A DNA stretch of 64,000 nt, from positions 2,902,553 to 2,966,552 of the forward strand of contig OY811980.1 of the NCBI GenBank assembly GCA_963681505.1. Reading direction: 5' to 3'. Positions 1-64,000 of this stretch are shown in pieces. The notes under the pieces were generated by a model. The model did not search any database. It saw nothing but the letters and a program-made list of their open reading frames with translations, and had not been told where the DNA came from. The stretch is from Eunapius fragilis. Lineage: Eukaryota > Porifera > Demospongiae > Spongillida > Spongillidae. The position numbers were made by a program, and so were the translations under genes. Within the stretch, counting starts at the first letter, position 1; each line of letters begins with the position of its first letter.

Positions 1-871
1 CAATGTATGGGAGGTGAGTGCCTAAATCATTGGCACAAATCTAGCGGGAAACCATGCATGCACTTAATTTGCACAGCTATATCGCCGTAATGGATAAAGT
101 ATAAATTAATGAACAGAACAAATCAATAGTGACAGGACCCTTCTACGAACGTACCGAATTTGAACCAATTTGTACGCTCCTACCTGAAGAGGACGGCCGT
201 TTTCCTATTTTTAAAACAACATACCATGCACACCATCACTATATGTGCAAATCCATTTTGGTGTCATACTCATGCGGAGTACCAACATTACAAGGTCCAA
301 TACCCCATAGGGTTCATATATGAATCCACAAGACCCATTTTCCCATTAAATGTTCCATAACTTCCTCGGGCAACAGTACAGTGACACTATAGAGTTCAGA
401 GTCATGACAGCATGTCCCCTTACCAATTATAATGTCACAACCATGAGAACAGCGGGGATGTATCTATCATGGGTGGGTAGGCAACTAAGCATGGCTAAAT
501 TCATTATATGGAGAAAAAAATGGTACCATCCCAATATAATTTTCCCTGGTAGGTAAGCCTAAAAGTTGTGGGTGGGTAAGCCCAAACATCATGGGTGGGT
601 AAACCCAAATGGCAAAGTGTTCATCTAATAAATCCCTGAACAGGCACACTAATGTTACATCGTTTTCAACCATCCACCACTGTATATGTGACTTCATTTC
701 GATTTTATGCACATTTAGTACACTGTATGTATTTATTGGAGGAAGTCATTTAGGGTAGGTGGGGCTTTAACTCTGACCATTATTATTAACACACAACATC
801 ATTTGACACATGAAAGCAATTATTATTCAGTGAATCATGTAGACCCTCTAGCCTGTTGTATAGTCGTGGTG
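1..871. other. Left margin, no gene recognised
   Basis: Repeated at 39119-39977. It holds a short degenerate tandem motif around 470-610 (GTGGGTRGGTAAGCC-like units). No reading frame resembles a known protein, and short ORFs on both strands differ in continuity between the copies. Confidence 0.6.
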
Positions 872-1446
872 CACTGTTTAAAAAAAAAAGGTGTTACCGT
901 AACACACTTAGGGGTGTTCGTACGCATGTTTAAAAATGACACCCCATGGGGTGTAGTAGTAACCACTCAGGAGTGTTACAGCTAACACCCCTCAAGTGTA
1001 GCCAGCTGTACACTCTATTGCGTGTTGACAGAGGTATTAATATCTCGCCATAAATTGATGATCCCAAAATAAATTGATATTAATAAACTTCACAACAACA
1101 GGTTCAATTGATTTTAATAAAATGACGATAAATAAAGTCACGAACAGAGAACGTGCTGTTAAGGGTGACACATGCGCAATGAAATATACACAGCCAAATA
1201 ATATCAATGTTTTGCAGGTACTGTACATTCCTGGTTGATTCCCGTGACGTTCCACAAGTTCACCTTGTCGCACGTTCAACATAACCCAACACAAATGCAA
1301 TACATGGATCAATATTTATACTGATAAACAGTTGATATCATGCTGGTGCCAAGCGTAAGCATGCATGATATTCCAAATGTGCTGATTGTTGAATCATACC
1401 TTTCCATGCAAAATATTACCCATTCTAGGTATTCATACAATAATTA

Positions 1447-2292
1447 AAAGTTTTGCACAAATACAATTCTGTTCAGTTACAAATTCTCTCTGTCTATTGC
1501 TACAGAAGTCACATGTTCTCCATTGCAACCCGGCAGTCGAACATGATAGGCGCCAAAAGGATGTTCAAGCTGCCTTGAGGAGTGCCTCAGTAGCACATGT
1601 TAAAAAAAAACCTACCCTGCTATTGACAGACCCATCACATGAACATCATACAGTTATGGAGCTGGTGGTGATGTTATGATGTGACGTGATTACATCATGG
1701 GGCCTTTATACTTCACACACTGACTGGTAACATTGTTCCACACACACAGTAGGGATCTCTGGAGCACACACAGCCACTGAAGAAAGGGATCATTAAAGTA
1801 TGTGTGTGTATGTGTGTGTACATGCGCTATGCAAAAACAAAGCTCTGTAAGCATACTGCATGATACACCACACATAACATGAAGTGATGAGTACACACAT
1901 ACTCACACTGTGTAGTTGACCATACCTGCAGTCAAGGTATTGACAACACCTCTCCATTGGCAGACTGTAGATGCCACTGTCAGTGTTCACATAGAGGTAC
2001 TTCACTCAACTCTGAGGGGTGGAGCATACAGTGTAGGGGAATGTGATGTTGAAATGGCTGAGGGTTGTGGTCAGAACTTACTTGATTTCTTATCTCTATT
2101 TGATTTCTTATCTCCATTTGACACGATACATCCTCACCAGCTGGGGATAGGGGTGGTGGTGGTGGTGGGGAGTCACAAACGTAAGCATTTTGTTATGTCA
2201 CCACTACACCAACACAGCCATAGGCATGCATGCAGAACAGAGGTACACTCACTAATAATATGCCAACACAGCAGTGGGTATTACCTTCTCCC

Positions 2293-2327
<35 letters not shown>

Positions 2328-3090
2328 AAATAAAAAACATTTTACCGGGCAAAATTACATTCACATAGCTATCGCCCACAGGTTTGCAAATGTTAAACAG
2401 TAACCGAGTGACAACACTTGGACTATTTAAGTAGACTGAACGAATATTGAGCGTAGCTGGATACATGCCATGAGCGCTGGGGGCTACCTTATCTGCCACA
2501 CTCAGAGCCCCCCCCCCCCCCCCCCCTCCAAAAAAAACACATTCCACCACCATTAGCTCTAGCCTTGAGCATACTTCTGTCATACCAGTCCTCACCACTG
2601 TACAGTGTGCCCCCACTATGCACCCATTATGCACCACGTGTGTCTCTACACAAGCCATTGCATATTCCTTGACCCAAAACGTCTGTTGGTGAGTGATGAG
2701 TACTCACTAGTGCACACACACACACACACTCACACACACACAAACACACATTTACTTGTTCCCAGGAAGAGGACATCTACATGATGATCCATTTAGCACA
2801 CAGGTCTGGTCTACAGCCATCTTTGTTACCCTGTTAAGAGGAAAGGGATGGTGACATGAGATGTGATCACCACAGGGGGTAAGGCCTTACACCACACAAC
2901 TCTGCACAGCCAGGAGCTCAGGGGTGTATTGGGCTATTGATTGTCCTCTGGGAGTCCTAATATGACCTGCCATTATAAATGAGTCCCCTGTTGCTGTTGC
3001 CATTAGGGACAAGGGCATCACTGTTTGACACAGATAGAGGTCAGGGGACTATACCTGATGACAAAAAAGTAACACACCATGTACAAAAAG
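1447..3090. other. Block present only in copy A
   Basis: Copy B goes directly from the equivalent of 1446 to the equivalent of 3091 (junction near 40502). The segment is rich in poly-C, TG/CA and GTG runs and has no recognisable gene. I see no terminal repeats or target duplication, so a deletion in copy B is more likely than an insertion in copy A. Confidence 0.65.
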
Positions 3091-3153
3091 TGAACATGAC
3101 TGTTAGCTCCACCCCTACTTCCTCTTCCTTCTCCCACCCCTCCCCCCATCCCA

Positions 3154-3271
3154 ATGATGCGTGTGTGTGGTGTTTGTGTGTGCGTGTGTATGTGTGTGGG
3201 TGCATGTGAGGTGTGTGGTGTGTGTGCATGTGTGTGGTTTGCGTGCAGTGTGTGTGTGTGTGTGGTTGATG
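3154..3271. repeat. GT-rich microsatellite
   Basis: Imperfect TG/GTGTGC repeat, repeated in copy B at 40567-40687. Long Val-Cys ORFs in this stretch are artefacts of the dinucleotide. Confidence 0.85.
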
Positions 3272-5347
3272 TGTTGATGTATTATCATAGGTGTAGAATA
3301 GAGGAGGCTCAGACCCCCCCCCCAGGCAATTTGCTGAGGGGGGTTCAGCACCACTCCCCCCCCCCCCCCCCCCCCCCCCAGTGTACCTGTATTTACATTA
3401 TTAAATTAATGGTAAAGGAATGGTGGTAAGGGAATGTACCCTATGTAGTCATTGAAGGTTCCATACATAAGCTCTGGACACACACTCTCCTCCAGCATAG
3501 TACCGCCCAGGTTAACTAAAGATCACACCCTCTGTGGGGTGAAGGGATGTCATAATGATGCCAACAGCCTTAGACCATCATGGGAAGGTGCATTCATGTG
3601 GATGTTAGCATTCACCACGAGGTTAGGTCTGAGAGGACCAGAGGAACGTTGCATGTTATGTTGGTAGGAAAGGGAAGACCATTTGGTCTACTGACCGATC
3701 CTGAGTCGATCTGGGGAGGAGGAAGGAGGAGGGAAGAGGGAGGGGGAGGGAAAGCATGTAGGCAACCAGTCAGGTCCAAGTCACATGATCCCTCCATGGC
3801 AACCTTTGGTGATGTAAAAGGGTGAACAGTCTTCATGCCTGTGTACATAGGAAAATGAACTATTGACTCACCTAGCTCTTGATGAGATCCCACCCATCAT
3901 ATGATCTCCATGGAGACCCACACATCCAAGTCACACCCCTCCATGGCAACCTCCAGCCTTCAGGGGTGCCTGTGTGCATGCGAAAATGAAAATGCATGGT
4001 GCATGATAGAAATAATAAAACTAGTAGAACCTTTATGGCACTCAAAGGCAACTGCATATATAGTACAGCAAAAATTATTTTTATTAAATGGCTGGTTTCC
4101 TTTTGTTTTTCCACTCACCTTATGCAAAGGTGGTGTGATGCGTTTTGCGAGACATCCAAATACACGTGTTGTATCAACTGGCCATACTGTCAAAATGGAG
4201 CAGGATCTCAATTGTCAAATAATTATCTAGTATTAGCTGGTCATTATGGTCATGGCTTTTTGACAGCATTGCCATGACAATGATTTTTAACCCCACAACA
4301 ATACTGTACAAGAGTCACTACAAAATGTGTCCAAACTCTGTCACTAGTAGCCTACCCTTAAAGCAGGTGGGCAGAATTCAATTTCATCCAGCATACTTCA
4401 TGTTTGTCTTCAGGCTATCAGGGTCTGCATGTGATAAATAGACGTGTGTAGCTGCATAACTGCATGATCATGAACACTTTTAACATACACTGCAACAGGT
4501 AAAATAATTTGAGGCCTACCTACATACCCTGTTTCCTTGAGCTACATGTGATAACATACGCATACCCATAAAAATACTTGTGTCTGACAATAGATATGTC
4601 ATTTTACTAGGGTGAGGTCTCAATAGAAACCCGATGGATTTTAATACACGTTGCTGCACAAGCCGTGCTACTTAACCTTCGCTCTCTCTCTCTCTCTCAA
4701 CACAAAGCGGCATGCTGCTTGCATATTAAGCTATGGTATACGCATGCATACCTGAGTACCGATCACCTTCGTATAAACACCGCGGCACTTACATGAACAC
4801 AGAACACTGCAGGCAAGACTTCATAAACATACCATAATTGCACGTTGACAAAGCGACGTTAACGTGTATACAAACGCACTAGCTGCACGATAGTCTATAA
4901 ATCCACACCGACGAACGCCCGGGCCAAGGCAAGCCTATGTTAGACGTTTAGTACTGGTAAGTGATTTGCGGCCATGTCATCTCGCAAACCACGCCCTCAA
5001 TCCGTCAAAAGGTAATTACAAAAAAGGCTGGGGACCCCATTCACTGGGGTGTAATGCGGTTATGGCAGCACACCTTTATAATGTCCTAACACCCCATTAT
5101 TGGTGGCGTGCGGTGTTAGCACCCTAGCATACTCTGCCTGGAACACCCATAGATGTAAGCTGAACACCCTTGTGTGTTCCCTGGGCTGTAACACCTTCAA
5201 ACCTAACACCCTCCGGCTCGGGCCTTTTTTTTTTAACAGTGTGGTAGTGAATATTAAAGATAGAGTGTGAACTTGCGGATTACATTTGCATCATATCCCG
5301 AAGTAAGAAGACGACGGAGGAGAAATTTTAAACGGGACCTGGTATGG

Positions 5348-5356
5348 ACAATTAAT
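5348..5356. repeat. Left 9-bp target-site duplication (ACAATTAAT)
   Basis: ACAATTAAT lies directly outside the left end of the 5357-10585 element and is repeated exactly at 10586-10594. Copy B, which lacks the element, has a single ACAATTAAT at 42767-42775 followed by the same flank (GGGACGAG). This fixes both element ends. Confidence 0.95.
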
Positions 5357-5460
5357 TAGTCTCGTACCCAGACCCTGGTTCCCACAGCTGCGGGAGGATT
5401 ACATCACCGCTACGTGGAAAGAGGGTCTGGAAGAATGCTCACATCCAGTCGTTCCGTGTG
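5357..5460 (+). repeat. Left terminal inverted repeat (104 bp)
   Basis: Pairs with 10482-10585 with about four mismatches by eye. Inside it, CCAGACCCT (5368-5376) and AGGGTCTGG (5422-5430) form a nested inverted repeat around a 45-base spacer. The right end has the same pair, so each end could present two transposase contact sites in opposite orientation. Confidence 0.95.
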
Positions 5461-5500
5461 CGCCTGATTTTAGGCGCACAATCAGAATGCAGAGCACTCG

Positions 5501-5508
5501 TGACGTCA
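5501..5508. promoter_or_regulatory. CRE palindrome upstream of helicase gene
   Basis: TGACGTCA followed by CG, 78 bases before the helicase ATG at 5587. The same ten bases (TGACGTCACG) occur near the other end of the element, upstream of the second gene. CREB/ATF-family factors bind this palindrome. Its role as a promoter element here is inferred from position and symmetry. Confidence 0.6.
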
Positions 5509-5586
5509 CGCATGGTGTACTTTTTAACACTAATTTGAAAACTCATTTGTTAGTTATTGGTTATTGCTATTGGTTAGTCCAATAAC

Positions 5587-7005
5587 ATGGATATTGAAGC
5601 AGCTATCGTATGCGCTAGCGAGAGATTGGGTTACACCTCAATACGTCCTAACCAGCACAAAGCTGTTAGGAGCTTTATGGACCACAAGGACGTGTTTATA
5701 AGCCTTCCTACAGGAAGCGGGAAATCGTTTTGTTTCGCAGTGCTACCCTTGGCGTTTGACAATTTCTACCAACGCGTTGGTAGCATCGTGATAGTTGTGT
5801 CACCGCTAATTGCTTTGATGAAAGATCAGGTACAAGATGATCGCATTGCACGTGCATTTTGTTCAGGTGTACTGTACATCCGTGTTTATAGGTAGCAAAT
5901 CTTAACGCGAAAGGGTTGAAGGCGGCCTATTTGAGTAGTCAGTCAGACGATAAAGGGCAGCAAGAAACCGTTTTAAGAGGGGAAGCCCAAATTGTTTTCA
6001 TTGGTCCTGAGCTTCTGCTTAAGAATGCTACATGGAGGGAGATGCTACGAACACCTATTTATCGTACCAATCTGGTTGCCTTCGTCATTGATGAAGTGCA
6101 TTGTGTCACTAAGTGGTACGTTGCACATGTGTCCTCAAGTTCACTGGTGTTTAATGATGTATTTATCCTCATATTTTAGGGGGGAGTACTTCAGGCAGGA
6201 GTTTAGACATTTGGGTGCAGTCAGGAGCTTGATCCCATCTCATGTCAACATCATGGCTATGACAGCTACTGCAACCACTGCAACAAGAAATGAGATTGCC
6301 ACCATCTTAAGCCTTGATAACCCTGTGGTTGTTGCAGCATCACCCGATAAATCCAACATTTCATACCAAGTACGACGAAAGACAACTCTTGAGGAGGTAT
6401 TTATGCCACTACTTATGAAGCTTAAATCTTTTAGATGCAAACTTCCACGGGTAATCATTTTTTGTAGAAAATGCCAGGAATGTGTAAAACTATACAACTT
6501 CTTCTTTTATTCAATGAGGGAGGAATTTACAGAGCCTGTAGCAGCACCCAATCTGCCTATATTTCGACTGGTAGATATGTATACAGGTGCAACCCGTAAG
6601 TCTGTGCAGGATTCCATTATAACTTCATTTAGGAATAGTGACAGCCCACTTAGAATAGTAATTTGCACTATTGCTTTTGGGATGGGCATAGACTGCACTG
6701 ATGTATGTCAGGTTATACACTGGGGACCATCATCAGATGTTGAGTCATATGTGCAGGAGTGTGGAAGAGCAGGTAGAAATGGTTGTCGTGCAAATGCACT
6801 CTTATTATGGAGTGAAGTGGATGTCAAATCCCATGTCTGCAAAGAAATGGAACACTTCTGCCATAACAAGGAAACATGCAGAAGAGCTCTGTTAATGTCA
6901 TACTTTGATTGCCCATTTGAAAACATTTGTGGTTGTATTTGCTGTGATGTGTGTGCATTACGCTGTAAGTGCCAGAACTGTAACCCTGATTTTTTCCCTC
7001 TTTAA
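5587..7005 (+). CDS. RecQ-type SF2 DNA helicase of the transposon
   Basis: Three exons: 5587-5829, 5892-6115 and 6180-7005, with GT-AG introns of 62 and 64 bp, giving 430 aa. Visible helicase motifs in order: motif 0 (RPNQ, residues 20-23), Walker A PTGSGKS (41-47), motif Ia SPLIALMKDQ (72-81), DEVHC box (148-152), TATAT (184-188), motif IV IIFC (248-251), FGMGID (322-327) and QECGRAGRNG (348-357). A cysteine-rich segment (376-423) resembles the RecQ zinc subdomain. The winged-helix RQC and HRDC domains are absent, so it is a minimal helicase. RecQ proteins unwind DNA 3' to 5' using ATP. A role in opening or resolving DNA during transposition is inferred from its place inside the element. The start is the first ATG after the CRE site. 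Confidence 0.93.
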
Positions 7006-7184
7006 TGCTCCCTGTGATGTTCGGTCCCATGCACTGAGTATGTTGTCAGGTAGGCCTGATATGCGGTAGCTGTTAGGGTAGAGTACCACCCATGTTCACT
7101 GTCATTGTTTTGCCCACTGAGATAAATATGCAACTGTATGAATTTTAATTTTAGACATGAACACATCTAAAATGAAAGCGGGGA
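7006..7184. other. Gap between the convergent transposon genes
   Basis: 179 bases between the two stop codons. It is A/T-rich towards 7140-7160 and must hold both 3' ends. I see no canonical AATAAA in a convincing position for either gene. Confidence 0.5.
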
Positions 7185-10100
7185 TTAATGAAGTATCTCC
7201 TTGACTTTTGTTTTCATCCATACATCTAGCTTTTTTCTTTTCACACTAGTTAATAGTTGATTACATGTGATGGATGAAAATGTGCAATGCTTCCTGCCAG
7301 GTTTGCTTTGGAATACTTCATTGTTTGCAAGTTCAGTAACAATTTTGTCTAGATCCTCAGACTCCGACCTGTGAGTGTGTCTGCCAGAATGCCCTATTCC
7401 ATTAGCCTTATCATATTTTTCTAGTATAACCTTTAGAGCACCTAGTGCTTTGCTGGCTCTCATTATTGCTTTGGGTGTTTTGTTTGCTCCAAGGTGGCTA
7501 ACTGCATCTTTGATAAGACGGTTCAAATGCTCCATATGGAGATCCGCTGGAATGTTTTTTCCTGCTCCACCTTCGCTGTTCACAAAACGTCCCCACAGCA
7601 TTTGCTCTGCATGTCTAGGTGGGAGGGTGTAATAGTATTGCATCAAAAAGGTGAAGGCTTCAATACAATAGTTCTTATGACCTGTGGCCCGAAAGATGAT
7701 TAGAAAATATTTCCAGCATCGTAGTACTCTAGTTCCATCACCTTCCTTTATGGCATCCTTAAACTCCAGTAGAAGCAAACCTAAGGACAGGGTTTCTCTT
7801 GCATATTCCAAAACGTTGTCATTTTGTTCACTGGCTTTGTTTGACTGCTTGGTAAAGGAAACACAGACAGCCTGACTGCATAATGCCTCCACAATACTCT
7901 TCACAGCTGCTATAGGATCAGCAGAAGATAGTATCTTGTCAGATAGCTGCCTTGTGTTTGCAACACCCACATTCTGAACAGCAGCTGCTAAGACATGACC
8001 CACTACCACAAGTTCTAGAAATTCCTCACAAGCAGTGAGGTCTTTGGAGACATCAGACACTACATTACGCCTGTTTATGACATTCCTTAGCTGGAATAGC
8101 GTTCCTCCATCAATAGTTGAGCAGGACTTGTACAGTCTTCTCCATATCACCTGTGGTGATGAATTCATACCAATGAATATCATTAACACATGGCTCTGTG
8201 GAGTCTAGTCTACTCTTGTTTACCATAATGTACACACCATCTAAACCCTCCCCTTTCACATGCATGCTTCACCATACACTACCTTCATGTAACACAGCTT
8301 TGTGTGCCAGTCTTCAATGATAGGAATAAGTCCCTCACCACGCTCCCATCCATTTATTGAGTTAGAGAGAATACCTTGGCCACCACGAATTCTGGCAGCT
8401 GTCAACTGGTAACCACCAATCAGAATGTGGTAGAAGTGGTCAATATTGAGGGTGACAACTTCTGACCCTCCACCTTCTGTATTAACTTGGAAGGTCTGAA
8501 CACTTGTGGTCTTTGGAATGTATTTATGCAATTCATCTACAATATCTACCATGTCATTGAGCACATTCTCATTTTTCAAAATCACTCCCAAAGGTACCTG
8601 TATTGTACAATGGACTAAATCATTACAATATTGTTTTTATAAACTACAATCACTTACCACATTTGACTTTAGGGACATATTCCTAGAGTACTTGTGAAGA
8701 ATATGGTGATTTGTACCAGCTGACAATGTCTGAAGACCTGGTAAATAATGGACTAACATTCGTGTCATTAGAATTTGAAAGTTTGCAACTAATTTTTCAT
8801 TGTCTGCTGGTGCAGGGAAAAAGACATTGAAGTCAATGTCATCAGATGTAATCAGTGGAGGACTGCTATTAAGGTGTTTAAAACTAATCCTGTCCTTTAC
8901 TGCATATACATGAAAGTAATGCAGTGATGTGGTTTGGTTGCTAAATCTAATATCACGAGGTTTTACATTCTTGTCAATGTTATCACCTACTAGTTTGAAT
9001 CCAAACCACTCCAAATCCTCTTCATCATTAGGATTGGTAGGATCCACAACCACTATAGTACAAAGGAATAAGAATGCATTCACTTGTAACATGGGCCATA
9101 AAATTACACTTACCATCTTGTAAAACATCATGAGATGGCAAATCACTTTCACTGCATGATGACGACAGTGATGTTGTTAAAGGAGAAAAACTTGGTGATT
9201 CTATGCTGGATGATGAGTCGTAGTTATCAGTATACACTGATAATATTGGTGCAACAGAGCCATAACCCTAAGAAAGAAACTGGTTTTAGGTAAATGAAAT
9301 GAAATGAATACATCAACAATTACATGAGTGTGGTTTGTATATAAGTTTTCAATACTGCTACCCATTCCTTCACTACCACATCATGGTTTGATCCGAGAAT
9401 GTCAACCACTTCTCTTGTACTGTCACTTGATAAACACAAACCAAGTTTCTGCAGTCTTGAATATACCTAAATGTATGTATATACTACATAATGAAAATCT
9501 TATCCACTAACAGATAGTTGCATTTACCATTTTTCCTGCATGCCCAGAGTATAGAATGAGAGATACAATAAAATGAATAATGGTATTCCTCCCATGTGAT
9601 TTAACAAGAATTGCTATGCAGGCAAGAGTTATGCTGAGACGTTTAGGACTGTTTTTTGGGATGCAAGCATCTAACATTCCAATGAGGACAGGAGCTACAC
9701 GTTTGAGGGTAGTGTAGTGACTGTGGCTATTTGCATAAGACGTTGCAAAGCTCGCATTCTTGACCAGGATGGTACAATGTTTTATGATGTCCTTCATTTC
9801 CGTTCTTATAATCCAGTTAATCCTAGCCAACAGGTACTTCCTCATTGCTTCAGATCGCAGTGAATGCTTTGCAAAAGCTACTTTTGCATTGCGACCTAGA
9901 GACCTTCCAATCGCTTCCCTTGATGGAGACAGTACGTGCTTCTTCTCACACCCTTGATAGGTTATAACAACCTGTGCAAAATTTTAGCAATCCATTGACA
10001 TAAATGCCCCAGACAAATCTTATGCATTTACCTTAACACCACTTGCTTCTTCTGGAAGAGTATCAGCTGCACGCTTTGTGCCTTTGCAGCGAGAAGTGGA

Positions 10101-10376
10101 AGGTGTGGTAGAACTTCGTAGGCGAAGCAACTCCTGCAATTCACTCTTTAAGCTATCTAACTTCTCCTTTAATGCCGAATACTTCGTAGTGAGGTTGAAG
10201 CATTTCTTACATATAAACCCAGATGAGTACTCTTTCGACGCATCGCTCTTCGCTCCTCCAGCATCGCAGACTAGGTCAAATAGTACAGCTCGACACTGCA
10301 ACACTGATGGACTATCGAGCCGCCGTCTGTCTTTGCAGCTTAACACAGGGGCAACGCATAGTTTGCAGCAATCCAT
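7185..10376 (-). CDS. DUF6589-like protein with ZAD-like zinc domain (presumed transposase)
   Basis: Seven exons on the minus strand: 10376-10032, 9971-9528, 9466-9362, 9267-9114, 9052-8658, 8597-8283 and 8150-7185. All have GT-AG junctions and the frame is kept, giving 907 aa. The N-terminus has C4-x2-C7 and C56-x2-C59 in the spacing of a ZAD-type zinc domain, then a heptad-like coiled coil (about 66-88) and a basic patch. The C-terminal half contains segments I recognise as DUF6589: IEDWHTKLC (575-583), VIWRRLY (587-593) and QLRNVINRRNVV soon after. Residue 544 is Tyr in GGYQLT, where relatives, from memory, have Asp (GDQLT). The start is the first ATG downstream of the CRE site; the upstream GTG is not used. 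Transposase function is inferred from location and lack of any other candidate. Confidence 0.88.
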
Positions 10377-10430
10377 ATTTCTAGCGCGCGTGAATTGAGC
10401 GATAACAAATGAGTGTCGCTGTGACACCTA

Positions 10431-10438
10431 TGACGTCA
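10431..10438. promoter_or_regulatory. CRE palindrome upstream of DUF6589 gene
   Basis: TGACGTCA followed by CG, 55 bases upstream of the minus-strand ATG at 10376. It mirrors 5501-5508, giving the two element genes matching control sites. Confidence 0.6.
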
Positions 10439-10481
10439 CGCTTACGATGACATAACGTCTGTCATGCATTAATCGAACGCC

Positions 10482-10585
10482 CACGCGGAACGACTGGATG
10501 CGAGCATTCTTCCAGACCCTCTTTCCACGTAGCGGTGATGTAATCCACCCGCAGCTATGGGAACCAGGGTCTGGGTACGAGACTA
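10482..10585 (-). repeat. Right terminal inverted repeat (104 bp)
   Basis: Inverted partner of 5357-5460, ending GGGTCTGGGTACGAGACTA. It contains the same nested AGGGTCTGG / CCAGACCCT pair. Confidence 0.95.
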
Positions 10586-10594
10586 ACAATTAAT
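10586..10594. repeat. Right 9-bp target-site duplication (ACAATTAAT)
   Basis: Exact copy of 5348-5356, followed by GGGACGAG as in the uninterrupted copy B sequence. Confidence 0.95.
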
Positions 10595-10913
10595 GGGACG
10601 AGTGATTTTGAAAATCGCACCGGCAGTTTTATAACACACAGATACAACGCAGAACTGTTCTCCTTTTTTGATATCGCTCGATTGCCACTAAGAGCGAAGT
10701 GACCCGACTCTTGGTCAACGCGAGTGACGTTTTGTTATAGATGACTTCAATCGTACTGCTGGATTCCTACTCCCCTAGGTTATCTCAGCCAATAAGCACA
10801 CCAGTGCATTACAGAAATGTAATCACTTCGTACTTATAAGGTGCAGCCCCGCATAATAAGAAATTACATTGATTTATCTTTAGCGAGCAGCAGATCGCTG
10901 TAAACAGCAGGTG
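10595..10913. other. Unique-looking spacer, no gene
   Basis: Continues the sequence interrupted by the transposon; copy B equivalent is 42776-43093. No long frame and no known motif. The stretch ACGCAGAACTGTTC near 10648 resembles ACGCAAAACTGTTC near 25030, upstream of the talin-like gene. Confidence 0.5.
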
Positions 10914-10922
10914 TGCACTTAG
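10914..10922. repeat. 9-bp target duplication of the foldback element (TGCACTTAG)
   Basis: TGCACTTAG is repeated exactly at 13953-13961 on the other side of the element. Copy B has the same pair at 43094-43102 and 44624-44632. Confidence 0.88.
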
Positions 10923-11183
10923 ACCGCTTGGAAGTTGGCACCACATTCCACAGCACCACATTCCACACTAATTATCACAAAACAATATTGTGCGCGGCGG
11001 GCGCCAGTTACCCACAAGTGCAAGAACTAGCTAAAATTACACAATAACAGCATACGATCTGATTGCATCATGCGTGAACCGGTACATGTAATCAATATAA
11101 TAATACTGCACTACCACAGCATCTGATGAGGTCTACACATTTCTGAACATGTGTGATTAAAATGGCCCCTTCTCCTTTAGGAC

Positions 11184-12532
11184 CAGGGCCGTAGATAACT
11201 TTTATAGTTTGGGGGGGCACAATAGTCTGAATGTCAATGTGGTCTAAATTTTATAGGTATGCCATGCGTAAAAGCCTACATGTAGGCACAATTCTTCGAT
11301 CACAATTTGATTTGAACCATATTTTGCATGCATGCGCGCGTTATCATATACACTCATTAATAACCGATTAAGTCCTGTAGCCGCAAATTCGCGTCAAAGA
11401 GTTGTTTACAGCTACCAAGGTATTTTGGGGGACGCGACCACAAACCACAGAAAGATTATACCAATTTGAAATCCTTCATGTACACGGGTATTACCCCTTC
11501 CTGCCACAAAACATTTTTGTGACCACATTTAAGATCAAATAACCTCTACATAACAAACCATATTTAGGCCTTAATCGGTTAAGGAAAAATACCAAACACT
11601 TCTTGGCGACTGGAATTGCGGCTTTCAAATTCATTGCCAATGGTTGCAAGGTCAAGCTTGTCTGTTTCATCTTTGTGAACATGCAGTAGCATGCACCAGT
11701 TTAACCTTGATTGGTGCATTGCTATCTGAAGTCATATCAGCATCATAATGCGCTCCACGTAAAGCCAAATCTTGCCGTGCTAAGAAGCGAATGTTTGACA
11801 TAATTGCAAAAATACATTTTCTGTTTAAAGCATTATGTTCAGTATATTCAGCACTTAGTTGTGTACCCACATTCATTGTCTCTGTCGAAGCTGCTGCAAC
11901 CATGCTAAGAGCATCGCAATGGCATGCTGATTGATCGTGCTTGCTGAATTCATCTAATGCTTTTTTCCAGTTAAAGAATCCAGAAGTAATAAATACTGTA
12001 TCCATGTATCCTCTCATTGGCATCTTTAACTGGACTGCAGTAGCGCAATAGAAGCATAAGACGGCATCTTCTTCTTCAATGTAATGCAACCAGCGGTACT
12101 TTTCATACCACGAGTAACAATAGCTACGACGCTTACTACCAAACTGCCTCATAGGAAACTTCAACCTGGGCTGATTGGGCTTTAATGGGAGAATTCTGGT
12201 ACAGGTCACAGGACTGGTAGTGGGGGATGGTGAATCAGGTGCATTTGCTTCATCATGACCGCATTCTTCCAATAGGCATACGACTTCATTACTCCCGCTT
12301 ATAGGCTCGCTACTGGATTCACTTGAGTGAAGTATTACCTGAGCTGAGCCTGTATTACCCGAAGTTCGTCGGACATCAGAATCCTCCTTTGATGATACCA
12401 CGGGCCGTATCGGCACAATATACTTTACATTGCGATTGCCACGCACGTGATTGCACTGTAATAATTTTAAAATATCACAGAAATTTTGGGGGGGCACGTG
12501 CCCCCCCAAGCTCCCCCTTATCTACGGCCTTG
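11184..12532. mobile_element. hAT-family deletion derivative, copy A only
   Basis: Ends are CAGGGCCGTAGATAAC on the left and the inverse of CAAGGCCGTAGATAAG on the right. Just inside are runs of G or C flanking a GGGGGGGCAC motif, a form I know from ZMYM/TTF-type hAT elements. Copy B reads straight from the equivalent of 11183 into ACCATGGCTATG. The expected 8-bp duplication is not seen: the left flank is TTTAGGAC and the right flank CTGTCACC. The right flank has six extra bases relative to copy B, so a junction rearrangement or homogenisation of the satellite is likely. Confidence 0.78.
11667..12509 (-). pseudogene. hAT transposase N-terminal fragment (TTF-type zinc finger)
   Basis: An open minus-strand frame of about 280 codons, of which roughly the last 160 resemble the N-terminus of ZMYM-like hAT transposases. 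It shows RQFGSKRRSYCYSWYEKYRW, then LCFYC, then GFFNWKKAL and the FLARQDLALRG motif that precedes the DUF4371/catalytic region. The catalytic core and dimerisation domain are missing, so it cannot be an active transposase. The frame opens without ATG inside the terminal repeat, so a true start lies downstream or is lost. What follows (11184-11660) is non-coding element DNA. Confidence 0.75.
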
Positions 12533-12538
12533 CTGTCA

Positions 12539-13725
12539 CCATGGCTATGTCACACATGAGAGAGTGAGTTTACCCCACTGTCTGACCAAGGTAAGCGATG
12601 TTCTGGTGATCCTGCACCACCACAGCATCTGATGAGGTATGTCTCACATTTCTGAACATGTGTCATTAAAATGGCCCCTCCCCCTTGAGGACCATGGCTA
12701 TGTCACACATGTGAGAGTGAGTTTACCCCACTGTCTGACCAAGGTAAGCGATGTTCTGGTGATCCTGCACAATCACAGTATCTGATAAGGTCTGTCTCAC
12801 ATTGCTGAACATGTGTCATTAAAATGGCCCCTCCTCCTTGAGGACCATGGCTATGTCACACATGTGAGAGAGACAAGGTAAGCGATGTTCTGGTATTCCT
12901 GCACCACCACAGCATCTGATGAGGTATGTCTCACATTTCTGAACATGTGTCATTAAAATGTCCCCTCCCCCTTGAGGACCATGGCTATGTCACACATGTG
13001 AGAGAGAGTTTACCCCACTGTCTGACCAAGGTAAGCGATGTTCTGGTGATCCTGCACCACCACAGCATCTGATGAGGTCTGTCACACATTTCTGAATGTG
13101 TTTCATGATCATGGCTTCTCCCCCTTGAGGACCATGGCTATGTCACATGTGTGACATAGACATGGTCCTCAAGGGGGAGGGGCCAGTTTAATGACACATG
13201 TTCAGAAATGTGAGACAGACCTCATCAGATGCTGTGGTGGTGCAGGATCACCAGAACATCGCTTAACTTGGTCAGACAGTCGGGTAAACTTGCTCTCACA
13301 TGTGTGACATAGCCATGGTCCTCAAGGGGGAGGGGCCATTTTAATCACACATGTTCAGAAATGTGAGATAGACTTCATCAGATGCTGTGGTGGTGCAGGA
13401 TCACCAGAACATCGCTTAACTTGGTCAGACAGTGGGGTAAACTCACTCTCACATGTGTGACATAGCCATAGTCCTCAAGGGAGAGGGGCCATTTTAATGA
13501 CACATGTTCAGAAATGTGAGACATACCTCATCAGATGCTGTGGTGGTGCAGGAATACCAGAACATCGCTTACCTTGGTCAGACAGTGGGGTAAACTCACT
13601 CTCACATGTGTGACATAGCCATGGTCCTCAAGGGGGAGGGGCCATTTTAATCACACATGTTCAGAAATGTGAGACAGTCCTCATCAGATGCTGTGGTGGT
13701 GCAGGATCACCCGAAAATTGTAGAC
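12539..13725. repeat. Inverted 153-bp satellite array, copy A
   Basis: Forward units begin ACCATGGCTATGTCACACATG at about 12539, 12691, 12844, 12978 and 13131 (spacing 152-153, one shortened to 134). After a symmetry axis at the palindrome TGTCACATGTGTGACA (about 13141-13156) the same unit runs in reverse to about 13725. The unit includes TTTACCCCACTGTCTGACC and CAGCATCTGATGAGGT. The opposed arrays make a large potential cruciform. Confidence 0.92.
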
Positions 13726-14006
13726 ACTCACTGTCCTACGTATGACGTAGCCACGGTCCGCAAGGCTGTCATAAGCTTGGCATTACCTTTCTTTTCTAGA
13801 TTGCATTCAACGTGAGGATGGCCACACTGTATTAATCGCCGTAATTGGGACTTTATAATTATATTCATTTTAAACTGAGCCGCTCAATAATGTTTTGTGA
13901 TAATTAGTGTGGAATGTGGTGCTGTGGAATGTGGTGCCAACTTCCAAGCGGTTGCACTTAGCGCCGACACAAGCAGCATAGCGTCTGATAAGACTTGACC
14001 GCGTCG

Positions 14007-14207
14007 ATGGCGACGCCATTGGAGACTCTCAACCATCATGACGAGGTGAGGAGGATGCATGAAACAATTAATGCTGATGGTTTTAAAATCGCTGCCTGCA
14101 TGACAGATATAAGTGACCCGCCGTTTATGCTCGTTGCCCTAGGCGCGATTGGACCAGTGCAGAAAGATGCGCTCCGTTCGTGTACGTACAGTGGACGGTT
14201 CCGTTAG
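14007..14207 (+). CDS. Short unexplained ORF, copy A (66 codons)
   Basis: An ATG at 14007 opens a 66-codon frame beginning MATPLETLNHHDEV and ending at TAG. The same peptide is encoded without change in copy B, although flanking non-coding DNA differs. I recognise no family. It could be a first exon: several GT sites follow (for example after 14243 and 14271). Or it could be chance conservation in a recently duplicated region. It starts only 45 bases from the foldback element target duplication. Confidence 0.25.
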   Translation: MATPLETLNHHDEVRRMHETINADGFKIAACMTDISDPPFMLVALGAIGPVQKDALRSCTYSGRFR

Positions 14208-15138
14208 AGTCATATCTGTTGGTGTTAGCTACTCGGTCTTGGAGGTAACAAAGTTGGCTTGTAGCAGAATAGGTAAGCCATGAAAAGACATAGAACAGGT
14301 TACCGGCCCGGGCTATAATGAAGTATTGACGCGTACTTGAAATAGCGGAGGGTGTCTATATGTTCTGTAGCAGAATTAACCGATTGATCAACCGGCGCCT
14401 GGTTGCTCAACGGGTCTATCGGTTGACTTACGGGCCGCTCAACATTCATATCTCAGTACATGCATGTACAGCGCTTCGTAATCCGCCCTCTTTTCTCCAA
14501 CTAGCTTCTCCACGCCCTGCCTACTTCTTACCTTCATTACGAAGCTACTTGTACTGTCATGGCAAAAGTGGTCTGGTGGACCACTTTTGGTCGCCAAAAT
14601 TGGTCCGGCCGGACCACTTTTGGACACCAAAATTGGTCTGCCCGGACCATATTTGTCCGCCATTCAGATCATAGTTAACTATACACGCAAAGTCTGTCCT
14701 AGCTTTTTTTTTTTTTCTTCAGCTGGAGGACTTTATTATAATTGTAAGTTTATTTCAAGGCGCCACATGTATAATAACGGGTATAAATTATAAATGCATT
14801 GTGCATGCTCAGTGAATCGGAACCTACGCGAGTAGGTTCCACATAGGAATCCTGCAGTATCATGAATGTCGTTAAAAAACGCGACCCGCGTAACATGAAA
14901 CGGGCTCTTTGTTGACACCCCCTCATGGAAAAAACCCACAGTGAGAAAAAACCCTTTTTAGGGATAAAAACCTCAACGCATGAGAAATAACAGAAAAATT
15001 AATCGCTCTGCAACAGGTATAACAAATAGTTCGTAGTTCCAGCCCGTCTTCAGGAAAGTCTACACTTTGATTAAGGAACGTCAACAGTTGCACCTACAGG
15101 ATAGACACCACACCACAAAACCAAACACAAGGGAAAAT
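14208..15138. other. Spacer with palindromes, no gene
   Basis: Apart from the GGTCC cluster it has a 22-base inverted repeat GGAACCTAC-GCGA-GTAGGTTCC at 14819-14840. In copy B the first arm carries the same sequence with one flanking change. No protein match. Copy B equivalent 44879-45826. Confidence 0.5.
14567..14662. repeat. Clustered GGTCC/GGACC palindromes, copy A
   Basis: Overlapping inverted motifs: GTGGTCTGGTGGACCAC, CCAAAATTGGTCCGGCCGGA and GGTCTGCCCGGACC. Copy B (45236-45347) has one more unit, GTCCGCCAAAAATGGTCC. The block looks like terminal or foldback DNA of an unidentified element. Confidence 0.6.
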
Positions 15139-15292
15139 GTTAGCAGCACGTGCACGCAAGCTTAGAATGACTACAGTGCCAGCCTTATAAACCCCCAACA
15201 CGTGGCCCATCACGTGCTATACTACCAATCACATTTGGGAGGGAGCTAAATTTCTGTCTAATTCACAGTGTTCAAACGTCAGAAATGTATAT
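15139..15292 (-). repeat. Direct repeat of the DIRS-like element (3' side)
   Basis: Matches 18408-18571 in the same orientation, from GTTAGCAGCACGTGCACGC to GAAATGTATA. It contains two CACGTG E-boxes. Confidence 0.85.
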
Positions 15293-15779
15293 CTCCCTTC
15301 CACATGCCCCCTGTATAGCACCTCCCTTCTCCCCCCCCCCCCTCCCCAAGTGACCAAAATAGAGTATTGGTTTAGCTTCATTGTGCACGCTGCCACCAAC
15401 ACAAGCACACCACAACCAATTAGAGCCACAAAGAACGGGTTAGACCTCCGGGCATAGTGTTGCAATGTGCATACCAATCTTTGGCTGTTTTACTGTTATT
15501 TGGACCCCCTAGCCTGCCGACTGTGCATGCTAAACGTAGTGGGGTCAATAACCTAATTGCCACATTTGCTTAAAAGGAGTTCTCTCAATCTGTTGCTGCA
15601 TACACAACCAGTCTTCTTCAATTGCTCACAAGTTTCTGAGAACACAGCTGTAAGGAGATACAGGGGAGTCAGCTGGGCCGGTATATGAAATCAACTCAAA
15701 CAATGGTATGCCAATGCCACCGAGGCTAGCCATACCCAGCCAGTAACCCTTCCACCGAGGATTGGAAACTGCCCCAAGT

Positions 15780-16680
15780 TCCTAGCCACCGAGGCAGGAA
15801 ACCAACAGCCACCAAGGCTGCCAATACACACAGCCACCAAGGCTGCCAATACATACAGCCACCAAGGCTGCCAATACACACAGCTACCAAGGCTGACAAT
15901 ACACACAGCTACGAAGGCTGACAATACACACAGCTACCAAAGCTGACAATACACACAGCCACCAAGGCTGACAATACGTACAGCCATCAAGGCTGCCAAT
16001 ACACACAACTACCAAGGTTGACAATACATACAGCCACCAAGGATGGCAATACACACAGCCACCAAGGCTGACAATATGTACAGCCACCAAGGCTGACAAT
16101 ACATACAGCCACCAAGGCTGGCAATACACACAGCTACGAAAGGCTGACAATACACGCAGCCACCAAGGCTGACAGAACACACAGCTACTGTACCAAGGCT
16201 GACAATACACACAGCTACCAAGGCTGACAATACACACAGCTACCAAGGCTGACAATAAGCACAGCTACCAAGGCTGACAATACACACAGCTACCAAGGCT
16301 GACAATACACACAGCTACCAAGGCTAACAATACACACAGCCACCAAGGCTGACAATGTACACACAGCTACCAAGGCTGACAATACACACAGCTACCAAGG
16401 CTGACAATACGCACAGCTACCAAGGCTGACAATACACACAGCCACCAAGGCTGACAATTTACAAACAGCTACCAAGGCTAACAATACACACAGCCACCAA
16501 GGCTGACAATTTACACACAGCTACCAAGGCTGACAATACGCACAGCTACCTAGGCTGACAATACACACAGCTACCTAGGCTGACAACACACACAACTACC
16601 ATGGCTGACAATACATGCAGCCACCAAGGCTGACAATTTTCACACAGCCACGTAGCCCCCAAGGCTGACCATACACACTG
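15780..16680. repeat. 25-bp minisatellite, copy A
   Basis: About 35 tandem units of CAGCYACCAAGGCTGACAAT plus ACACA, with variants (CTGCC for CTGAC, TTTACA spacers). It replaces coding sequence downstream of the RT/RNase H remnant. Minus-strand frames through it give meaningless CVYCQPW-type repeats. Confidence 0.95.
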
Positions 16681-16689
16681 GTTGGGAGT

Positions 16690-17440
16690 TGTACAGGTCC
16701 AGCCAGGCATTCCACCCGAGTTATGACTAGCATATCACACCATGTATTCTTGCCTTGCAGGACCGCGTACAAGGCACGTGTCATAAACTTGGATTGTGAT
16801 CCCAACAATTTTCCCCACCAGGCTTGCTATGAACTTTGCACTTAAGGCTGTTTGGCTAGCTGCTATTTGAAGGTTACCCATTAATCTTTTTGACTGGCAT
16901 TGAAATACATCCTTGTTTCAAGTCCACTTCGAACCATAGCTATAGCAGCCTATGCGTGGGTGTCCATACTGATTTTAGTTCATTATGAACCCACCCCGCC
17001 TTGCTATAGTATCTTTTACCCAGCAGCTGCCTGAGTGCTTCAACCTCGTTTTACGATGCACAGATGCCATCATCAAGGTACACAACTGACTTAAGCCCCT
17101 TACTACGCAACAGCACTCTCATTAGTTTTGTGAATACATATGGTGCTGATGACAGCCCAAACGGCAATACTGCAAATGTGTTGAATATACCATCCCATTC
17201 AACTCCCCCAAGTACTTACGATGATGTGATGCCACGTCAATGTGGTGGTATCCTGACTTGAGGTGAAATGCACCATCGACTCACCAAGTTCAAACAGATC
17301 CAATGCCACATAAAGTCCTCATATTTGAATTTCTGCTTCCAAAGAAACTTATTTACATGTTTTAAATTCAGCACCAGTCACTTTTTTCCAGATTGTTTGG
17401 TAATCACTGAGAGGGGATTTAGTGGCTTCTACAAATTGCC
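16690..17440 (-). pseudogene. DIRS-like RT/RNase H remnant, copy A
   Basis: Minus strand, frame broken several times. Read right to left: a KFKYEDF segment, a FELGES segment, then PFGLSSAPYVFTKLMRVLL and VVYLDDG (the YxDD catalytic box) around 17060-17180, a stop soon after, and the linker toward RNase H (SKFMTRALYAVLQG, 16740-16800). Three or more frameshifts and stops are needed, so it makes no enzyme. Confidence 0.75.
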
Positions 17441-17622
17441 TATCAACTAAAGCTGATTGCTGATTGTGGCAAGAGTATGGTATGGGCTCAGCATATAATG
17501 GTAGCACATAATCATTTTCTATAGTATCTAGTATCCATGGAGGGCACCTAAGTCCTCCCTCCGGAATGCTAGGCCCTCTTTAAGGCACCCCCTCCCCCCC
17601 CCTTACAGAACCCTCATTCTTT

Positions 17623-18351
17623 TCACCCTTCTGTACTTCTCCACACCCTAGGCATGCATTCTAACACCTCACAACACTGCTCAGAATGTGAGAGTGACAC
17701 ATGCACCACGTGCTCACACGTCGGAAAAGGACACGCAACCGCTCCCGCTTTTGGGCATTCCTTCCTCCAGTGACCGGCATCCCCGCAATGAAAACATGTA
17801 CCCATAGGGAAACGAGGAGGCGGCTTCGGCACAGCGGCTTTTGCGGGTTCCACAAACGGAGACTTGGAACGGAATGGCGCACCACCTGCTGTCGCTACGG
17901 ACGTAGAGAGAACCTCCTTCGCCTGAACCTCTCGCAACTTTCTTTTCTTGGCCAGCTTCTTCTCTGCTAGTCGCTCGGCCTTTTCCAACCTTTTTTCGTC
18001 CTTTGAATCATCCGCCAGGTCATCGTTCTCATATTCTTCCACGACAGCTCATCCCGACTCGGAGCGATCGGCGAACATAATCATCTTCTGCCTGCGGGTA
18101 ATGAGTTCTATGCCTTGCATCATTTCGCTGGCAGCCCGCTGCAGCAACTCTTCAGAACGCGGCGCGGCCGCCTCCCACTTCTCCAAGCACACTTTCGCCA
18201 CCTCCATCTTCTCCACCACCTGCTCGTTAAATCGGAACTGGAGCTCATTACCGCGCTTCTTGAAGGCATAGGTCTCCTTCCGGGCGCTTCTTGCTAGCTT
18301 CAGCGAGGTTTCTTCTTGCCCTTGGCGCACCATTTTAAGCTCCTCTTGCAT
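17623..18351 (-). pseudogene. DIRS-like gag with nonsense codon, copy A
   Basis: Minus-strand gag frame. An N-terminal helical, charged region (KKRGNELQFRFNEQ), the conserved ITRRQKMIMFADRSE block and a Lys-rich coil precede a CCHC zinc knuckle (CFHCGDAGHWRKEC). Codon 101 is TGA (18049-18051) where copy B has TGG, cutting the protein after 100 residues. Upstream, an in-phase-looking ATG (SEEAVAQLLDGM) is separated from the frame by a run of nine A, one base off from any length that keeps frame. Confidence 0.85.
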
Positions 18352-18407
18352 TTTTTTTTCATACCATCGAGGAGTTGGGCAACTGCTTCTTCTGACATGC
18401 CGAAAAA

Positions 18408-18571
18408 GTTAACAGCACGTGCACGCAAGCTTAGAATGAACACTTGTACTACAGTGCCAGCCTTTTAAACCCCCCAACACGTGGCCTATCACGTGCTATA
18501 CTACCAATCACATTTGGGAGGGAGCTAAATTTCTATCTAATTCACAGTGTTCAAACGTCAGAAATGTATAT
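18408..18571 (-). promoter_or_regulatory. Direct repeat of the DIRS-like element with promoter-like motif (5' side)
   Basis: Upstream of gag on the minus strand. It includes TTTAAA (18463-18468) in a GGGGTTTAAAAGGC context, a possible TATA-like box, and CACGTG motifs. The same block is at the other end of the element. Confidence 0.5.
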
Positions 18572-18789
18572 TTTCCTCGTCCCAGGCCAATTTTTCTCCG
18601 TCGTCGTCGTCTAATTCTTCTCGCCCGGTATAGGAATGGTTTTAAAGAGCGCGAGTTATACCAATCGCTTTAGAATCTCCTAGAAGGACATCTTCAGGTA
18701 TCAATAAAGCATAAAACTGATATACGTAATCATTACGTAATATGGAGTGCTATATTTAACCGTTCCCATGGCGACAAAAAATTTAGGAA

Positions 18790-19063
18790 ACAAGTAATAA
18801 AAACATTCTCTATACGAGAAGGTTGGTGGTATATAGGAATCAAAGGTGATGGTGGTGTAAAAAGCAAGGGAACAAGGTTTCTGATTGAAAAGGAAAAATG
18901 AAATAGACCTTTATTAGCAAGCACATTTATATATGACAATATAGGTCTATTTCATTTTTCCTTTTCAATCAGAAACCTTGTTCCCTTGCTTTTTACACCA
19001 CCATCACCTTTGATTCCTATATACTACCAACCTTCTCGTATAGAGAATTGTTTTATTACTTGT
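18790..19063. repeat. Long perfect hairpin, copy A (121-bp arms)
   Basis: Arms 18790-18910 and 18943-19063 are inverted copies with only one or two mismatches by eye, around a 32-base loop. Arms contain AAAAAGCAAGGGAACAAGG and its inverse. No frame is conserved. A transcript across it would form a long double-stranded RNA. It may be a foldback MITE; no target duplication is evident. Confidence 0.92.
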
Positions 19064-20523
19064 ACATACATGAGTGATGCAATAAATGGTGAATTTGCAA
19101 TGCTTATGTTGAGGAACTGTTGTCAATCTGTGATCAATGCCCGGTAACTCTATAGACTTGATTCCTTTGATTCCATTAATTGTTCCAATAATCATATATG
19201 TATAAGCAATGATAAAAATATGCAGGAAGATGAAAATGCCTTGAATTATAATGATTCACTACAATAGTGTATAACTCTAACTGCATGCCTAGAAGAATAG
19301 CTGAAGTTCTTTTTATAATGACTTCCCCATGCTGCATACATCAAATAACTGAAGGGAGGGAGGAGGAACAAGAGGAGGTAAGGGAAAGGAGGTGTAAGGA
19401 GTGGAGGAAGGAGAGTGGTGTGGGTACGTGTTGATAAAGCACCCTCATCCATAGCCCCCCCCCCCCCCCCCCCCCCCCACCACACATCCCTGCACATGAC
19501 CATGTGAGGAGTGTTGCTGTTTCCCCCATTAGAAAGATGTTGGTACACATCTAACACCTCACGTGTAAGCACAAACATGCATTAACAATTTCCTGTTTAC
19601 ACGTACATGTGAATACTTCCTTATTTACTGCCTGTGCATATTGCTGGAACCATATGTAGGGAAGGGATGTATGGTGACCCTGTGGGTCATTAGAATTGGA
19701 TGTTCAGAACTGGTTTGATAAATCACACTAAGAACAGTATATGGTGCATAGACTTTACCATGACGTGTGAATACTGTACATGTGATGTGTACATATAAGA
19801 GTCACTGACATGTCCCGTCCCCCACAACTCCCCTCAGGAATTAGGAGCTTGTTAGATTCATTTTTAAATTCTGTGCCATTATCTGTTATAATAATCTTGA
19901 GCAAACCCATGCATTCGCATAAAAATCTGCAAGGATAGAATACAGTGAATCAGATTATCAGTGCATGTGCATGGCCAAGGTCACTGCTCTTTTATAGGCA
20001 GATGGACGTTGCAGACAAATGTCTATGGAGTATGATCAGGTTAGGCTGGCTGCACTGGGATTAAGCTAATGCTACTTTTTTGTATGTGTAGGATCCATAC
20101 ACACTAGTGCATAGCTCTTTGTATACATCAAAAACTGTACAGCACATGTACAAACATTTAGCCTTATTCCGAACAGTAGTGTACGCATGCAAATGTAATG
20201 TAAAAGTGATTACAGCCAGTTAAAAACATGGTTAAAGTCACGAAGGACACCTTTTTTTACGTACCCCAATATTGGCCCTTACTAGTACCCTCTTGGTGGT
20301 GTAGTGCCAGAGAACCCACCAGTTTAATAGCGTCGGGCGTTGGTGCGTGTGCAGGCCTACTTAGTGCTACATGGTTACGTCTTCGCTTTTTATTTGTATT
20401 ACTTGAATCAGTTAGTGTAGTTCAGCCTTTTGATTCCACTGCCTTGTGCGCCACACTGTGAAATCATAAAAAGTATCTACACGATGTTTTCCGCTATGGT
20501 GCTAGTTATTCACGTATAGTGTC
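19064..20523. other. Spacer with poly-C and a retroelement trace
   Basis: Holds a GGAGG-rich stretch, a poly-C run (about 19456-19479; only about 14 C in copy B near 50069) and an integrase-like fragment at 19841-19931. Nothing else recognised. Copy B equivalent 49679-51135. Confidence 0.5.
19841..19931 (-). pseudogene. Retroelement integrase fragment, copy A
   Basis: Minus-strand frame containing GLLKIIITDNGTEFKNESNK, matching the second catalytic region of retroelement integrases (TDNGTEF). Only about 30 codons are visible. The same fragment is at 50447-50537. Confidence 0.45.
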
Positions 20524-21457
20524 ATGGAGAAAAAGACAAAGAAATTCCTCAGTGTTTCAGAGCGATTTAAGTTGGTGGATGAAATCAAGCTTGGTAAGCC
20601 TGTTAAGGATGTAGCTAGGGATTTTGCTCACGACAGGCGTACAAACTATTCAAATCCATGCAAAGACGACCTATTGAAGTTAGTAGACTCTGGCTCAGTC
20701 CCTCTTCAGTAGAAGATAGTAGTGAACAAATCAAAACATAAAGAGATCGACGAAGCCGTTTTTGAATGGTTTTGCTCCTTGAGAACATTCAATTGTACCA
20801 GGAAACCCTTACCCGTGTCTCGAGAATTGATGCGTGCGAAAGCCACGTACTAGGCAAAGAAGAGAAGGATAGCTGGTTTTGTGGCGTCAAATGGCTGGAT
20901 TAGCAACTGGCGATGGCATTATAGAGTGTCCCGTTCTAAGCGGTTTGTGGGAGAGGTGGACATAAATACAGCTGATGAGAAAGTAGAGACCCTACGTAGT
21001 TCTCTCTCCATGTACGAATAATATGGATGAAGCCAAGGCTATCCCACAATATAGTTATTTGCTTGAGTCTGAAGGAGATAAGAGGCAGCATGGCCGGGGT
21101 ACTAAGAAAACGAAGGCAAAAGATCGCTTGACTGTGATATTATGTACGAACACCACTGGTACTGTTAAAGTATCCGCAGTAGAAACTGCGTTGTTTTTCA
21201 AATGCGCCTCCATGCCTTCCATATTTTTCCCAAAACAGTGCTTGGTGTGACAAAACTATATTTAGGAGGTGGAGGCATGAAGTATTCTTATCTGAAGTTC
21301 ACAAGCTAACATCAGAACCTATTGTTCTTGTATTAGATGGCTTAAGTCGCCACGATGAAGGTTGTGTTCATCCCCTTAAGCAAGCAAAATTATTTAAATT
21401 CCCTCCTAATATTGCAAGCATTTACCAGCCATTAGAATTGCAGCCTTGAAAGTTTGG
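20524..21457 (+). pseudogene. Tigger/pogo transposase, N-terminal and core part, copy A
   Basis: Plus strand. CENP-B/Tigger-like helix-turn-helix region (KFLSVSERFKLVDEI), second DNA-binding half (GWISNWRWHYRVSRSKR), then DDE-type core: DEAKAIPQYSYLLESEG, VLVLDGLSRHDEG and FPPNVASIYQPLE. Interrupted by TAG, TAG and TAA (after SVPLQ, ATY and SMYE) and, in copy A, a 17-bp deletion near 21180. The residue after QPL is Glu where Tigger has Asp. The frame ends abruptly at ALKVW (21457) because the rest is inverted downstream. Confidence 0.82.
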
Positions 21458-22551
21458 TAATGAGTGGCATCAGTGCAGAAGCATACATCAGCATGGACAA
21501 AGGATCACCTTGACCAACACCTTCTTTGCTGTAGAGAGCTTCACTATTAATTGCTCATAAGTTATTAGGTGTGAGAAAGTTGACCATATTTGTAAACTAT
21601 GCTAATTATCCTTGCGCAGTAGCAATGGCTACTTTACCGTCCATCCAGAACGTCATGGCTAACATGTTTTTTAATTTAAAAAGGAACTTCATAATTGAGC
21701 ACAATGGAAAATGTGCTTTTCGAGCCTAATAATTGATACCATTAAAAAATACAGAAATTCCAATGCTACTTAGGATTAGTGGTTCTTGTGACAATGACTG
21801 TCAAGTTTGCTACACATGTGACCAAATGCAAAGCCTATGGAAGTCACCTGCAACATGTTCGGAAGTGACGCTGCCCAGATACAAAAAAACACATAAAATG
21901 ACACCAAGTGCTCTGATCCTCAGGTGGGTATGTGACATGTGACCATATGTCAAGACCTAAACACAAAAGGCATTAGCCTATCTGCTTGCTACCATGTCAT
22001 GTAAATCAACATTCCATGGGTGACTTTGCATCTGGTCATAGCAAATTGACAGCCATACTCACCAGAATTAACCACTAATTCTAACTAGCACTGGTGTATG
22101 TTCATCTACGTCTTCATCTACATCTATGCCCTGTTCGTCAGCATGCATGCATCCATTTAGCTAGCATTGACATAGAAGCATTTTTCAAGTCTGTTTTATG
22201 AGCGTCTAGCCCCATTGGTGATAGCGAGTTTGAAGAAAGCTTCAAACTACACAGCTGTTGGCACATATCATTCACTGCATCGGTTTCAATGCGCTCATTA
22301 TAATCACTGCTACTTGCAGCATCATTTAACTGAGGCAGTGAAAGACATTGAGAGTGCCTCCAGCAAGCTGCAATGGTTGAGGAGGAGATATTGTCCCATG
22401 CATCTTTCAGTAGGACAAGAGCATCTCGTACATGCGGTGGAGCGCCATACTTTAATCCTGCACTTCCTGCAGGAAGTTGCTGTGCTAAAGATTGGAGCCT
22501 GAAAATATGTGCATCCATCTCAACAAGTTTGGCTAAAAGGCTACTCTTATA
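21458..22551. other. In-place inverted block M, copy A (1094 bp)
   Basis: Flipping this block would join Tigger KVW (ending 21457) to YKSSLL (starting 22551 on minus) and bring LINE ...ALMPLI (ending at 21458 on minus) to its right edge. Copy B block: 52096-53189, also 1094 bp. Confidence 0.75.
22138..22551 (-). pseudogene. Tigger/pogo C-terminal part on the opposite strand, copy A
   Basis: Minus-strand frame from YKSSLLAKLVEMDA through DALVLLKDAWDNISSSTIAA, the helical tail typical of Tigger/pogo proteins (AW-x2-V/I-S-x2-T-I-x2-C). It picks up exactly where the plus-strand part stops at KVW (21457). It is therefore the missing C-terminus, turned around in place. Confidence 0.8.
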
Positions 22552-23012
22552 GAAATATTGGTTCAAAGTGTTCCAGATGGGAGTAAATGCTTCCTCACAA
22601 CTGGGAAGGATTCTCTATAGGAAGGACCACTCAAACTGCATGGATTTGGACAGTGCAGAAAAAGCTGTTTGGGAATGTGACTCAGCAGCTTTGGATAATT
22701 TAAGAAGATTGTTCACCCACCCTGTGATCTTGTTGTGCAGAAATTGTTTTGTGGTTTCCCGATCTCCAATGAACCCTCCTAAGAAGCGTTCACAACCTTA
22801 ATACCCAGGTGTTGAAACATTGACTTGGCTTCAGCTTCATGTTCTGCATCAACAATAAGGATACACTTTTCTGGCTCTGGATGATTTCCATATTTGGGAC
22901 CAAGTTCACAGAGCTTGTCAAACCAGTCACAGAGATCAGTGAGCTTGGCTGCACAGGACGAATCATCTGCATACCAGCTTTGGATCCATGTAGTAGGATT
23001 TGAGAGTGATTG
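22552..23012. other. In-place inverted block B, copy A (461 bp)
   Basis: Adjacent to block M. Flipping it joins LINE PLI to QSLSNPTTWIQSWYADD on its left and NQYF to PAIFEGTIYDHEKQ on its right, with no residue lost. Copy B block: 53190-53650, also 461 bp. Confidence 0.75.
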
Positions 23013-23681
23013 GGCCTGCTATTTTTGAGGGTACCATCTATGATCACGAAAAGCAGCTATTCTCTATTCCTACACGATTAGGTGGCATGGGAGTTTGCAA
23101 TCCAACTGAAAATGCCAAAATTGCCTATACCACATCCAGAGCAGGCACAAGACACATTGTTGATGCCATCAAAGGAAAGATGGAGTTCTCTTTACCTGAT
23201 CACAAAGTTCTAATGTCTGATGCAATGGCAAACATGCACACCACCCTCCAGCAGCAAGATGGAGTTATACTTCACACAAAATTGTCCAATTCTGAACTAA
23301 ATGCTAAAACAAGACGGGCAATACAACGGGCAGTAGAAGGCAAGACATCATCATGGTTAACAGCTCTGCCCATTGCTCACCATCACTTTGACCTATCTGA
23401 CACAGAATTCCGTGATGCCCTAACGCTGCGATATAATAGACCATTACTGAAGTTGCCAGCCAATTGCGATGGATGCGGAGCTGCAGCCAGTTTGGAACAT
23501 GCTCTTGACTGCAATGTCACAATGAAGTTAGAGATGTTATTGGCGACCTAGCATCACTTGTTTACAAGGAAGTCGTAAAAGAACCAATCGTGCAAGAGGC
23601 AAATGATGCAGAAGGTGTACCCTCCCTAATTGCTGATCTGGTGTATGGCAGCCCCAAACCGTAGCGTTGTTTGATGTACGA

Positions 23682-23815
23682 GGACTCCGTCAACTGATAC
23701 AACAAGAGGTGTGAAAGAGGCTCGGCGAAGAGCTGCTGCTTCTGAGTATTTCTTCTTCTTTTCTTCCTCAGCTGAAGAGAGAACGGCAGTAACAACCCGT
23801 TGTGTCTGTGACAGG
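23682..23815. other. In-place inverted block D, copy A (134 bp)
   Basis: Flipping it joins LINE ALFDVR to VTDTDAPS-type sequence and SVDGVL to EKQKFFVKQL. Edges carry the short inverted motif CGAG/CTCG. Copy B block: 54517-54670, 20 bp longer. Confidence 0.75.
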
Positions 23816-24480
23816 CTCGAGAAGCAAAAATTTTTTGTCAAACAACTTGCTCAGAAACTTGCCCATAAGTGGGACAAATCCAACAGTGAAGTAATAGGGT
23901 GGATGAGAGCACGACTCTCATTCGCTATACTCAGAGCATCAAACCTCTTTCTGAGGGGCTCTCGCACCAAATGGAGGAGTGCAATTGGTACGGACGATGG
24001 AGCAGGGTTGCCCACTATCTTTGCCTCAATGTCATGCTTTAAAATCTTTATCGTTTATCTCTTAATCATTTTTATTTGTTGGTTTCATTTGTGTATATTT
24101 TGAAAGTGAAAAAAAAAGTTAAGGGTTAATGTAATACATTAGGGTAATAGCATAGAAAACTGGTTCAAAAATTGAGACATCTGTGTGTTGAATCGGTATA
24201 GAATCACCCAGCGGCTACTGTAACTACAAGCCCACGCACATATTTATAAAAGCGAGGTTCATATATGCCATAGGCAGTGCGTCGTCATTGGAGCACGCTT
24301 TGCGACTGGACGTCCGGATCTCGTATTAAATAAGTTTAGCAAATCGGACAATTTTAATACCGTTACCTTTTACATGTACATGGTTGGCGGAGTCTACGAG
24401 CAACTGCATGGATAGAATTTTGGTCTGTAAAGTAAATAATTGCTACCAATAATATTCTGGACTCAAGATGTGGTTGTAGC

Positions 24481-24620
24481 GCTCATTGGCTTTCTTCTTT
24501 TCTGGATCAGCCTCGTAGCTGTCAAGTTCATAGGCTTTCTTCTTTTCTGGATCATGTCGCGCTCACAGACCTTTTTTTCTGGATCAGCCTTGTAGCTGCC
24601 GCTTTCTTTACGGGATTTGC
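24481..24620 (-). pseudogene. DPEKK-repeat coding remnant, copy A
   Basis: Minus strand encodes three units of about 14-15 residues: SYKADPEKKVCERD, (frameshift) HDPEKKKAYELD, SYEADPEKKKANERYNH. From memory, such xYxADPEKKxA repeats are common in sponge and other invertebrate predicted proteins, sometimes beside PIF1/Helitron genes. Only this short array is present, with a shift between units 1 and 2. Confidence 0.55.
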
Positions 24621-25376
24621 TTTATAGTATGCTCGCGAGCTTCAACCTTGTTAAGCAGATGACTATTAATAACTAAAGTGTGTCTTGTGCATTCCATACG
24701 TAAAGTATAGGAGTGGCTTACCGTATGTCGGTGAATAGCATATATATGGCCCTTCTGTATAAACCAAATTAGGTGCTACTTGCCTTTGTATTTCGTCCGG
24801 TGGGTCATACATGTTTCTGACCCATAAAGATTAAATCCAGATATATGCTGAAGCGATTGGGAGCTGTTGGCGCTTTTGGACATCGTTTCTAGCACGAGTT
24901 CTTCGTGGAGGAAGGAAGAAGCTGGAGAAGAAGAAAGTTGGAGGCGAATAACAGCTGGACCGGATACGAGACGTGCGCGCGACTATTTTTTTTCTCTAAA
25001 AGTGTGCACTGTTATGATACAGAACCAACGCAAAACTGTTCCTATATATGTGTTATCGTTCGGTAGCGACAAAGAGGGAAATGAATCCGATTCACGGCCG
25101 TCCCTCCACGTTTTTGATGTCATTCATTATACGACATCACTTCTGCTTCTATGACAACATTTTATGCATGCACATTGTACTCGACCAGTGCATAAGATAT
25201 GGGGCGAGTAGTGGTTAATAACTAAAAATCACGTTTTGACTTTTATGCAGGTTATGCATGTATTGAATTTACTTCTGTTACACAATATTGAGTAGTGTTA
25301 AGCAATGGTTTCTTGATTTAACAATATGTGTTTTTTCCTGTCATAATTCGAAGCAAAGACTGTGCCTTTGTTCATT
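24621..25376. other. Region upstream of talin-like gene, no exon recognised
   Basis: No F0 or F1 talin exon is visible here. Around 24890-25090 there is a purine-rich stretch and ACGCAAAACTGTTC, resembling sequence flanking the transposon insertion site (10648, 42830). Copy B equivalent 55476-56239, with a 9-base difference near 55960. Confidence 0.45.
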
Positions 25377-25577
25377 ATTTCTGTTCTGAACATCTTTAAT
25401 TTAGAGCCATTTGTAGTGCAACTTAAGGTGTAGCAAGAATGTCATTACGCAGGTTTCTCACATACCCAGGGTGGGAGTAGTTCTTATATGACCACTCTTG
25501 ACATTGTATAGCACGTCTGTTACACCTTAAATTGCTCCGCAGAATTAAAAGGCTCTAGAGACGTTTAGAACAGAAAT
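25377..25577. mobile_element. Foldback MITE-like inverted repeat, copy A
   Basis: Starts ATTTCTGTTCTGAACATC and ends with the imperfect inverse of ATTTCTGTTCTAAACGTC. Inner arms share CTTAAGGTGTARCA. About 200 bp, arms about 60 bp. No clear target duplication and no coding content. Confidence 0.65.
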
Positions 25578-25781
25578 GGTTGAGTGTTACTATGTGCATG
25601 CATAATATGGTGTATATGTTGTCATTGGAGTGGACATACTTTCCCCAACTGCTACATGCACCTGCATGATTCACCCATCCAGAATGCATGCATTTGTATA
25701 ATTCACGCACCCTCACTCATGGAATTGCTTTCTCATTTCCATAGTAATTGGTTCACCTAAATATTAAAACCTTTTCACCAG

Positions 25782-28700
25782 GGCTACCTAACTTTGAGGA
25801 GTTCTCTTTGTCATTGGATAACAGAAAAGATGGAAAAAATCCCCAGCACAAAGAAAAGATACTGCATAGAAAATGTAAGTACAGTATACAATGCTAGACA
25901 GTTTGGATTATTGCATTTTGATAAGCTTCTTTTTTTTAGTAATCTGGCTTGAGCCTGAGAAGACACTAAGTGAACAGGGTGTGACAGAGACTACAGAGGT
26001 GACATTGAGGCAGAAGTATTTCTTCTCTGATAGTTATTTGGACACCAGTGACCTTGTCCAGCTGAATCTGGTGTACATACAGGTGTGCTAGTGTGATTGA
26101 ATGGGCTGTAGTTCAGAAAAAGGTCCTTAATAATTTTTAAAAAGCAGTCATTAGTGAACCTCATGTCTTGTGATCTTGGTTTAACTAGTTTGTCTTTGGA
26201 TGAATCTTCTACCTGCACCCTTTTTCAAGTTAATAACCTTAATTATGGCTTATGAACTACATTCCCTGAATAATAAACTATTCATACTTTTCATGAGATT
26301 ATTTCTTCCCTTTGGCTGGCAGGGATAGCATCAAATGAATATTCAATTTCATTAGATTCAAAATTGATGATTTTTTGGGTGGTGAAGGGTTAAATTATCA
26401 TCATGGTTGCAAAATTGTGGTAACTAGTTGGCTTTTAATTTTGGACTTGAGCTAGGGGGCCATTGATATCATAATATTGTGCATAACCCCTGGCCACCAC
26501 ACTAAGTTAGTGTGACATGCACAATAACTAGAATGCATGGATAAATTGAATAATTTATTGCAAGTCCATTAATGGATGGATCCAGAGGCCAATTTCATTG
26601 AATTCGATTATTCCTTGTACTTTTTTTCTATCGGAACATGTATAATTTGTGATATGGCCTATGATACTAATAGTTTATACTGCAGCAACACTGCACCTAA
26701 TAGATGCGAATTTTACTCATTGTAGTTATTGACCACTGTTTTACTAACTTGATGTTGTTGTAATATGAATCAGCCCCTCAGTTCTGTTTAATAAACCAAT
26801 GCAAGTTACTGCAATTTAGAAATCTGTGTATATAATGTGCCCTTCATAATCCATTTTGCCATCACATTTTGACTCCAACTTTAATTTGATACTATACATA
26901 TCCCTACTAGTAGCAATCTGTAAATAATAAATATAAACATGCCCTTCATCATCTATTTTGACATTACATTTTGACTCTACTCAAATCAAACTTTAATTTG
27001 ATACTAACATATCCCTGTTAGCCAAATGGAGAAGTATATATATGGCACCAAAATGCACAAACTTTCATGATGTCTTCTCCCTATGCCTCGACTTGGCTTT
27101 TTCAGTAATGCCAACTCCCCAGCTGAACTTACACCTACATGTAGAACCTCCTGAATTTCATGTGGCACTAACATGGTGGCTTGAAATGGACACCTCTCAA
27201 AACTCCTGCTGTTTATTCTGTCCTTCTCAGGCCCTTGACTCCCTGGGTCACCATGCTCTTACATGTAAAAGTGGATGTGACTTAATTGTCAGGCACAATT
27301 CTTTGTGGGACACCAGGAAATTGTGTCAACTCGCAAGTATTGCATAAGGCAGGCAGCAGTGGACTAGACATAGAGGGAAGACGTACTCACCCCTCAGACA
27401 TGTTGGGCCATAAACTGGGAGTTTGGCAAACTGGCAGCACTGTACTTCACCATTACATTACTCCTAAATCATTCTACTTTGAACAAAGCGAGTGTGATGG
27501 CCGGATCCGCTGCATTCTCCGCAAACATGCCACCAATGACAAGTACTATAACCATTTGGGCTGGATTTGTGCCCCCTTAACCCTGGAGACATACAATTGC
27601 TGGAGAGAGAAGCCAGCAGATGTCTTGACACACTAGCTACAAGGATTGGCACTCAAATTGCTTGTCCTAAGTCTTAAGAAGTGTTAAGCATTGTCCTGGT
27701 CAGGGGCCAATGCTAGGGCTTTACTGGCTCATTTTAATAATGACTCTTTGTGCCTTATGGGTAGGTAGGTCAGTAGTATTGTGTGTTTGTATAAAAAATT
27801 AATGAAGTACATGAAATAAAAATTAATTATTCAGGGCAAGTTTATTTCATAAACCCTTAAGGTTACTTGAAAAATGCTAGGAATAAGATTCAACCAAAGA
27901 CAGAAGTAAAATTCAGATATGAAGATGTGAGGCATAATAATGGAATGAACCAATGCCATCACTATGTTTATAAATAAAAAAGAATAATAAGATATTTACA
28001 GTAGTCCTAGACAGTCCAATTGTTTTCATATTAGTAGTAAGAACATGTTGTGCACTTAATTAAATAACGCCTTTCATACACATGCATAAATTGATGTACC
28101 TGGTCCACTGATGGGGGACATGCACCCTGGTGCACTGATGTCTATACATCTATATTGTGTGAAAATACTGCATTTGGAGTTGAATAGCCTTATTACCTTC
28201 ACATCCGCATATGCACATCAACAAATACCACTATGACAGTCTCGGGATGCCATTCTTGATGGAAGCCATCCTTGTACTATTGGTGAGGCTATCCAGTTAG
28301 CTGCTCTTCTGTGTTACATTCAGCATGGCAATTACGATAGCTCAAAAACCATCCCCTCTTTTACTGACTTCCTTCCAAAGGAATATAGTCATGTATCTAA
28401 TGTAAAACACCTGATTTTGGGGGAATATAAAAAGCTTGTGAGACTGAATGAGCCAGAAGCCAAGTTGGCCTACATCCAGCAATGTCGCTTACTGCCCACT
28501 TATGGTGCAACATTCTTCCATGTAAAAGGCAGATCAGCTGGGATAATGTTTGTACCCCGTCTTCTTGGAATCAGCAAGGATGCCATTACAGTACTGGATC
28601 CAAAAAGCAAGCTTGTACTGCAGTCCTGGCCAGTAGAAGACATACATAACTGGGCCGATACCCCCAAAACCTTTTCACTGGCAAGTTAACACCATTTAAT

Positions 28701-29601
28701 TAAATTATAGAGATACATGTCCATATGGGTATCAGTACATTTGCATGCATGATGCCTATATGTGTTTGTACCTGTAACAGTACTTGCATGCAATTGAAAG
28801 TGGATGTATTGATTCTTCTACATTAACTGCAAATAGGGATAATAGACATAGTCTTTGCAATGAATGTACCACATAAATTTGAACAGCAGCACCTGTGATT
28901 CAAATGGTTAGAATGGTATTTTGCAAAGAACTAGGTTGTGAGTGCATTGTCGTGAGTGGCAGCATACTAAGACATAAAATGTATGAATCACAAAGCTGTT
29001 TATGACTATGGCCATGCATTAATAGAAATTGCGCGGGAAGGTTATATGTGGATTTAAAACAGCTGAAGGTCAGGAAATTTCAGGACATTTTGAAAACTAC
29101 TTAAAATTGGCAATGCATCGTCGTGAAAAAAAAGTGCCTGCAGCTGAACCATGGAGGTGACAGCCTTGTTAACACTATAAGCATTGTATCTTATCTCATA
29201 AACAATTTTGCTTATTTTATAGTGAGGCAGAAGCATTAAATGACCTTGATCAGCATTTTGCTATGGAAACCTGTGTAGCATATGAACGCTTGAATGAAAC
29301 CATGACATCTCAGCAGCTAGGTGGGTCTGAACCTAAATCTCCCTCTGGCCAAGAAAATCCAAGGATTCAAAACACTTCTTCAAATGATGACGATGTATTG
29401 TACGATAGTCCCATAGTTTCAATGAATGGCACTCCCAGTGATCAGCAAGGAGATGAAGGTGCAGTGTACTATAGCTCCATAGTTTCAAGGGATACGACTC
29501 CCACTGATATATCTACTCAGTCAGCTTATGCTGGTCTCTACTATAGCTCCATCTCGTCAAGGATCACTGAGGAAAGTAATGATGATGCAATTTATTATTG
29601 A
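25782..29601 (+). CDS. Talin-head-like FERM protein with tyrosine-motif tail, copy A (5' incomplete)
   Basis: Five exons: 25782-25874, 25940-26082, 28240-28680, 29026-29156 and 29223-29601 (TGA). About 394 codons, phases consistent. Exons 1-2 match the end of talin F1 and start of F2 (IWLEPEKTLSEQG, QLNLVYIQ). Exon 3 covers F2 and F3 (SRDAILDGSHP, DFLPKEY, VPRLLGISKDAI, WPVEDIHNWA). Exon 4 ends F3 (FKTAEGQEISGHFENYLKLA). Talin F2-F3 binds integrin tails and lipids at the membrane. Instead of the talin rod, exon 5 encodes an acidic tail with VLYDSPIVS, AVYYSSIVS and GLYYSSISS and stops at IYY. The intron after exon 3 has a GC donor (CTG|GCAAGT). The preceding exon (phase 1) was not found. A decayed LINE lies in intron 2. 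Confidence 0.82.
26830..27018. repeat. Two-unit tandem duplication in intron 2, copy A
   Basis: The stretch from GTGCCCTTCATAATCC to ATACATATCCCT (about 26838-26906) recurs at about 26940-27017 with changes. Same in copy B (about 57700-57880). Confidence 0.75.
27042..27690 (+). pseudogene. LINE C-terminal remnant in talin-like intron, copy A
   Basis: Frame with LNLHLHVEPPEFHVALTWWL, then the zinc-knuckle-like CCLFCPSQALDSLGHHALTC, a frameshift, then HKLGVWQTGS, RKHATNDKYYNHLGWICAPL and ETYNCW. This is the C-terminal region of the same type of LINE as at 21458-24030 but a different copy, in sense orientation to the gene. Frameshifts and a stop (HTS-like TAG at 27634) make it dead. Copy B reads through that position. 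Confidence 0.72.
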
Positions 29602-31377
29602 AGTAATTTATATATCGCATTACTATGAACTCATGCACTCTTATAGAAGTGAAAATGCACATAGATCAATAATTGCTTGTTTTACACAATTGTTTTATTA
29701 TGTGTTGTAGCATACTTATATACTTAATCTAGCTTGATTCATATATGTGTCTCATAACCTTTCGTACATTTATATTTCCATCTCGAACCTGACTATGCAA
29801 ATCACAATTCCTATTGCGGGATTTACAATATACATCATTCGTTCAAGAGCCAAAGATGCAATGAAATCCAAATCATTTGAAATGGTAATTCTAATGTAGA
29901 GGTTCTAAAGGTTAGGAGAGAATGAACACATATTACTGATAGGTGCTTTTAACCTTTCATCAAAGGAAACTTTTACTTTCACAACAGAGCTTGGTGGAAC
30001 GTCATATGGTACTAAAAACACATGTCACAATGAACCAGATCTATGTTTGATTGAATTTGACCCTGATCAAAGCCAACTCCAGGGTCATTCTGTCTATAGT
30101 ATGTATTTAACTTAATTTGCTGTATGTGTGTTATGTAGTGGTATGTATTAAGACACAGAAACCAAGAGATCTACGTGATTTAAAATTCAGGAGGGCTCTG
30201 GGCCCAGGCCCGTAAACAGGTCTGAAGATGTGGGAAGGGGGGGGGGGGGGGGGGGGTTTCAGGAAAACAATAAAGGTGGAACTAACAGGGGGGAGGGTGG
30301 TGCTGTGCCCCTCCCACCCAGCTAGGGGATATGGGGTGTGCTATAAGCTCCCCCATTGAGGCCTGGGGCTCGCCCCAGAGGTTTTGCAAGTAGCTAGCAT
30401 TTCAAAATCGGAATTTCATTTGTTTCTATAAATAACTTGTGACAAATGACTAATTTTATCAACTGCTTTAATGTTACTTATTTATTGTATTAATAGAAGA
30501 TGCATGGTCATACCTACAAGCAAGTGTGAGGAAAGATATTACATACAATCCTTGGCTTTATTACATGTTCCAGTTCCATTCTCCTTTTATGTAATCAATA
30601 TTGAAATCACTATCTCTATTATAGTGGATATGCATATCTCTATTATAGTGGATATGTATATCTCTATTATAGTGGATATGCATAGGTGCCTTTTTCTTGG
30701 CCCATATATGCACGCATGTAGTTATCTGGTTGATACCATTAGGATTGAGGTTGGTGATATCCCCAGAGGTGGTGGTTGGTGGGAAGGTCTGACTGATGTA
30801 CCCACCAGACAGGCTCTTTGAAGTGTTTGGAACAGAATGACAATGAACAGTGTATCCTGTTAGGATGACATATTGAGGGAGCTCTGGACAGTCAGCCAGG
30901 ACACTCTGACAGATGTTCTGTTAATAGCTAGTACCACCACACCTGGCACATTTGTTGAAGGGTACAAGCGTAAAAGTACCATGATATGCAGGTGTATGCA
31001 TGGACAGACCAGAGGCATCTGAATGAAATTACTATCAGACTACTACACAGACTACATTACTAGATCTTGGGTGTCGCAACGATCTGTCCTCTTGCCTGAG
31101 TGTCATCGGTTCGAACCTAGACCTCGGTTCCACTGCTTAATTCTGATTGTGCTCGAGCACCATGTCACTTAGTTAGCTTTCTGTATCCTTTTTGCCAGTT
31201 CATCAGATCTGTGAAATCCTTTGAGGTATGGCCATTCAGGAATTAGCTAGCTTGTTACTTGTGGTGTGGTTGGGCACGTGCGCTGACCAAACAAGAGTTC
31301 AGCTGGACTGAGGCTCTGCACCATGGCAAAGGTGTTGCCCTGTAGTTAGGTAGTGCCAGATGAGGGTCATCAGTATG
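29602..31377. other. Spacer downstream of talin-like gene, copy A
   Basis: Holds a G/C-rich block with poly-G (30190-30390) beginning GGGCTCTGGGCCCAGGCCCG, likely a repeat fragment, and a 24-bp tandem repeat at 30609-30682. A 60-codon open stretch near 29915-30110 contains TDNG-free sequence I cannot assign; it is broken in copy B. Copy B equivalent 60483-62716. Confidence 0.5.
30609..30682. repeat. 24-bp tandem repeat, three units
   Basis: ATCTCTATTATAGTGGATATG plus CAT repeated three times. Copy B (about 61462-61526) has a shortened, altered version. Confidence 0.9.
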
Positions 31378-32330
31378 CTAAAGGAGTGCTTTGATTGTTT
31401 TCACTGTCTGTTCAGCTAGCCCATTGCCTCTAGGGTAGTATGGGCTACTGGTGGTATGCTGAAAACTGTACAAAGCAGCAAATGCTTTCATTTCGTTCGA
31501 AGTGTACTGAGACCCATTATCTCTGACGAGTTCTTCAGGAATGCCATTACATGCAAATACACATTTGAATGTTTCAATCAAGATTTGAGATGTTGTTCTT
31601 GGTAGTTGTAGTTGTATCACCTCCGGGTATGTGCGCCCATGTAATGTGAAGATGTCTGAAGCTGCTTTCACAGCCTTGCAGGAGGTTTTGTAATTAATAT
31701 ACCCATCAGAACCACCACGTGCCCAGTTCAACTAACCAGAAACTGACAAACAGACTTGATAAAAACCAACCTATCCTGCTTGTGCCAAGGACACTTGGGG
31801 AGAGCTGTGGGTATCATTGGTTCCCCCGGAGTAATGTTCCTTTTTGTACACACGTGACAGTGTTGAATCATTTTGCAGATCTGTTGACTCAGCCCCAAGT
31901 AAAGTTCCTTTTCGTACACATGTGACAGTGTTGAATCGTTTTGCAAATCTGTTGGTTCAGCCCCAACCACCAGACAGCAGCTGTGGCTCTCAAGCGACAT
32001 CACTGGATGCCAAGGTGTCCCTCATGTAGCGTTTTGAAGGTGTAAGAGTGTAGAGATGTTCGAACAATTATTCTGTTCCCATACAATAGCAAGTCGTTGC
32101 AGATGGTTAGGTCACTTCGAACCAGCCAGAGTGGTTTAAGATTGGTTGTGATTTTTGCTTCAGAGGCCATCCATTTAGACACAACTGTCGGAGTGAAGTG
32201 CACACAGGATCAGCTTGCTGAGCTGAGCGATACAGTTCTAGGAATGACTTCAGTGTGTATGAGGCATTAAATATACAACTGTAGGGTATTGAAAAAGTCT
32301 TATTTTGACCTATCTTTTGGGTGTGGGAAC
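31378..32330 (-). pseudogene. Ty3/gypsy pol: integrase part, copy A
   Basis: Minus strand. Linker (SAQQADPVC), TICNDLLLYGNRIIV, then H2C2 zinc domain (HEGHLGIQ...CHVCTKRN) and integrase core with LVRDNGSQYTSNEMKAFAAL, SSPYYPRGNGLAEQTVKTIK. A stop follows GIQ and the zinc-core junction is shifted. Two of the three DDE carboxylates (D in RDNG, E in LAEQ) are visible. Inactive. Confidence 0.82.
31838..31985. repeat. 73-bp tandem duplication inside gypsy integrase, copy A only
   Basis: GTTCCTTTTYGTACACRYGTG to CAGCCCCAAs occurs twice in tandem; copy B has it once (63054-63120). It duplicates the zinc-domain coding segment and shifts the frame. Confidence 0.85.
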
Positions 32331-32404
32331 CCTGGTTACAGCCATCTCTTTGGTCACATGAAGGATTAAATCCTGGCAAGCACATTGGATTGGGCGGCAT
32401 TCTA

Positions 32405-32860
32405 TAATACTCTATGGATCAGGAAATCAAACACTGAATGTAGCAAGACAATTTGATGCCACATTGACATACAAAGGAAAACAATCACATCAGGCAATTT
32501 TTGTGGTAAAGGGCCTTAAGATGAACCTGCTAGGCCTACCAGCACTGCGCGCGATGAAGCTAATTGCATGGGTCAAATCAGTGGAGCAATATGACAACAC
32601 AATCCATTGAAAATATTCTAAACTATTAACTGGCCTTGGAAATATCACGTTAAGGCCACATGCAAAACCGTATACTCTGAGCACACCCTAGAATATTCCT
32701 TTACCTTTGCGAAGCAAGGTTAAGGAAGAATTCATAAAAGTGGAAAAATCAGGTATTATTTCAAAAGTGGAAGGCACAACTGAACGGTGTGCAGGAATGG
32801 TTGTTGTCCCAAAGAAACACAACCAGAAGTGCACCAATGCAAGGCTTCGCTAGGCAGTGT
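32405..32860 (+). pseudogene. Ty3/gypsy pol: protease end and RT start, copy A
   Basis: Plus strand. TLNVARQFDATLTYKG, FVVKGLKMNLLGLPAL (end of retropepsin), then KLLTGLGNI, PYTLSTP and KSGIISKVEGTTERCAGMVV (start of RT). It lies head to head with the integrase part at 31378-32330, so the element is rearranged. A frameshift and stops are present. Confidence 0.75.
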
Positions 32861-33013
32861 TACTCTAGCTTAAAATTGTAGTATAAGGACTTTAGTTGGT
32901 TAATAATATTGAAGAAAGTTTCTCTGTATTTATACCTAGTTACACAAATCTACTGATACCAGACGATGAAAGTGCTATATTAAATATATTGACTAGTCAA
33001 ATGAGTTCCTCAC

Positions 33014-33475
33014 ACTTCTGGAAAGTTCACCATATCCACAGGGCTCTTTTCTGTCGGCTATTTTCCTTAACCCCTCACAAACCTCGTAAGTTCACCACAC
33101 CCACTCGGAGCTTTTCTGTCAGCTGTTTTCCTTAACCCCCCGCAGTCCTAGAAAGTACACCAGGGCTCTTTTTTATCAGCTATGTTCCTTAATCCCCTTC
33201 CTAAAACGTTCACCACACAAACAGAGCTCTTTTATGTTGATTATGTGCCTTAACCCCTCACACTCATGGTAAGTTTACCACACCCACTGGGCTTTTTTGT
33301 CGGCTATATTCCTTAATCCCTCACACTTCTCACCACATTCATAGGGCTCTTTTTATCGGATCTCACTTAACCCCTCACGCTCTTAAAAGGAAAGTCACAC
33401 CCACAAGGCTCTTTTTTGTCAGCTTAACCCCCACACTTCCTTTCAAATTGGACCACACCTACAGGGTTCTTTGTG
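33014..33475. repeat. Degenerate ~60-bp minisatellite
   Basis: About seven diverged units of AAGTTCACCACACCCAC-AGGGCTCTTTT-TGTCRGCTATNTTCCTTAACCCCTCACA. No coding potential. Outside the part of copy A that can be compared in this window. Confidence 0.85.
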
Positions 33476-35599
33476 TCCGCTAAGTAACAAGTCACGGCTC
33501 ACAACCAGTGCGACCTTGTTCAATGGCGTATCCAGGATTTCAGTGAAGGGGGGTCTTCAATACGAAAAGTGGGAACAGTGCAAGTCCTGTTTCGGCAGCA
33601 CTCTCCTATGCAACACTGTAACTGCGGAAGCTACCATACCCTTGTGTCGAATAGGGTATTAACACAAGGCTTGTTTGGACAAACTGCCACAGAGATGTGA
33701 AAATCACTTATACTAGGTATAGTGGACAGATGGGTGCATACATCTACAACGTATTCTAAGATGGATGCTTTTTCTGAAAGCTATACGAAACCCCTTGAAT
33801 ATGGCCCTTTCCAAGATGGCGGCTACTGGTTAAGTGTAAAAGTTGCTTTGATGGTCTTCTGGCTTCCTGTATGGGAAAAACGATTTAAAAGCATAGCTGC
33901 TTTCAGCCTTTGAACTTTGTCCTGCATCAGTACAATAGTCTACAGTTGCCAGTATGCTTGCCATTAATTCAAATCCAATTCCAAATTGATGCATCCATTT
34001 CATATGTGTTGCTCTAACATCTTTACAATTCTGTTTCAGTACTCCGAACTCTTTTTTAAAACTCTGTGATTAGCCTGACCTGTGAAAAATTATAAAAATG
34101 TCAGCTGGCAACCTCATTACTGGTTTTACAAGTACATGCCAAGTTCCTGTATCTCATCAGGTAAGATTGCAATTGCAATTCCTCCATCCATTAGTTTCCT
34201 CCCATATCCAATTTGATTCACTTCCTTTTGGAGGACATGATTGGAATTCTCAGCAGTAGCTAACACATTGAATAGCCAGTAGCGGATCCAAGGGAGGGGG
34301 GGGGGGGGGGGAATCAAAACTCCCCCCCTCCCTCCACCAGTTATTAATAATTAACTATGAATAATTAAATACATAAATTAATTGACACGTTCCAGTATGA
34401 AGCATTCAAAGAGTACTATGCGAGGTAGCAACTGCTGTGTCGACACTACTGGGAGAGCTAGCAGTGCTCCCCCAAACCCCCTGGCAGTCACAGGAGGGGC
34501 ACGCCCCCTCCCATACCCACCCACACTTGTGAATATAGTGAAATCCTGGTCCGCCCCTAACAGCTGTGACAAGATTTTGTTTGACTCTCTGGAGACCATG
34601 CCTGGTGTCATGCAGTGACTATACTGCATATTTACATGGGTAGATACATGCATATGAGGTAAGGCGTTACAAAATATTTACTGTTCCTGCTGTTTGAATG
34701 TGAATGTATGACATTGCTATAGAGTTCTCGCTTGTAAAGTGCAAATAGATCTTGGTACTTCTTGTGCGAGACGTTAACATTTATGTAATGTTGTGTAACT
34801 TTTATGTAATCGCACGTGTTGCAAAAGAACAATGAACGATTATCACGAGTGTAATTTGAATGGGATCTATGTCTTACTTAAAAAGAGTTTTGTACACTTC
34901 TATAAGCACTTCAGCTGTCTCTTACTGCATGATGTGTATCATTTTCTCCAACTGTTATATATCTCTTGCATGTATTGCACTGTATATCATGCAGCAAATG
35001 AATTCTGGGTTGTGGACAATTTGTAATGTCAAACTGTAGTTAACATGGACTCTGCTTGGCCGACATGCGTGCACCACAACATGCACTGACAGTGGTTGTT
35101 TAACTGATTACAGAAACAAGACCATGGCCTTCAATGGCTGGTTGTCGTAAAGATGATTGCTCAAACCATGATAAAATCTTCATGGTTCGTGGCTTAATCA
35201 ACATAGGTTCCAAGTACATGTTTAACCTGTCATGAATTATTGATTTCTTATTAACTTGCTGAGAGTGTATTTGCACATTCCTGCTAAGAATTTATGCCCT
35301 GTACGGTCATTTTGATGAATTTTATGTGCTATATGGCTTGATCATGCTATGCTTCCCTAAAGTGTTCTTGTAGATAGTATGATGCTGCATAGACAGATAG
35401 CCATATACTTTACATATTTCCAGCCAATCGATATTGGAATGCAAGAGTAGATCAGATACCTATGTAGGGCATTGGTGTACAACTGTACAAGGATCAAAGA
35501 CTAATCCAGTGCATTTTCACATGTGGTGTGGTGGGGGGGGGGGTGTGGGATGTAGGAGACCTGGGCATGTTTCCTCAAGGAAACCTTAGCTATAGAACA
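33476..35599. other. Spacer between copies, left part
   Basis: Contains a GCGTATCCAGGATTTC...GGGG fragment at about 33524-33553, a MITE-like block (34268-34562) and otherwise anonymous AT-rich DNA. No gene recognised. Confidence 0.5.
34268..34562. mobile_element. MITE-like block with GCGGATCC / GGTCCGC ends
   Basis: Starts AGTAGCGGATCCAAGGGAGG followed by poly-G and ends CTGGTCCGCCCCTAAC, roughly inverted. Inner part has GGGGCACGCCCCCTCCC. This resembles widespread short hAT- or Kolobok-like elements, but ends are diverged and no target duplication is clear. Confidence 0.4.
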
Positions 35600-35925
35600 G
35601 AGAAACATGATATGTGTGTTGATGCAGATGAAGAGTGTGCTGAATCTGTTGATGTTTTGAATTCTGTGTTAGTCCTCAGGAAACCTTTGTCATCATCTAT
35701 AGTAGTGAGAGTGAAGCTTAATGGGAAGGAGGCAGTGATGAAACTGGATACTGGAACAGCAAGGTCGATCATTCCGGAATGACAATGGTTATTTCCTCAC
35801 AATGTTTGCCAAACAAACAACTGATCTTTTGAGGACGTACATTGGTGAACCTATAGCAGTTAAGGGTGTCCTACCAGTGAGGTTGAGTATCTCAGGTTTA
35901 CAGCCTGGGCCCAATAAAAGCTAGA
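35600..35925 (+). pseudogene. Ty3/gypsy retropepsin fragment
   Basis: Plus strand. VKLNGKEAVMKLDTGTARSI carries the aspartic-protease DTG box (DTGTA). After a frameshift, LRTYIGEPIAVKGVLPVRLS follows, the conserved later part of the domain. No RT follows. It is a different family member from the one at 32405, judging from its sequence. Confidence 0.72.
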
Positions 35926-38889
<2,964 letters not shown>

Positions 38890-39090
38890 CGTGCTTGGCT
38901 GAAGGCACAACCTTCTCCTAAGTTGGTGCCCAATGAAGTCCAATCCTTAGTGAAATATTGTGCTTCCATTTTCCCCTGCTGCAGATGCTTGTCCACACTG
39001 TTTCCAACCCTTTGGGCCGCTATCATGCCCTGACATGTCGTTACGATGGTGATGTAGTCGTAGGTGTTGCCGAGCCTTCCATGCCTCCTG
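38890..39090 (+). pseudogene. LINE C-terminal fragment at the edge of copy B
   Basis: Plus strand, two frames: a KLVPNEVQSLVKY segment, then ACPHC and NPLGRYHALTCRYDGDVVV, matching the zinc-knuckle region (CxxC...LGHHALTC...GGDVV) of the same LINE type as at 27042-27690. It ends close to where similarity to copy A begins at the window edge. Confidence 0.6.
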
Positions 39091-39118
39091 AGCAAGAAAC
39101 GGGTTGTGGCCTTCAATG

Positions 39119-39977
39119 TACAATCCCTAAGGTGAGTGCCTAAATCATTGGCACAAATCTAGCGGGAAACCATGCATGCACTTAATTTGCACAGCTATAT
39201 CTCCGTAATGGATAAAGTATAAATTAATGAACAGAACAAATCAATAGTGACAGGGCCCTTCTACGAACGTACTGAATTGTACGCTCCTACCTGAAGAGGA
39301 CGGCCGTTTTCCTATTTTTAAAACAACATACCATGCACATCATCACTATATGTGCAAATCCATTTTGGTGTCAGACTCATGCGGAGTACCGACATTACAA
39401 GGTCCGATACCCCATAGGGTTCATATATGAATCCACAAGACCCATTTTCCCATAGAATGTTCCATAACTTCCTCGGGCAACAGTACAGTCACACTGTAGA
39501 GTTCAGAGTCATGACAGCATGTCCCCTTACCAATTATAATGTCACAACCATGAGAACAGCAGGGATGTATCTATCATGGGTGGGTAGGCAACTAAGCATG
39601 GCTAAATTCATTATATGAAGAAAAAAATGGTACCATCCCAATATAATTTTCCCTGGTAGGTAAGCCTAAAAGTTGTGGGTGGGTAAGGCCAAACATCATG
39701 GGTGGGTAAACCCAAACTGCAAAGGGTGCATCTGATAAATCCCTGAACAGGCAAACTAATGTTACATCGTTTCCAACCATCCACCACTGTATATGTGACT
39801 TCATTTCGATTTTATGCACATTTAGTACACTGTATGTATTTATTGGAGAAGTCATTTAGGGTAGGTGGGGCTTTAACCCTGACCACTATTATTAACACAC
39901 AACATCATTTGGCACATGAAAGCAATTATTATTCAGTGAATCATGCAGACCCTCTAGCCTGTTGTATAGTCGCGGTG
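39119..39977. other. Left margin of copy B, no gene
   Basis: Equivalent of 1-871; degenerate GGGTRGGTAAG repeats and nothing coding. Confidence 0.6.
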
Positions 39978-42669
39978 CACTGTTTAAAAAAAAGGTGTTA
40001 CCTTAACACACTTAGGGGTGTTCGTATGCATGTTTTAAAATGACACCCCATGGGGTGTCGTAGTAACCGCTCAGGAGTGTTACAGCTAACACCCCTCAAG
40101 TGTAGCCAGCTGTACACTCTATTGCGTGTTGACAGAGGTATTAATATCTCGCCATAAATTGATGATCCCAAAATACAATAGGTTCAATTGATTTTAATAA
40201 AACGAAGGTCACGAACAGAGAACGTGCTGTTAAGGGTGACGCATGCGCAATGAAAAATACACAGCCAAATAATATCAATGTTTTTCAGGTACATTCCCGG
40301 TTGATTCCCGTGACGTTCCACAAGTTCACCTTGTCGCACGTTTAACATAACCCAACACGAATACAATACATGGATCAATATTTATACTTGATATCATGCT
40401 GGTGCCAAGCGTAAGCATGCATGATATTCCAAATGTGCTGATTGTTGAATCATCCCTTTCCATGCAAAATATTACCCATTCTAGGTATTCATACAATAAT
40501 TAATGAACATGACTGTTAGCTCCACCCCTACTTCCTCTTCCTTCTCCCACCCCTCCCCCCATCCCAATGATGCGTGTGTGTGGTGTTTGTGTGTGCGTGC
40601 GTATGTGTGTGGGTGCATGTGAGGTGTGTGGTGTGTGTGTGCATGTGTGTGGTTTGTGTGCAGTGTGTGTGTGTGTGTGTGTGGTTGATGTGTTGATGTA
40701 TTATCATAGGTGTAGAATAGAGGAGGCTCAGACCCCCCCCCCAGGCAATTTGCTGAGGGGGGTTCAGCACCACTCCCCCCCCCCCCCCCCCCCCCCCAGT
40801 GTACCTGTATTTACATTATTAAAATAATGGTAAAGGAATGGTAGTAAGGGAATGTACCCTATGTAGTCAGTGAAGGTTCCATACATAAGCTCTGGACACA
40901 CACTCTCCTCCAGCATAGTACCGCCCAGGTTAACTAAAGATCACACCCTCTGTGGGGTGAAGGGATGTCATAATGATGCCAACAGCCTTAGACCATCATG
41001 GGAAGGTGCATTCATGTGGATGTTAGCATTCACCACGAGGTTAGGTCTGAGAGGACCAGAGGAACGTTGCATGTTATGTTGGTAGGAAAGGGAAGACCAT
41101 TTGGTCTACTGACCGATCCTGAGTCGATCTAGGGAGGAGGAAGGAGGAGGGAAGAGGGAGGGGGAGGGAAAGCATGTAGGCAACCAGTCAGGTCCAAGTC
41201 ACATGATCCCTCCATGGCAACCTTTGGTGATGTAAAAGGGTGAACAGTCTTCATGCCTGTGTACATAGGAAAATGAACTATTGACTCACCTAGCTCTTGA
41301 TGAGATCCCACCCATCATATGATCTCCATGGAGACCCACACATCCAAGTCACACCCCTCCATGGCAACCTCCAGCCTTCAGGGGTGCCTGTGTGCATGCG
41401 AAAATGAAAATGCATGGTGCATGATAGAAATAATAAAACTAGTAGAACCTTTATGGCACTCAAAGGCAACTGCATATATAGTACAGCAAAAATTATTTTT
41501 ATTAAATGGCTGGTTTCCTTTTGTTTTTCCACTCACCTTATGCAAAGGTGGTGTGATGCGTTTTGCGAGACATCCAAATACACGTGTTGTATCAACTGGC
41601 CATACTGTCAAAATGGAGCAGGATCTCAATTGTCAAATAATTATCTAGTATTAGCTGGTCATTATGGTCATGGCTTTTTGACAGCATTGCCATGACAATG
41701 ATTTTTAACCCCACAACAATACTGTACAAGAGTCACTACAAAATGTGTCCAAACTCTGTCACTAGTAGCCTACCCTTAAAGCAGGTGGGCAGAATTCAAT
41801 TTCATCCAGCATACTTCATGTTTGTCTTCAGGCTATCAGGGTCTGCATGTGATAAATAGACGTGTGTAGCTGCATAACTGCATGATCATGAACACTTTTA
41901 ACATACACTGCAACAGGTAAAATAATTTGAGGCCTACCTACATACCCTGTTTCCTTGAGCTACATGTGATAACATACGCATACCCATAAAAATACTTGTG
42001 TCTGACAATAGATATGTCATTTTACTAGGGTGAGGTCTCAATAGAAGCCCGATGGATTTTAATACACGTTGCTGCACAAGCCGTGCTACTTAACCTTCGC
42101 TCTCTCTCTCTCTCTCTCTCAACACAAAGCGGCATGCTGCTTGCATATTAAGCTATGGTATACGCATGCATACCTGAGTACCGATCACCTTCGTATAAAC
42201 ACCGCGGCACTTACATGAACACAGAACACTGCAGGCAAGACTTCATAAACATACCATAATTGCACGTTGACAAAGCGACGTTAACGTGTACACAAACGCA
42301 CTAGCTGCACGATAGTCTATAAATCCACACCGACGAACGCCCGGGCCAAGGCAAGCCTATGTTAGACGTTTAGTACTGGTAAGTGATTTGCGGCCATGTC
42401 ATCTCGCAAACCACGCCCTCAATCCGTCAAAAAGTAATTACAAAAAAGGCTGGGGACCCCATTCACAGGGGCGTAATGCGGTTATGGCAGCACACCTTTA
42501 TAATGTCCTAACACCCCATTATTGGTGGGGTGCGGTGTTAACACCCTAGCATACTAGTACTCTGCCTGGAACACCCATAGATGTAAGCTGAACACGTTTG
42601 TGTGTTCCCTGGGCTGTAACACCTTCAAACCTAACACCCTCCGGCTCGGGCCTTTTTTTTTTAACAGTG
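39978..42669. mobile_element. Non-autonomous CACTA-like element, copy B
   Basis: Same element as 872-5241, with the same CACTGTTT start, AACAGTG end and GTGTTA-rich sub-terminal arrays. It is 2.7 kb instead of 4.4 kb, mainly because the block equivalent to about 1447-3090 is missing. No coding content is recognised. Confidence 0.5.
40567..40687. repeat. GT-rich microsatellite, copy B
   Basis: Counterpart of 3154-3271, slightly longer in its last GT run. Confidence 0.85.
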
Positions 42670-43093
42670 TGGTAAAGATAGAGTGTGAACTTGCGGATTA
42701 CATTTGCATCATATCCCGAAGTAAGAAGACGACGGAGGAGAAATTTTAAACGGGACCGGGTATGGACAATTAATGGGACGAGTGATTTTGAAAATCGCAC
42801 CGGCAGTTTTATAACACACAGATACAACGCAGAACTGTTCTCCTTTTTTGATATCGCTCGATTGCCACTAAGAGCGAAGTGACCCGACTCTTGGTCGACG
42901 CGAGTGACGTTTTGTTATAGATGACTTCAATCGTACTGCTGGATTCCTACTCCCCTAGGTTATCTCAGCCAATAACCACACCAGTGCATTACAGAAATGT
43001 AATCACTTCGTACTTATAAGGTGCAGCCCCGCATTATAAGGAATTACATTGATTTATCTTTAGCGAGCAGCAGATCGCTGTAAACAGCAGGTG
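42670..43093. other. Spacer holding the empty site of the RecQ transposon
   Basis: Single ACAATTAAT at 42767-42775 with no insertion. No gene recognised. Confidence 0.8.
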
Positions 43094-43102
43094 TGCACTT
43101 AG

Positions 43103-44623
43103 ACCGCTTGGAAGTTGGCACCACATTCCACAGCACCACATTCCACACTAATTATCTCAAAACAATACAGTGCGGCGGGCGCCAGTGTCCCACAAGTGCA
43201 AGAACTAGCTATAATTACACAATAACAGCATACGATCTGATTGCATCATGCGTGAACCGGTACATGTAATCATTATAATAATGCTGCACTACCACAGCAT
43301 CTGATGAGGTCTACACATTTCTGAACATGTGTGATTAAAATGGCCCCTCCTCCTTTAGGACCATGGCTATGTCACACATGAGAGAGTGAGTTTACCCCAC
43401 TGTCTGACCAAGGTAAGCGATGTTCTGGTGATCCTGCACCACCACAGCATCTGATGAGGTATGTCTCACATTTCTGAACATGTGTCATTAAAATGGCCCC
43501 TCCCCCTTGAGGACCATGGCTATGTCACACATGTGAGAGTGAGTTTACCCCACTGTCTGACCAAGGTAAGTGATGTTCTGGTGATCCTGCATAACCACAG
43601 CATCTGATAAGGTCTGTCTCACATTTCATTAAAATGGCCCCTCCTCCTTGAGGACCATGGCTATGTCACACATGTGAGAGAGACAAGGTAAGCGATGTTC
43701 TGGTGATCCTGCACCACCACAGCATCTGATGAGGTATGTCTCACATTTCTGAACATGTGTCATTAAAATGTCCCCTCCCCCTTGAGGACCATGGCTATGT
43801 CACACATGTGAGAGAGAGTTTACCCCACTGTCTGTCCAAGGTAAGCGATGTTCTGGTGAACCTGCACCACCACAGCATCTGATGAGGTCTGTCACACATT
43901 TCTGAATGTGTTTCATGATCATGGCTTCTCCCCCTTGAGGACCATGGCTATGTCACATGTGTGACATAGCCATGGTCCTCAAGGGGGAGGGGCCATTTTA
44001 ATCACACATGTTCAGAAATGTGAGACAGACCTCATCAGATGCTGTGGTGGTGCAGGATCACCAGAGCATCGCTTACCTTGGACAGACAGTGGGGTAAACT
44101 CTCTCTCACATGTGTGACATAGCCATGGTCCTCAAGGGGGAGGGGACATTTTAATGACACATGTTCAGAAATGTGAGACATACCTCATCAGATGCTGTGC
44201 CAGTGGTGCAGGAATACCAGAACATCGCTTACCTTGGTCAGACAGTGGGGTAAACTCACTCTCACATGTGTGACATAGCCATGGTCCTCAAGGGGGGGGG
44301 GGGGGGGGTGGGCCATTTTAATCACACATGTTCAGAAATGTGAGACAGTCCTCATCAGATGCTGTGGTGGTGCAGGATCACCCGAAAATTGTAGACACTC
44401 ACTGTCCTACGTATGACGTAGCCACGGTCCTCAAGGCTGTCATAAGCTTGGCATTACCTTTCTTTTCTAGATTGCATTCAACGTGTGGATGGCCACACTG
44501 TATTAATCGCCGTAATTAGGACTTTATAATTATATTCATTATAAACTGAGCCGCTCAATAATGTTTTGTGATAATTAGTGTGGAGTGTGGTGCTGTGGAA
44601 TGTGGTGCCAACTTCCAAGCGGT
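43103..44623. mobile_element. Foldback / MULE-like non-autonomous element, copy B
   Basis: Same element without the hAT insertion, 1521 bp. Ends ACCGCTTGG...CCAAGCGGT, target duplication TGCACTTAG at 43094-43102 and 44624-44632. It contains the two opposed satellite arrays and a poly-G run at about 44293-44309 not seen in copy A. Confidence 0.82.
43361..44395. repeat. Inverted 153-bp satellite array, copy B
   Basis: Same opposed arrays as copy A, with the axis near 43951-43970. Individual units differ between copies by small deletions, for example a shortened unit around 43621-43650, consistent with unequal exchange inside the array. Confidence 0.9.
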
Positions 44624-44677
44624 TGCACTTAGCGCCGACACAAGCTGCATAGCGTCTGATAAGACTTGACCGCGTCG

Positions 44678-44878
44678 ATGGCGACGCCATTGGAGACTCT
44701 CAACCATCATGACGAGGTGAGGAGGATGCATGAAACAATTAATGCTGATGGTTTTAAAATCGCTGCCTGCATGACAGATATAAGTGACCCGCCGTTTATG
44801 CTCGTTGCCCTAGGCGCGATTGGACCAGTGCAGAAAGATGCGCTCCGTTCGTGTACGTACAGTGGACGGTTCCGTTAG
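44678..44878 (+). CDS. Short unexplained ORF, copy B (66 codons)
   Basis: Identical predicted peptide to the copy A frame at 14007-14207. No known family recognised, function unknown. Confidence 0.25.
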   Translation: MATPLETLNHHDEVRRMHETINADGFKIAACMTDISDPPFMLVALGAIGPVQKDALRSCTYSGRFR

Positions 44879-45826
44879 AGTCATATCTGTTGGTGTTAGC
44901 TACTCGGTCTTGGAGGTAACAAAGTTGGCTTGTAGCAGAATAGGTAAGCCATGAAAAGACATAGAACAGGTTACCGGCCCGGGCTATAATGAAGTATTGA
45001 CGCGTACTTGAAATAGCGGAGGGTGTCTATATGTTCTGTAGCAGAATTAACCGATTGATCAACCGGCGCCTGGTTGCTCAACGGGTCTATCTGTTGACTT
45101 ACGGGCCGCTCAACATTCATATCTCAGTACATGCATGTACAGCGCTTCGTAATCCGCCCTTTTTTCTCCAACTAGCTTCTCCACGCCCTGCCTACTTCTT
45201 ACCTTCATTACGAAGCTACTTGTACTGTCATGGCAAAAGTGGTCTGGCGGACCACTTTTGGTCGCCAAAATTGGTCCGGCCGGACCAATTTTGGACACCA
45301 AAATTGGTCTGCCCGGACCGTATTTGTCCGCCAAAAATGGTCCGCTATTCAGATCATAGTTAACTATACACGCAAAGTCTGTCCTAGCTTTTTTTTTTTT
45401 TTTTCTTCAGCTGGAGGACGTTATTATAATTGTAAGTTTATTTCAAGGCGCCACATGTATAATAACGAGTATAAATTATAAATGCATTGTGCATGCTCAG
45501 TGAATGGGAACCTACGCGAGTAGGTTCCACATAGGAATCCTGCAGTATCATGAATGTCGTTAAAAAACGCCACCCGCGTAACATGAAACGGGCTCTTTGT
45601 TGACACCCCCTCATGGAAAAAACCCACAGTGAGGAAAAACCCTTTTTAGGGATAAAAACCTCAACGCAGGAGAAATAACAGAACAATTAATCGCTCTGCA
45701 ACAGGTATAACAAATAGTTCGTAGTTCCAGCCCGTCTTCAGGAAAGTCTACACTTTGATTAAGGAACGTCAACAGTTGCACCTACAGGATAGACACCACA
45801 CCACAAAACCAAACACAAGGGGAAAA
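44879..45826. other. Spacer with palindromes, copy B
   Basis: Equivalent of 14208-15138; GGTCC palindrome cluster and no coding content. Confidence 0.5.
45236..45347. repeat. Clustered GGTCC/GGACC palindromes, copy B
   Basis: Counterpart of 14567-14662 with an extra inverted unit (about 45325-45347). Changes in one arm are partly matched in the other, keeping hairpins possible. Confidence 0.6.
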
Positions 45827-46489
45827 GTTAGCAGCACGTGCACGCAAGCTTAGAATGAACACTTGTACTACAGTGCCAGCCTTTTAAACCCCCCAACACG
45901 TGGCCCATCACGTGCTATACTACCAATCACATTTGGGAGGGAGCAAAATTTCTGTCTAATTCACAGTGTTCAAACGTCAGAAATGTATATCTCCCTTCCA
46001 CATGCCCCCTGTATAGCACCTCCCTTCTCCCCCCCCCCCTCCCCAAGTGACCAAAACAGAGTATTGGTTTAGCTTCATTGTGCACGCTGCCACCAACACA
46101 AGCACACCACAACCAATTAGAGCCACAAAGAACGGGTTAGACCTCCGGGCATAATGTTGCAATGTGCATACCAATCTTTGGCTGTTTTACTGTTATTTGG
46201 ACCCCCTAGCCTGCCGACTGTGCATGCTAAACGTAGTGGGGTCCATAACCTAATTGCCACATTTGCTTAAAAGGAGTTCTCTCAATCTGTTGCTGCATAC
46301 ACAACCAGTCTTCCTTCAATTGCTCACAAGTTTCTGAGAACACAGCTGTAAGGAGATGCAGGGGAGTCAGCTGGGCCGGTATATGAAATCAACTCAAACA
46401 ATGGTATGCCAATGCCACCGAGGCTAGCCATACCCAGCCAGTAACCCTTCCACCAAGGATTGGAAATTGCCCCAAGTTCCTAGCCACCG

Positions 46490-47275
46490 AGGCAGGAAAC
46501 CAACAGCCACCAAGGCTGCCAATACACACAGCCACCAAGGCTGCCAATACATACAGCCACCAAGGCTGCCAATACACACAGCTACCAAGGCTGACAATAC
46601 ACACAGCTACAAAGGCTGACAATACACACAGCTACCAAGGCTGACAATACACACTGCCACCAAGGCTGACAATACGTACAGCCATCAAGGCTGCCAATAC
46701 ACACAACTACCAAGGCTGACAATACGTACAGCCACCAAGGATGGCAATACACACAGCTATGAAGGCTGACAATACACGCAGCCACCAAGGCTGACAATAC
46801 CAAGGCTGATAAAACACACAGCTACTGTACCAAGGCTGACAATACATACAGCTACCAAGGCTGACAATACAAACAGCTACCAAGGCTGACGCTACCAAGG
46901 CTGACAATACACACAGCCACCAAGGCTGACAATTTACACACAGCTACCAAGGCTAACAATACACACAGCCACCAAGGCTGACAATTTACACACAGCTACC
47001 AAGGCTGACAATACGCACAGCTACCTAGGCTGACAATACACACAACTACCATGGCTGACAATACATGCAGCCACCAAGGCTGACAATTTTCTCACAGCTA
47101 CCAAAGGCTAACAATACACACAGCCACCAAGGCTGACAATTTACACACAGCTACCAAGGCTGACAATACGCACAGCTACCTAGGCTGACAATACACACAA
47201 CTACCATGGCTGACAATACATGCAGCCACCAAGGCTGACAATTTTCACACAGCCACGTAGCCCCCAAAGCTGACC
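46490..47275. repeat. 25-bp minisatellite, copy B
   Basis: Same repeat with a different unit number and order from copy A. A block ending in a CTACCATGG-containing unit occurs twice (about 46980-47090 and 47140-47250), showing recent internal duplication. Confidence 0.95.
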
Positions 47276-47299
47276 ATACACACTGGTTGGGAGTTGTAC

Positions 47300-48050
47300 A
47301 GGTCCAGCCAGGCATTCCACCCGAGTTATGACTAGCATATCACACCATGTATTCTTGCCTTGCAGGACCGCGTACAAGGCACGTGTCATAAACTTGGATT
47401 GTGATCCCAACAATTTTCCCCACCAGGCTTGCTATGAACTTTGCACTTAAGACTGTTTGGCTAGCTGCTATTTGAAGGTTACCCATTAATCTTTTTGACT
47501 GGCATTGAAATACATCCTTGTTTCAAGTCCACTTTGAACCATAGCTATAGCAGCCTATGCGTGGGTGTCCATACTGATTTTAGTTCATTATGAACCCACC
47601 CCGCCTTGCTATAGTGTATCTTTTACCCATCAGCTGCCTGAGTGCTTCAACCTTGTTTTACGATGCACAGATGCCATCATCAAAGTACACAACTGACTTA
47701 AGCCCCTTACTATGCAACAGCACTCTCATTAGTTCTGTGAATACATATGGTGCTGATGACAGCCCAAACGGCAATACTGCAAATGTGTTGAATTTACCAT
47801 CCAATTCAACCCCCCCAAGTACTTACGATGATGTGATGCCACGTCAATGTGGTGGTATCCAGACTTGAGGTGAAATGCACCATCGACTCACCAAGTTCAA
47901 ACAGATCCAATGCCACACGAAGTCCTCATATTTGAATTTCTGCTTCCAGAAAAACTTATTTACATGTTTTAGATTCAGCACCAGTCACTTTTTTCCAGAT
48001 TGATTGGTAATCACTGAGAGGGGATTTAGTGGCTTCTACAAATTGCCTAT
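47300..48050 (-). pseudogene. DIRS-like RT/RNase H remnant, copy B
   Basis: Counterpart of 16690-17440 with the same YLDDG box and the same kind of interruptions. Substitutions differ from copy A but neither copy is open. Confidence 0.75.
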
Positions 48051-48236
48051 CAACTAAAGCTGATTGCTGATTGTGGCAAGAGTATGGTATGGGCTCAGCA
48101 TATAATGGTAGCACATAATCATTTTCTATAGTATCTAGTATCCATGGAGGGCACCTAAGTCCTCCCTCCGGAATGCTAGGCCCTCTTTAAGGCACCCCCC
48201 CCCCCCCCCCCCCCCCTTTCAGAACCCTCATTCTTT

Positions 48237-48965
48237 TCACCCTTCTGTACTTCTCCACACCCTAGGCATGCATTCTAACACCTTACAACACTGCTCAGAA
48301 TGTGAGAGTGACACATGCACCACGTGCTCACACGTCGGAAAAGGACACGCAACCGCTCCCGCTTTTGGGCATTCCTTCCTCCAGTGACCGGCATCCCCGC
48401 AATGAAAACATGTACCCATAGGGAAACGAGGAGGCGGCTTCGGCACAGCGGCTTTTGCGGGTTCCACAAACGGAGCCTTGGAACGGTATGGCGCACCACC
48501 TGCTGTCGCTACGGACGTAGAGAGAACCTCCTTCGCCTGAACCTCTCGCAACTTTCTTTTCTTGGCCAGCTTCTTCTCTGCTAGTCGCTCGGCCTTTTCC
48601 ATCCTTTTTTCGTCCTTTGAATCATCCGCCAGGTCATCGTTCTCATATTCTTCCACGACAGCCCATCCCGACTCGGAGCGATCGGCGAACATAATCATCT
48701 TCTGCCTGCGGGTAATGAGCTCTATGCCTTGCGTCATTTCGCTGGCAGCCCGCTGCAGCAACTCTTCAGAACGCGGCGCGGCCGCCTCCCACTTCTCCAA
48801 GCACACTTTCGCCACCTCCATCTTCTCCACCACCTGCTCGTTAAATCGGAACTGGAGCTCATTACCGCGCTTCTTGAAGGCATAGGTCTCCTTCCGGGCG
48901 CTTCTTGCTAGCTTCAGCGAGGTTTCTTCTTGCCCTTGGCGCACCATTTTAAGCTCCTCTTGCAT
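48237..48965 (-). CDS. DIRS-like gag, copy B (open, 242 codons)
   Basis: Open minus-strand frame of 242 aa from MQEELKMV. The conserved block before residue 100 is followed by Trp101, an acidic and Lys-rich stretch (102-140), a Pro-rich linker and a CCHC knuckle at C186-C199 (C-x2-C-x4-H-x4-C). Gag of such elements binds RNA and packages it. A likely longer N-terminus (MSEEAVAQLLDG) lies upstream but is put out of frame by a run of eight A; 7 or 10 would join them. With the RT dead, this is probably a relic that has kept its frame by chance or recent age. Confidence 0.8.
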   Translation of the reverse strand: MQEELKMVRQGQEETSLKLARSARKETYAFKKRGNELQFRFNEQVVEKMEVAKVCLEKWEAAAPRSEELLQRAASEMTQGIELITRRQKMIMFADRSESGWAVVEEYENDDLADDSKDEKRMEKAERLAEKKLAKKRKLREVQAKEVLSTSVATAGGAPYRSKAPFVEPAKAAVPKPPPRFPMGTCFHCGDAGHWRKECPKAGAVACPFPTCEHVVHVSLSHSEQCCKVLECMPRVWRSTEG

Positions 48966-49404
48966 TTTTTTTCATACCATCGAGGAGTTGGGCAACTGCT
49001 TCTTCTGACATGCTGAAGTACGCCGAAAAAGTTAGCAGCACGTGCACGCAAGCTTAGAATGAACACTTGTACTACAGTGCCAGCCATTTAAACCCCCCAA
49101 CACGTGGCCCATCACGATTTGGGAGGGAGCTAAATATCTGTCTAATTCACAGTGTTCAAACGTCAGAAATGTATATTTTCCTCGTCCCAGGCCAATTTTT
49201 CTCCGTCGTCGTCGTCTAATTCTTCTCGCCCAAGTACAACTCGGTATAGGAATGGTTTTAAAGAGCGCGAGTTATACCAATCGCTTTAGAATCTCCTAGA
49301 AGGACATCTTCAGGTATCAATAAAGCATAAAACTGATATACGTAATCATTACGTAATATGGAGTGCTATATTTAACCGTTCCCATGGCGACAAAAATTTA
49401 GGAA

Positions 49405-49678
49405 ACAAGTAATAAAAGCATTCTCTATACGAGAAGGTTGGTGGTACATAGGAATCAAAGGTGATGGTGGTGTAAAAAGCAAGGGAACAAGGTTTCTGAT
49501 TGAAAAGGAAAAATGAAATATACCTATATTAGCAAGCACATTTATATATGACAATATAGGTCTATTTCATTTTTCCTTTTCAATCAGAAACCTTGTTCCC
49601 TTGCTTTTTACACCACCATCACCTTTGATTCCTATATACTACCAACCTTCTCATATAGAGAATTGTTTTATTACTTGT
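49405..49678. repeat. Long perfect hairpin, copy B
   Basis: Counterpart of 18790-19063 with the same loop. The arms differ from copy A at a few positions (for example GGTACATAGG for GGTATATAGG in the left arm only), so pairing is slightly weaker. Confidence 0.92.
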
Positions 49679-51135
49679 ACATACATGAGTGATGCAATAA
49701 ATGGTGAATTTGCAATGCTTATGTTGAGGAACTGTTGTCAATCTGTGATCAATGCCCGGTAACTCTATAGACTTGATTCCTTTGATTCCATTAATTGTTC
49801 CAATAACCATATATGTATAAGCAATGATAAAAATATGCAGGAAGATGAAAATGCCTTGAATTATAATGATTCACTACAATAATGTATAACTCTAACTGCA
49901 TGCCTAGAAGAATAGCTGAAGTTCTTTTTATAATGACTTCCCCATGCTGCATACATCAGATACTGATGGGAGGGAGGAGGAACAAGAGGAGGTAAGGGAA
50001 AGGAGGTGTAAGGAGAGGAGGAAGGAGAGTGGTGTGGGTACGTGTTGATAAAGCACCCTCATCCATAGCCCCCCCCCCCCCCCCACCACACATCTCTGCA
50101 CATGACCATGTGAGGAGTGTTGCTGTTTCCCCCATTAGAAAGATGTTAGTACACATCTAACACCTCACGTGTAAGCACAAACATGCATTAACAATTTCCT
50201 GTTTACACGTACATGTGAATATTTCCTTATTTACTGCCTGTGCATATTGCTGGAACCATATGTAGGGAAGGGATGTATGGTGACCCTGTGGGTCATTAGA
50301 ATTGGATGTTCAGAAGTGGTTTGATAAATCACACTAAGAACAGTATATGGTGTATGGACTTTACCATGACGTGTGAATACTGTACATGTGATGTGTACAT
50401 ATAAGAGTCACTGACATGTCCCGTCCCCCACAACTCCCCTCAGGAATTAGGAGCTTGTTAGATTCATTTTTAAATTCTGTGCCATTATCTGTTATAATAA
50501 TCTTGAGCAAACCCATGCATTCGCATAAAAATCTGCAAGGATAGAATACAGTGAATCAGATTATCAGTGCATGTGCATGGCCAAGGTCACTGCTCTTTTA
50601 TAGGCAGATGGACGTTGCAGACAAATGTCTATGGAGTATGATCAGGTTAGGCTGGCTGCACTGGGATTAAGCTAATGCTACTTTTTTGTATGTGTAGGAT
50701 CCATACACACTAGTGCATAGCTCTTTGTATACATCAAAAACTGTACAGCACATGTACAAACATTTAGCCTTATTCCGAACAGTAGTGTACGCATGCAAAT
50801 GTAATGTAAAAGTGATTACAGCCAGTTAAAAACATGGTTAAAGTCACGAAGGACACCTTTTTTTACGTACCCCAATATTGGCCCTTACTAGTACCCTCTT
50901 GGTGGTGTAGTGCCAGAGAACCCACCAGTTTAATAGCGTCGGGCGTTGGTGCGTGTGCAGGCCTACTTAGTGCTACATGGTTACGTCTTCGCTTTTTATT
51001 TGTATTACTTGAATCAGTTAGTGTTGTTCAGCCTTTTGATTCCACTGCCTTGTGCGCCACACTGTGAAATCATAGAAAGTATCTACACGATGTTTTCCGC
51101 TATGGCTATGGTGCTTGTTATTCACGTATAGTGTC
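49679..51135. other. Spacer, copy B
   Basis: Equivalent of 19064-20523; poly-C shortened to about 14, integrase trace at 50447-50537. Confidence 0.5.
50447..50537 (-). pseudogene. Retroelement integrase fragment, copy B
   Basis: Same TDNGTEFKN-containing fragment as in copy A, unchanged by eye. Confidence 0.45.
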
Positions 51136-52095
51136 ATGGAGAAAAAGACAAAGAAATTCCTCAGTGTTTCAGAGCGATTTAAGTTGGTGGATGAAATCAA
51201 GCTTGGTAAGCCTGTTAAGGATGTAGCTAGGGATTTTGCTCACGACAGGCGTACAAACTATTCAAATCCATGCAAAGACGACCTATTGAAATTAGTAGAC
51301 TCTGGCTCAGTCCCTCTTCAGTAGAAGATAGTAGTGAACAAATCAAAACATAAGGAGATCGACGAAGCCGTTTTTGAATGGTTTTGCTCCTTGAGAACAT
51401 TCAATTGTACCAGGAAACCCTTACCTGTGTCTCGAGAATTGATGCGTGCGAAAGCCACGTACTAGGCAAAGAAGAGAAGGATAGCTGGTTTTGTGGCGTC
51501 AAATGGCTGGATTAGCAACTGGCGATGGCATTATAGAGTGTCCCGTTCTACGCGGCTTGTGGAAGAAGCAGGTGAGGTGGACATAAATACAGCTGATGAG
51601 AAAGTAGAGACCCTACGTAGTTCTCTCTCCATGTACGAATAATATGGATGAAGCCAAGGCTATCCCACAATATAGTTATTTGCTTGAGTCTGAAGGAGAT
51701 AAGAGGCAGCATGGCCGGGGTACTAAGAAAACGAAGGCAAAAGATCGCTTGACTGTGATATTATGTACGAACACCACTGGTACTGTTAAAGTATCCGCAG
51801 TTGTTTCAGGGTCAGCTAAGAAACTGCGTTGTTTTTCAAATGCGCCTCCATGCCTTCCATATTTTTCCCAAAACAGTGCTTGGTGTGACAAAACTATATT
51901 TAGGAGGTGGAGGCATGAAGTATTCTTATCTGAAGTTCACATGCTAACATCAGAACCTATTGTTCTTGTATTAGATGGCTTAAGTGGCCACGATGAAGGT
52001 TGTGTTCATCCCCTTAAGCAAGCAAAATTATTTAAATTCCCTCCTAATGTTGCAAGCATTTACCAGCCATTAGAATTGCAGCCTTGAAAGTTTGG
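51136..52095 (+). pseudogene. Tigger/pogo transposase, N-terminal and core part, copy B
   Basis: Counterpart of 20524-21457. Same stops and same abrupt end at ALKVW, but the 17 bp missing in copy A are present (VSGSAKK), and the box reads LDGLSGHD, closer to the family. So part of the damage in copy A is recent. Confidence 0.82.
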
Positions 52096-52778
52096 TAATG
52101 AGTGGCATCAGTGCAGAAGCATACATCAGCATGGACAAAGGATCGCCTTGACCAACACCTTCTTTGCTGTAGAGAGCTTCACTATTAATTGCTCATAAAT
52201 TATTAGGTGTGAAAAAGTTGACCATATTTGTAAACCATGCTAATTATCCTTGCGCAGTAGCAATGGCTACTTTACCGTGCATACAGAACGTCGTGGCTAA
52301 CATGTTTTTTAATTTTAAAAAAAGGAACTTCATAATTGAGCACAATGGAAAATGTGCTTTTCGAGCCTAATAATTGCTACCATTAAAAAATACAGAAATT
52401 CCAATGCTACTTAGGATTAGTGGTTCTTGTGACAATGACTGTCAAGTTTGCTACACATATGACCAAATGCAAAGCCTATGGAAGTCACCTGCAACATGTT
52501 CGGAAGTGACGCTGCCCAGATACAAAAAAACACATAAAATGACACCAAGTGCTCTGATCCTCAGGTGGGTATGTGACATGTGACCATATGTCAAGACCTA
52601 AACACAAAAGGCATTAGCCTATCTGCTTGCTACCATGTCATGTAAATCAACATTCCATGGGTGACTTTGCATCTGGTCATAGCAAATTGACAGCCATACT
52701 CACCAGAATTAACCACTAATTCTAAGTAGCACTGGTTTATGTTCATCTACGTCTTCATCTACATCTATGCCCTGTTCG

Positions 52779-53189
52779 TCAGCATGCATGCATCCATTTA
52801 GCTAGCATTGACCCGGCATTTTTCAAGTCTGTTTTATGAGCGTCTAGCCCCATTGGTGATAGCGAGTTTGAAGAAAGCTTCAAACTACACAGCTGTTGGC
52901 ACATATCATTCACTGCATCGGTTTCAATGCGCTCATTATAATCACTGCTACTTGCAGCATCATTTAACTGAAGCAGTGAAAGACATTGAGAGTGCCTCCA
53001 GCAAGCTGCAATGGTTGAGGAGGAGATATTGTCCCATGCATCTTTCAGTAGGACAAGAGCATCTCGTACATGCGGTGGAGCGCCATACTTTAATCCTGCA
53101 CTTCCTGCAGGAAGTTGCTGTGCTAAAGATTGGAGCCTGAAAATATGTGCATCCATCTCAACAAGTTTGGCTAAAAGGCTACTCTTATA
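52779..53189 (-). pseudogene. Tigger/pogo C-terminal part on the opposite strand, copy B
   Basis: Counterpart of 22138-22551 with the same breakpoint (53189/53190). It has a small internal deletion (ASMSML to AGSML). Confidence 0.8.
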
Positions 53190-54145
53190 GAAATATTGGT
53201 TCAAAGTGTTCCAGATGGGAGTAAATGCTTCCTCACAACTGGGAAGGATTCTCTATAGGTAGGACCACTCAAACTGCATGGATATGGACAGTGCAGAATA
53301 AGCTGTTTGGGGCTGTGACTCAGCAGCTTTGGATAATTTAAGAAGATTGTTCACCCACCCTGTGATCTTGTTGTGCAGAAATTGTTTTGTGGTTTCCCGA
53401 TCTCCAATGAACCCTCCTTAGAAGCGTTCACAACCTTAATACCCAGGTGTTGAAACATTGACTTGGCTTCAGCTTCATGTTCTGCATCAACAATAAGGAT
53501 ACACTTTTCTGGCTCTGGATGATTTCCATATTTGGGACCAAGTTCACAGAGCTTGTCAAACCAGTCACAGAGATCAGTGAGCTTGGCTGCGCAGGAAGAA
53601 TCATCTACATACCAGTTTTGGATCCATGTAGTAGGATTTGAGAGTGATTGGGCCTGCTATTTTTGAGGGTACCATCTATGATCATGAAAAGCAGCTATTC
53701 TCTATTCCTACACGATTAGGTGGCATGGGAGTTTGCAATCCAACTGAAAATGCCAAAATTGCCTATACCACATCCAGAGCAGGCATATGACACATTGTTG
53801 ATGCCATCAAAGGAAAGATTGAGTTCTCTTTACCTGATCACAATGTTCTAATGTCTGATGCAATGGCAAACATGCACACCACCCTCCAGCAGCAAGATGG
53901 AGTTATACTTCACACAAAATTGTCCAATTCTGAACTAAATGCTAAAACAAGACGGACAATACAACGGGCAGTAGAAGGCAAGACATCATCATGGTTAACA
54001 GCTCTGCCCCTTGCTCACCATCACTTTGACCTATCTGGCACAGAATTCCGTGATGCCCTAACGCTGCGATATAATAGACCATTACTGAAGTTGCCAGCCA
54101 ATTGCGATGGATGCGGAGCTGCAACCAGTTTGGAACATGCTCTTG

Positions 54146-54317
54146 GGGGCCGTTCATAAATTACGTCACGCAGAAGGGGGGGAGGGGGGGGGGGGGGGGG
54201 GTATCAGCCAGTGTGACGATGTATACATTAAGCATACATCAGTATGGTATAATGTGTGACGAGGGGGGGGGGTCCATAATGGTCAAAAATAGCGTGACGT
54301 AATTTATGAACGGCCCC
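54146..54317. mobile_element. MITE with 3-bp target duplication, copy B only
   Basis: 172-bp insertion with inverted ends GGGGCCGTTCATAAATTACG plus TCACGC (26 bp, perfect) and a TTG duplication at 54143-54145 and 54318-54320. Copy A shows the empty site (CTCTTGACTGC near 23508). The interior is mostly poly-G and a short AT stretch. A 3-bp duplication fits CACTA/Chapaev or Academ-type elements; no coding sequence to decide. Confidence 0.92.
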
Positions 54318-54870
54318 TTGACTGCAAGAAGGGAGGTCTAGTAACGCAATGTCACAATGAAGTTAGAGATGTTATTGGCGACCTAGCATCACTTGTTTAC
54401 AAGGAAGTCGTAAAAGAACCAATCGTGCAAGAGGCAAATGATGCAGAAGGTGTACCCTCCCTAATTGCTGATCTGGTGTATGGCAGCCCCAAACCGTAGC
54501 GTTGTTTGATGTACGAGGACTCCGTCAACTGATACAACAAGAGGTGTGAAGGAGGCTCGGCGAAGAGCTGCTGCTTCTGAGTATTTCTTCTTCTTTTCTT
54601 CCTCAGCTGAAGAGAGAACGGCAGTAACAACCCGTTGTGAGTGCGACGGGGCGTCTGTGTCTGTGACAGGCTCGAGAAGCAAGAATTTTTTGTCAAACAA
54701 CTTGCTCAGAAACTTGCCCATAAGTGGGACAAATCCAACAGTGAAGTAATAGGGTGGATGAGAGCACGACTCTCATTCGCTATACTCAGAGCATCAAACC
54801 TCTTTCTGAGGGGCTCTCGCACCAAATGGAGGAGTGCAATTGGTACGGGCGATGGAGCAGGGTTGCCCAC

Positions 54871-56239
54871 TATCTTTACCTCAATGTCATGCTTTAAAAT
54901 CTTTATCGTTTATCTCTTAATCATTTTTATTTGTTGGTTTCATTTGTGTATATTTTGAAAGTGAAAAAAAAAAGTTAAGGGTTAATGTAATACATTAGGG
55001 TAATAGCCTAGAAAACTGGTTCAAAAATTGAGACATCTGTGTGTTGAATCGGTATAGAATGACCCAGCGGCTACTGTAACTACAAGCCCACGCACATATT
55101 TATAAAAGCGAGGTTCATATATGCCATAGGCAGTGCGTCGTCATTGGAGCACGCTTTGCGACTGGACGTCCGGATCTCGTATTAAATAAGTTTAGCAAAT
55201 CGGACAATTTTAATACCGTTACCTTTTACATGTACATGGTTGGCGGAGTCTACGAGCAACTGCATGGATAGACTTTTGGTCTGTAAAGTAAATAATTGCT
55301 ACCAATAATATTCTGGACTCAAGATGTGGTTGTAGCGCTCATTGGCTTTCTTCTTTTCTGGATCAGCCTCGTAGCTGTCAAGTTCATAGGCTTTCTTCTT
55401 TTCTGGATCATGTCGCGCTCACAGACCTTCTTTTCTGGATCAGCCTTGTAGCTGCCGCTTTCTTTACGGGATTTGCTTTATAGTATGCTCGCGAGCTTCA
55501 ACCTTGTTAAGCAGATGACTATTAATAACTAAAGTGTGTCTTGTGCATTCCATACGTAAAGTATAGGAGTGGCTTACCGTATGTCGGTGACTAGCATATA
55601 TATGGCCCTTCTGTATAAACCAAATTAGGTGCTACTTGCCTTTGTATTTCGTCCGGTGGGTCATACATGTTTCTGACCCATAAAGATTAAATCCAGATAT
55701 ATGCTGAAGCGATTGGGAGCTGTTGGCGCTTTTGGACATCGTTTCTAGCACGAGTTCTTCGTGGAGGAAGGAAGAAGCTGGAGAAGAAGAAAGTTGGAGG
55801 CGAATAACAGCTGGACCGGATACGAGACGTGCGCGCGACTATTTTTTTTTCTCTAAAAGTGTGCACTGTTATGATACAGAACCAACGCAAAACTGTTCTT
55901 ATATATGTGTTATCGTTCGGTAGCGACAAAGAGGGAAATGAATCCGATTCACGGCCGTACGCGTCCCTCCACGTTTTTGATGTCATTCATTATACGACAT
56001 CACTTCTGCTTCTATGACAACATTTTATGCATGCACATTGTACTCGACCAGTGCATAAGGTATGGGGCGAGTAGTGGTTAATAACTAAAAATCACGTTTT
56101 GACTTTTATGCAGGTTATGCATGTATTGAATTTACTTTTGTTGCACAATATTGAGTAGTGTTAAGCAATGGTTTCTTGATTTAACAATACGTGTTTTTTC
56201 CTGTCATAATTCGAAGCAAAGACTGTGCCTTTGTTCATT
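54871..56239. other. Region upstream of talin-like gene, copy B
   Basis: Holds only the DPEKK-repeat remnant (55337-55475) and the purine-rich stretch seen in copy A. No F0/F1 exon recognised. Confidence 0.45.
55337..55475 (-). pseudogene. DPEKK-repeat coding remnant, copy B
   Basis: Same three-unit array as 24481-24620, including the frameshift; one codon differs (TTC for TTT). Confidence 0.55.
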
Positions 56240-56440
56240 ATTTCTGTTCTGAACATCTTTAATTTAGAGCCATTTGTAGTGCAACTTAAGGTGTAGCAAG
56301 AATGTCATTACGCAGGTTTCTCACATACCCAGGGTGGGAGTAGTTCTTATATGACCACTCTTGACATTGTATAGCACGTCTGTTACACCTTAAATTGCTC
56401 CGCAGAATTAAAAGGCTCTAGAGACGTTTAGAACAGAAAT
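56240..56440. mobile_element. Foldback MITE-like inverted repeat, copy B
   Basis: Same element as 25377-25577, same length. Confidence 0.65.
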
Positions 56441-56644
56441 GGTTGAGTGTTACTATGTGCATGCATAATATGGTGTATATGTTGTCATTGGAGTGCACAT
56501 ACTTTCCCCAACTGCTACATGCACCTGCATGATTCATCCATCCAGAATGCATGCATTTGTATAATTCACGCACCCTCACTCATGGAATTGCTTTCTCATT
56601 TCCATAGTAATTGGTTCACCTAAATATTAAAACCTTTTCACCAG

Positions 56645-59600
56645 GGCTACCTAACTTTGAGGAGTTCTCTTTGTCATTGGATAACAGAAAAGATGGAAAA
56701 AATCCCCAGCACAAAGAAAAAATACTGCATAGAAAATGTAAGTACAGTATACAATGCTAGACAGTTTGGATTGTTGCATTTTGATAATCTTCTTTTTTTT
56801 AGTAATCTGGCTTGAGCCTGAGAAGACACTAAGTGAACAGGGTGTGACAGAGACTACAGAGGTGACATTGAGGCAGAAGTATTTCTTCTCTGATAGTTAT
56901 TTGGACACCAGTGACCTTGTCCAGCTGAATCTGGTGTACATACAGGTGTGCTAGTATGATTGAATGGGCTGTTGTTCAGAAAAAGGTCCTTAATAATTTT
57001 TAAAAAGCAGTCATTAGTGAACCTCATGTCTTGTGATCTTGGTTTAACTAGTTTGTCTTTGGATGAATCTTCTACCTGCACCCTTTATCAAGTTAATAAC
57101 CTTAATTATGGCTTATGAACTACATTCCCTGAATAATAAACTATTCATACTTTTCATGAGAATATTTCTTCCTTTGGCTGGCAGGGATAGCATCAAATGA
57201 ATATTCAATTTCATTAGATTCAAAATGGATGATTTTTTGGGTGGTGAAGGGTTAAATTATCATCATGGTTGCAAAATTGTGGTAACTAGTGGGCTTTTTA
57301 TTTTGGACTTGAGCTAGGGGGACATTGATATCATAATATTGTGCATAACCCCTGGCCACCACACTAAGTTAGTGTGACATGCACAATAACTAGAATGCAT
57401 GGATAAATTGAATACTTTATTGCAAGTCCATTAATGGATGGATCCAGAGGCCAATTTCATTGAATTCGATTATTCCTTGTACTTTTTTTCTATCGGAACA
57501 TGTATAATTTGTGATATGGCCTACAAAGTAATCGTGATACTAATAGTTTATACTGCAGCCTAATAGATGCGAATTTTACTCATTCTAGTTATTGACCACT
57601 GTTTTACTAACTTGATGTTGTTGTAATATGAATCAGCCCCTCAGTTCTGTTTAATAAACCAATGCAAGTTACTGCAATTTAGAAATCTGTGTATATAATG
57701 TGCCCTTCATAATCCATTTTGCCATCACATTTTGACTCCAACTTTAATTTGATACTATACGTATCCCTACTAGTAGCAATCTGTAAATAATAAATATAAA
57801 CATGCCCTTCATCATCTATTTTGACATTACATTTTGACTCTACTCAAATCAAACTTTAATTTGATACTATACATATCCCTGTTAGCCAAATGGAGAAGAA
57901 TATATATGGCACCAAAATGCACAAACTTTCATGATGTCCTCTCCCTATGCCTCGACTTGGCTTTTTCAGTCATACCAACTCCCCAGCTGAACTTACACCT
58001 ACATGTAGAACCTCCTGAATTTCATGTGGCACTAACATGGTGGCTTGAAATGGACACCTCTCAAAACTCCTGCTGTTTATTTTGTCCTTCTCAGGCCCTT
58101 GACTCCCTGGGTCACCATGCTCTTACATGTAAAAGTGGATGTGACTTAATTCTCATGCCCAATTCTTTGTGGGACACCAAGAAATTGTGTTAACTGGCAA
58201 GTATTGCATGTCAAATCAAGGCAGGCAGCAGTGGACTAGACATAGAGGGAAGACGTACTCACCCCTCAGACATCTTGGGCCATAAACTGGGAGTTTGGCA
58301 AACTGGCAGCACTGCACTTCACCATTACATTACTCCTAAATCATTCTACTTTGAACAAAGCGAGTGTGATGGCCGGATCCGCTGCATTCTCCGCAAACAT
58401 GCCACCAATGACAAGAACTATAACCATTTGGGCTGGATTTGTGCCCCCTTAACCCTGGAGACATACAATTGCTGGAGAGAGAAGCCAGCAGATGTCTTGA
58501 CACACTTGCTACAAGGATTGGCACTCAAATTGCTTGTCCTAAGTCTTAAGAAGTGTTAAGCATTGTCCTGGTCAGGGGCCAATGCTAGGGCTTTACTGGC
58601 TCATTTTAATAATGACTCTTTGTGCCTTATGGGTAGGTAGGTCAGTAGTATTGTGTGTTTGTATAAAAAATTAATGAAGTACATGAAATAAAAATTAATT
58701 ATTCAGGGCAAGTTTATTTCATAAACCCTTAAGGTTACTTGAAAAAAATGCTAGGAATAAGATTCAACCAAAGACAGAAGTAAAATTCAGATATGAAGAT
58801 GTGAGGCATAATAATGGAATGAACCAATGCCATCACTATGTTTATAAATAAAAAAGAATAATAAGATATTTACAGTAGTCCTAGACAGTCCAATTGTTTT
58901 CATATTAGTAGTAAGAACATGTTGTGCACTTAATTAAATAACGCCTTTCATACACATGCATAAATTGATGTACCTGGTCCACTGATGGGGGACATGCACC
59001 CTGGTGCACTGATGTCTATACATCTATATTGTGTGAAAATACTGCATTTGGAGTTGAATAGCCTTATTACCTTCACATCCGCATATGCACATCAACAAAT
59101 ACCACTATGACAGTCTCGGGATGCCATTCTTGATGGAAGCCATCCTTGTACAATTGCTGAGGCTATCCAGTTAGCTGCTCTTCTGTGTTACATTCAGCAT
59201 GGCAATTACGATAGCTCAAAAACCATCCCCTCTTTTACTGACTTCCTTCCAAAGGAATATAGTCATGTATCTAATGTAAAACACCTGATTTTGGGGGAAT
59301 ATAAAAAGCTTGTGGGACTGAATGAGCCAGAAGCCAAGCTGGCCTACATCCAGCAATGTCGCTTACTGCCCACTTATGGTGCAACATTCTTCCATGTAAA
59401 AGGCAGATCAGCTGGGATAATGTTTGTACCCCGTCTTCTTGGAATCAGCAAGGATGCCATTACAGTACTGGATCCAAAAAGCAAGCTTGTACTGCAGTCC
59501 TGGCCAGTAGAAGACATACACAACTGGGCCTGTACCCCCAATACCTTTTCACTGGCAAGTTAACACCATTTAATTAAATTATAGAGATACATGTCCATAT

Positions 59601-60482
59601 GGGTATCAGTACATTTGCATGCATGATGCCTATATGTGTTTGTACCTGTAGCAGTACTTGCATGCGATTGAAAGTGGATGTATTGATTCTGCTACATTAA
59701 CATGCAAATAGGGATAATAGACATAGTCTTTGCAATGAATGTACCACATAAATTTGAACAGCAGCACCTGTGATTCAAATGGTTAGAATGGTATTTTGCA
59801 AAGAACTAGGTTGTGAGTGCATTGTCGTGAGTGGCAGCATACTAAGACATAAAATGTATGAATCACAAAGCTGTTTATGACTATGGCCATGCATTAATAG
59901 AAATTGCGCGGGAAGGTTATATGTGGATTTAAAACAGCTGAAGGTCAGGAAATTTCAGGACATTTTGAAAACTACTTAAAAGTGGCAATGCATCATCGTG
60001 AAAAAAAAGTGCCTGCAGCTGAACCATGGAGGTGACAGCCTTGTTAACACTATAAGCATTGTATCTTATCTCATAAACAATTTTGCTTATTTTATAGTGA
60101 GGCAGAAGCATTAAATGACCTTGATCAGCATTTTGCTATGGAAACCTGTGTAGCATATGAACGCTTGAATGAAACCATGACATCTCAGCAGCTAGGTTCT
60201 GTACCTAAATCTCCCTCTGGCCAAGAAAATCCAAGGATTCAAAACACTTCTTCAAATGATGACGACGTATTGTACGATAGTCCCATAGTTTCAATGAATG
60301 GCACTCCCAGTGATCAGCTAGGAGATGAAGGTGCAGTGTACTATAGCTCCATAGTTTCAAGGGATACGACTCCCACTGATATATCTACTCAGTCATCTTA
60401 TGCTGGTCTCTACTATAGCTCCATCCCTTCAAGGACCAGCGTTCATACTGAGGAAAGTAATGATGATGCAATTAATTATTGA
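56645..60482 (+). CDS. Talin-head-like FERM protein with tyrosine-motif tail, copy B (5' incomplete)
   Basis: Five exons: 56645-56737, 56803-56945, 59114-59554, 59901-60031 and 60098-60482. Exons 1-4 have the same lengths as copy A; exon 5 is 6 bases longer. All frames are open. Coding differences from copy A are mostly single residues: Gly to Ala after PCTI, Arg to Gly in KLV-LNEP, Asp to Cys and Lys to Asn in HNWA-TP-TF, and SSIPSRTSVHTEES for SSISSRITEES in the tail. The GC donor is kept. Preservation of every splice site and frame in both copies suggests function, but recent common origin would look the same. Confidence 0.82.
57909..58559 (+). pseudogene. LINE C-terminal remnant in talin-like intron, copy B
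   Basis: Counterpart of 27042-27690. Same frameshift region; the final frame continues three residues-groups further (LTHLLQGLALKLLVLSLKKC) before TAA. Confidence 0.72.
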
Positions 60483-62716
60483 AGTAATTTTTATATCGCA
60501 TTACTATGGAACTCATGCACTCTTATAGAAGTGAAAATGTATCAATAATTGCTTGTTTTACACAATTGTTTTATTATGTGTTGTAGCATACTTATATTTG
60601 TTAACTAGCTCGATTCATACGGGTATATGTGTCTCATAACTGCAAATGTACATCTATATTTCCATCTCGAACCTGACTACGCAAATCACAATTCCTATTG
60701 CGGGATTTACAATATATATCATTCGTTCAAGAGCCAAAGAATCATTGCAATGAAATCCAAATCATTTGAAATGGTAATTCTAATGTAGAGGTTCTAAAAG
60801 TTAGGTGAGAATGAACACATATTACTGATAGGTGCTTTTAACCTTACGTTAAAGGTTCACAACAGAGCTTGGAATGTCATATGGTACTAAAAACATATGT
60901 CACAATGAACCAGATCTATGTTTGATTGAATTTGACCCTGATCAAAGCCAACTCCTAGTTCATTCTGTCTATAGTATGTATTTAACTTTATTTGCTGTAT
61001 GTGGTGGTATGTATTAAGAAACAGAAACCAAGGGATCTACATGATTTAGAATCTCCGAGGGCTCTGGGCCCAGGCCCGTAAACGGGTCTGAACATATGGG
61101 GGGGGGTTCAGGAAAACAATAAAGGTGGAACTAACAGGGGGGAGGGTGGTGCTGTGCCCCCTCCCACCCAGCTAGGGGATATGGGGTGTGCTACATGCTC
61201 CCCATCGAGGCCTGGGGCTCTGCCCCAGAGGTTTTGCAAGTAGCTAGCATTTCACAATCGGAATATCATTTGTTTCTCTAAATAACTTGTGACAAATGAA
61301 TAACTTTATCAACTGATTTAATGTTACTTATTTACTGAATTAATAGAAGATGCATGGTCATACCTACAAGCAAGTGTGAGGAAAGATATTACATACAATC
61401 CTTGGCTTTATTAGATGTTCCAGTTCCATTCACTTTTATGTAATCAATATTGAAATCAAAATCTCTGTTATATTGGATATGCATATCTCTATTATAGTGG
61501 ATATGCATATCTGGATATGCATAGGTGCCTTTTTCTTGGCCCGTACATGCACGCATGTAGTTATCAGTGGTAGAGACCATTAGGATTTAGGTTCGTGATA
61601 TCCCCAGAAGTGGTGGTTGGTGGGAAGGTCTGACTGATGTACCCACCAGACAGGTTCTTTGAAGTATTTGGAACAGAATGACAATGGACAGTGTATCCTG
61701 TTCGGATGACATATTGAGGGAGCTCTGGACAGCCAGCCAGGACACTCTGACAGATGTTCTGTTAATGGCTAGTACCACCACACCTGGCACATTTTTTGAG
61801 GGGTACAAACGTTAAAGTGCCATAATATGCAGGTGCCTCATGGTGGTTAAGTAACCATTTTACCATTGATGCTGAATCAAGCAATATTCATACTGGCAGG
61901 GGAGGAAGGGGAGGGGGGCGCCCGCCTTTACCTTCCTGGATTAGCTAATGGGGAAGGCATTTGCTACAAGTATGGGTGGCTTAGTGCACCTCAAGGTGAG
62001 GTTAGGTAATGAAAGATTTTCACATCATACAGTGTTTGGAATAAGTATGCTCCACATGTATGTTGCTACTAGTTATTTTCAAAATTTCTGTGTTAAATGT
62101 TATCTTCCACTAACAGTTTGTATCATAATACAGTTAGTGTTTACAAATCAGATAAAACTACAATAACTATTGATCAGTGCACAAACCATGATATTTCCGC
62201 TTAATAACAATTTGTCCCCTCCACTTAAAATGCATTGAATATAAGGAACATAAAGACTTCTACCTGTCCCAATCTTAATATAATGTTGCTCTGCAAGATC
62301 CCCATGTAGCTCTAATGCTGCTTCATTTTAGCACGCTATCTCACTTAGCTCGCACCACACCCCCATCAATAGTGTAATGGTGATGCCTCCCAGAGGTGGA
62401 GACAATATAGGATCTTAGGGTGTCAGCTGTCGCAACTCTTGCCTGAGTGTCACCATTTCGAACTCAGACCTCGGTTCCACTGTTTAATTCTGATTGTTCT
62501 CGAGCACCATGTCACACACTTTCTGTATCCTTTTTGCCAGTTCATCAGATCTGTGAAATCCTTTGAGGTATGGCCATTCAGGAATTAGCCAGCTTGTTAC
62601 TTGTGGTGTGGTTGTGTGCAAGCGCTGACCAAACAAGAGCTCAGCTGGACTGAGCCACACGATGGCAAAGGTGTTGCCCTGTATTTAAGTAGTGCCAGAT
62701 GAGGGTCATCAGTATG
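60483..62716. other. Spacer downstream of talin-like gene, copy B
   Basis: G/C-rich repeat fragment at 61060-61230, a decayed 24-bp repeat near 61462-61526, and about 0.5 kb (61830-62400) without counterpart in copy A. That extra part has no terminal repeats I can define. Confidence 0.5.
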
Positions 62717-63500
62717 CTAAAGGAGTGCTTTGATTGTTTTCACTGTCCGTTCAGCTAGCCCATTGCCTCTAGGGTAGTATGGACTACTGGTGGTATGCTG
62801 AAAACTGTATGAAGCAGTAAATGCTTTCATTTCGTTCAAAGTGTACTGAGACCCAATATCTATGACGAGTTCTTCAGGAATGCCATTATGTGCAAATACA
62901 CAAATGAATGTTTCAATCAAGATCTGAGATGTTGTTCTTGAAGTTATATCACCTCTAGGTATGTGCGCCCATGCAACGTGAAGATGTCTGAAGCTATTTT
63001 CTGCCAAGGACATTTGGGGAGAGCTGTGGGTATCATTGGTTCCACTGAAGTAAAGTTCCTTTTTGTACACATGTGACAGTGTTGAATCATTTTGCAAATC
63101 TGTTGGTTCAGCCCCGACCACCAGATAGCAGCTGTGGCTCTCAAGCGACATCATTGGATGCCAAGGTGTCCCTCATGTAGCGTTTGTACGGTGTAAGAGT
63201 GTAGAGATGTTCGAACAATTATTCTGTTCCCATACAATAGCAGGTCGTTGCAGATGGCTAGATCACTTCAAACCAGCCAGAGTGGTTTAAGATCGGTTGT
63301 GATTTTTGCTTCAGAGGCCATCCATTTAGACACAACTGTCGGAGTGAAGTGCACACAGGATCAGCTTGCTGAGCTGAGTGATACCGTTCTAGGAGTGACG
63401 TCAGTGTGTATGAGGCATTAAATATACAACTGTAGGGTATTGAAAATGACCCATATTTTGGGTGTGGTAACCCTGGTCACAGCTATCTCTTTGGTCACAT
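62717..63500 (-). pseudogene. Ty3/gypsy pol: integrase part, copy B
   Basis: Counterpart of 31378-32330. Zinc domain QICKMIQHCHMCTKRN and core with SSPYYPRGNGLAERTVKTIK. About 80 bases present in copy A around 31640-31790 are missing here, and DNG is changed to DIG, so the core is also damaged at a catalytic region. Confidence 0.8.
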
Positions 63501-63544
63501 GAAGGATTAAATCCTGGCAAACACGTTGGATTGGGCAGCGTTCT

Positions 63545-64000
63545 AAAATACTCTATGGACCAGGAGACCAAGCATTGAATGTAGCAGGACAATTTGCCGC
63601 TACATTGACATACAAAGGAATTAATACAATCACATCAGGCAATCTTTGTGGTAAAGGGCCTTAAGACGAACCTGCTAGGCCTACCAGCACTGTGTGCGCT
63701 GAAGCTAATTGCATGGGTCGAATCAGTGGAGCAATATGACGACACAATCTGTTGAAAATATGCTACACTGTTCACTGGCCTTGGAAATATGGGCGTGGAA
63801 TACACAATCAAGTTAAGGCCAAATGCAAAACCGTATACTCTGAGCACACCCTGGAATATTCCTTTAGCTCTGTGAAGCAAGGTTAAGGAGGAACTCATAA
63901 ATATGGAAAAATCAGGTATTATCTCAAAAGTGGAAGCCCAACCGAATGGTGCACAGGAATGGTTGTTGTCCCAAAGAAACACAACCAGAAGTGCACCAAT
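63545..64000 (+). pseudogene. Ty3/gypsy pol: protease end and RT start, copy B
   Basis: Counterpart of 32405-32860, running off the window. It keeps EYTIKLRPNAKPYTLSTP, part of which is deleted in copy A. Frameshifted. Confidence 0.72.

Follow-up and report, generated by a model that had tools for sequence, protein, structure and literature searches.

The locus described here lies in a 64,000-nucleotide stretch of the Eunapius fragilis genome (hereafter, the window, which contains no runs of N) and holds a DNA transposon with two convergent genes: a predicted RecQ-type core helicase on the forward strand and a protein with a DUF6589 domain on the reverse strand, placed tail to tail and 179 bp apart (Table 1). 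The inverted repeat arms, as aligned (5356-5463 and 10479-10586), are 95% identical over 108 nt, and the same 9 bp, ACAATTAAT, stand on both sides of 5357-10585. The original prediction of a young two-gene DNA transposon named an exact 9-bp target duplication, 104-bp terminal repeats, two open spliced frames and an empty site in the second long stretch of the window; all of these are found, with 430 amino acids in three exons for the helicase and 907 amino acids in seven exons for the DUF6589 protein.

Table 1. Coordinates of the transposon, its genes and its target site within the window
Feature	Position	Strand	Details
Whole transposon	5357-10585	.	5229 bp, TAGTCTCG...CGAGACTA; flanked by an exact 9-bp duplication; ends inverted; stretch B holds the empty site
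Target duplication (9 bp), left copy	5348-5356	+	ACAATTAAT
Target duplication (9 bp), right copy	10586-10594	+	ACAATTAAT
Left terminal inverted repeat, 104 bp	5357-5460	+	100/104 nt identical to right end
Right terminal inverted repeat, 104 bp	10482-10585	-	100/104 nt identical to left end
Helicase exon 1	5587-5829	+	motif that we take to be Walker A
Helicase exon 2	5892-6115	+	motif that is presumably the DEVH box
Helicase exon 3	6180-7005	+	C-terminal core, cysteine-rich RecQ-like region, stop
DUF6589 exon 1	10032-10376	-	start; CxxC...CxxC N-terminus
DUF6589 exon 2	9528-9971	-	gene model
DUF6589 exon 3	9362-9466	-	gene model
DUF6589 exon 4	9114-9267	-	gene model
DUF6589 exon 5	8658-9052	-	GDNID motif with Asp373, candidate for the first acid
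DUF6589 exon 6	8283-8597	-	GGxQLT motif
DUF6589 exon 7	7185-8150	-	DLHMEHLN motif, candidate Glu 793; stop
Codon 544 of the DUF6589 gene	8409-8411	-	Tyr in window copy; Asp in 14/14 other readable copies
Empty target site, stretch B	42766-42774	+	flank alignment against stretch A

Within the window lie two long stretches related to each other, A at 1-32838 and B at 39130-64000, which are collinear over about 25-33 kb and 90-98% identical block by block. Stretch B is without the element: the left flank (3091-5356) corresponds to 40504-42774 (98.1% identity), the right flank (10586-11189) corresponds to 42766-43367 (97.4%), and the overlap of the two flanks in B is precisely the 9-bp target. Since the element is absent from B and the flanks overlap by the exact target, the simplest reading is that the element inserted after A and B had split; the window copy is a recent insertion. 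The two stretches could have arisen by tandem segmental duplication or represent adjacent haplotypes. Haplotypic duplications were removed manually from the assembly (odEunFrag1.1), as stated in its description (PMC12616128), and A and B could therefore be a pair of haplotypes that remained next to each other. Under either reading the empty site stands.

Several other features of the two stretches can be recorded here. About 1.6 kb of stretch A (1448-3090) is missing from B, and no inverted ends with a duplication were found at its borders. Some 200 bp (54146-54345) is present in stretch B alone; part of it has GGGGCCGTTCATAAATTACGTCACG-like ends in inverted orientation together with long runs of G, and it looks like a short non-autonomous element. 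Three repeat features are common to both stretches: a tandem array of a short unit with offsets in steps of ~25 bp (15784-16651 and 46482-47256), clusters in which a ~150-bp unit recurs in direct and inverted orientation (12538-13718 and 43281-44386), and 274 bp matching its own complement at about 91-92% (18790-19063 and 49405-49678).

The helicase gene (5587-7005, forward strand) has an open spliced frame. In the Pfam scan its product matches DEAD (PF00270, E = 2.6e-24) and Helicase_C (PF00271, E = 5.6e-15); the zinc region scores 21.4 bits, below the RecQ_Zn_bind cut-off of 25, and neither an RQC nor an HRDC domain is listed for the protein. Against the PDB, the best matches come from the RecQ family – WRN (5e-54), bacterial RecQ (~7e-52), RECQ1 (1e-45) and BLM (9e-41) – with residues 5-379 aligning to WRN and residues 10-415 to bacterial RecQ (1oyw). 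Judged by these matches, which cover an SF2 core and a RecQ-type zinc region, the predicted protein is a RecQ-type core helicase. With RQC and HRDC unlisted and the zinc domain under the cut-off, the description 'minimal RecQ', which had been given to it from the bare sequence, is a fair one and holds up.

The second gene (10376-7185, reverse strand) encodes the DUF6589 protein, whose predicted length of 907 amino acids is confirmed by its homologs; an alternative 922-amino-acid model was rejected because it contains one wrong acceptor and because the homologs agree with 907. The profile search against Pfam, run with the 922-amino-acid model, returned DUF6589 (PF20231, E = 9.1e-52, residues 427-857) as the sole family at E ≤ 0.1. 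The N-terminus carries a CxxC...CxxC pattern, which had been read as a ZAD domain; this label did not stand, as residues 1-102 match 0 Pfam families at E ≤ 10 (the HMMER filters drop most weak matches). A profile built from 23 DUF6589 homologs gave 0 matches in the PDB at E ≤ 1. The Pfam entry for PF20231 is still labelled as function unknown, whereas here the domain sits inside mobile elements with defined ends. In the literature searched, a scope outside which lie most subscription papers and the original AcademH paper, DUF6589 is named nowhere and PF20231 appears only in an unrelated optics context.

Among the acidic positions of the DUF6589 protein, three are conspicuous: Asp373 within the GDNID motif, position 544 within GGDQLT and Glu793 within DLHMEHLN. 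We infer that they are candidates for a D-D-E triad. All 9 copies readable there have Glu793, as do L058-L061, the four members of two further families described below. Asp373, which precedes the Pfam-matched stretch, is present in 4 of the 5 copies readable there and in L058-L061; the exception, L045, reads Ile at this position, possibly via a frame break. Position 544 is Asp in all 10 other readable copies, in L058-L061 and in all 5 proteins compared from other organisms, and the Ephydatia gene model P0004 is without the motif, its sequence being cut there. Owing to the Tyr at this otherwise conserved Asp, the open frames of the window copy are no proof that it works. If the D-D-E triad holds, the transposase encoded by the window copy itself is probably inactive, and, with the second candidate acid lost, the copy may be immobile by itself; it would then either have changed after landing or have moved in trans. 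The original prediction had taken the window copy to be self-contained, a claim that Tyr544 leaves without support.

We searched the genome (218,937,333 bases in 24 contigs). The terminal 100 bases of the element have at least 41 matches (40 of 818 candidates scored), 36 of the 41 lying in the window or in the stretches examined. Among plasmids, an uninformative search with the terminal repeat yielded no match. A second copy, L032, is 99.4% identical over 5226 bp and has an altered left end, and L033 is ~99% identical and contains ~3.5 kb of other DNA. Six shorter copies (L031, L034, L036, L038, L039 and L043) have both ends and only parts of the interior. A more distant copy, L049, carries both genes in the same layout as in the window, and the N-terminal part of its helicase is missing.

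Both ends were recognised in 18 copies: the window copy and 10, 4 and 3 more in successive sets of stretches examined; at the other loci examined, the second end was not found by the motif search and they are outside this count. An exact 9-bp duplication flanks 12 of the 18 copies, and a duplication of any other length flanks none (0/18). The 12 duplications are all 9 bp long and varied in sequence. As a control, flanks were cross-paired among 14 copies (the twelve together with L032 and L043), which yielded 0 matches of at least 7 bp in 182 pairings. No duplication is seen in the remaining six two-ended copies (L032, L035, L037, L043, L053 and L059), some of which may combine ends that do not belong together, L037 above all, with three mismatches in its left end.

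Two further families, with two copies each, were chosen from the list of DUF6589 matches for having several places that share one score. The first is represented by L058 (5158 bp, end TAGTCTCG, duplication TCCACGAAC), which has an additional, incomplete copy of the terminal repeat inside its left end, and by L059, which is 99.96% identical to L058 over 5093 bp; this near-identity points to very recent movement within this genome. The second family is represented by L061 (5330 bp, end TAGCCTCG, duplication GTATTACCC) and by L060, which is 99.4% identical to L061 over 4532 bp and for which no ends were found in the stretch examined. The inverted ends thus begin with TAGTCTCG in the window copy, TAGTCTCG in L058 and TAGCCTCG in L061. 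Compared with the window copy piece by piece, the helicase is 37-44% and the DUF6589 protein 26-47% identical in L058, and the respective values for L061 are 31-38% and 29-33%. As the window, L058 and L061 families – the three families examined – all share both the 9-bp duplication and the gene pair, the 9-bp cut accompanies the pair across distant families.

The association of the two genes extends through the genome. DUF6589 has at least 116 matches (102 of 215 candidates scored), which merge into 89 loci, and the helicase has at least 128 (98 of 982 candidates scored), which merge into 82. At 64 of the 89 merged DUF6589 loci listed, a helicase lies within 3 kb, and at 63 of these the two genes face each other 3' to 3'; the remaining one is a second piece belonging to the C22 locus. 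Paired genes are separated by a median of 375 bp, and about 0.26 pairs would be expected by chance. Among the helicase matches listed, the other 25 DUF6589 loci have none within 3 kb, at least 4 of the 25 belonging to shortened members of the window family (L031, L034, L038 and L039), and 19 of the 82 merged helicase loci are likewise unpaired with a DUF6589 locus among the matches listed. A DUF6589 locus ~13.5 kb to the left of the window (G000:C10:2888163-2889098) has no helicase within 3 kb among the matches listed. In Ephydatia muelleri, the DUF6589 gene EMCRGX_G022803 and the helicase gene EMCRGX_G022804 have consecutive tags and are assigned to contigs of equal listed size, which suggests that they are neighbours. 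XPG domains, the type to which we presume the nuclease of AcademX transposons to belong, have two (XPG_I) and one (XPG_N) matches in the genome, none of them at a DUF6589 locus among those listed.

Both genes show an excess of synonymous change relative to the distant copy L049: pS is 0.77 and pN 0.25 for the DUF6589 gene, and pS is 0.85 and pN 0.21 for the helicase gene, with the synonymous differences saturated. For closer pairs, dN/dS is only moderate (0.13 to 0.78), values that include broken copies and alignments that may cross frame breaks.

The role of transposase that had been suggested for the DUF6589 protein is likely; the domain is paired with a helicase at 63 of the 89 merged loci listed. 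In the mechanism that we propose, the DUF6589 transposase would bind the long terminal repeats, its putative D-D-E site (Asp373, residue 544, which is Asp in other copies, and Glu793) would cut the ends and join them to the target, whose strands would be cut with a 9-bp stagger. As a fixed partner, the RecQ-type core helicase would most likely unwind the ends or the target or clear the complex after insertion, and movement would most likely proceed by cut and paste. It is improbable, in our estimate, that the helicase is instead a passenger, that is, a captured gene with no part in transposition. Such a reading would fit the shorter copies that lack a full helicase and have nevertheless moved, as their 9-bp duplications attest, although these may have been mobilised in trans; it would also fit the 25 of 89 DUF6589 loci without a helicase within 3 kb among the matches listed. 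Against it stand the convergent pair kept at 63 loci, with helicases down to ~31% identical, the strong synonymous excess of the helicase gene relative to L049, and the database matches of the helicase, among which (best 120 of 7997) Ephydatia proteins and unnamed entries outrank those named RecQ.

As to classification, Academ is named as one of the DDD/E superfamilies (PMC9587614), and two kinds of Academ element share this superfamily in print: AcademH is described with a helicase and duplications of 9 or 10 bp, AcademX with a nuclease and duplications of 3 or 4 bp, and the difference in duplication length is tied there to helicase versus nuclease (PMC10045372). AcademH occurs in animals and fungi according to the title of Kojima 2020 (Mobile DNA 11:15), as cited in PMC10045372 and PMC10799480, the latter citing it for AcademH in fungi; PMC10799480 also names DEAD and Helicase_C where it treats helicase domains from AcademH, KolobokH or Helitron as one group. 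Our elements carry a helicase (PF00270, PF00271 and RecQ matches in the PDB) and have 9-bp duplications in 12 of 18 two-ended copies, and their lengths of 5229, 5158 and 5330 bp compare with a mean Academ consensus length of 5565 bp in the curated library of a bivalve study (PMC10294476). Set beside AcademH as it is described – likewise a helicase, 9- or 10-bp duplications, hosts among animals and fungi and an Academ length of ~5.5 kb – they show no difference that we could find. On the strength of gene content and duplication length, compared with the published description of AcademH, we therefore file the element as very probably an AcademH-type DNA transposon in which DUF6589 would be the transposase and the RecQ-type helicase its partner. 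Weighing against this reading are the six two-ended copies with no duplication, the DUF6589 and helicase loci left unpaired among the matches listed, the lack of an XPG-domain neighbour at the DUF6589 loci listed that would connect the AcademH and AcademX lineages, the Ile of L045 at the first Asp together with the place of this Asp ahead of the Pfam-matched stretch, and the only moderate dN/dS of the closer pairs. AcademX, in which a nuclease replaces the helicase and the duplications measure 3 or 4 bp (PMC10045372), was rejected as an identity on the 9-bp duplications and on the absence of XPG domains from the DUF6589 loci listed. Two expectations of the original prediction found no support here: the combination of helicase and 9- or 10-bp duplications is already in print for AcademH, which leaves the claim of an undescribed superfamily unsupported, and the 3-4 bp duplications that it gave for helicase-bearing Academ elements belong, in that account, to AcademX only (PMC10045372).

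Somewhat less probable still than a passenger helicase, and in our view unlikely, is that DUF6589 elements form a superfamily of their own, unrelated to Academ, which acquired its RecQ helicase and 9-bp cut independently; its members would depend on a RecQ-type helicase, cut the target with a 9-bp stagger, be abundant in freshwater sponges and have relatives in fungi. In keeping with this, DUF6589 is absent from the literature searched (with the AcademH paper outside its scope) and its function is given as unknown in Pfam, and what connects these elements with Academ is their gene content, their size and the length of their duplications. AcademH, however, is printed with the matching combination of helicase and 9- or 10-bp duplications (PMC10045372) and is placed in both animals and fungi by the cited title. 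Furthermore, a DUF6589 protein of Pleurotus, P0039, distantly matches the sponge profile (E = 9.4e-6), which also argues for the AcademH-type assignment over a separate origin.

MuDR/MULE elements, which make duplications of about 9 bp, resemble ours in duplication length and long terminal repeats, and we reject this identity as next to impossible because the Pfam scan finds no transposase domain but DUF6589 at E ≤ 0.1 and because of the RecQ partner. Kolobok elements use a transposase of their own and duplicate TTAA, whereas the 12 duplications here are varied 9-bp sequences and DUF6589 is the only Pfam match of the protein; we therefore also reject a Kolobok identity, for which the chances are vanishingly small, even for the RecQ-bearing kind (KolobokH, or elements like Kolobok-1_CCri). 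The likeness to that kind is that it, too, pairs a DDE transposon with a RecQ helicase, which is described as lying on the complementary strand in Kolobok-1_CCri of a rhodophyte (PMC9587614).

Helicase-bearing AcademH transposons with duplications of 9 or 10 bp have already been described (PMC10045372). What is new is that DUF6589 is tied to transposition, through elements whose ends are defined and whose duplications are 9 bp long, and through the RecQ gene that converges on DUF6589 at 63 of the 89 loci listed. This link between DUF6589 and transposons would allow animal and fungal DUF6589 'genes' to be re-annotated as transposons. As the genome contains families that have moved recently (copies 99.4% and 99.96% identical), the role of a RecQ helicase in DNA transposition could be put to the test.
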